This document shows, one piece after another, positions 1-38,366 of a stretch of 38,366 nucleotides of DNA. How positions within the stretch are numbered: position 1 is the stretch's first letter; each line of letters opens with the position of its first letter. The notes under the pieces are model-generated. The model made no database searches and was not told the DNA's origin. It was given only the letters and a program-made list of their open reading frames with translations. The translations under genes were made by a program, and so were the position numbers. Source of the DNA: an uncultured Synergistales bacterium (lineage in GTDB: Bacteria > Synergistota > Synergistia > Synergistales > Aminobacteriaceae). The stretch spans positions 1-38,366 of the forward strand of contig CAJOLN010000013.1 in NCBI GenBank assembly GCA_905235395.1, in the 5' to 3' direction.

Positions 1-63
1 GCACAGACTGGATTTCCAGAAAAGGTTCTAAGTTTACAGCAAAAGTTCGATACGGCATGAAAG

Positions 64-480
64 ATGACGGTCGTAAACTTCACGGAGCTTTACAGTGCAT
101 TACAGACGGGAGTAACAGACGGAGCAGAGCAGCCAGCAGCAAACTACAAATCAAATGCGTTCCCTGAAGTTGCACCGTACATAATGCTTGATGGTCATAC
201 GCTCGGAGCAGTTCAGATTATCATCGCAGATTCAGGCTGGGCAAAACTGAATGACCAGCAGAGGGCATGGATAATCGAAGCAGGCAAGGCAGTGCAGAAG
301 GAAAATGAGAAGTATTCAGCAGCAGCCGAAGAGAAAGTTATCAGTCAGCTTAAAGAAGCAGGAGTTCATGTAATTGAAGTAGAGAACAAAGCAGAATGGG
401 TTAAAGCGTGCCAGCCGACAATAAAGGCGAACACATCAAGCCAGGCAGATCTCTACAAGAAGATAGTAGACCTTCAGTAA
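64..480 (+). CDS. dctP: TRAP transporter substrate-binding protein (DctP), 5'-truncated
   Basis: This is the C-terminal part of the periplasmic solute receptor of a TRAP (tripartite ATP-independent periplasmic) transporter. The stretch NFTELYSALQTGVTDGAEQP (residues 5-24) is the DctP-family segment next to the ligand site, and the helical C-terminus with KLNDQQRAW and EAGKAVQKEN is also typical. A full receptor has about 320-340 residues; only 138 are readable here. The same frame is closed by a TGA at 58-60, and no SD lies before ATG 64, so this is not a natural start. Bases 1-60 do not give a convincing upstream continuation; frame 3 gives AKVRYGMK, which loosely resembles the family's GLKIR strand. 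It is either a broken gene or a faulty sequence edge. dctQ and dctM follow, which confirms the assignment. Confidence 0.85.
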   Translation: MTVVNFTELYSALQTGVTDGAEQPAANYKSNAFPEVAPYIMLDGHTLGAVQIIIADSGWAKLNDQQRAWIIEAGKAVQKENEKYSAAAEEKVISQLKEAGVHVIEVENKAEWVKACQPTIKANTSSQADLYKKIVDLQ

Positions 481-579
481 AGTGAATCAAAGCATTCAAT
501 GAGAAAACAAGAGGCGGGGAGAAGAGAAGCAAAAGGCACTCTCTGCCTCTCTTAATGCTAAGAAAGGAGCTATTGAATC

Positions 580-1086
580 ATGTTAAGTTTTCTTCGTACA
601 ATTTATGACTGGACAGATAAAATCATAATGTTCATCTGTAAGCTCTTATTGATAGCAGACGTAGGCATAACATCAATGGCAGTAGCAGGACGTTATATAT
701 CATTCATACCCGACCCTGCGTGGAGCGAGCAAATTGTTTTAACGCTAATGGTATACATGGCAGTCTTATCAGCGACTCTTGCAATAAGGCGCAAGGCACA
801 TATCAGAATGACCTCGTTTGATCCGTATCTGCCTAAAGGTCTCGTGAAGTTCCTTGATTTACTTGCGGACGCGTCAGTTCTTGGACTTGGAATAGTGATG
901 CTGGTTTACGGGATAAAAGTGTGCAATTCACCGTTAGCGCGTTTCGGACGTTATGAATCCCTTCCGCAGTTGAGCCGTGTATGGATGTATCTTCCTGTAC
1001 CGATAGCAGGAGCAGGAATGATAATTTTTGAGATTGAGCAGATATTCATGGACATTGAAGGATTATTCAAGAAGGAGGCGGCATAA
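580..1086 (+). CDS. dctQ: TRAP transporter small permease subunit (DctQ)
   Basis: Small membrane subunit of the TRAP transporter, which links the large permease to the periplasmic receptor for Na+-driven uptake of organic acids. It has 168 residues, the usual family length, with four hydrophobic segments (about residues 15-37, 50-67, 90-110 and 130-152). The IRRKAHIRM segment (about 69-77) is typical of DctQ. The ATG has an AAAGGAGC SD at 563-570. The stop codon overlaps the dctM start by one base (TAATG), so the two are translationally coupled. A gap of 99 bases separates it from dctP, a common arrangement in which the receptor is made in excess. The substrate cannot be read from this subunit. 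Confidence 0.93.
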   Translation: MLSFLRTIYDWTDKIIMFICKLLLIADVGITSMAVAGRYISFIPDPAWSEQIVLTLMVYMAVLSATLAIRRKAHIRMTSFDPYLPKGLVKFLDLLADASVLGLGIVMLVYGIKVCNSPLARFGRYESLPQLSRVWMYLPVPIAGAGMIIFEIEQIFMDIEGLFKKEAA

Positions 1087-2399
1087 TGAATTACACTCTT
1101 AGCCCTGAAGATATTTCAACGCTTGTTCTGTTAGGCAGTTTCCTAATCATGATACTCTTGCGTTTTCCTATAGCCTATGCGGTAGGATTATCGACTGTAT
1201 TCTGTCTTATATCGCAGGGTCAGGCACTGGTAACATTTCCTCAGCAGATGGTGAAAGGTATCTGGTCATTTTCGTTAATGGCAGTCCCATTCTTCATAAC
1301 GATGGGTGTATTAATGGGAACAGGAGGAATATCGGATAAGTTAATTGCATTGGCGAACTCATTAGTCGGCTGGATGCGCGGAGGTTTAGCAATGGTGAAT
1401 ATCGTTGCGTCATATTTCTTCGGAGGCATATCAGGTTCAGCAAGTGCAGATACGGCATCGTTAGGTTCGATATTAATTCCGATGATGGTAGATCAGGGAT
1501 ATGATGCAGATTTCTCAACGGCAGTAACGATAACATCATCATGTGAAGGGTTATTAGTGCCGCCAAGTCATAACATGGTCATCTATGCGACAACAGCAGG
1601 AGGAGTATCTGTAGGTGCGTTATTCATGGCCGGATACATACCCGGTGCACTCCTTGCGATATCGCTCATGGTAGGCTCATATATAATCTCTGTGAAGCGT
1701 AATTATCCCAAAGGAGAACCGTTCAGTTTCGGAGTGTTTGTGAAGCAATTACTACAATCATTCTGGGCACTTGCGGCAATTCTGATAGTAGTTGTAGGTG
1801 TCGTAGGAGGAGTATTCACAGCAACAGAATCAGCAGCAATTGCAGTTGTGTATTCTCTGATAGTCTCAGTGTTTATATACAGGGGCTTAACGTGGCGCGG
1901 TGTATGGAAGTCTCTTGATACATGCGTTGAAACACTCGCAATCGTTTTGATTCTCATAGCGACATCAGCAGCATTCGGTTACTGTCTTACAATGCTTCAT
2001 GTTCCTGCAAAAGCTGCGAATCTCATCAAGAGTATCTCGGATAACCCAATAGCAATAGCTCTAATGCTGAATGCAATACTTCTTGTTCTTGGCTGTATTA
2101 TGGACATGGCACCTATAATCCTGATTTCAACACCTATATTGCTTCCAGTGGCACAGTCAATAGGAATATCAACGGTACAGTTTGGAATAATGGTAATCCT
2201 GAACTGCGGCATAGGACTTCTTACACCTCCTGTAGGAAGCGTACTGTTCATAGGATCAGCAATAGCAAAATTGCCTATGGAGAAAGTAGTGAAGGCAACG
2301 TTACCGTTCTATCTGTGCATGATAATAACGCTGCTTCTGATTACATTCATTCCTCAGATAAGCATGTGGCTGCCCGCAGTATTCGGTTATGCGATGTAA
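1086..2399 (+). CDS. dctM: TRAP transporter large permease subunit (DctM)
   Basis: Large permease subunit that forms the Na+-coupled transport channel in the inner membrane. The 437-residue length is standard for DctM. The protein is almost entirely hydrophobic, with about 11-12 membrane segments. It carries family hallmarks such as FFGGISGSASADTASLGSI (about 111-129), the VPPSHNMVIYA loop (about 157-167), MDMAPIILISTPILLP (about 341-356) and GIGLLTPPVGSVLF (about 376-389). It is the last gene of dctPQM, and a hairpin terminator follows at 2418. The convergent neighbour is the uronate isomerase gene uxaC, so a hexuronate substrate is plausible, but that is context only. Confidence 0.95.
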   Translation: MNYTLSPEDISTLVLLGSFLIMILLRFPIAYAVGLSTVFCLISQGQALVTFPQQMVKGIWSFSLMAVPFFITMGVLMGTGGISDKLIALANSLVGWMRGGLAMVNIVASYFFGGISGSASADTASLGSILIPMMVDQGYDADFSTAVTITSSCEGLLVPPSHNMVIYATTAGGVSVGALFMAGYIPGALLAISLMVGSYIISVKRNYPKGEPFSFGVFVKQLLQSFWALAAILIVVVGVVGGVFTATESAAIAVVYSLIVSVFIYRGLTWRGVWKSLDTCVETLAIVLILIATSAAFGYCLTMLHVPAKAANLIKSISDNPIAIALMLNAILLVLGCIMDMAPIILISTPILLPVAQSIGISTVQFGIMVILNCGIGLLTPPVGSVLFIGSAIAKLPMEKVVKATLPFYLCMIITLLLITFIPQISMWLPAVFGYAM

Positions 2400-2417
2400 T
2401 TATAATCTGTGAATAAG

Positions 2418-2462
2418 AAAGTGCCGTTGTTCCTAAAAGATAGCAGGAAGGCGGCACTTTTT
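2418..2462 (+). terminator. Intrinsic terminator after dctPQM
   Basis: A 9-bp perfect stem (AAAGTGCCG at 2418-2426 with CGGCACTTT at 2452-2460) is extended by an inner TTCCT/AGGAA pairing (2430-2434 with 2445-2449) and followed by TTTTTG. It lies between the convergent dctM and uxaC genes, 18 bases after the dctM stop. Read on the minus strand the hairpin is followed only by a mixed T-rich tract, so it may stop uxaC transcripts less well. Confidence 0.85.
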
Positions 2463-2478
2463 GATTTGAATATTTAAA

Positions 2479-3885
2479 TTAGAATCCGAAATATTTCTTT
2501 GCGTTCCCGTAACTTATGGAACGTGCTATATCCTTGAGTGTATCAATGTCATCTGGGAAGAAACCGTCTTCAACCCATTCACCTAACTGCCTGCAAATGA
2601 TTCGCCTGAAGTATTCGTGTCTCGGATAGCTCAGGAAACTTCTGCTGTCAGTGAGCATACCAATGAAACCTGGAAGGTAACCAAGAGAAGCAAGGGATTT
2701 CATGTGAGCAGTCATGCCTTCAAAGTGATCCTCGAACCACCATGCAGAACCATGCTGAACCTTTGAGACTCCGGCAATAGTATCATCCTGGAAACATCCG
2801 CAGATTGTATCAATAGCAGAGTTATCGTTACCATTCAGGCTGTAGAGGATTGTCTTCGGGAGTTCGTGATTAGCTTCGAGTGCACCTAAGAACTGTGCTG
2901 TCTGGACAGAAGGTGCGCTGTTGTCAACGCAGTCATAACCAGTATCAGGGCCAAGTTTCTCAAACATAGGAATGTTATTGTCACGTCGGCAGCCATAGTG
3001 TAACTGCATAACCCACCCGCGTCTGTGATATTCACCAGCAGCGAAGAGCATGAAAGCTGTCTTGAATTTTGCTTCATCAGATACATTCGGTATTTTGCCT
3101 GCAGAACGTTCAGAGAAGATTCGTTCAATATCTTCATCTGAAGCTGGAGCATACATGACGAAATTCAAAGCATGATCGCTGAGTGTGCCCCCATGAGACG
3201 CAAAGAAGTCCATGCGTTTTGAGAGTGCTGTTTTGAGATCTCTGAATGATTCGATTTGTATACCTGAAAGTTTGCTGAGTACCTGAATGTAATCAGTCCA
3301 GGTATTTTTTTCGATGTTCATGGCCTTATCAGGTCTCCATGCCGGGAGAACTTTTGTGCTGAAAGATTCATCACGGGAAATTTTTTCATGCCATTCAAGA
3401 GAGTCAACAGGATCATCAGTTGTGCATATGGTCTCAACATTGCTTCGCTGAATTAAATTCCGAACGCCGAAGTCAGGCTGATGTAGTTTTTTATTGCAGA
3501 GTTCCCAGACAGTTTCGGCAGTTGAAGAGTTAAGTATTCCGTCATAATCGAAATATCTGCGCAGTTCGAGATGACTCCAATGATACAATGGATTTCCAAT
3601 TGCACGTCCCACTACACCGGCCCATTTTATGAACTTGTCATGTTCACTTGCATCTCCTGTGATGAATCTCTCAGGTACTCCTGCACAGCGCATTAAACGC
3701 CACTTGTAATGATCTCCGCCAAGCCAGACTTGAGTAATGCTGTCATAGTGAATATTATCGTGAATCTCTTTAGGATTCAGGTGACAGTGATAGTCAATGA
3801 TTGGGCATGCCTCAGCTGCATCATGATAAAGGATACGAGCAGTTTCTGTGTTCAGGAGAAAATCTTTGTCCATAAACGTTTTCAT
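2479..3885 (-). CDS. uxaC: Glucuronate isomerase (UxaC)
   Basis: Cytoplasmic uronate isomerase: it converts D-glucuronate to D-fructuronate and D-galacturonate to D-tagaturonate, the first step of hexuronate breakdown. The 468 residues match the family length. DYHCHLNPKEI (residues 31-41) supplies the two metal-binding histidines of the amidohydrolase fold, and the segments GDHYKWRLMRCAG, GWVMQLHYGCRRDNN and FIGMLTDSRSF are characteristic of UxaC. ATG 3885 has a strong SD (AAGGAGCTTT on the minus strand, 3891-3900). It is a single-gene unit with its own promoter candidate. No uxaB, uxuA, kdgK or kdgA is in the window, so the remaining steps must be encoded elsewhere. Confidence 0.97.
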   Translation of the reverse strand: MKTFMDKDFLLNTETARILYHDAAEACPIIDYHCHLNPKEIHDNIHYDSITQVWLGGDHYKWRLMRCAGVPERFITGDASEHDKFIKWAGVVGRAIGNPLYHWSHLELRRYFDYDGILNSSTAETVWELCNKKLHQPDFGVRNLIQRSNVETICTTDDPVDSLEWHEKISRDESFSTKVLPAWRPDKAMNIEKNTWTDYIQVLSKLSGIQIESFRDLKTALSKRMDFFASHGGTLSDHALNFVMYAPASDEDIERIFSERSAGKIPNVSDEAKFKTAFMLFAAGEYHRRGWVMQLHYGCRRDNNIPMFEKLGPDTGYDCVDNSAPSVQTAQFLGALEANHELPKTILYSLNGNDNSAIDTICGCFQDDTIAGVSKVQHGSAWWFEDHFEGMTAHMKSLASLGYLPGFIGMLTDSRSFLSYPRHEYFRRIICRQLGEWVEDGFFPDDIDTLKDIARSISYGNAKKYFGF

Positions 3886-3945
3886 AAATGAAAGCTCCTT
3901 TCGTTGTGTTGTTGTGAAAAAAAATTCATATTTGGGATGAGAGCA

Positions 3946-3954
3946 ATTATATCA
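3946..3954 (-). promoter_or_regulatory. Extended -10 promoter candidate for uxaC
   Basis: On the minus strand the sequence TGATATAAT forms a perfect extended -10 element (TGn plus TATAAT). It would start the transcript near 3939, leaving a leader of about 54 bases before ATG 3885. No good -35 box is seen 16-18 bases upstream, which is common for extended -10 promoters. Confidence 0.55.
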
Positions 3955-3978
3955 AAGCTCATAAAATTTTTTATAAAA

Positions 3979-3994
3979 TATAATTGATATTATA
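3979..3994. promoter_or_regulatory. AT-rich inverted repeat upstream of uxaC
   Basis: TATAAT and ATTATA form a 6-bp inverted repeat separated by four bases (TGAT). It sits about 25 bases upstream of the extended -10 element on the uxaC side. Such a position suits an operator or activator site, but very AT-rich palindromes arise easily by chance. No regulator gene is nearby. Confidence 0.3.
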
Positions 3995-4035
3995 AATGTG
4001 ATAAAATGCATTTAAAATTCACATGAAAGGAATAG

Positions 4036-4072
4036 TTGACAGTTGACAATGACAGAAAATTCTGTGTATAAT
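4036..4072 (+). promoter_or_regulatory. Near-consensus sigma-70 promoter with duplicated -35 box
   Basis: TTGACA (4043-4048) and TATAAT (4067-4072) both match the consensus fully, with an 18-base spacer. A second perfect TTGACA lies 7 bases upstream (4036-4041) because AGTTGAC is duplicated (4034-4047). The predicted start, near 4079, falls at the beginning of a 7-bp tandem repeat. The downstream target is the FkbM methyltransferase gene, through a leader of about 180 bases. It is the best-scoring promoter by eye in the window. Confidence 0.8.
4052..4065. promoter_or_regulatory. Palindrome in the promoter spacer, candidate operator
   Basis: ACAGAA and TTCTGT form a perfect 6-bp inverted repeat separated by AA. 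It lies wholly between the -35 (4043-4048) and -10 (4067-4072) boxes. A protein bound there would block RNA polymerase, so a repressor site is the natural reading. The regulator is unknown. Confidence 0.5.
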
Positions 4073-4120
4073 GCTCACAGCTCACAGCTCACAGCTCACA
4101 GCTCACAGCTCACAGCTCAC
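4073..4120. repeat. Tandem 7-bp repeat GCTCACA, 6.9 copies
   Basis: Forty-eight bases consist of six perfect copies and one partial copy of GCTCACA. The array begins at the base after the TATAAT box and covers the predicted transcription start, so the first part of the FkbM-gene leader would be made of repeat. A 7-bp unit can change copy number by slipped-strand mispairing. Changes here would alter leader length but not the promoter spacer. Confidence 0.95.
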
Positions 4121-4204
4121 CTAATCCTAATCTTTGTCCCTTCAGCCTTTTATCATAGCAGAACTTCCAGAAAGAATCAAAAAAGAATTCACGAAGAAAA
4201 TTGT

Positions 4205-4239
4205 GCTCTGCCGTTCATGAATGTCGGCAGGGCTTTTTT
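4205..4239 (+). terminator. Intrinsic terminator in the leader of the FkbM gene
   Basis: GCTCTGCCG (4205-4213) pairs with CGGCAGGGC (4225-4233) in a 9-bp stem with one G-U pair and an 11-base loop, followed by six T. It ends only 6 bases before the GGAGG SD of the methyltransferase gene and lies about 125 bases downstream of the predicted start site. It could act as an attenuator of that gene, or as the end of a small RNA of roughly 160 bases that starts at the 4043-4072 promoter. Confidence 0.75.
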
Positions 4240-4257
4240 CTGCATGGAGGTTTCAGC

Positions 4258-5376
4258 ATGAGCATCAAGAATACAGTCAAGGAACATTGCCCTGAGTTTT
4301 TGCTTCCATTGATAAGGACATCGTATAACATTATTATAGCTCCTTACCGAATGATGAAACATAACATGAATTTGCATATGATTGAAGAACGTGCACAGAA
4401 ATATCTTCCGTACTATCAGGATGAATTATCGCGTGAAATTCTCAATGCAAGACTTCGTTACATCAAGACTAACGACAAAAATATTTTTCTGGATTTAGCA
4501 GAAAGAATGGGTGTAAAGTACACGAAGCTCTGTGAACTTCCAAAGGGAAATTTTTCCGGCATTCTTGTTGTGTATGATAAAGAAGGAAACGATTTCAGAT
4601 ACATGCAAAGACTTATGCCCGCAAGCGACTGGGCAGGCAGATACAGAATGATGAAGCTGAAAGATTTTCTCAGAGGTGCAAAAGTTGCAGAAGATGAACT
4701 TATCACATGCATACTCACTCCTCATAACATTAAGAAATTCAATAAGTTCATTGCAGGGAATAATTTGGGAAACAGGTGCAAAGGAGGCGCATTATACTCA
4801 TTCAGAGATGATGAACAGTACCTCGATATGTGTGCTCCTGTCGATGATGAAGTTATGATTGATGCAGGTGCTTATGACGGCATGACAGCATTGCGTTTCC
4901 TGAAATGGGGAGGCAGTAAGATTAAGCATGTATACTCATTTGAGTTTGACCCTCTGAATGTTCAAAAGTGTGAAGAGAATCTCAGATGCCATGAAGACAA
5001 AATTACACTAATACCAAAAGGCACATGGTCAAAAAAAGAAACTGTGTATATCAATTCAAGCGGCAGTACAGGAAACAATGTATCAAATAAGGGAAGTACT
5101 CCTGTTGAACTTACAGCTATTGATGATGTTGTGAAGGATGAAAAAGTTACATTCATCAAGATGGACGTTGAAGGTGCAGAGCTTGAATCTCTCAAAGGCG
5201 CAAGGAACACAATCATCAAAAATCACCCACGATTAGCAATTTGTGCATATCATAAACTCAAAGACTTATATGAACTTCCTGAATATATCTTGTCTCTCGT
5301 CCCTGAATACAGATTCTATCTGAGACATTATTGTTCGCGCGAATGGGAGACAGTGCTTTATGCATTCGTGGATTAG
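4258..5376 (+). CDS. FkbM family methyltransferase
   Basis: SAM-dependent methyltransferase of the FkbM family, which usually O-methylates sugars or natural-product hydroxyls; the substrate is unknown here. The C-terminal domain shows the SAM-binding loop DAGAYDG (residues 202-208), the acidic strand end SFEFDP and the family signature KMDVEGAELESLKGA (about 301-315). Residues 1-190 form an N-terminal part that I do not recognise. ATG 4258 is chosen because GGAGG (4246-4250) precedes it at good spacing; an upstream in-frame TTG at 4201 would start inside the leader terminator. No other surface-polysaccharide or secondary-metabolite genes adjoin it. Expression probably depends on the elaborate upstream region (strong promoter, palindrome, repeat, terminator). 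Confidence 0.85.
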   Translation: MSIKNTVKEHCPEFLLPLIRTSYNIIIAPYRMMKHNMNLHMIEERAQKYLPYYQDELSREILNARLRYIKTNDKNIFLDLAERMGVKYTKLCELPKGNFSGILVVYDKEGNDFRYMQRLMPASDWAGRYRMMKLKDFLRGAKVAEDELITCILTPHNIKKFNKFIAGNNLGNRCKGGALYSFRDDEQYLDMCAPVDDEVMIDAGAYDGMTALRFLKWGGSKIKHVYSFEFDPLNVQKCEENLRCHEDKITLIPKGTWSKKETVYINSSGSTGNNVSNKGSTPVELTAIDDVVKDEKVTFIKMDVEGAELESLKGARNTIIKNHPRLAICAYHKLKDLYELPEYILSLVPEYRFYLRHYCSREWETVLYAFVD

Positions 5377-5409
5377 TGCGTTCAACATAAAATCTGGTTG
5401 TTATATTCC

Positions 5410-5438
5410 TTGTCTTAAAAGGATTTTGGGCTTATTAT
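5410..5438 (+). promoter_or_regulatory. Promoter candidate for nfnAB
   Basis: TTGTCT (5410-5415) and TATTAT (5433-5438) are separated by 17 bases and match the sigma-70 consensus at 4/6 and 5/6 positions. The predicted start is near 5445, about 50 bases before the TTG start of nfnA. The call rests on motif match and position only. Confidence 0.4.
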
Positions 5439-5496
5439 TTAGCAAGTCAACTTCTAAATCAGACTCATTCAATTCAAAAAACGAGGGGGAATCTTT

Positions 5497-6360
5497 TTGC
5501 ATAAAAAAAGGCAGCTCTCTTACGATAAGGAGAGAGACCAGAGCGTATTCTACTATAAAGTAGATGCTCCAGAAATAGCCCGTAACCGTAAAGCAGGACA
5601 GTTCATAATTTTCCAGATTGACGACAATTATGGTGAACGCATTCCTCTGACAATCGCGGATGCAAATCCCGAAGAAGGGTGGATTGCAATTGTGTTCCAG
5701 ACAGTAGGAGCAACAACACGAAGGTTCTCAATGACATTTGATGTCGGTGATAACATTCCTGTTCTCGTTGGACCTCTTGGCAAACCTACACACATTGAGA
5801 AGAAAGACGGAATAGTTCTCTGTGTAGGCGGCGGAATCGGAATCGCACCGTTACACCCAATCGTCCAAGCAAATCACAACATCGGTAACAAGGTAGTAAC
5901 GATAATCGGTGCAAGAACAAAAGATTTATTGTTCTTTGAGGACGAGATGAGAGCCGCAAGTGATGAACTTATCGTAGTAACAGATGACGGTTCATATGCA
6001 CGCAAAGCAGTAGTTACAGAACCGTTGAAGGAAATCTGCGAGAAAGAGAAAGTCAGCGAAATAGTCTCAATCGGCCCGGCAATAATGATGAAGTTCTGCG
6101 TTGCCGCTGCAAAACCTTTCGGTGTTCCAATCACAACATCACTGAACACGATTATGATCGACGGAACTGGTATGTGCGGTTGCTGCCGCGTAAGCGTCGG
6201 AGGAGAGACGAAGTTTGTCTGTGTTGACGGCCCTGAATTCGACGGTTACAAGGTAGATTTCGACAACATGATGCAGAGAATGACGGCATTCAAGGACAAA
6301 GAGCGAGAAGCAGATCACAAGTGCCGTGTTGGACTTGATGCGGGGAAGGCTGGTGCGTAA
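5497..6360 (+). CDS. nfnA: NADH-dependent ferredoxin:NADP+ oxidoreductase, small subunit (NfnA/SudB type)
   Basis: Small, FAD- and [2Fe-2S]-containing subunit of the Nfn/Sud complex, which bifurcates electrons between NADPH, NAD+ and ferredoxin in anaerobes. In older annotation it appears as sulfide dehydrogenase beta subunit. The order is a flavin-binding barrel (RKAGQFIIF at 31-39, RIPLTIAD at 48-55), a nucleotide-binding motif (VGGGIGIAPLHP, 110-121), then the iron-sulfur cysteines C227, C229, C230 and C242 within TGMCGCCRV and FVCVDGPEFDG. The 287-residue length is near the family norm of about 280. The start is TTG 5497, supported by GAGGGGG at 5483-5489. It is followed after two bases by its partner subunit. 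SudB and NfnA cannot be told apart from sequence alone. Confidence 0.88.
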   Translation: MHKKRQLSYDKERDQSVFYYKVDAPEIARNRKAGQFIIFQIDDNYGERIPLTIADANPEEGWIAIVFQTVGATTRRFSMTFDVGDNIPVLVGPLGKPTHIEKKDGIVLCVGGGIGIAPLHPIVQANHNIGNKVVTIIGARTKDLLFFEDEMRAASDELIVVTDDGSYARKAVVTEPLKEICEKEKVSEIVSIGPAIMMKFCVAAAKPFGVPITTSLNTIMIDGTGMCGCCRVSVGGETKFVCVDGPEFDGYKVDFDNMMQRMTAFKDKEREADHKCRVGLDAGKAGA

Positions 6361-6362
6361 TC

Positions 6363-7868
6363 ATGAGTGAACACAAGACGACTGAAATGTTACAGGAAGA
6401 AGCAGCGAAACTTTTTGCAGAAATTGAAGCAAAGAAAGCTGCCGGAACGAAATTAACACCGAAGGACAGAACATCAATTCCTCTTCAGGAAATGCCGTCG
6501 CAGGAACCTACTGTACGTGCTCACAACATGTCAGAAGTTGCGCTCGGCTACACAGAGACACAGGCACGTCTTGAATCAGAGAGATGCATTCAGTGCGGAG
6601 GTGCACCATGCAAAAACGGCTGTCCTGTAGGAGTACCGATTCCTGAGTTCATCAAACACATTCAGGAAGGTGATTTCAAAGGCGCAGTAGACACAATCAA
6701 GCAGACAAATTTACTTCCTGCAATTTGTGGACGTGTATGCCCGCAGGAAAATCAGTGTCAGAAATTCTGCACAGTCGGAAAGATGATGAAAGCTCCTGAA
6801 AAGGCAGTAGCAATCGGAAGACTTGAGCGTTTCGTTGCTGACTGGGAACGTTCACACGATCAGATTACCGTCCCGACACCTGCACCTGAGACAGGCAAGA
6901 AGGTTGCAGTAATCGGATCAGGCCCTGCAGGTCTGACAGTTGCGGCAGACATTCGCAGAGCAGGACACAGCGTAACAGTGTTTGAGGCATTCCAGAAGAC
7001 CGGCGGCGTTATGGTCTATGGAATTCCAGAGTTCAGACTTCCGAAAGAACTTGTTGCGAAAGAAGTTGATAACCTCAAGAAAATGGGCGTTGAGTTCAAG
7101 ACAAGTTTCTTAGTCGGACGCACACAGACACTCGAACAGCTTCTTGATGAGGGCGGATATGATGCGGCATTCATAGGAACAGGTGCAGGACTTCCGAAGT
7201 TCATGCACATTGAAGGCGAAAACTTAATCGGAGTATTCAGCGCAAATGAATATCTCACACGTTCCAACTTAATGAAGGCATATGACCGTGAACATTCAGA
7301 TACACCGTTGTATGATGCGAAACGCGTAGCAGTATTCGGAGGCGGAAATGTCGCAATGGACGGTGCAAGGACAGCATTACGTCTCGGAGCTGAGAAGGTA
7401 TATTGCGTATATCGCAGAACTCGTGCAGAGATGCCAGCAAGAATCGAAGAGGTTGCACACGCATTTGAAGAGGGAGTTGATTTCCACTTCCTTGAGAACC
7501 CAACGAAATTCATCGGTGATGACAAAGGAAGGTTAATCGGCGTTGAACTCCTCACATATGAACTCGGTGAACCAGATGCATCAGGCAGACGCAGACCCGT
7601 AGCTATTCCTGGCACTGAGCATGTACTCGACATTGACGCGGCAGTAATAGCACTCGGAAACGATTCAAACCCGTTAATGGCACAGACTACACAGGGCCTC
7701 AACGTAACGAAATGGGGAAACATCATCGTCGATGAGAATCAGAAGACCAGCATTCCAAGAGTGTGGGCAGGCGGAGATATTGTTCTCGGAGCAGCAACAG
7801 TTATTCTTGCAATGGGAGAAGGAAGACGTGCGGCGGCAAGTATGAATGAATACTTAGCAAGCAAGTAA
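6363..7868 (+). CDS. nfnB: NADPH-dependent glutamate synthase-like / NfnB large subunit
   Basis: Large subunit of the Nfn/Sud flavoenzyme, homologous to the small chain of NADPH-glutamate synthase (often named gltA or SudA). It binds FAD, NADPH and two [4Fe-4S] clusters. Cluster cysteines are at 75, 78, 83 and 87 (CIQC, C, C) and at 122, 126, 132 and 136. The FAD motif GSGPAG is at 185-190, the NADPH motif GGGNVA at 326-331, and the second FAD contact AGGDIVLGAATV is near the C-terminus. The 501-residue length includes an extra helical N-terminus of about 35 residues. A large glutamate synthase chain (GltB) is absent, and the adjacent nfnA makes Nfn the better reading. A terminator follows at 7892. 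Confidence 0.9.
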   Translation: MSEHKTTEMLQEEAAKLFAEIEAKKAAGTKLTPKDRTSIPLQEMPSQEPTVRAHNMSEVALGYTETQARLESERCIQCGGAPCKNGCPVGVPIPEFIKHIQEGDFKGAVDTIKQTNLLPAICGRVCPQENQCQKFCTVGKMMKAPEKAVAIGRLERFVADWERSHDQITVPTPAPETGKKVAVIGSGPAGLTVAADIRRAGHSVTVFEAFQKTGGVMVYGIPEFRLPKELVAKEVDNLKKMGVEFKTSFLVGRTQTLEQLLDEGGYDAAFIGTGAGLPKFMHIEGENLIGVFSANEYLTRSNLMKAYDREHSDTPLYDAKRVAVFGGGNVAMDGARTALRLGAEKVYCVYRRTRAEMPARIEEVAHAFEEGVDFHFLENPTKFIGDDKGRLIGVELLTYELGEPDASGRRRPVAIPGTEHVLDIDAAVIALGNDSNPLMAQTTQGLNVTKWGNIIVDENQKTSIPRVWAGGDIVLGAATVILAMGEGRRAAASMNEYLASK

Positions 7869-7891
7869 AGAATAGTAATCATGTAAACTAT

Positions 7892-7927
7892 AACGGAGGA
7901 GTAATTGATTTTGCTTCTCCGTTTTTT
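7892..7927 (+). terminator. Intrinsic terminator after nfnAB
   Basis: AACGGAGGAG (7892-7901) pairs with CTTCTCCGTT (7914-7923) in a 10-bp stem with one G-U pair and a 12-base loop. The T run is six long (7922-7927). It ends 6 bases before the AGGAGG SD of the next gene, so the two units touch without a visible promoter between them. Confidence 0.88.
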
Positions 7928-7946
7928 CTTATCAGGAGGCAATCCA

Positions 7947-9614
7947 ATGAATATAATCCGCAAATTAATTTCTCTTATCGTACTTGCATCTTCAATCAGA
8001 AATCCATCGTTCGCCGCTGAGAAACAGGAATATGATCCTCAGCACACTATGTTAGCTTTGAACATGGCCATTGTGTCGGTTCACAGGATACTTGCAACAC
8101 AGGACAGGCTTATTCTGGATCAGGAATACCAGAACATAATGAATAATCTTAGTCTGGGTAATATACGTTCTGATTCGGACATCACAAAACTGTATGAGAA
8201 ACTCATGGACATTGCCAGTCAGAAAAGACTTCGTGAAAAGGAAGCTGAACACGTCAGGAAACGTTATGATTCACTCATGGAAAACAGACTGACCAGAGCA
8301 ATATCAGAAGCTGCAGCAAACTCAATGAAGGCTCTTGAGGGTGAAAGCTACAGTATTTCAGAGAGTATCGCAAAATGGTTGTTCGGATTGATTCCTTCAT
8401 GTACAGCAAGCTATTTCAAGTATCAGGCACGGGGAAATGAACTTCGTGATGAGCTTGACGAAAATTTATACAGACTTGAAGTTGAAGACATGAAGAGTTT
8501 CAATGAAATGCAGAAACAATTATTATCATCATCATGGAACTTAATGAATCTATATCACCTTCCCGATGAGTTCAGGCTTGTACAAAAATCAATGGACGAT
8601 TTTTATAGAGCAGTTGAAGAACCAGACACAGCATCAAGAAGACTGCGAATGCTGAAGGCACTTGAAGAAGATTTCAAAGTTTATCCGCCGTACTGGTATT
8701 ATCGTGCACGTACAGCACAGGAAGTAAATGATTCTTCTGAGGCTGCAAAATGTTTTGACAAGTTCGATGAAGTATGGAGGCCGGTATTGCGGAAAGACCC
8801 GTACAAGCTGGAAGTTACGAAATACAGAATCACAGAGCTTCTGAAGAATGGAATCCCTGAAGACAAAAAGGAAATTTTCGAGCTTGCCGGAATTATGCGT
8901 GAGAATACTTTACGTGAGGACTGGGCGAATAATCTCTTTGCCGGTATTCTTTATTATGCACTTGGTGATGAAGATACTGCGAAAAAATGCGTTGAGATGA
9001 ACATTGATTTCGATTATGAACATGATCTTAGTTCTGCAATGCTGACACAAATCAGGAATGGAATCGATTCATCGCGTCTTCTCAGCGACACATTAAGGAC
9101 ATTGAATCTTTCACGGATTCTTTCTGACCTCAAGAGCAAAGATTTAGAAGCGGCTTTGTTTGTTGCAGATTACTTTGACGGAAGAAACCCGAAACTTGAG
9201 AGCTGCGACAATGTCCTTGCCATTCACGCACGAAGGATAATAGAATTCAGGAAGTGTGATGCGTCATCATTCAAAACGATATGCGATCTCGCCAAACTGG
9301 AGAATGTATCTAAAGCTGATATTCGCAGAATGTATTCGGGAGCGTTTAACATGGTGAAAAGCTATGCGGACACAGATAACATTCCGGCACAGATATTTCT
9401 TGCTGACATGTACAATTACGGCTGGGGAGTTGATATGAATATCAATCAGGCCATGATATATTACTCTAAAGCAGGGGAAAAAGGCGATATATATTCGCAG
9501 TTTATGTGTGAATCTCTCGTACTTTCGGAATCCGCTCAAAGGCTGCCAGAAGAATCTCAGAAAACAGAGAAAACGGAGGAATCAGAGGAATCTAGCTCAT
9601 GGTGGCCATTTTAG
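7947..9614 (+). CDS. Exported Sel1/TPR-like repeat protein of unknown function
   Basis: I do not recognise a named family. ATG 7947 is supported by AGGAGG at 7934-7939. Residues 1-24 form a signal peptide (hydrophobic LISLIVLASS, likely cut after PSFAA), so the protein is probably periplasmic or outer-membrane associated. The rest is strongly helical and charged. Near residues 250-300 a TPR-like stretch (YWYYRARTAQE) is seen. Near the C-terminus AQIFLADMYNYGWGVDMN and AMIYYSKAGEKGD match the Sel1 pattern for about one and a half repeats. The tail is acidic and Ser/Glu-rich, ending SSWWPF. Sel1/TPR proteins usually scaffold protein contacts. It stands between nfnAB and an aminotransferase gene with no evident functional link. 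Confidence 0.75.
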   Translation: MNIIRKLISLIVLASSIRNPSFAAEKQEYDPQHTMLALNMAIVSVHRILATQDRLILDQEYQNIMNNLSLGNIRSDSDITKLYEKLMDIASQKRLREKEAEHVRKRYDSLMENRLTRAISEAAANSMKALEGESYSISESIAKWLFGLIPSCTASYFKYQARGNELRDELDENLYRLEVEDMKSFNEMQKQLLSSSWNLMNLYHLPDEFRLVQKSMDDFYRAVEEPDTASRRLRMLKALEEDFKVYPPYWYYRARTAQEVNDSSEAAKCFDKFDEVWRPVLRKDPYKLEVTKYRITELLKNGIPEDKKEIFELAGIMRENTLREDWANNLFAGILYYALGDEDTAKKCVEMNIDFDYEHDLSSAMLTQIRNGIDSSRLLSDTLRTLNLSRILSDLKSKDLEAALFVADYFDGRNPKLESCDNVLAIHARRIIEFRKCDASSFKTICDLAKLENVSKADIRRMYSGAFNMVKSYADTDNIPAQIFLADMYNYGWGVDMNINQAMIYYSKAGEKGDIYSQFMCESLVLSESAQRLPEESQKTEKTEESEESSSWWPF

Positions 9615-9635
9615 AATTAAGGAGTGATTAAGTTT

Positions 9636-10784
9636 ATGGAACTTGCAAAGAAATTCCAAGAGCAAAAACCTTCGGGAATGGTAAGAGTGTTTCAGGCAAT
9701 CGATAAAATGCAGGACGTTCTGAACCTCAGCATAGGTGAACCTGACTTCGTAACTGAACCCGACATAGTAGACGCATCAGCAAAAGGAGCTAAAGATGGC
9801 TTCACCCATTACCCTCCTTTGCAGGGCTATCTTGATGTCCGTGAAGCAGTGTGTGCGTATTGGGAACGTCATCACGGATTCAAAGCTACACCTGATGAGG
9901 TGTGCATGTCTGTCGGAGGTCTTCATGTCCCATGGCTTGCATTCGGAGCATTGCTGAATCCTGGTGATGAAGTCATGCTGATTGAACCGTATTTCACGTG
10001 CTATGATGCACAGATACGCGGCAACGGAGGAGTTCCTGTATACATAAAGACGCGTGAAGAGAATAATTTTGCGCCGAGCATTGAGGAGTTAAGAGCAGCA
10101 GCTACACCAAGAACAAGAGCAATCGTTCTGAATTACCCCGGCAACCCAACAGGACGAGTTGCATCACAGAAACAGCTTGAAGAAATTGCAGAGTTCGCAG
10201 AGGAAAAAGATTTGATTGTTCTCAGTGATGAGATATATGAATCAATGGTCTACACAGGAAAACATGTATCTTTCGTGAATATTCCCGGCATGAAGAAACG
10301 TACATTATTGACCGCAGGACTCTCAAAGAGCCATTGTATGACAGGCTGGCGAATCGGTTACGTCTTTGCTCCTCAGAACGTCATCAACACAATGTGCGTT
10401 CTCTCATCGTATCAGACATACGGAGTGAATACGCTCTCACAGAAAGCAGCAGTATATGCGCTCAACACTCAGGACGAAAAAGTGAAAGCCAGAGCGAAAA
10501 TTTTTGAGGAAAGAATGAAGGCAGTGGAAGCGAGACTGAATGCAATGAAAGGTGTGAAATGTCATCCAGCAGAAGGAGCGTTCTATCTCTTCCCTGATAT
10601 TTCTGGAACTGGACTCACAAGCGAAGAATTCACGTGGCGTTTGCTGAATGAATCACATGTTGCTGTTCTTCCAGGAAGTGCATTCGGTCAGACTGGCGAA
10701 GGATATATACGCATTGCATGTACGCAGTCAATGGATACACTGATGAAAGCAATGGACGGAATAGAAAAATTTTTACAAAAATAG
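9636..10784 (+). CDS. Pyridoxal-phosphate aminotransferase, class I/II (aspartate aminotransferase-like)
   Basis: PLP-dependent aminotransferase of fold type I. Markers in order are LNLSIGEPDFVTEP near the N-terminus, NYPGNPTGRVAS (the Asn that contacts PLP), VLSDEIYESMVY (the Asp that holds the pyridine nitrogen) and TAGLSKSHCMTGWRIGY with the Schiff-base lysine. The 382-residue length fits the AspB/PatA-like groups. The amino donor cannot be decided from sequence. I use ATG 9636, 11 bases after the AAGGAG at 9619-9624; a GTG at 9624 overlaps that SD and is unlikely. The gene lies 21 bases after the exported repeat protein and may be co-transcribed with it. Confidence 0.9.
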   Translation: MELAKKFQEQKPSGMVRVFQAIDKMQDVLNLSIGEPDFVTEPDIVDASAKGAKDGFTHYPPLQGYLDVREAVCAYWERHHGFKATPDEVCMSVGGLHVPWLAFGALLNPGDEVMLIEPYFTCYDAQIRGNGGVPVYIKTREENNFAPSIEELRAAATPRTRAIVLNYPGNPTGRVASQKQLEEIAEFAEEKDLIVLSDEIYESMVYTGKHVSFVNIPGMKKRTLLTAGLSKSHCMTGWRIGYVFAPQNVINTMCVLSSYQTYGVNTLSQKAAVYALNTQDEKVKARAKIFEERMKAVEARLNAMKGVKCHPAEGAFYLFPDISGTGLTSEEFTWRLLNESHVAVLPGSAFGQTGEGYIRIACTQSMDTLMKAMDGIEKFLQK

Positions 10785-10786
10785 TT

Positions 10787-10792
10787 TATAAT
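10787..10792 (+). promoter_or_regulatory. Possible -10 box upstream of the lipoprotein gene
   Basis: A perfect TATAAT begins two bases after the aminotransferase stop codon, giving a possible start near 10799 just before the AGGAGG SD. No recognisable -35 box lies at the right distance, so this is only a weak candidate. Confidence 0.3.
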
Positions 10793-10826
10793 GTAAAAAA
10801 CTACATTTTCTAGGAGGTTTCTTGCA

Positions 10827-12152
10827 GTGAAAGCAGGTAAAAATCTTTTCTGTCTTATGTTTATCGCTTTAATTCTGTTTGTAGTATCAGGGTGCGGAGG
10901 ATCATCAAATAAGTCTGTCCCTAATAATGATACTCCGGTTGTTGAAGAGCCAGATAACAACGAAGAAGACAACCAGACTGACGAAGACAACCAGACTGAT
11001 GAAAACACAACCACAGGCGAAACCTATACGTCAACTACAGGTGGAACTCATGCTATCGAACTCACCAGCGGTACAGCAAGTTATGAGAATATCACAGTAA
11101 CAAAAACAGGTGATGTATCAGGAAGAGATGACGATTACGACTGGAAAGGAACTAATGCGGCCATACTTGCAAGCGGAGGATCAGTACTCACGATCAAAGG
11201 TTCATCGACTACGATAACATCAAATGCGTCATACGGTAATGCAGTATTCTCTTACGGCGGGAATAACAGCAACTCAAGCAACAATCAGGGCGACGGCACA
11301 ACCGTGAACATTTCAGATGCGACGATAACGACCTCATCGAACAATTCCGGCGGAATAATGACAACAGGAGGCGGCATAATGAATGCCAGCAACCTCACAA
11401 TCACTACATCAGGCGGTTCATCAGCAGCAATAAGATCTGACAGCGGCGGAGGTACTGTTACAGTCTCAGGAGGAACGTACACAACAAACGGAACAGGTTC
11501 ACCTGCAATATATTCAACAGCGGCAATAACTGTTTTAGATGCAGATTTAACTGCGAATGTTGCACAAGCTGTAGTCATTGAGGGTGGTAATTCAGTAACT
11601 CTTGAGAACTCAAATCTAAATGCTAATCACAGCAAGAAAAATAGTCAGGATACCACATATCAGGCAGTATTAATATATAAATCCATGTCTCTTGATGCAT
11701 CAAGCGGAACATCTGCCTTCAATATGACGGACGGAAGCATAACGAATACTAACGGAGATATATTCTGCGTAACGAACACGAAAACCGTAATCACACTTTC
11801 AGGTGTCAGCATAAAGAATAACGATTCATCAGGAAATTTCCTGCGTGCAGAAGGACAAGAATGGGGCAATTCAAACAGCAACGGAGGAACTGTTACGCTC
11901 AATGCATCGGGTCAGGACATGGCCGGAAATATTATCGTTGATGATTTATCATCACTGACTCTGAATATGTCTGACAGTTCGACATACGAAGGTGCAATCA
12001 ATCAATCAGGACAGAGCGGTACAGTCAACGTAACAATAGAGGAAGGCTCAGAATGGATTCTCACGGGAAATTCATACGTGAGCAGCCTGACGAACAATGG
12101 AACAATCACGAAAGGTTCTTACAGTCTATATGTAAACGGAATAGCACAGTAA
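10827..12152 (+). CDS. Surface lipoprotein with Gly/Ser/Thr/Asn-rich beta-helix repeats
   Basis: Secreted lipoprotein. The start is GTG 10827, with AGGAGG at 10812-10817. Residues 1-22 are a signal peptide ending in a lipobox (VSGC), with lipidated Cys23. An acidic linker (about 35-63) holds two DNQTDE units. The rest is rich in Thr, Ser, Gly and Asn in short strand-turn repeats (for example TTVNISDATITTSSN, NASNLTITTSGG, NGGTVTLNASG), as expected of a right-handed parallel beta-helix. The layout resembles hypothetical surface proteins of gut anaerobes annotated as carbohydrate-binding or adhesin-like. Function is unproven; surface binding or adhesion is the likely role. The composition is unlike that of the neighbouring enzymes but normal for such proteins. 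Confidence 0.8.
   Translation: MKAGKNLFCLMFIALILFVVSGCGGSSNKSVPNNDTPVVEEPDNNEEDNQTDEDNQTDENTTTGETYTSTTGGTHAIELTSGTASYENITVTKTGDVSGRDDDYDWKGTNAAILASGGSVLTIKGSSTTITSNASYGNAVFSYGGNNSNSSNNQGDGTTVNISDATITTSSNNSGGIMTTGGGIMNASNLTITTSGGSSAAIRSDSGGGTVTVSGGTYTTNGTGSPAIYSTAAITVLDADLTANVAQAVVIEGGNSVTLENSNLNANHSKKNSQDTTYQAVLIYKSMSLDASSGTSAFNMTDGSITNTNGDIFCVTNTKTVITLSGVSIKNNDSSGNFLRAEGQEWGNSNSNGGTVTLNASGQDMAGNIIVDDLSSLTLNMSDSSTYEGAINQSGQSGTVNVTIEEGSEWILTGNSYVSSLTNNGTITKGSYSLYVNGIAQ
10968..11003 (+). repeat. Two-copy 18-bp tandem repeat within the lipoprotein gene
   Basis: Two adjacent 18-base copies, differing at one position, encode DNQTDE twice in the acidic linker. Because the unit is a multiple of three, copy-number change would alter linker length without breaking the frame. 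Confidence 0.85.
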
Positions 12153-12164
12153 AAGAATAAATCT

Positions 12165-12199
12165 ACGGGCAGTGAATGAGGCAAAAAATCTCTGTCCGT
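12165..12199 (+). other. Stem-loop after the lipoprotein gene, without a T run
   Basis: ACGGGCAG (12165-12172) can pair with CTGTCCGT (12192-12199) in 8 bp with one G-U pair. The following bases (AATACAAT) are not a T tract, so this is at best a weak terminator or an mRNA-stabilising hairpin. It is the only structure seen in the 87-base gap before pgi. Confidence 0.3.
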
Positions 12200-12239
12200 A
12201 ATACAATATTGAAATTCGTAAAAAGGAGGCAGATATTAC

Positions 12240-13547
12240 ATGACAGGTTTTGATTATTCTAATGCGTTAAAATTTGTTCGTGCTCATGAAGTCGAGAGCA
12301 TGAAGGCAATTACACTCACAGCGGCAGAACTCCTCAAATCACGTAAAGGTGCAGGAAGTGATTTTCTCGGCTGGATAGACCTTCCAGTGAATTACGACAA
12401 GGAAGAGTTCAACAGAATCAAAATGGCGGCCAAGAAGATACAGAGTGATTCAGATGTTCTGCTTGTTGCAGGAATCGGAGGCTCATATCTCGGAGCAAGA
12501 GCGGCAATTGAATTCCTGCGTCACGGATTCTATAACGAGATGACACCTGAAGCACGAAAGACACCGAGAATATATTACGTTGGAAACTCAATGAACAGCA
12601 CATACATTGAGGACGTAATAGACCTTCTCGAAGGAAAAGACTTCAGCATAAACGTAATCTCGAAATCAGGAACAACAACAGAAACAGCAATAGCATTCAG
12701 AGTGTTCAGAGAATTGCTCATCAAGAAGTATGGACGTGAAGGTGCTGCAAAGAGAATTTACGCGACAACAGACAAGGCACGCGGTGCATTGAAGACGCTT
12801 GCAGATGCAGAAGGCTATGAATCATTCGTGATACCTGATGACATAGGCGGAAGGTTCTCGGTCTTAACCGCTGTAGGTTTACTTCCCATTGCAGTGAGCG
12901 GAGCAGACATTGATGCGCTCATGGCAGGCGGAGCAGCAGGAAGAGAGATTGCATTGAACAAAGCGTTTGAGGAGAACCCTGCGTTACAGTATGCGGCACT
13001 CAGAAATATTCTTCACAGCAAAGGAAAGACCGTTGAGATTCTCGCAAACTATGAACCTTCAATGCATTATATCTCAGAGTGGTGGAAACAGCTTTACGGT
13101 GAGAGTGAAGGCAAAGACCAGAAGGGTATCATGCCTGCGTCAGTTGACCTCACAACGGATCTGCATTCAATGGGCCAGTTCATTCAGGACGGCGCAAGAA
13201 TCATGTTCGAGACAGTTCTGAACATTGAGACACCGAGAAAAGATTTTGTGCTCAAAGAAGAAGATAATAACCTTGACGGCCTCAATTACCTTGCAGGCAA
13301 GAAGATGAGCTACGTGAATCAGTGTGCTATGAAGGGCACAGCGGCGGCACATGTTGAAGGAGGAGTTCCGAATCTCTTGATCAACATTCCAGCTCAGGAT
13401 GAAAAATCACTCGGTGAACTGTTCTACTTCTTTGAATTCGCATGCGGAGTATCAGGCTACATCGGCGGAATTAATCCATTTGATCAGCCCGGCGTTGAGT
13501 TCTACAAGTCGAATATGTTCAAGCTGCTCGGCAAACCCGGAAAGTAA
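12240..13547 (+). CDS. pgi: Glucose-6-phosphate isomerase
   Basis: Interconverts glucose 6-phosphate and fructose 6-phosphate in glycolysis and gluconeogenesis. Two SIS-type sugar-phosphate domains are visible: GIGGSYLG at residues 78-85 and SKSGTTTE at 141-148. The family signatures [17 protein letters not shown] (about 200-216) and [13 protein letters not shown] (about 287-299) follow, and [12 protein letters not shown] near the end holds the catalytic lysine region. The 435-residue length fits the short bacterial form (about 440-450). ATG 12240 has an AAAGGAGG SD. A strong terminator follows. pfkA, the next glycolytic step, lies 3 kb away on the other strand. Confidence 0.96.
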
Positions 13548-13565
13548 TCGATTCATTTATCATGG

Positions 13566-13595
13566 CCTCCTGTATTATTGCAGGAGGTTTTTTTT
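13566..13595 (+). terminator. Intrinsic terminator after pgi
   Basis: CCTCCTG (13566-13572) pairs perfectly with CAGGAGG (13581-13587) around an 8-base loop, followed by eight T. It ends 5 bases from the stop codon of the convergent M20 peptidase gene. In the minus direction no T run follows, so it mainly serves pgi. Stem and loop resemble the terminator at 21073. Confidence 0.92.
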
Positions 13596-13599
13596 GTTA

Positions 13600-14835
13600 T
13601 TATGAATTGGTCATGTTCATCATCATCAATGCAAAAACCTTCGCATTGTTCACGATGTATTTTATCTCCGTGAATTCATCAGGCTGATGTGCCGCGTCTT
13701 CATATTCCTGACTCCATACAACTGCGGGTATGTTTTTGCGCCTGAAGAGTGCCGCAAATGTTCCTCCTCCGATACCGCCGGTTACAGGTTCAACCTTCAG
13801 GACATAACGCACGCATTTCGTCAGCAGTTTCACAACATCACTGTCAGGACTCGTTACAGGTGCGGCATCTGTTCTGTCGATTTCAACATCAATCTTCGCA
13901 CCCGTCTTCGCTTCGACATCTTTGCAAATCTTCATGACAATATCAATCACATCATCAAGATTAACTTCAGGAAGAACTCTGCAATCAAAATCGAATCTCT
14001 CACGTCCCGGAACGATATTAACTGCCGGAACGTTAGCAAATCTTCTTGTGGGTTCAAACGTTGAGAACGGATAAGTAAACATGTTATTTTCTTCGGTAAA
14101 TGCCTTGTGTAACGCTTCATCAACTTCATATGCTAACATGTTGGCCGCTCTGCATGCGTTCACTCCCTTGTGAGGCGTTGACGCATGTACCTGCTTTCCT
14201 GTAACTGTGAATGCAAGTTTCAGCATGGCCTTCTCTGCTGCTTCAATGAAATCTCCATTGTCATTTCCTGCGTCAGGCACAACGACCAAATCATCATTTC
14301 TGAAAATATTTCTCTCAAGCAGTGGCTCAAGTCCGTAATGACTTCCCATTTCCTCATCAGCAACAAACGCAAGCAAAATTGTATATTCTGGTTCAAGACC
14401 AGAATCTAGAATCGCTTTCAGTGCGAAGAGTGATGCCACTAAACATGCTCCGTTATCGCTTACTCCACGACCGTAAAGCCTTGTGCCTTTCACGACTGGG
14501 TCAAATGGGTCATGAGTCCATGATGATAAATCACCTTCTGGAACTACGTCTATGTGTGTGAGAATGCACACCCTTCTTGACTGTCTGCCGGGATATTCGA
14601 GAAACAATGAGGGACGATAACATGACGGAGATTTTGAATCTTCAACGCGTTCAATTTTTATGCTTGCCTTTGACATTCCGAGTTCATGAATTATTTTCTC
14701 AAGTTCGGAAATTTTTGCGTCTTCACCTGTTCCGCCGTTATGAGGTGATACTGCCGGGATTCTGCATAGACGTGTGAGTGTTTCAATCATTAAGGGTTCA
14801 AGTTTTTCTGCCGCATTTAGAATTTTATCGTGCAA
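13600..14835 (-). CDS. M20 family metallo-peptidase/hydrolase (ArgE/DapE-like)
   Basis: Zinc-dependent amidohydrolase of the M20 peptidase family. Metal and catalytic residues are visible: H94-x-D96 (THIDVVP), D127 in GRGVSDNGA, the E161-E162 pair in ADEEMGS, and a C-terminal histidine in DAAHQPDE. The middle of the protein (about 207-330) is the lid or dimerisation domain, with GKQVHASTPHKGVNA at its start. The family covers ArgE, DapE, dipeptidases and aminoacylases, and the exact substrate cannot be assigned. The start is TTG 14835, with a GAAAGG SD upstream. It is 26 bases downstream of rho on the same strand and is probably co-transcribed with it. Confidence 0.9.
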   Translation of the reverse strand: MHDKILNAAEKLEPLMIETLTRLCRIPAVSPHNGGTGEDAKISELEKIIHELGMSKASIKIERVEDSKSPSCYRPSLFLEYPGRQSRRVCILTHIDVVPEGDLSSWTHDPFDPVVKGTRLYGRGVSDNGACLVASLFALKAILDSGLEPEYTILLAFVADEEMGSHYGLEPLLERNIFRNDDLVVVPDAGNDNGDFIEAAEKAMLKLAFTVTGKQVHASTPHKGVNACRAANMLAYEVDEALHKAFTEENNMFTYPFSTFEPTRRFANVPAVNIVPGRERFDFDCRVLPEVNLDDVIDIVMKICKDVEAKTGAKIDVEIDRTDAAPVTSPDSDVVKLLTKCVRYVLKVEPVTGGIGGGTFAALFRRKNIPAVVWSQEYEDAAHQPDEFTEIKYIVNNAKVFALMMMNMTNS

Positions 14836-14861
14836 GTTAATTCACGCCTTTCATTAAAATA

Positions 14862-16478
14862 TTATGCCAGTTTTATTGAGTTCAGAAATTCAGCGTTATT
14901 CTCTGTCTGTTTCAGCTTATCGAGAATAAGATTCAATGCACCTGCCTCATCAACTCCCGCAATACGTTTACGCAATATCCATAAGCGTTTAAGCTCATCT
15001 TCAGGCATCAATAATTCTTCGCGTCTCGTACCTGACTTTGTGATGTCAATCGCAGGAAATATTCTCTGTTCCGCAAGTTTTCGCGACAAATGAAGCTCCA
15101 TGTTGCCTGTGCCCTTGAACTCCTCATAGATCACATCATCCATTCGTGAACCTGTATCTGTCAGTGCAGTCCCGATTATCGTCAGACTTCCGCCCTCTTC
15201 AAAATTTCTTGCCGCACCGAAAAATCTCTTTGGGAAATACAATCCTGAAGGGTCAAGTCCTCCTGATAAAGTCCTTCCTGAAGGTGGAACAGTCAAGTTT
15301 GAAGCTCTTGCAAGCCTTGTGATTGAATCAAGAAGAATCACTACGTCACGCTTGGCCTCAACGAGTCTCTTTGCCTTCTCAAGCGCAAGATTGGCTACAC
15401 GAATATGTTCATCTGCCGGTCTGTCAAATGTTGACGCAATAACCTCACCGTCAATTGAGCGTGATATATCCGTAACTTCTTCAGGGCGTTCATCAATCAG
15501 AAGTGCCATTATGATTATGTCAGGAGAATTCGAGGCAATGGCCCGCGCTATACGTTTCAGAAGGGTAGTTTTTCCTGCCTTTGGAGGTGATACTATTAAT
15601 GCCCTCTGTCCGAACCCAATTGGCGCAAACATGTCTACAAGTCTCGTTGCTATATCTTTGGATTCATATTCGAGGCTCAATCTTCTGTCCGGAAATATCG
15701 GAGTCAGTTGTGAAAACATTGGCCTGCGTCTTGAATGTTCAGGGTCAGTGAAATTCACAGTCTCAACTCTCAATAACGCTTCATAATGTTCTTGATCTCT
15801 CGGCGGACGAATCAATCCCCAGATTACATCACCGTTGCGTAATCCGAACCTGCGTATCTGTGATGATGAAAGATATACATCGCTGTCAGTCGGCAGCATT
15901 CCCTTAGGACGAAGAAAACCAAAATTTTCCGGCAATATCTCAAGCGTTCCTCCGCCAAAACGATAATTCATACTCTCCGCCTGTGCCCTCAAAAGTGAGA
16001 TTATCAAATCGTCCTTCCGCATTGTCACAGGAGCATTGACTTCAAATTCTTTCGCCAGCTTTCTCAAATCCGGTGCACTCTTTGTTGAAAGCATTGCATA
16101 CGTGTACTTTGGTTTTGGGTGCTGAATCACTTCTCTATGTACCTGGCGGGTCATGCGCGGAACAGTTCTGACTTCTTCATATTCCTGATCTGATTCATTT
16201 TCTGATTCAGGATATTCTGAATCGTCATTCATGGACTCGTCTGGCTCATCATAGCCTGCATTCTGTATATCTTCGATTTCTTCACGCATTTTCTCTTTCA
16301 CTTCTTCCGGCTCTGGCTGAAGGTTCATCTCTTCAGTGTCCGTCTGCTTACGCTGTACTGATGCTTTCTTTCTTATTGTTGAAGTCGATACTGTCTTACG
16401 TGTACGTATCTTCTTTTGTGTTTCCTGTTTTGTTGATTCTATTTCTGATTCTATTCCTGATGCTTTCTTTTTTGGCAT
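14862..16478 (-). CDS. rho: Transcription termination factor Rho
   Basis: Hexameric RNA-dependent ATPase that ends transcription of untranslated RNA. The order is an N-terminal Rho domain (LRKLAKEFEVNAP, about 138-150), a cold-shock RNA-binding domain (LEILPENFGFLRP, about 179-191), Walker A PPKAGKTT (298-305), LLIDERPEEVTD, and Walker B VILLDSITRLARAS with the Q-loop region following. The 538-residue length exceeds the E. coli form (419) because of an N-terminal extension of about 120 residues, basic over 20-45 and very acidic over 48-105. Such insertions occur in several phyla and may contact RNA or phase-separate. ATG 16478 has an AAGGAAAA SD. It sits between pfkA and the M20 gene. Confidence 0.97.
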   Translation of the reverse strand: MPKKKASGIESEIESTKQETQKKIRTRKTVSTSTIRKKASVQRKQTDTEEMNLQPEPEEVKEKMREEIEDIQNAGYDEPDESMNDDSEYPESENESDQEYEEVRTVPRMTRQVHREVIQHPKPKYTYAMLSTKSAPDLRKLAKEFEVNAPVTMRKDDLIISLLRAQAESMNYRFGGGTLEILPENFGFLRPKGMLPTDSDVYLSSSQIRRFGLRNGDVIWGLIRPPRDQEHYEALLRVETVNFTDPEHSRRRPMFSQLTPIFPDRRLSLEYESKDIATRLVDMFAPIGFGQRALIVSPPKAGKTTLLKRIARAIASNSPDIIIMALLIDERPEEVTDISRSIDGEVIASTFDRPADEHIRVANLALEKAKRLVEAKRDVVILLDSITRLARASNLTVPPSGRTLSGGLDPSGLYFPKRFFGAARNFEEGGSLTIIGTALTDTGSRMDDVIYEEFKGTGNMELHLSRKLAEQRIFPAIDITKSGTRREELLMPEDELKRLWILRKRIAGVDEAGALNLILDKLKQTENNAEFLNSIKLA

Positions 16479-16532
16479 GTATTATTTTTCCTTAAAGTAA
16501 ATTTATGATTATGATGATTTTGTGACAAGAGC

Positions 16533-16560
16533 GGGGAGCATTTTATGATTATTACTCCCC
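16533..16560 (-). other. Stem-loop between pfkA and rho
   Basis: In the minus-strand RNA, GGGGAGUA pairs with UGCUCCCC in an 8-bp stem with one U-G pair. It begins 13 bases after the pfkA stop codon. No T run follows, so it is probably a processing or stability element, or a weak terminator between the two genes. Confidence 0.4.
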
Positions 16561-16572
16561 ATGTTGATGCAA

Positions 16573-17538
16573 TTAATTCATTTTGTTGATAAGGCTCAAC
16601 ATCTCCGGGCTTAAAGATTTATGTTCACTCCATGCTCTTTCTAACGGACTGAGCACGAGCTTATGATTGATGTTGCCTACCATCATTCCAGATTTCCCGA
16701 TTAAGAGATTCTCTGTTGCAAATGCTCCCATTCTCGTTGCAAGAACGATGTCAAACGATGTTGGCGAACCTCCGCGCTGAATGTACCCCAGAACCGTAAC
16801 CCTCGCATCATATCCGCCTGAATCCTGTAGCTGTTCTCTCATCTCTGCCGCAGTCATTACACCCTCAGCAAGAATGATAAGCGTGTGACTTCTGTGTTCT
16901 GCGTATGAACTCTTGAGCCTCTTCGTGAGTTCTCCTATGCTCAAAGGCAGTTCAGGAACAACAACGTACTCTGCTCCTGATGCAACAGCAACTTCAAGCG
17001 CGAGGAAGCCTGCATTGCGTCCCATTACCTCAACGATGAACAATCTCTGATGACTTGATGCTGTATCACGTAACTTCATGATTGCCTCAAGTGCAGTATT
17101 AACCGCCGTGTCGAATCCAATCGTCTCATCAGTGCCGGTTATATCATTGTCGATTGTTCCGGGAATTCCCATTGTAGGAAATCCTAAATCATGAAGTGCC
17201 TTTGCTCCGTGAAATGATCCGTCTCCGCCGATAACTACCAGGCCGTCAATTCCTGCCTTCTTCATCTGTTCAAGTGCTTCTTCGCGTCCCTCTGGTGTCC
17301 TGAAACGTTCACTTCTTGCCGTCTTCAGAATCGTTCCGCCTCTGTGAATGATGCCGCCTACTGCCGCACGGTCAAGAGGAACAAAATCCCCTTCAATGAG
17401 TCCTTCATAGCCGCGCATTACTCCGATGCACTCTTTATCGTTAAACATACATGTGCGGGCTACTGCTCTCACTGCCGCGTTCATTCCTGGTGAGTCTCCT
17501 CCGCTTGTAAGTACAGCGATACGGTCCATCTTGATCAT
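16573..17538 (-). CDS. pfkA: ATP-dependent 6-phosphofructokinase
   Basis: Phosphorylates fructose 6-phosphate to the 1,6-bisphosphate in glycolysis. The motifs are LTSGGDSPGMNAA (residues 10-22), GGDGS (104-108), PGTIDND (126-132, catalytic Asp130), EVMGRNAGFLAL and GYIQRGGSP. Glycines in GGDGS and in PGTIDND, where PPi-dependent enzymes have Asp and Lys, mark it as ATP-using. The 321-residue length is the classic bacterial size. ATG 17538 is supported by the minus-strand SD AAAGGAAG. It lies between a secreted protein gene (71 bases upstream) and rho. Confidence 0.97.
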   Translation of the reverse strand: MIKMDRIAVLTSGGDSPGMNAAVRAVARTCMFNDKECIGVMRGYEGLIEGDFVPLDRAAVGGIIHRGGTILKTARSERFRTPEGREEALEQMKKAGIDGLVVIGGDGSFHGAKALHDLGFPTMGIPGTIDNDITGTDETIGFDTAVNTALEAIMKLRDTASSHQRLFIVEVMGRNAGFLALEVAVASGAEYVVVPELPLSIGELTKRLKSSYAEHRSHTLIILAEGVMTAAEMREQLQDSGGYDARVTVLGYIQRGGSPTSFDIVLATRMGAFATENLLIGKSGMMVGNINHKLVLSPLERAWSEHKSLSPEMLSLINKMN

Positions 17539-17609
17539 AATACAATTCTTCCTTTCATGTTTTTCTTCGGCTGTTGATTTTCGATATATCTGATATTTTA
17601 TCGTTTTAT

Positions 17610-18365
17610 CTATTGTGATTGCAATTCATCTATTCGTGCATTCACTTCTTTATATTCTTTGTCTATTGCCTCAAGCTGTTTCTTTAATGATTCTCTGTCT
17701 GTGTTCAGCTTGTCCATTCTCTTCAGCAGACGGTCAATTTCAAGTCTCGCTGCTGCCTTTCCTCCGCCTACTTTCCCTCTGTCCCTCGCTAAGTCCCATA
17801 CCCAGGTTACATCTCCTCTTGATGATAATGCTACGCTCGGTGCACTGTCGAATACGAGCCTTACATCACGTGCTCCCGCGAGAACTTCCTTTCCTGTCTT
17901 AGGGTCATAACGCGGAAAGAAAACCATTCCGTCACGCGTACCCTGTAATTTGAAGTTGAAGCGTTTCTCATAATCAACAGGTGAATATTTAGTTCGGCCT
18001 ATCATCATTGTGATGTGCTTGTCGAATGGCTGAAGATACACAGGAATTCCGCTGACTGTAATCGAAATATGAAACGGGATTGATTCTGCGAGATTCAAAT
18101 TTTTCAGGAGCGTGTACTTGTAGTTTTCCATTTCGTCGGCTGTCCATAAATTTTTTTCTGCCTCTGATGCTACGAGTGCTTCGACATATTCATTTGAATA
18201 ATACGTTGCTCTGATTCGTATTTCCTGATCTCCTTCTTTAGTTTGGGCTACGGTCTCGTGAGTCCATCGCCTGAGAATTTCTTCACCGTTACTAGCCGCG
18301 AAAGAAGCAGTGCATAAGGTGAGAGAAAAGAGAATGAATGACGCAATAAATTTTCTATTGAGCAT
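17610..18365 (-). CDS. Secreted protein of unknown function with C-terminal coiled coil
   Basis: I do not recognise the family. ATG 18365 is chosen over an in-frame ATG at 18410 because AAGGAAAA precedes it at good spacing and a clean signal peptide then starts the protein (MLNRKFIASFILFSLTLC, cut after ASFA near residue 23). The mature part (about 24-200) is a mixed alpha/beta region with no known motif. The last 45 residues are heptad-patterned and charged (LLKRMDKLNTDRESLKKQLE), a likely coiled coil. The full length is 251 residues. It begins a leftward unit with pfkA and rho and has a good promoter candidate. A periplasmic structural role is possible but unproven. Confidence 0.75.
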   Translation of the reverse strand: MLNRKFIASFILFSLTLCTASFAASNGEEILRRWTHETVAQTKEGDQEIRIRATYYSNEYVEALVASEAEKNLWTADEMENYKYTLLKNLNLAESIPFHISITVSGIPVYLQPFDKHITMMIGRTKYSPVDYEKRFNFKLQGTRDGMVFFPRYDPKTGKEVLAGARDVRLVFDSAPSVALSSRGDVTWVWDLARDRGKVGGGKAAARLEIDRLLKRMDKLNTDRESLKKQLEAIDKEYKEVNARIDELQSQ

Positions 18366-18383
18366 CTGAAATTTTCCTTCCGA

Positions 18384-18409
18384 TTTTGATTTTGCATTTT
18401 GATTTTGCA
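18384..18409. repeat. Perfect 13-bp tandem duplication in a leader
   Basis: TTTTGATTTTGCA occurs twice back to back. It lies between the predicted transcription start (near 18441) and the SD of the leftward secreted-protein gene, so it is transcribed as part of its leader. It is probably a recent slippage duplication. Confidence 0.8.
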
Positions 18410-18447
18410 TAATGGGATTGAAAGTTTATGAGCTAAATTTTCTGAGT

Positions 18448-18475
18448 ATTATACAACAAGTTTTAAGGCTGTCCA
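18448..18475 (-). promoter_or_regulatory. Promoter for the secreted protein-pfkA-rho unit
   Basis: On the minus strand TGGACA (18475-18470) and a perfect TATAAT (18453-18448) are separated by 16 bases, matching 5/6 and 6/6 consensus positions. The predicted start is near 18441, about 75 bases before ATG 18365. It shares a 245-base divergent region with the mmdA promoter. Confidence 0.6.
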
Positions 18476-18527
18476 TAATTCATGTACGCACAAAATTTTA
18501 TGAGAATCATACAGTCAAAGTAAATCT

Positions 18528-18556
18528 TTGCAACGAATTAGTGAATATGATATTCT
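18528..18556 (+). promoter_or_regulatory. Promoter candidate for the mmdA operon
   Basis: TTGCAA (18528-18533) and TATTCT (18551-18556) are separated by 17 bases, each matching 4/6. TGA directly before the second box gives an extended -10 (TGnTATTCT), which raises its likely strength. The start would fall near 18563, with the AAGGAGGAG SD 30 bases on. Confidence 0.45.
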
Positions 18557-18610
18557 AATTTGCATTCAAAAATTTCTTACACAATCCTAAAAAGGAGGAG
18601 CTTGTCGGAT

Positions 18611-20170
18611 ATGGGATTTCGTACAATTGAAGAGCTTTGCGCCGAGCTTGAAGAGAAACGGAAATCTGCACTTGAAGGCGGAGGAAAAGAAGCCGTTGAG
18701 AAGCAGAAATCCAAAGGCAAAGGTACAGCCAGAGAACGCATAGCACAATTGCTTGACCCTGATTCATTCGTTGAGATTGACGAGTTCGTAACGCATCGCT
18801 GCAATAACTTCGGTCTTGAAGAGAGAAAGCCCTTAGGGGACGGAGTAGTGACAGGATACGGAACGATTGAAGGCAGGAAAGTATTTGTGTACAGTCAGGA
18901 CTTCACAGTTTTCGGAGGCTCATTAGGCGAAAAGCACGCGGATAAGATCTGCAAGGTTATGGACATGGCCATGCAAATGGGATGCCCAGTAATAGGGATT
19001 AATGATTCAGGCGGAGCGAGGATTCAGGAAGCACTTGATTCAATGAACGGTTACGGAAAAGTCTTCAAGCGCAACGTAATGGCATCAGGAGTTATTCCGC
19101 AGTTCAGCGTTATCATGGGGCCTACAGCAGGAGGAGCAGTATACAGTCCTGCACTTACGGATTATATTTTCATGGTTGACGGTGAAAGCATAATGCACAT
19201 AACCGGGCCTGAAGTCATCAAGGCAGTAACAGGCGAGGCAATCACGAGCGAAGATTTAGGCGGAGCATGTGCACATAACACGAAGAGTGGAGTTGCACAC
19301 TTTGAAGCAAAAGACGAAGCTGAATGTTTCGCTCAGGTTCGTAAAGTTCTTTCGTATCTCCCATTGAACAACTTAGACGATGCACCCTTCAAAGCAACAT
19401 CGGATGATGTGAACCGTGCAGATGTTTCATTGCGTGAATTAGTCCCAGTGAATCCCAACAAGGGCTATGATGTTCATGAAGTGATTACGCGTGTGGTTGA
19501 TGACGGAGAGTTCACGGAAGTGCAGGCAGGATTCGCGAAGAATGTTGTTACGGGTTATGCACGCATAGGAGGACGCTCAGTAGGAATCGCGGCGAACAAT
19601 GCTGATGTTCTTGCAGGCTGTCTTGATATTGACGCGTCAGATAAGTTATCGCGATTCGTTCGTCATTGTGATGCGTTTAACCTTCCTGTTGTAACTTTCG
19701 TTGATGTACCCGGATATTTGCCCGGAGCAGATCAGGAACATAACGGAATTATCAGAAAGGGAGCAAAGATTCTCTATGCGTACAGTGAAGCTACAGTGCC
19801 TCTTGTAACGGTGATAATGCGGAAGGCTTACGGCGGAGCATATATCGCAATGGGAAGCAAAGTTCTCGGAGCTGATGTTGTGCTTGCATGGCCTCAAGCA
19901 GAGATCGCTGTTATGGGTGCGGAAGGTGCAGCTAATATCGTGTTCAGGAAAGAGATTGAAGCAGCAGATGATCCAAGTGCAAAGAGACTCGAAAAGATTG
20001 ACGAGTACCGTGATGCATTTGCGAATCCCTACAGAGCAGCAGAGAGAGGCTATGTTGACTGCGTAATCATGCCCGAAGAAACACGCAAGGCAGTTGCACA
20101 GGCATTGAACGCAATGGAAAGCAAACGTGAAGGAAGACCCAGCAAGAAACATGGGGTAATTCCTCATTAA
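18611..20170 (+). CDS. mmdA: Carboxyltransferase subunit of a biotin-dependent acyl-CoA decarboxylase (methylmalonyl-CoA decarboxylase alpha type)
   Basis: Carboxyltransferase that moves CO2 from an acyl-CoA, most likely (S)-methylmalonyl-CoA, to biotin on the carrier protein. In the complete enzyme, later decarboxylation of carboxybiotin drives Na+ export. The two crotonase-like halves are clear: GINDSGGARIQEALDSMNGYG and VIMGPTAGGAVYSPALTD in the N-half, and VDVPGYLPGADQEH and RKAYGGAYIAMGSK in the C-half. These oxyanion-hole glycine motifs are the family hallmark. The 519-residue length matches MmdA/PccB. ATG 18611 follows AAGGAGGAG (18592-18600). An OadG-like subunit and a biotin carrier follow. 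A propionyl-CoA carboxylase beta chain would look similar, but the OadG neighbour favours the decarboxylase. Confidence 0.92.
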   Translation: MGFRTIEELCAELEEKRKSALEGGGKEAVEKQKSKGKGTARERIAQLLDPDSFVEIDEFVTHRCNNFGLEERKPLGDGVVTGYGTIEGRKVFVYSQDFTVFGGSLGEKHADKICKVMDMAMQMGCPVIGINDSGGARIQEALDSMNGYGKVFKRNVMASGVIPQFSVIMGPTAGGAVYSPALTDYIFMVDGESIMHITGPEVIKAVTGEAITSEDLGGACAHNTKSGVAHFEAKDEAECFAQVRKVLSYLPLNNLDDAPFKATSDDVNRADVSLRELVPVNPNKGYDVHEVITRVVDDGEFTEVQAGFAKNVVTGYARIGGRSVGIAANNADVLAGCLDIDASDKLSRFVRHCDAFNLPVVTFVDVPGYLPGADQEHNGIIRKGAKILYAYSEATVPLVTVIMRKAYGGAYIAMGSKVLGADVVLAWPQAEIAVMGAEGAANIVFRKEIEAADDPSAKRLEKIDEYRDAFANPYRAAERGYVDCVIMPEETRKAVAQALNAMESKREGRPSKKHGVIPH

Positions 20171-20197
20171 GAGATAAAAGACAGGAGGAAAGAATAA

Positions 20198-20605
20198 ATG
20201 CATTTTGAAGGAATTGCAGGGGCAATTAGTGTCAGCATAGTAGCATTCTCGATAGTGTTCGGAGTTTTGATTGTGCTCACGGGAATGATATTTGCAATGA
20301 GGCTCTTTGCTGGTTCAGGCGGCGAAAAAAAAAATGATGTAGCCCCGCAGAAGTCATCATCTGCTCCAGTGAAAGCAGCTCCTGTTCAGGCCGTTAATGC
20401 TTCGGTTACATCATCGGACAAAGCGAAAATTGTAGCGGCAATTACGGCGGCAATAGTGGAGTTCACCGGCAGTTCTGATTTCAGAATCTTATCGCTACAG
20501 CAGGAAGGTAAAGCAGGAGTGCCCGGTGATTACTGGACGAGCAGGTGGAAGACGGCGGGAATGCTTGCGCTGAATTCAAACAGATTAAACCGCAAGTGGC
20601 ATTAG
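20198..20605 (+). CDS. OadG-like small membrane subunit (decarboxylase gamma/delta chain)
   Basis: Small anchoring subunit of Na+-pumping decarboxylases, which holds the carboxyltransferase and biotin protein at the membrane. The 135 residues contain a single N-terminal membrane segment (about 10-36, SVSIVAFSIVFGVLIVLTG). An Ala/Pro/Ser-rich linker follows, then a soluble tail with KAKIVAAITAAIVEFTGSSD and a WTSRWKTAGML ending, as seen in OadG/MmdD-type proteins. The SD AGGAGGAAAG directly precedes ATG 20198. It is 27 bases after mmdA and 31 before the biotin carrier gene, so one operon. Confidence 0.85.
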   Translation: MHFEGIAGAISVSIVAFSIVFGVLIVLTGMIFAMRLFAGSGGEKKNDVAPQKSSSAPVKAAPVQAVNASVTSSDKAKIVAAITAAIVEFTGSSDFRILSLQQEGKAGVPGDYWTSRWKTAGMLALNSNRLNRKWH

Positions 20606-20636
20606 TAATGACGATAATGAAAGGAGAAAGATAATC

Positions 20637-21047
20637 GTGAGTAATAAATACAGAGTAATAGTTGATGGTACTGCATATACCGTTGAAGTTGAAAGTCTCG
20701 GCGCGGGAAGTGCTGCTCCTGTGATAGCTGCTCCTGCTCCTGCACCCGTTGCACCGGCTCCTGTTGCTGCCCCAGCACCAGCACCAGCACCTGCTCCTGA
20801 AGCACCAGCGGCACCAGCACCAGTGTCAGAAGATGCGATGACAGTTACAGCACCTATGCCCGGAAAAATTCTGAGCATTAAGGTCAACGTTGGAGACAGT
20901 GTGAACAGCGGAGATTTAGTGTTGCTTCTTGAGGCCATGAAAATGGAGAATGAAGTCTTTGCTACAGCATCAGGAAAGGTAACACAGATTCGAGTGAAGT
21001 CAGGCGACAGCGTGAACACAGGCGATGTTCTTATGATGATTGCATAA
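20637..21047 (+). CDS. Biotin carboxyl carrier protein (MmdC/GcdC type)
   Basis: Carries biotin between the carboxyltransferase and the membrane decarboxylase. The 136 residues comprise a short N-terminal strand region (1-20), a long Ala/Pro hinge (about 26-63) that acts as a swinging arm, and a biotinyl domain with EAMKMEN (99-105), where Lys102 receives biotin. The start is GTG 20637, with AAGGAG at 20621-20626. It is the last gene of the unit; a strong terminator stands 26 bases after the stop codon. No membrane beta subunit (MmdB/GcdB/OadB) follows. Confidence 0.95.
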   Translation: MSNKYRVIVDGTAYTVEVESLGAGSAAPVIAAPAPAPVAPAPVAAPAPAPAPAPEAPAAPAPVSEDAMTVTAPMPGKILSIKVNVGDSVNSGDLVLLLEAMKMENEVFATASGKVTQIRVKSGDSVNTGDVLMMIA

Positions 21048-21072
21048 GACTGACGGCATAAAGATAAAATGT

Positions 21073-21107
21073 TCCCTCCTGTGAATTATTGCGGGAGGGA
21101 TTTTTTT
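21073..21107 (+). terminator. Intrinsic terminator of the mmdA operon
   Basis: TCCCTCCTG (21073-21081) pairs with CGGGAGGGA (21092-21100) in a 9-bp stem with one U-G pair and a 10-base loop, followed by seven T. The stem and the TTATTG in its loop closely resemble the pgi terminator at 13566. Confidence 0.92.
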
Positions 21108-21141
21108 AATTCTTAAAGTTCACTCGTGTGCAATAATATAT

Positions 21142-21175
21142 TCAGGAAGTTAATCACGGCTTCCTGATTTTTTTT
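21142..21175 (+). terminator. Second terminator hairpin directly upstream of the helicase gene
   Basis: TCAGGAAG (21142-21149) pairs perfectly with CTTCCTGA (21160-21167) around a 10-base loop and is followed by eight T (21168-21175). It begins 34 bases after the previous terminator and ends 2 bases before the AGGAGAG SD of the helicase gene. It may be a back-up terminator, or an attenuator in the helicase leader. Confidence 0.85.
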
Positions 21176-21197
21176 GCCAGGAGAGATTTATATTTTC

Positions 21198-22799
21198 ATG
21201 AATGATTTTGATTCATACGGACTGAGAAAAGAATTATTATCTGCACTTAATGAACACGGATTCGATTCGCCTATGGAAGTTCAGGACAGAGTATTATCAT
21301 GTGAATGGAACAATGATTTAATCGTGAGAGCAAAGACAGGTTCAGGAAAGACACTCGCATTCTTACTGCCGTTGATGCAGGAAATGAAGATAGGTGAGAA
21401 GAACCCAAGAGTGTTAGTGTTAGCACCAACAAGAGAACTCGCTCAACAGACAGCAGAAGAAGCAGAATTTCTCGGTCATTTTTTGAGAATAAATGTTGCA
21501 TCACTCGTTGGAGGAATGGACATATACCCGCAGTTACGAACATTGAAACACGGAGCAGCAATCATAACAGGCACACCTGGAAGAGTAAGAGATCACATTC
21601 AAAGAGGAACACTCATAACAGATGAGATTGATTCAGTTGTACTTGATGAAGGAGATTTAATGTTAGATATGGGATTTCGTGAGGAACTTGAAGACATTCT
21701 TGACGCAATGCCCAAAGGAAGAAGGTGGTTATTCTCCGCGACAATGCCCGATGAAGTCCGCGAACTTGCAGAACGTTATCTTAATGAGCCTGTTACTCTT
21801 TCAGTTGATGAGGAAGACTCACAGCATGAAGATATCTTGCACCGTGTATATCGAATTCCCTCGAATAAACGCTTTGAGGGATTAGTTGATGTGTTACTGT
21901 GGGAACACCCTTCACGAAGTCTTGTGTTCTGTCATACGAAAATGGAATCAATCGAGATTGCACAGAGATTGCAGGATCATGGGTTCAGTGCTGCGGCGTT
22001 GCAGGGAGATATGACCCAGACAGAACGCAATGCAGTTCTTGCGTCATTCAAATCTGGTTCAGTTCCTTGTCTTGTCGCTACGAATGTTGCCGCAAGAGGT
22101 CTCGATATTGAAGGCGTAAGTCATGTTATACAGCTTGGCCTTCCTGATGACAAAGAGACATTCATTCACAGGAGCGGCAGAACAGGAAGAGCTGGCCATG
22201 AAGGAATAAATTTGATTCTTTTATCGCCTCCAGAAATCCGAAGGTTCAGGGAAATGCTGAAAGGTACGCAGATTCAAACGGAATGGCAGAACATACCAGG
22301 CATAGCAGAAATACGCAGTGCATGGAGAGATTCGGCTGAACAGGATATATTCGCAGCTCCAGTTGATGCTGACTTCGGAGAATGCGTGAAATGGGCAGAA
22401 GATTTAATCACACGTGCTGAACCTAAAGTGATAATCGCAAAATTACTCGCGGTATTGAGCACACGCAACAAAGGCTACAGTTTAGACCGTGAACTTGAAC
22501 GTGAAGAAGAAAAACGTAACAGGAAACCCTCACGTACAATCGCAAAGAGCAAAACATCATCAAAGCCTAAAGGATCATTCATGAGATTCAGAAGCAATAA
22601 GTCTCAGGATGTAGGCCATGTATTGAATGCAATGTGCAGGGCATTGAAAGTTGAACGTTCTGAAATCGGCGCAATAAGGCTGAAAGATAATCATGTTATC
22701 GTTGAACTTATGCCGCTTGCTGTGTCGAGACTTGAGAAAAGCGCAAAAGGTTTATCGAAGTTCGGGCTGTACCCTGATGAGGAAAAGAAGAAACGCTGA
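21198..22799 (+). CDS. DEAD-box RNA helicase, DbpA-like, with DEGD motif II
   Basis: ATP-dependent RNA helicase, probably acting in ribosome assembly or RNA turnover. The order is Q-motif region (YGLRKELLSALNEHGFDSPMEVQ minus its ends), motif I AKTGSGKT, Ia PTRELAQQ, Ib TPGRV, motif II DEGD where the family has DEAD, motif III SAT, then ARGLDIEGVSHVI (motif V) and HRSGRTGRAG (motif VI). A basic linker leads to a C-terminal domain of about 75 residues (VERSEIGAIRLKDNHVIVEL) that resembles the DbpA/CsdA RNA-binding domain. The start ATG 21198 has a SD (AGGAGAG) 12 bases away; an in-frame TTG at 21174 lies inside the T run and is unlikely. The total is 533 residues. Confidence 0.9.
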   Translation: MNDFDSYGLRKELLSALNEHGFDSPMEVQDRVLSCEWNNDLIVRAKTGSGKTLAFLLPLMQEMKIGEKNPRVLVLAPTRELAQQTAEEAEFLGHFLRINVASLVGGMDIYPQLRTLKHGAAIITGTPGRVRDHIQRGTLITDEIDSVVLDEGDLMLDMGFREELEDILDAMPKGRRWLFSATMPDEVRELAERYLNEPVTLSVDEEDSQHEDILHRVYRIPSNKRFEGLVDVLLWEHPSRSLVFCHTKMESIEIAQRLQDHGFSAAALQGDMTQTERNAVLASFKSGSVPCLVATNVAARGLDIEGVSHVIQLGLPDDKETFIHRSGRTGRAGHEGINLILLSPPEIRRFREMLKGTQIQTEWQNIPGIAEIRSAWRDSAEQDIFAAPVDADFGECVKWAEDLITRAEPKVIIAKLLAVLSTRNKGYSLDRELEREEEKRNRKPSRTIAKSKTSSKPKGSFMRFRSNKSQDVGHVLNAMCRALKVERSEIGAIRLKDNHVIVELMPLAVSRLEKSAKGLSKFGLYPDEEKKKR

Positions 22800-22809
22800 T
22801 AAAAAAATT

Positions 22810-22840
22810 AGGGGCCAGTTCATTAAGCCCCTTTTTGTTT
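22810..22840. terminator. Bidirectional terminator between convergent genes
   Basis: AGGGGC (22810-22815) pairs with GCCCCT (22827-22832) around an 11-base loop. TTTTT plus more T follows on the plus strand, and seven A precede the stem, giving AATTTTTTT on the minus strand. It can therefore serve both the helicase gene and the leftward FAD oxidoreductase gene. Confidence 0.85.
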
Positions 22841-22848
22841 TTCACTTT

Positions 22849-25068
22849 TTACATTCCTGACGCTATTACTGCCGCTCTCACTACTATATCTGCCGCTTCA
22901 CTCTTTGTTACAGGACTTCCGTATCTGAACTCCGAATTACCTCTGTATATCTCAAGTGCTCCAAGCCTCGCGAGAATATTCACATACTCTGAATTTCTGT
23001 GATTGCTGATTTTGAAGGGCATTCGTACTCTTCTGTTGTATTCCGCATTCTTCAAGTTAGGGAACGCATCACATACTGCCTTCGCAAAATCTCCTCTTGA
23101 GACGAAATTATGAAGTTTCTCATCAAATACTTCCCATTCTCCTGACACTCCTGCGGCTGCCCTCGCACGATCTAATATTCCGTTCACTTCTCCCTTCGTT
23201 ATCATGTCGTTCACTCCGAATATGCCTTTGTCTGCTCCTCTTATTACTGCCATAGCTATCACAGGATCTTCAATCCAGCCGAGATTGAATGACGGTGCAT
23301 GAGGATATTCATTAGCAGGAATGAGGCCATGAATATTAGAAATCTGTACGCTCTTATTCGCAGGATGCTCTTTAGGAACATCGGAGTAATGGCATAGCGA
23401 TAAATCTACATTTGAGTTCAGCAGTTCCCATTGAACTTGTATTGCATGAATATCTTTCGGAAGTTTATTGTCCCTCGCACAGATTGCAGCCAATGCTCCC
23501 GCTGCCTGTCCCGTCATCATAGTTATTGGCTGAAGACGCAATGCACCTGCCGCAATACGCGAAGCTGATATGTTCTTCTCTGCCACTATAAGTCCGTCTG
23601 TGTCTTCGGGAATTAAAATGCTCATAGGAACCTGAAACGGCCCTCTTGGTCTGTTCGTTATTAACGAGCTTGAACGTTCGCTGAATTCCCATTCCATATC
23701 TGAATCTGTGTTCGCCCCGTGCAAATCTAAAATGTAACCTCCGATTGCAATTGCATCAGGGAACTCATGACTTGTCTGACCATCACGATAGCTCAGTGAA
23801 TTTTGCAGAATCTCATGTGATGTCAGTGTATACTTTCCGATTATCCTTCTTGATTCACGGACATAAGGCATTGGCGGCATATGTCGTGCTATCTCCTGCC
23901 ATTCACGAGGAAGTGTTCTCGCTGCTTCAGGAAGAATTCGGTTGTTGTATTCATCATCTGCAACAGACCAGTCTTCGCCGAGTTCATTCTGGACATAATA
24001 GATGAAGTTCAACGTCTTCATGAGTGCTTCGCGTTCAACCTGCAAACGTAAATTTCTGTCCTCAAGATATGCTATAGGAAGTCCTCTTCGTCCGTTCCAT
24101 GCATATGTTCCGGGATAATCATTTCCCCAGTTCACGCTGGTTTTTGTGATGTATTCTCTGGTGGCCCTGTCAGCATCATAGTTATACGGGTTCGATGAAT
24201 CAGGAAGTCCTCTGTATGAATTGTGCGTTGCAAAGTTCACTGGTGTGTCAACAGGGTATTTGTTCCTGAAGTTGAAGCCGTCTGCCGTAACGAAGCTCTC
24301 ATAGTTTCGTTTTGCAAGTTCGTAACCTGGTAATGGAGAGACTGGACGCAGATAATTCGGAACACCTGACGGATATTTTTTGAGTATCGCTGTCCATGTT
24401 ATATCCTGAATCATTGAATCTGAATTCGGAAATTTCGATGTGCTGTTTCCAATTCTGTAATGTGTCTTTGCCAGAGGTAATATATCCCCGTATTCTGTTG
24501 CGTCAATCAAGACCTTGCATGTATATTTTCGCGTTGACTTATCCGAAAGCTGAATCGTTACTCCTTTTACCCTTCGTTTATCTTTTTCGACAGCAATTAT
24601 GTTCGAGTTCATCATGAAGTCTATCGTTCCTCGTCTGCGTGCATCGTTTATCATTGTGATTAATGCGTCCTGTCCTATATGCGGCTCAAATGCAATACTT
24701 CTTGTTGATGTCCAGTATGCAGTGCCCATAGACTTGCCTCGCGAATCGTAATAGTTCTTCACTTTCGTAATGAACTCTTCGTATATTCCGCTCATTTGTC
24801 TGCTCATGTCGTCCATTGTTGAAACTCCTGCTGCTGTTGCCTGTCCTCCAATCCATGAGCCTGGTTCAACAACAAGAACACTAACTCCCATTCTTGCGGC
24901 CTGAATTGCTGCTGATATTCCTCCTGTACCTGCTCCTGCTATTATGATGTCGTATGTGCTTCTGTTGGTACGTGTTCGTGAAGCCGAAAGTGAAGGTGAA
25001 ATTGAAAGTGCAAATATTAGAATCGAAATTAAAATGATTCGCAAAAATTTTGCTGTTTTTATATTCAA
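22849..25068 (-). CDS. Exported FAD-dependent oxidoreductase with SLH-like C-terminus
   Basis: Flavoprotein of the FAD_oxidored type. A signal peptide (residues 1-30, IILISILIFALSISPSLS) sends it out of the cytoplasm. The dinucleotide fold follows: DIIIAGAGTGGISAA (40-54) with GAGTGG and the acidic end VVE68, then GGQA (74-77). The second FAD contact (about 505-535) includes DGLIVAEKNISAS and TGQAAGALAA. Residues from about 585 to 739 look like degenerate S-layer homology modules (VIAMAVIRGADKGIFGVND, ARLGALEIYR, VTKSEAADIVVRAA), suggesting envelope attachment. The start is TTG 25068, supported by GGGGAGG. The electron acceptor and substrate are unknown. It is a single gene sharing the terminator at 22810. 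Confidence 0.82.
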   Translation of the reverse strand: MNIKTAKFLRIILISILIFALSISPSLSASRTRTNRSTYDIIIAGAGTGGISAAIQAARMGVSVLVVEPGSWIGGQATAAGVSTMDDMSRQMSGIYEEFITKVKNYYDSRGKSMGTAYWTSTRSIAFEPHIGQDALITMINDARRRGTIDFMMNSNIIAVEKDKRRVKGVTIQLSDKSTRKYTCKVLIDATEYGDILPLAKTHYRIGNSTSKFPNSDSMIQDITWTAILKKYPSGVPNYLRPVSPLPGYELAKRNYESFVTADGFNFRNKYPVDTPVNFATHNSYRGLPDSSNPYNYDADRATREYITKTSVNWGNDYPGTYAWNGRRGLPIAYLEDRNLRLQVEREALMKTLNFIYYVQNELGEDWSVADDEYNNRILPEAARTLPREWQEIARHMPPMPYVRESRRIIGKYTLTSHEILQNSLSYRDGQTSHEFPDAIAIGGYILDLHGANTDSDMEWEFSERSSSLITNRPRGPFQVPMSILIPEDTDGLIVAEKNISASRIAAGALRLQPITMMTGQAAGALAAICARDNKLPKDIHAIQVQWELLNSNVDLSLCHYSDVPKEHPANKSVQISNIHGLIPANEYPHAPSFNLGWIEDPVIAMAVIRGADKGIFGVNDMITKGEVNGILDRARAAAGVSGEWEVFDEKLHNFVSRGDFAKAVCDAFPNLKNAEYNRRVRMPFKISNHRNSEYVNILARLGALEIYRGNSEFRYGSPVTKSEAADIVVRAAVIASGM

Positions 25069-25099
25069 GGTGAAAAGAATCCTCCCCAGATTAAAATGA

Positions 25100-25129
25100 T
25101 TGTAAATATTACACCTAACATTGTAGAAT
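25100..25129 (+). promoter_or_regulatory. Promoter candidate for ribD-ribE
   Basis: TTGTAA (25100-25105) and TAGAAT (25124-25129) are separated by 18 bases, matching 4/6 and 5/6. The start would be near 25136, only 10 bases before the GGAGG SD (25146-25150). No FMN riboswitch is seen: the leader is far too short for one. Confidence 0.4.
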
Positions 25130-25175
25130 ACACGAAAAAATCTTTGGAGGCATTAAGATTTTACAGAATATATTT

Positions 25176-26171
25176 ATGCGCCGTGCGTTATCGTTAGCCT
25201 CACTCGGATTAAGAAAGACATCACCCAATCCTATGGTAGGCTGTGTGATTGTGAAAGACGGAAGAATTATCGGAGAAGGCTGGCATAAACGTTACGGAGA
25301 TTCACACGCAGAAATCGAAGCGATAAATGACGCAATGAATCACAATGAGAGTGTCAGAGGCTCAACGGTATATGTTACTCTTGAACCATGCAGTCATTAC
25401 GGAAAGACTCCTCCTTGTGCGAATCGTCTGGTTGAAGAAGGAGTATCAGAAGTCGTAATTGCAATGAGAGACCCAAACCCTAAAGTGAATGGACGAGGCA
25501 TAGAGATATTACGCAATGCAGGAATAAAAGTTACGGAATCAGATTCAGAAATTGAACGTGAAGCTAAGAATATCAATCGCGGTTTCATATTTGCACATAA
25601 ATATCATCGTCCGTTTATCACATTGAAGGCTGCAATGACATTAGACGGCAGATTATGTTTGCCCAACGGAAGCAGCAAATGGATTACGGGCATAATGTCG
25701 AGAACGTATGCGCATAAATTGCGTGCAGAGAATGATGCTGTTCTTGTGGGAGTGAATACTGTTCTGAATGATGACCCAGAACTCACAGTGCGTAATGTGA
25801 AAGGCATAAATCCGATTCGGGTTGTACTTGATCGTCATAACAGGACACCATTGAATGCAAAAGTAAGAGAGTGCATTATTCTGAATCATGAGAATCTGAA
25901 TGAGGCCATGAAATATTTAGCTGAACGTGGAATATTGACGCTTATGGTTGAAGGAGGAGCAGAAATATTGAGTTCATTCATTCGTGAGGGACTTGCAGAT
26001 TATGTGAACTTTTTCTACTCGCCGAAAATTTTAGGGAGCGGCAAAGGGATATATGCAGATATGAAATTTGAAAGCGTGAGAGATTCGCTGAGAATAAAGA
26101 ATGTGAAATATACGCAGTTAGGAGAAGACATAATGATAGAGGGAAGGCTAACATGTTCACCGGACTTATAG
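25176..26171 (+). CDS. ribD: Riboflavin biosynthesis deaminase/reductase RibD
   Basis: Bifunctional enzyme that deaminates the pyrimidine product of GTP cyclohydrolase II and then reduces its ribose. The N-terminal deaminase has the zinc site HAE (44-46) and PCSHYGKTPPC (71-81). The C-terminal reductase begins near 144 with RPFITLKAAMTLDGRL and has NDAVLVGVNTVLNDDP; at 331 residues it is shorter than E. coli RibD (367). The only standard start is ATG 25176, but it is 25 bases from the SD (GGAGG 25146-25150) and omits residues present in relatives. An ATT at 25158 sits 7 bases after that SD and would add LQNIF, as in family N-termini. The 3' end overlaps ribE by 19 bases. Confidence 0.95.
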   Translation: MRRALSLASLGLRKTSPNPMVGCVIVKDGRIIGEGWHKRYGDSHAEIEAINDAMNHNESVRGSTVYVTLEPCSHYGKTPPCANRLVEEGVSEVVIAMRDPNPKVNGRGIEILRNAGIKVTESDSEIEREAKNINRGFIFAHKYHRPFITLKAAMTLDGRLCLPNGSSKWITGIMSRTYAHKLRAENDAVLVGVNTVLNDDPELTVRNVKGINPIRVVLDRHNRTPLNAKVRECIILNHENLNEAMKYLAERGILTLMVEGGAEILSSFIREGLADYVNFFYSPKILGSGKGIYADMKFESVRDSLRIKNVKYTQLGEDIMIEGRLTCSPDL

Positions 26172-26788
26172 AGACGATAGGAACAGTGAGAAATTTTCAT
26201 CAGACAGGAACGTTTTACACATTGAGCATAGATTCGAGTTTCACGAATGAGCTTGTGATTGGTCAGTCAGTATGTGTGAGCGGAGCATGTCTGACAGTAA
26301 CGAGGAAATCAGGAAGCATATTTGATGTTGAGATGATGCGTGAGACATTCATTAGGACGTGGTTTGGGAAATCATTGCGTTCTGGTACGAAAGTGAATCT
26401 TGAACGTGCAATGAGGTTGACTGACAGGTTAGACGGTCATTTAGTGCTTGGCCATGTTGACGGAATTGCAGTGCTGAAGGAGATTAGTGGACGTGAAACG
26501 AAAGAGGCAGTATTTGTTCCAGAAGATAAGAGCCTGCTTCGTGGAATAGTTGAGAAGGGTTCAGTGTGTATTGACGGAGTGAGCTTGACGGTTATTGATG
26601 CGGGGAGTTCGAGTTTTTCTGTTGGATTAATTCCTGCTACACTAGAGGCAACGACATTAGGAGGACTTAAGAGCGGGAGTATGATAAATCTTGAGACTGA
26701 TATATTAGGGAAATATGTTGCGAGACTCACGATGAATCAATCAGACAAAAACAGAGGCGATTATCTTACTTCACTTTTATCGATGTAA
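26153..26788 (+). CDS. ribE: Riboflavin synthase alpha subunit
   Basis: Dismutates two 6,7-dimethyl-8-ribityllumazines into riboflavin, the last step of the pathway. The N-terminus MFTGLIETIG is invariant in the family. Two tandem lumazine-binding barrels are seen: residues 1-95 with LDGHLVLGHVDG (about 94-105) at the junction, and the second with CIDGVSLTVIDAG and LGKYVARL near the end. The 211-residue length is standard. Its start lies inside ribD (GAGGGAAGG SD within the ribD coding region), so it is translationally coupled. A terminator follows at 26807. The symbol is ribE in the Bacillus scheme and ribC in E. coli. Confidence 0.96.
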   Translation: MFTGLIETIGTVRNFHQTGTFYTLSIDSSFTNELVIGQSVCVSGACLTVTRKSGSIFDVEMMRETFIRTWFGKSLRSGTKVNLERAMRLTDRLDGHLVLGHVDGIAVLKEISGRETKEAVFVPEDKSLLRGIVEKGSVCIDGVSLTVIDAGSSSFSVGLIPATLEATTLGGLKSGSMINLETDILGKYVARLTMNQSDKNRGDYLTSLLSM

Positions 26789-26806
26789 TTTGGAAAATCA
26801 AGAGTG

Positions 26807-26833
26807 CCGATGAATTTTCATCGGTTCTTTTTT
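26807..26833 (+). terminator. Intrinsic terminator after ribE
   Basis: CCGATGA (26807-26813) pairs with TCATCGG (26818-26824) around a 4-base loop, followed by TTCTTTTTT. It splits the riboflavin genes into two transcription units, ribD-ribE and ribA-ribH. Confidence 0.8.
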
Positions 26834-26836
26834 ATG

Positions 26837-26845
26837 TGCTAATAT
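26837..26845 (+). promoter_or_regulatory. Extended -10 promoter candidate for ribA
   Basis: TGCTAATAT fits the extended -10 pattern (TGnTAnnnT) and lies just after the ribE terminator, so it could restart transcription for ribA. The overlapping TATACT (26843-26848) is a second option. No clear -35 box is present. Confidence 0.4.
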
Positions 26846-26873
26846 ACTGTTCGTAAAGAGAGATGATGAAAGA

Positions 26874-27536
26874 TTGAATTGTCATGAACATAAACATGAA
26901 CACGAAATAATTATTACTCATAATGAATATAAACGAGTCGAGAAAAAATTAACTGTACCAATTCCAACGGAATACGGAACATTCAACGTAAGCGCATATA
27001 GAAGCATAACCCAAGATGATGATTCACACACACATCTTGCTCTCGTCATGGGTGATATATCATCAGACACTCCAGTTCTCACACGCATACACAGTGAATG
27101 CTTCACTGGAGACGTACTCGGTTCACTAAGATGTGACTGCGGGCCTCAGTTGCACACGGCACTGAAGATGATTGCAGAAGAGAAACGCGGAGTATTATTG
27201 TATATGCGTCAGGAAGGTCGGGGAATTGGATTGCTCAATAAACTTCGTGCATATAAACTTCAAGATGAAGGTCTTGATACCGTTGATGCAAATGTAGCTT
27301 TGGGTTTTCCCCCTGACATGAGAGAATACGGTACAGGAGCAGAGATTCTAAAGGACTTGGGACTTAAACGCATACGTCTCATGACGAACAATCCCGGAAA
27401 GATTTCAGGACTCGAAGAATATGGAATTGAAATCGTTGAACGTGTACCCATATTGATACGTCCGAATGAATTCAATGAGAGATATTTAGATACAAAAGCT
27501 GTTAGAATGGGACATATGATGAAGGAGGAACAATAG
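26874..27536 (+). CDS. ribA: GTP cyclohydrolase II
   Basis: Opens the imidazole ring of GTP to start riboflavin synthesis. [15 protein letters not shown] (about 78-92) carries zinc-binding cysteines, [20 protein letters not shown] (about 107-126) is the active-site signature, and [17 protein letters not shown] follows. The 220 residues form only the RibA domain; the RibB domain often fused to it is absent. The start is TTG 26874, the only in-frame start after the terminator, with a weak SD (GAAAG). The first 11 residues, [11 protein letters not shown], form a Cys/His-rich metal-binding-like tail not seen in typical family members. ribH begins 2 bases after the stop. Confidence 0.94.
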
Positions 27537-27538
27537 AT

Positions 27539-30964
<3,426 letters not shown>

Positions 30965-30965
30965 T

Positions 30966-31802
30966 TCACCTGAACATCATAATCATAAACATTAGAACCG
31001 ACATTAGAACACATGCTCCTGATACACACAGATTTATCATCAGGAGCTTCTTTATGTTCATGTTCTTTCCGTCATGTGAATCATCTGCTGTCTTATTCTT
31101 CACTGTATCATCTATTGCCTCCCGTACTTCATGAAGCAATGCTGTGTTATTCTGTTCGTTCATTGCGTTAATCTCTCGTGATAGTTCCTGAAGTTCCTTC
31201 GTCTGCGTTTTCGCCTGTGCCTTTATTAATCCTTCAAGCGCAGGGAGAGTCTCATTCAGAAGTTTATCCAGCATACCATTATTCTGAATTGCATCAGGTG
31301 CATCTGGATTATGATTCACATTTACATTCACACTGTCATATTTATGGCTCATACTCGCATATGTCTCACTGAACTGCTGAATTCCCGTGATTAATTCGCT
31401 GATGAGTTCTCTAATCTCATTGAGCTTCTCATTTGTTCCTGCAAACATTTCATCGTAATTATTCACGTTCACATTCTCATTTGTATTCTCACTATGCAAT
31501 TTCCGTTCTATGTTATCAGACATATTCGTTATCGCTTTCCTAAGTGATGATATTTCATCTGATAGATTCCCCAATGACTGCATCATCACGCTCCTTCCTG
31601 CTCTGCTGTCGTCTATGCTTGTTCGTATGCTTCTCTCTACCTGTGTTCGCAAATCACTGCCTGCTCTGTTAGTACGTTCAATTGCACTCATGAATTCTCC
31701 AGTAGGAATTGATGTGCTCAGAGACTTTGTGAGTGACGGAAGTATTGATGATGCCAATTCAGAGACTAAGCGCGCAGTAGTTGGGTCTAAATCGTCGGGC
31801 AT
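30966..31802 (-). CDS. Tail-anchored coiled-coil protein of unknown function
   Basis: No recognised family. From ATG 31802 (MPDDLDPTTARL) it has 278 residues; an in-frame ATG at 31934 would overlap hemC, and its added N-terminus does not look native. Most of the chain is helical with coiled-coil character (about 10-110, 118-170 and 195-245). Two Asn/Val-rich linkers, NENVNVNNY and SVNVNVNHNPDAPD, separate the helices. A single membrane segment at the extreme C-terminus (LLMINLCVSGACVLMSVLMF) with lysines before it makes it tail-anchored, with the coiled coil probably in the cytoplasm. It is divergent from hemC, and its stop is one base from that of the convergent glycosyltransferase gene, with no terminator between. 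Confidence 0.65.
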   Translation of the reverse strand: MPDDLDPTTARLVSELASSILPSLTKSLSTSIPTGEFMSAIERTNRAGSDLRTQVERSIRTSIDDSRAGRSVMMQSLGNLSDEISSLRKAITNMSDNIERKLHSENTNENVNVNNYDEMFAGTNEKLNEIRELISELITGIQQFSETYASMSHKYDSVNVNVNHNPDAPDAIQNNGMLDKLLNETLPALEGLIKAQAKTQTKELQELSREINAMNEQNNTALLHEVREAIDDTVKNKTADDSHDGKNMNIKKLLMINLCVSGACVLMSVLMFMIMMFR

Positions 31803-31867
31803 GTTAAAATTCTCAGCTCCAGTTAAAATTTGTGATAATGAAAGTATAACAGGAGGCACAAAAACTT

Positions 31868-32722
31868 TTGAGAGAAATAAAAATAGGAACGCGTTCAAGT
31901 CCTCTTTCAATTGCACAGACAAATATAATTGCAAATGAAATTTTGAAATCGCACCCTGAAATTACAATTACGCTCGTGAAAATAAAAACATCGGGAGATA
32001 AACATATTCTGCCATTCACAAATAATCCCAATGGCATTAAGGGAATGTTTACGCTTGAACTTGAGAATGCATTATTGAATCACGAGATTGATTTTGCAGT
32101 TCACAGCCTGAAAGATTTACCCGTAAATACAAATCCTTCTCTGCCTGTAATCGCATACTCACAACGTGAAGACCCAAGAGACGCACTCATAATGAATTCA
32201 GGAAATGTGATAGGTTCATCATCGTTACGCAGGAGGCTTCAGCTTGAAAGATTATATCCTGAGATGAAGATTGTTGCTGTAAGAGGAAATGTGAACACAC
32301 GCATACGGCGCATGAATGAAGGAGAATATGACGGTCTCGTTCTGGCGGTTGCAGGACTGAAACGATTAGGTCTCGAAGACAAAATCACAAAGATATTTAC
32401 GATTGATGAGATTATGCCTGCACCTGGTCAGGGAATTCTCGCGTGTCAGGGAAGAGCTGACGGAGATTATTCGTATCTTGAATGCGTGAATGATAGTATG
32501 TCCCGCGATTCTGCTCTCGCCGAACGAAGTTTCTCACGTTCACTCAATGCGGGCTGTAACGTTCCAATAGGTGCATATGCAGTTGTTGATGACGATATGC
32601 TCACGCTCAGAGGGTTATACATAGACGAGATGACAAATAGATTCTATGAGGGCAGTATTACGGGCAGAAGATGTGAAGCTGAATCACTTGGTGAAAGATT
32701 AGCGGAGGTGATTATGTCATGA
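31868..32722 (+). CDS. hemC: Porphobilinogen deaminase (hydroxymethylbilane synthase)
   Basis: Joins four porphobilinogens into hydroxymethylbilane. The N-terminus (IKIGTRSSPLSIAQT), HSLKDLP (80-86, catalytic Asp83), the cofactor-binding run GSSSLRRRLQL and GQGILACQGR are all family signatures. Cys230 in LNAGCNVPIGAYA carries the dipyrromethane cofactor. The 284-residue length is slightly short of the 310 norm because the C-terminal domain is trimmed. The start is TTG 31868, 11 bases after AGGAGG (31851-31856). TGTGATAAT at 31831-31839 may be its extended -10 element. The stop overlaps the next start (ATGA). Confidence 0.96.
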   Translation: MREIKIGTRSSPLSIAQTNIIANEILKSHPEITITLVKIKTSGDKHILPFTNNPNGIKGMFTLELENALLNHEIDFAVHSLKDLPVNTNPSLPVIAYSQREDPRDALIMNSGNVIGSSSLRRRLQLERLYPEMKIVAVRGNVNTRIRRMNEGEYDGLVLAVAGLKRLGLEDKITKIFTIDEIMPAPGQGILACQGRADGDYSYLECVNDSMSRDSALAERSFSRSLNAGCNVPIGAYAVVDDDMLTLRGLYIDEMTNRFYEGSITGRRCEAESLGERLAEVIMS

Positions 32723-34137
32723 ACACTAAAATATATCTCGTAGGTGCAGGGCCGGGCGATTCTGGATTACTCACGCTCAGAGGTTATGAGGTTCTTAAAC
32801 GCGCCGATGTTGTGATCTATGACAGACTGGTTAACGATTCAATTCTTGCGATGATTCCTGAACATGCAATTATGATTGACGCAGGTAAATCTTCAGGCAG
32901 TCACACGCTCACTCAGAGAGAAATTGAATCACTCATGATTGAACACGCAAAAGAAGGCAGAGTTGTTGTGAGGCTCAAAGGAGGAGATCCGTTTGTATTC
33001 GGCAGAGGAGGCGAGGAAGCAGAATCACTCATGAAGGCAGAAATAGATTTTGAGATTGTTCCTGGTGTTACGTCCGCAATATCTGTACCGGCTTATGCTG
33101 GTATTCCCGTTACGCATAGAGATTACTGTTCTGGTCTCAATATTTACACTGCTCATGATAAGCACAATCTCATTCCTGAATTTGCAGATACAACATCAAT
33201 ATTCTTAATGGGGATATCGAATTCACATGCACTTCAGGAAAAGCTGTTATGCTCACTAAGTCCTGATACACCGTGTGCAGTAATCGAACGAGGCACAACA
33301 TCAAGGCAGAGGGTCATACATACGAGACTTGATTCACTTCATGATTCAGTCATAACGAATCACATTGAGCCTCCCGCAGTCATAATCACAGGCAGAAATG
33401 CAGATATGAATCTGAACTGGCGTTCACATCTTCCGCTGAGAGATAAGCGAATCATAATCACAAGGCCGGAAGGAAGGTCAGAGGAATTATCGAGAATGTT
33501 ACGTGATGAAGGTGCAGAAGTAATCTCAATGCCTACGATTAAGACTTCAATCATTCATCATGCATTAGACGGCGTTAATCTCTCTTGGTACGATTGGGTT
33601 GGGTTCACCAGCGTTACGGGCGTGAATGCATTCTTTGATCTGTTATGCGAATCTCAAAGGGATATCCGCGAACTTGGCCATGCAAAAATTTCCGCAATAG
33701 GAGACGCTACATGTCATGCTCTGAACTCTCACGGCCTGAATGTAAATTATGTTCCAGATGTTTTTGACGGTGTTCATCTTGCAGAAGGATTATCGAAAAT
33801 GGGAGGACGTATCTTAATGTTCAGGGCTTCAGAGGGCACGAAGGAAATAAACAATATTTTCATAAAATACGGAATTGCATTCACAGAGATTTGTATTTAC
33901 CAGACTGATTATGTAAAATTAAGACACGTTCCAAAATTTGCAGACATAATTATATTTACGTCAGCTTCAACTGTCAGAGGCTTCACACATAACACTGATA
34001 CAATGCGTGATGTCATTGCGGTATGTATTGGTTCACAGACGGCAGAAGAAGCGAGGCGTGAAGGTTTCACATGTATCAGGATTGCGGAAGGGGCATCGGT
34101 CAGAAAATTATTTGAGGCTGTAATGTCTCTTGCGTGA
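32719..34137 (+). CDS. cobA/hemD: Fused uroporphyrinogen-III C-methyltransferase / uroporphyrinogen-III synthase
   Basis: Two enzymes in one chain. Residues 1-240 are the SAM-dependent methyltransferase that makes precorrin-2: IYLVGAGPGDSGLLTLRG, VVRLKGGDPFVFGRGGEE and VPGVTSAISVPAYAGIPVTHR are diagnostic. Residues from about 245 to 472 are uroporphyrinogen-III synthase, starting RIIITRPEGRSEELSRML, with WVGFTSVTGVNAFF and a C-terminal FTSASTVRGF. It overlaps hemC by four bases, giving a direct path from porphobilinogen to precorrin-2. This fusion is common in anaerobes that make corrinoids or sirohaem. hemA, hemL and hemB are not in the window. Confidence 0.95.
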   Translation: MNTKIYLVGAGPGDSGLLTLRGYEVLKRADVVIYDRLVNDSILAMIPEHAIMIDAGKSSGSHTLTQREIESLMIEHAKEGRVVVRLKGGDPFVFGRGGEEAESLMKAEIDFEIVPGVTSAISVPAYAGIPVTHRDYCSGLNIYTAHDKHNLIPEFADTTSIFLMGISNSHALQEKLLCSLSPDTPCAVIERGTTSRQRVIHTRLDSLHDSVITNHIEPPAVIITGRNADMNLNWRSHLPLRDKRIIITRPEGRSEELSRMLRDEGAEVISMPTIKTSIIHHALDGVNLSWYDWVGFTSVTGVNAFFDLLCESQRDIRELGHAKISAIGDATCHALNSHGLNVNYVPDVFDGVHLAEGLSKMGGRILMFRASEGTKEINNIFIKYGIAFTEICIYQTDYVKLRHVPKFADIIIFTSASTVRGFTHNTDTMRDVIAVCIGSQTAEEARREGFTCIRIAEGASVRKLFEAVMSLA

Positions 34138-34167
34138 TAAATATTTTCATTACGGAGGTCTTGTTTC

Positions 34168-35142
34168 ATGCGTAAATTTTTATTGGCAGTTCTTGTTGTT
34201 GCTTTAATGGCTTCGTTCGCGTTTGCTGAAGGTGAGAAGTATGAGAGCAAGTATCTTGACGTTGAGCTGAAAACGAATCAGGTCAATCTCTATGAGAACA
34301 TTCCGTTTGCACAAGGTTACTGGAGAGGTGCTATGCTTTATGCTCTTCACATGGACATTCTCGTTCCTGATTCAAAAGAGCCGTTACCGTTAATCGTATT
34401 TGTTACAGGCGGCGGATTCATTATGGCTCCCAAAAACAACTGGATTCAGCAGAGAATGAGACTTGCACAGGCAGGTTATGTTGTCGCGAGCATTGAGTAC
34501 CGTTATGCTCCGATGTCTCAGTTCCCGCTTCCGTTGGAGGACTGCAAAACTGCAATACGTTGGCTGAGAGCACATGCAGATATGTACAACATTGATGTGA
34601 ATCGTGTAGGTGTATTAGGGAACAGTGCAGGAGGTTACCTCTCGGCATTCGTAGGATTAACGAACGGAATGAAGGAATTCGACAAAGGAGATTTCCTCGA
34701 ATATTCAAGCGATGTCTTATGTGCGGCAGACATCTTCGGAATATCTGACCTGAAAAATATCGGAATGGATTACGATGAAGAGAATCAGAAAGGCCATGCA
34801 TCAGCCGGAGCAACAGAAGCACTTTGGGCATTAGGTACACCGACATTCGGAGGAAAAGACGGCGGAGTTCTTGCACACCCTGAAGAGACAGCATATGCAA
34901 GCCCGATTACATATGTTGAGAAAAATTCTAAACGCTTAGTTCCGATGCTGCTCATGCATGGTACAGCAGATACCCTCGTTTCACCTGGACAGACTGATAT
35001 ACTATTTCAGGCTTTGAAGGCTAAAGGTGCTGATGTTGAACGTTACGTTGTGAATAATGCTGCACATGGCGGGCCGTATTGGGTTCAGGAGCCGGTCATG
35101 AAGATTATGGTTGATTTCTTCGATAAGCATTTGAAAAAATAG
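34168..35142 (+). CDS. Exported alpha/beta-hydrolase (esterase-like)
   Basis: Secreted serine hydrolase of the acetyl-esterase/BD-FAE type. A signal peptide (MRKFLLAVLVVALMASFAFA, 1-20) is followed by the hydrolase core. The oxyanion region TGGGF (80-84) replaces the usual HGGG. The nucleophile elbow is GNSAGG (151-156, Ser153), with Asp268 in HGTADTLVSPGQ and His300 in NAAHGG completing the triad. The 324-residue length fits. The GGAGG SD precedes ATG 34168. Relatives remove acetyl or feruloyl groups from plant polysaccharides, which would suit uronate use, but the substrate is not shown by sequence. It may be co-transcribed with hemC-cobA/hemD (30-base gap) without sharing their function. 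Confidence 0.85.
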   Translation: MRKFLLAVLVVALMASFAFAEGEKYESKYLDVELKTNQVNLYENIPFAQGYWRGAMLYALHMDILVPDSKEPLPLIVFVTGGGFIMAPKNNWIQQRMRLAQAGYVVASIEYRYAPMSQFPLPLEDCKTAIRWLRAHADMYNIDVNRVGVLGNSAGGYLSAFVGLTNGMKEFDKGDFLEYSSDVLCAADIFGISDLKNIGMDYDEENQKGHASAGATEALWALGTPTFGGKDGGVLAHPEETAYASPITYVEKNSKRLVPMLLMHGTADTLVSPGQTDILFQALKAKGADVERYVVNNAAHGGPYWVQEPVMKIMVDFFDKHLKK

Positions 35143-35158
35143 TGAAGTGAAATTCTAT

Positions 35159-35195
35159 ATGCCTCTTCCGGATTCATCTTGAGGAGGCATTTTTT
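35159..35195 (+). terminator. Intrinsic terminator overlapping the end of a convergent gene
   Basis: ATGCCTCTTC (35159-35168) pairs with GAGGAGGCAT (35181-35190) in a 10-bp stem with one U-G pair and a 12-base loop, followed by five or more T. The 3' arm lies inside the last codons (ASSR and stop) of the leftward Hsp70-like gene, so a terminator and a protein C-terminus share the same bases. Confidence 0.9.
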
Positions 35196-36157
35196 ATTTC
35201 TCGAATTAAATTTTCCATTAACGTCATACTTCCTGAATCATTCATTCCTTCTGTCTGTTTGAACATAGCATACAGTCTGTCCTTTTGTGAACGCGTAAGC
35301 ATATCTTCAACTTCAATTATGCCTGCTCTGAGTTCCTGAAGTTTTGCCGCTATGTTCACCTTTGCATTATGTCTGCTCTCTTTGCTCAGTGAACGTGCTT
35401 TTTCTGCCGCACCTTTAACAATTATGTTCATATCGAACTCCGGCTGTATATCCGGCGAAATTCCCGCGAAAATTTTTCTGACCAACGGAACATTGCATAC
35501 TCCGCCAGTCATTATGAAACTCTCAGGCTTATACACTCTCAGCAATTTATCCGCCGTGTGAGATGCCCTCTTTACCGGAAAGTATATGAGCCTCTCGAAA
35601 TCATCACGCGTAATCTCCCGTTCATGCCACCTCAGATTTTCACGTTCAGATAATACATGTTTAATCCTCATAGCCTCACGCAGAAGAACATCATCAACAT
35701 CAATAAGCCGCAGGTCAGCAATATATTCCGAAAATGTCCTGTCAAATGAATCTCCTGATACATCATCAAGAAATTCACTGAAGAGAATATCACCGTGATT
35801 CAGAAATACGAAATCAGTTTTAGATGCTCCCATATCACAGATGAGAATATTTTCATCTTCAGGAAGAATTAGACGCATTGCCTCATGTGATGTAATAAGT
35901 TCAGTATCACCGCTGAAACCTTTAGACTTTGCATTGAACATAATATCCTCGCGCTGTCTTCGTGAGAATGATTCAGGAATTGCAATCACGCATGAGAATA
36001 CTGGCTCATCAAAGAACACTTCAGCTTCTTCTCTGAGAGCGTTAATGTCAAAGCCATCAGGTGACGCAATAATTCTGGTGCTGAGACTGTCTGAATATCC
36101 CAGCTTTGATGACTTTGTTCCTGCATCAATTCCTACGCATACATTTGAGCCTGCCAT
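35174..36157 (-). CDS. Reduced Hsp70/DnaK-like actin-fold ATPase
   Basis: The actin/Hsp70 nucleotide-binding fold is clear: phosphate-1 motif VGIDAGTKSSKLG (8-20), AIPESFSRRQRE (59-70), phosphate-2 motif ICDMGASKTDF (106-116), GDSFDR (135-140) and the adenosine motif TGGVCNVPLVRKIF (217-230). At 327 residues it lacks the beta-sandwich peptide-binding domain of DnaK and has a shortened ATPase domain; only a helical tail of about 75 residues follows. It is therefore not a normal chaperone. ATG 36157 has an AAGGGGGC SD and overlaps the mtaB 3' end by 32 bases. A role tied to tRNA modification or protein methylation is suggested only by this coupling with mtaB and prmA. Confidence 0.8.
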   Translation of the reverse strand: MAGSNVCVGIDAGTKSSKLGYSDSLSTRIIASPDGFDINALREEAEVFFDEPVFSCVIAIPESFSRRQREDIMFNAKSKGFSGDTELITSHEAMRLILPEDENILICDMGASKTDFVFLNHGDILFSEFLDDVSGDSFDRTFSEYIADLRLIDVDDVLLREAMRIKHVLSERENLRWHEREITRDDFERLIYFPVKRASHTADKLLRVYKPESFIMTGGVCNVPLVRKIFAGISPDIQPEFDMNIIVKGAAEKARSLSKESRHNAKVNIAAKLQELRAGIIEVEDMLTRSQKDRLYAMFKQTEGMNDSGSMTLMENLIREIKNASSR

Positions 36158-37439
36158 TTACTGCCCCCTTCACTGTCGCTTTCACAATCTCATTATCATT
36201 TCCTTCATCACATTCTGCTTCGATATAGTGCCTTGTATGTCCCGTACTGTTGCTCTCAATCAGAATTTCAACGTCTGAGTTCACGAATCGATTCACATAT
36301 TCATCATAGAGTTCATGACCTAGTGATATTGCCTGTGATGTTCTTGCTGTCTTCACGTCATGAGGAATCTGATTCGTCATTGATGCCGCGATTGTTCCTT
36401 CACGCTTCGAGTATGGGAATACATGAACACGGCCAAGTCCTGCACGCTTCATTACGTTCAATGTGTTGCTGAACGCAGAATCACTTTCACCAGGAAAGCC
36501 TACGAGAATATCGCTTGAAATGTGAATATCATTGCCGAGTTTCGTTCTAGCTTTATCGCATACACTTATGAACTCATCAGATGTATAGCCCCGTCTCATT
36601 GATGACAGTATTTCATCATCTCCGCTCTGTAATGGAAGGTGCAGATGATGACAGAATGATTCGCATTCACAGAGAGAATCAAGAAGTTCATCATCAAGAC
36701 AGAAAGGTTCAAGTGAGCCGAGACGTAAACGATGAAGTTCATGAATATTTGAGACCTCGCGAATCAGTTCAGCAAGTGATGTGCTTATGTCCCGTCCGTA
36801 TATCCCCAAGTGTATCCCTGTCAGAACAATCTCCTTTGTGCCATTCTGAATCAGTCTGTGAATCTCATTGATGATGTTCTCCTTTGGTCTGCTTACTGGT
36901 CTTCCTCTGAGAAACGGAATTATGCAGTATGTACAGAAATGATTGCACCCGTCCTGAATCTTTATGAACGCTCTCGAATGCATAACAGTTTGATTTATTG
37001 CGAGTTCTTCCCATTCCCATGAATTTATCTGCGTCCTGACATCTGCAAATCTTCTTTCATCATGAATCATTGCCTCTATCATTTCAGGCAGAACATCTTT
37101 TCCGCGATTGCCAGCGAGAATATCAATTCCGAGTTCACGGGCTGTATCTGAATTTACGTTTTGAGACCAGCACCCGCATACAGCAAGTACACCTTCACTT
37201 CCTAATATGCGTCTCACACGTTTGATTAGCTTTCTGCATTTTGCATCTGCCTCACGAGTTACTGAACATGTGATGATTACCCCTGCATTGATTCCTTCAC
37301 TGAGATTTTCTGAGACTTCTGCACCTCTGGCCATGAGTGAACCTGCAATGTATTCGCCTTCAGATAAACTTGTCCTGCACCCGAAGACATGAACGTATAT
37401 TTTCTTTCCCTTTAGCCCCATGCTTTTACTGCTCTGCAT
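36126..37439 (-). CDS. mtaB: tRNA t6A37 methylthiotransferase MtaB
   Basis: Radical-SAM enzyme that adds a methylthio group to N6-threonylcarbamoyladenosine at position 37 of tRNA. The N-terminal cluster domain has its three cysteines in VFGCRTS, ITCSVTREADAKC and AVCGCWSQ. The radical-SAM motif is CNHFCTYC, followed by IIPFLRGRPVSRP. A TRAM-like C-terminus (about 370-437) contains VEILIESNS and GHTRHYIE. The length is about 437 residues. I place the start at ATG 37439, about 10 bases after GGAG; GTG 37445 and ATG 37421 are alternatives. It overlaps prmA upstream and the Hsp70-like gene downstream, so all three are translationally linked. Confidence 0.93.
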   Translation of the reverse strand: MQSSKSMGLKGKKIYVHVFGCRTSLSEGEYIAGSLMARGAEVSENLSEGINAGVIITCSVTREADAKCRKLIKRVRRILGSEGVLAVCGCWSQNVNSDTARELGIDILAGNRGKDVLPEMIEAMIHDERRFADVRTQINSWEWEELAINQTVMHSRAFIKIQDGCNHFCTYCIIPFLRGRPVSRPKENIINEIHRLIQNGTKEIVLTGIHLGIYGRDISTSLAELIREVSNIHELHRLRLGSLEPFCLDDELLDSLCECESFCHHLHLPLQSGDDEILSSMRRGYTSDEFISVCDKARTKLGNDIHISSDILVGFPGESDSAFSNTLNVMKRAGLGRVHVFPYSKREGTIAASMTNQIPHDVKTARTSQAISLGHELYDEYVNRFVNSDVEILIESNSTGHTRHYIEAECDEGNDNEIVKATVKGAVNGRLKCMRRN

Positions 37440-38346
37440 CCCCACCAGTCTCCGAATTTCATTTCTTTCTCGATTGTCATTCCTGAAGACTCAAGCACAG
37501 ATATGAACGTGTAGCTTTCAACGTTAGTCATCCCTGAGAATATTGCGTAACCTTTGGGCTTCAATACACGTTTGACATCAGGGAGCATTGCAAGATTCGG
37601 ATTGAGCAATATGTTTGCTGTGAGAATATTAACCTGATCTCTGAATCCTTTGAGTAAATCAGCAACCGATAAATCACATACCTTTGGGTTAATTCCGTTG
37701 AGGTTCATGTTACGTTTTGCTTCTTCAATTGTCGTTGGGTCAATGTCTCTTGCAATTGCCTTATCTGCTCCCAGTTTCAACGCCGCAATAAATAATATTC
37801 CCGTTCCAGTTCCTACATCAAGAATTACATCTCCTGCCTTCACTGCCTCCTCAAGAAGAGTAAGTGCAATTCTCGTACTCTCATGATAACCTGTTCCGAA
37901 CGCTGTAGCAGGATAAATGTATATTGGAGTTCTATCAGGATATGCTTTTTCTTTTTCGTGCCATGGGGCCATGACGACAAGATTTTTCCCGACTGGCAAA
38001 GGCGGAAATGCATCGTAATGGGCTGATTTGATGTCTTGTAGCATCGTGATATTTCAATCCCTTTAAAGGCTGGGTCTTTGAGGAAATATTCGAGTTCTGC
38101 CGCAAGTTCATCAATTCCGATTGAACTGTTATAATGCGCCTTCAAAAATAATCTGTATTCTCCTAAGTCATTATGTTCAACTGTAATTTCAGAGCCGATT
38201 GAATTTGATATTGCCGCAACCGTACTCATTAACTCTTCTTTTGTTGAACGGTCATTCTGAGATAATACTGTGCTGAATTCTACTGTCCACCAGTAATTAT
38301 TTTTCTCGTCCTGTGCTTTCCTGTAATCTTCAAGTTCATCATGCAT
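37412..38346 (-). pseudogene. prmA: Ribosomal protein L11 methyltransferase PrmA, frameshifted
   Basis: PrmA trimethylates ribosomal protein L11. From ATG 38346 the first frame reads the N-terminal substrate-recognition domain (NNYWWTVEFSTV, LGEYRLFLKAHYN, LKDPAFKGIEI). The match then moves to another frame, reading LQDIKSAHYDAFPPLPVGKN, then PATAFGTGYHESTR, the SAM loop LDVGTGTGILFIAALKLGA, and ILTANILLNPN (the family's NIL motif). The switch lies between 38044 and 38056 and is explained by loss of one base. If joined, the protein has about 310 residues, the normal length. As with ribH, everything but one junction is intact, so a sequence error is as likely as a real mutation. Confidence 0.88.
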
Positions 38347-38366
38347 ATTGATTAACTAAGTCCTTT

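Follow-up and report, generated by a model that had tools for sequence, protein, structure and literature searches.

Frame-switching repeat loci are known mainly from pathogens with small genomes. In the pil1 and pil3 pilus operons of S. gallolyticus, 5-bp GCAGA repeats lie within a leader ORF and the gain or loss of units moves the leader stop; in pil1, where the layout has been proven, the long leader covers a terminator hairpin ahead of the first gene (PMC3894217). The SSR contingency loci of H. influenzae carry arrays that switch frame and lie close to the amino ends of genes for surface glycans, with 5- and 7-bp units among those that occur (PMC2651432). A different arrangement is found at hmw1A and hmw2A, where a 7-bp array in the 5' untranslated region overlaps the promoter -10 box and copy number grades transcription (PMC8262952). 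The TAACTGA heptamers of marine Beggiatoaceae consist of a single unit with stop codons, lie upstream of start codons and have been proposed to form a protein-binding site (PMC4679880). A search of the available literature for the GCTCACA word or for phase variation in Synergistetes returned nothing relevant.

The window, the whole 38,366-nt stretch of contig CAJOLN010000013.1 from an uncultured Synergistales bacterium, contains a locus built from the same parts as the pil1/pil3 attenuator. This is probably a contingency (phase-variation) locus acting by reading frame, and one of at least 24 copies in its genome of a cassette found throughout the genus. Its parts are as follows.

2479-3885, reverse strand: uxaC (glucuronate isomerase), the upstream neighbor
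3999-4007, forward strand: P1, an upstream extended -10 element (TG-A-TAAAAT) and putative promoter of the leader mRNA, recognized by the recurrence of TGnTAnnnT
4026-4031, forward strand: AAAGGA, a Shine-Dalgarno-like element serving the leader ORF (TTG 4043/ATG 4049), with AAGG conserved in position
4034-4048, forward strand: AGTTGAC duplication, 2.1 copies (sequence, TRF), making the AAAGGA-to-ATG distance 17 nt
4043-4072, forward strand: P2, a sigma-70 promoter-like TTGACA-18 nt-TATAAT (12/12 consensus) overlapping the start of the leader ORF
4049-4261, forward strand: leader ORF, 70 codons plus TGA, with TTG 4043 as alternative in-frame start; its translation crosses the array
4052-4065, no strand: inverted repeat ACAGAA-AA-TTCTGT with 6-bp arms, at leader codons 2-6, read from the sequence
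4067-4072, forward strand: TATAAT, read from the sequence
4073-4120, forward strand: heptamer array (GCTCACA)6.9 of perfect copies (TRF), encoding AHSSQLT and stop-free in three frames
4205-4239, forward strand: terminator-like hairpin inside the leader ORF, a 9-bp stem followed by TTTTTT (-16.6 kcal/mol, z -3.06)
4246-4250, forward strand: GGAGG, the Shine-Dalgarno sequence of the FkbM gene, read from the sequence
4258-5376, forward strand: gene for an FkbM-family methyltransferase of 372 aa (Pfam PF05050, E 1.6e-18), the presumed controlled gene

The first-pass annotation had read the letters correctly: both TTGACA boxes (4036-4041 and 4043-4048), the palindrome, TATAAT and the 6.9 copies of GCTCACA are present as it described them. 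The array has the top TRF score of the window (96). Further tandem repeats at 10960-11013 and 18382-18410, with 18-bp and 13-bp units, have no cassette ahead of them. AGCU pairing gives the array RNA (4073-4122) a self-fold of -10.2 kcal/mol (z -4.7), which could affect slippage or translation.

The array lies inside an ORF, and its 7-bp unit is not divisible by 3. The frame of the first TTG (4036) ends after 11 codons, and TTG 4043 shares the frame of ATG 4049, from which the predicted peptide reads MTENSVYNAHSSQLTAHSSQLTAHLILIF...FFCMEVSA; the stop of this leader and the FkbM start share ATGA (4258-4261). If one repeat unit were lost, the leader would end after 22 codons, and if one were gained, after 38. 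The stops of these two short frames fall near 4122 and 4156, upstream of the hairpin, and the long frame crosses it. The locus thus has, as pil1 does, in-frame repeats within a leader ORF that possesses its own ribosome site, and a terminator hairpin that is reached by the long leader frame only. The leader of the window differs from that of locus L217 at 11, 9 and 4 places by codon position, so its amino acids are unconserved and the open frame alone is kept. A functional leader peptide, of which these differences give no sign, was dropped as a candidate; the unconserved peptide fits a requirement for translation rather than for the peptide, but lends little weight to the leader being translated. 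Because FkbM has its own GGAGG, uncoupled translation of this gene is also possible.

Searches with three GCTCACA copies identified four places in the genome of the window and none in a reversed control; the array and its promoter lie well outside what chance would give. Within the genus the word was recovered from 13 of 37 genomes, and outside it from none of 24 genomes of other genera in the order. The same GCTCACA loci are present in named records, which are Synergistaceae MAGs from goat, deer and reindeer gut. Alignment of the loci revealed a constant order: an upstream TGnTAtAAT (in most), AAAGGA, TTGACA, a start codon, TATAAT and the array. Of 43 genomes of the genus, 34 contain the pattern AAAGGA-N0-8-TTGACA-N16-19-TANAAT; the 27 genomes from other genera in the family gave no match, and nine genomes from other families gave one hit each. 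Judged by these counts, the cassette is specific to this genus of gut Synergistaceae. A looser search of the window's genome gave 28 sites, 23 of them with a 5- or 7-bp array behind, which together with C11 amounts to at least 24 cassettes in 1.98 Mb. AAGG stands 0-5 nt ahead of the -35 box in 25 of the 27 loci that were found via the repeat alone. Contigs often end in or near arrays (G004, G025, G000 C109, G068, G070-G072), which indicates that short-read assemblies break there and that loci are undercounted, and because arrays are so frequently at contig ends, some copy numbers may be assembly artefacts.

The repeat word changes from locus to locus. Among 94 sites that were read across the genus, 62 have a 7-bp array and 18 a 5-bp array, none has a unit of 3, 4 or 6 bp, and most of the array-less sites look like decayed arrays. 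Arrays begin 0-5 nt after the -10 box, 55 of 80 starting directly at its end and nearly all others within 1-3 nt, whatever the unit. None of the 42 distinct units contains a stop in any coding-strand frame (shuffled units, mean 5.1; P 0.001), and 15 contain one on the reverse strand. In other species of the genus, FkbM homologues of 47-64% identity carry the cassette with different units (GTTCACA, GGCTTAC, GGCTCAC, GTGGCTC, CGGCTGT, GTTCGCG and CGGCTTCA), an 8-bp unit occurs occasionally at such orthologous loci (L220, L243), and two FkbM homologue loci have decayed arrays. The switch has therefore been kept at these orthologues while the word changed, and the comparison indicates that the word is replaceable and the cassette constant. 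GCTCACA as a special word, an idea first suggested by its recurrence in distant phyla, was ruled out by the 42 units found in the cassette.

At nearly every locus, an open frame from the start codon between the boxes enters the array, and one of the three frames downstream of it is long, forming either a fused protein or a leader to the next gene. Starts were assigned by a fixed rule, with ATG preferred to GTG and GTG to TTG, at 7-21 nt from the beginning of AAGG. On this basis, 30 of 99 loci have the long frame behind the array in register (95% interval 0.21-0.40), which is not different from 1/3; this set leaves out arrays cut by contig ends, with which the count becomes 32 of 108. In-register and out-of-register states are thus both present, and a share of about one-third is as expected if switching is random, whereas ordinary coding repeats would nearly always be in register. 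The proposal in the first-pass annotation that 7-bp units are prone to slippage is borne out by this low share and by near-identical cassettes that differ by whole units. In one genome, for example, L109 and L111 have 1 mismatch in 45 bp upstream and carry 4.29 and 5.29 copies. With one genome per species, copy-number change is what such paralogues and relatives suggest.

Two architectures follow the array. At 48 of the 99 loci, it is fused in-frame to a long protein without a start of its own after the array; fused products include GT2 enzymes (L107, L119, L128, L130, L131), sugar transferases (L123, L129) and, as named by reading the translation, an acyltransferase (L116) and a WbsX-like protein (L122). 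At the leader loci (n=52), leaders are some tens of codons long. In 41 of these loci, the stop of the longest frame is no more than 12 nt from where the next gene starts, compared with 4 and 0 for the other two frames, and the ATGA overlap with the next gene is the most frequent arrangement. Terminator-like hairpins occur in 10 of the 52 leader loci, in none of the 49 fused loci and in 1.8% of shuffles; L217 has a weaker one, and most leader loci have none. As a general mechanism of the cassette, an attenuator was rejected on this count, and attenuation is likely an extra layer in some loci. The case for frame switching draws on demonstrated features: sequence, frames, conservation and statistics.

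The cassette offers two candidate promoters. P2 matches the sigma-70 consensus fully (12/12, 18-nt spacing within the usual 16-18), and in the 27 loci recovered via the repeat alone, a set unselected for promoter, TTGACA is perfect in 20 and a -10 box matching at least 5/6 positions lies at 16-18 nt in all 27. The upstream TGnTAnnnT of P1 lies mostly 10-33 nt ahead of AAGG in most of the same loci; by this pattern it is absent from 4 of 27, and it is weak and further up in three TTGCAA-type loci, and P1 is accordingly unrecognized or weak in about a quarter. Because 48 of 99 loci are fused and have no start after the array, the protein-making transcript must begin upstream of P2. A transcript from P2 would begin within the array, without a ribosome site or start codon, and on the reading of these loci cannot express fused genes; the idea that the protein mRNA starts in the array was discarded as impossible there. 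P2 is conserved and adjoins the array although it has no place in the frame-switch mechanism, and it may provide basal transcription of leader-type genes or raise slippage.

These findings bear directly on the model of the first-pass annotation, in which transcription starts from TTGACA/TATAAT inside the array, a repressor occupies the palindrome, and the number of copies sets the length of the leader or the choice of promoter; such a scheme would resemble the hmw1A rheostat. Every cassette carries a near-perfect P2, the heptamer array of hmw1A overlaps the -10 box of P2 there with more copies giving less transcription (PMC8262952), and GCTCACA arrays adjoin promoter-like boxes in Treponema vincentii and Aridibacter too. 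However, P2 transcripts would lack a ribosome site and start codon at the 48 fused loci, units are 5 or 7 bp and never 6, leader frames finish at gene starts, and the palindrome is unconserved, which together make the model very improbable. Its individual elements fare no better. Inverted repeats of 6 bp occur in just 6 of 114 cassette spacers, and the palindrome in the window, taken for a repressor site, is probably incidental. The duplicated -35 cannot offer a choice of promoter, as 25 nt separate the first TTGACA from the -10 box, with which it cannot pair; the AGTTGAC duplication is present at the window locus only, and its likely effect is a longer spacing between AAAGGA and the start codon. 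Nor is there support for the array as a rheostat of start site or leader length, since it lies inside an ORF that starts between the boxes. The suspicion that repeats merely gather at strong promoters as short neutral arrays, with random frames because the leaders are untranslated, is consistent with about one-third of frames being in register and with the lack of a silent-change excess in leader codons, but is hardly tenable given that no unit has a coding-strand stop, AAAGGA and the start codon are conserved, stops concentrate at gene starts, 48 genes lack any further start behind the array, and orthologous FkbM loci retain an array whose unit is different.

A role for P2 as a mutator would leave the frame-switch explanation intact. 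Frequent open complexes or abortive initiation at the array would raise slippage, so that P2 would serve instability and P1 expression. The exact placement of most arrays at the -10 end, regardless of unit, and the conservation of P2 although protein-making transcripts cannot begin there both speak for it, while basal expression of leader-type genes is an alternative role for P2; on balance the proposal is possible, if unlikely. A broader version, which is doubtful, envisages a hypermutable cassette in which the start region of P2 is the array and hence unstable, an upstream promoter makes the protein, the word is free to change, the 5- or 7-bp unit corresponds to the stretch from -10 to start, and the pairs of promoter-like boxes and arrays in Treponema, Aridibacter and others are cousins.

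The most likely mechanism at this locus is phase variation by frame switching, acting on a leader that is translated and coupled to FkbM; attenuation probably adds a further layer. P1, with its -10 near 4002-4007, would transcribe the leader mRNA, AAAGGA would bring ribosomes to TTG 4043 or ATG 4049, and from there they would read through the heptamer array, stop-free in every frame. The assembled 6.9 copies would represent the ON state, in which 70 codons are read through the hairpin to the stop at ATGA and ribosomes restart on FkbM. Slippage by one unit would shift the frame and place the stop 0-11 codons past the array, and the short frame would leave the hairpin uncovered and FkbM expression low (OFF). 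Slippage in living cells, ON/OFF expression and antitermination are the inferred parts of this scheme. Across the cassettes, the word, of 5 or 7 bp (rarely 8), varies by locus and the target is fused or leader-coupled.

The first-pass annotation had also suggested that the target is a phase-varied surface-glycan gene, and the wider survey agrees. Targets genus-wide are GT2 enzymes, MBOAT acyltransferases, bacterial sugar transferases, GT8, FkbM, GT61, LicD and ATP-grasp sugar-transfer proteins, a set dominated by glycosyltransferases, acyltransferases, FkbM and LicD that matches what is expected for surface-glycan variation. An uncultured gut genus appears to control dozens of surface-glycan genes in each genome by a single stereotyped switch, which, if true, would allow some 2^24 surface states per clone and would be a likely answer to phage or host pressure. 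The natural diversity of units also allows tests of which repeat features or neighboring elements set slippage rates.

GCTCACA arrays behind promoter-like boxes were seen in distant genomes as well, comprising Treponema vincentii and a relative, rumen Treponema, Aridibacter, a Lachnospiraceae MAG and an Oceanospirillaceae MAG. In L151, L152 and L153 (Treponema vincentii) and L184 (its relative, G360), long arrays stand right behind TTGACA-N17-(T/C)A(T/C/A)AAT; three loci of this set have AAAAGGGGC ahead of the array, and in three a similar peptide, E-YLD--LS, follows the array in one frame. The relative has a GTTCACA array at the same place too (2444220). In Aridibacter (L146, L150), promoter-like boxes and arrays are directly ahead of recR and rplB, as identified from translation; these are household genes, at which phase variation is unlikely. 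L181-L183 (G175, G150; Treponema phylum) have 9-20 GCTCACA units located 17-50 nt downstream of an ATG behind a TTGACA promoter, and appear from this layout to be frame-switch leaders in another phylum. Loci in Rhodobacteraceae (L084) and Pontibacter (L099) were set aside as relatives, having two copies only, which is chance level (20 fixed bases, 257 Gb).

Among the known systems, pil1/pil3 differ from the present cassette in several respects: here 42 units vary by locus and a single genus has 24 or more loci per genome; the stop of the leader overlaps the start of the gene, half of the loci are of fused and not of leader type, a hairpin is found in only 10 of 52 leaders, and a promoter adjoins the array. 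At the H. influenzae SSR loci, tetranucleotides dominate and, in the available part of that account, no fixed 5' cassette is reported, unlike in this genus (PMC2651432). The cassette shares with hmw1A/hmw2A the placement of 7-bp units at a promoter -10 box, but its array lies in an open frame rather than an untranslated region, is probably translated (and fused to protein in 48 loci), and its frame is predicted to matter. As with TAACTGA in Beggiatoaceae, numerous 7-bp arrays lie at gene starts of one genome, TAACTGA itself being patchy in distant phyla (PMC4679880). In this genus, the repeat word of the switch appears replaceable, and its position is fixed to a promoter.
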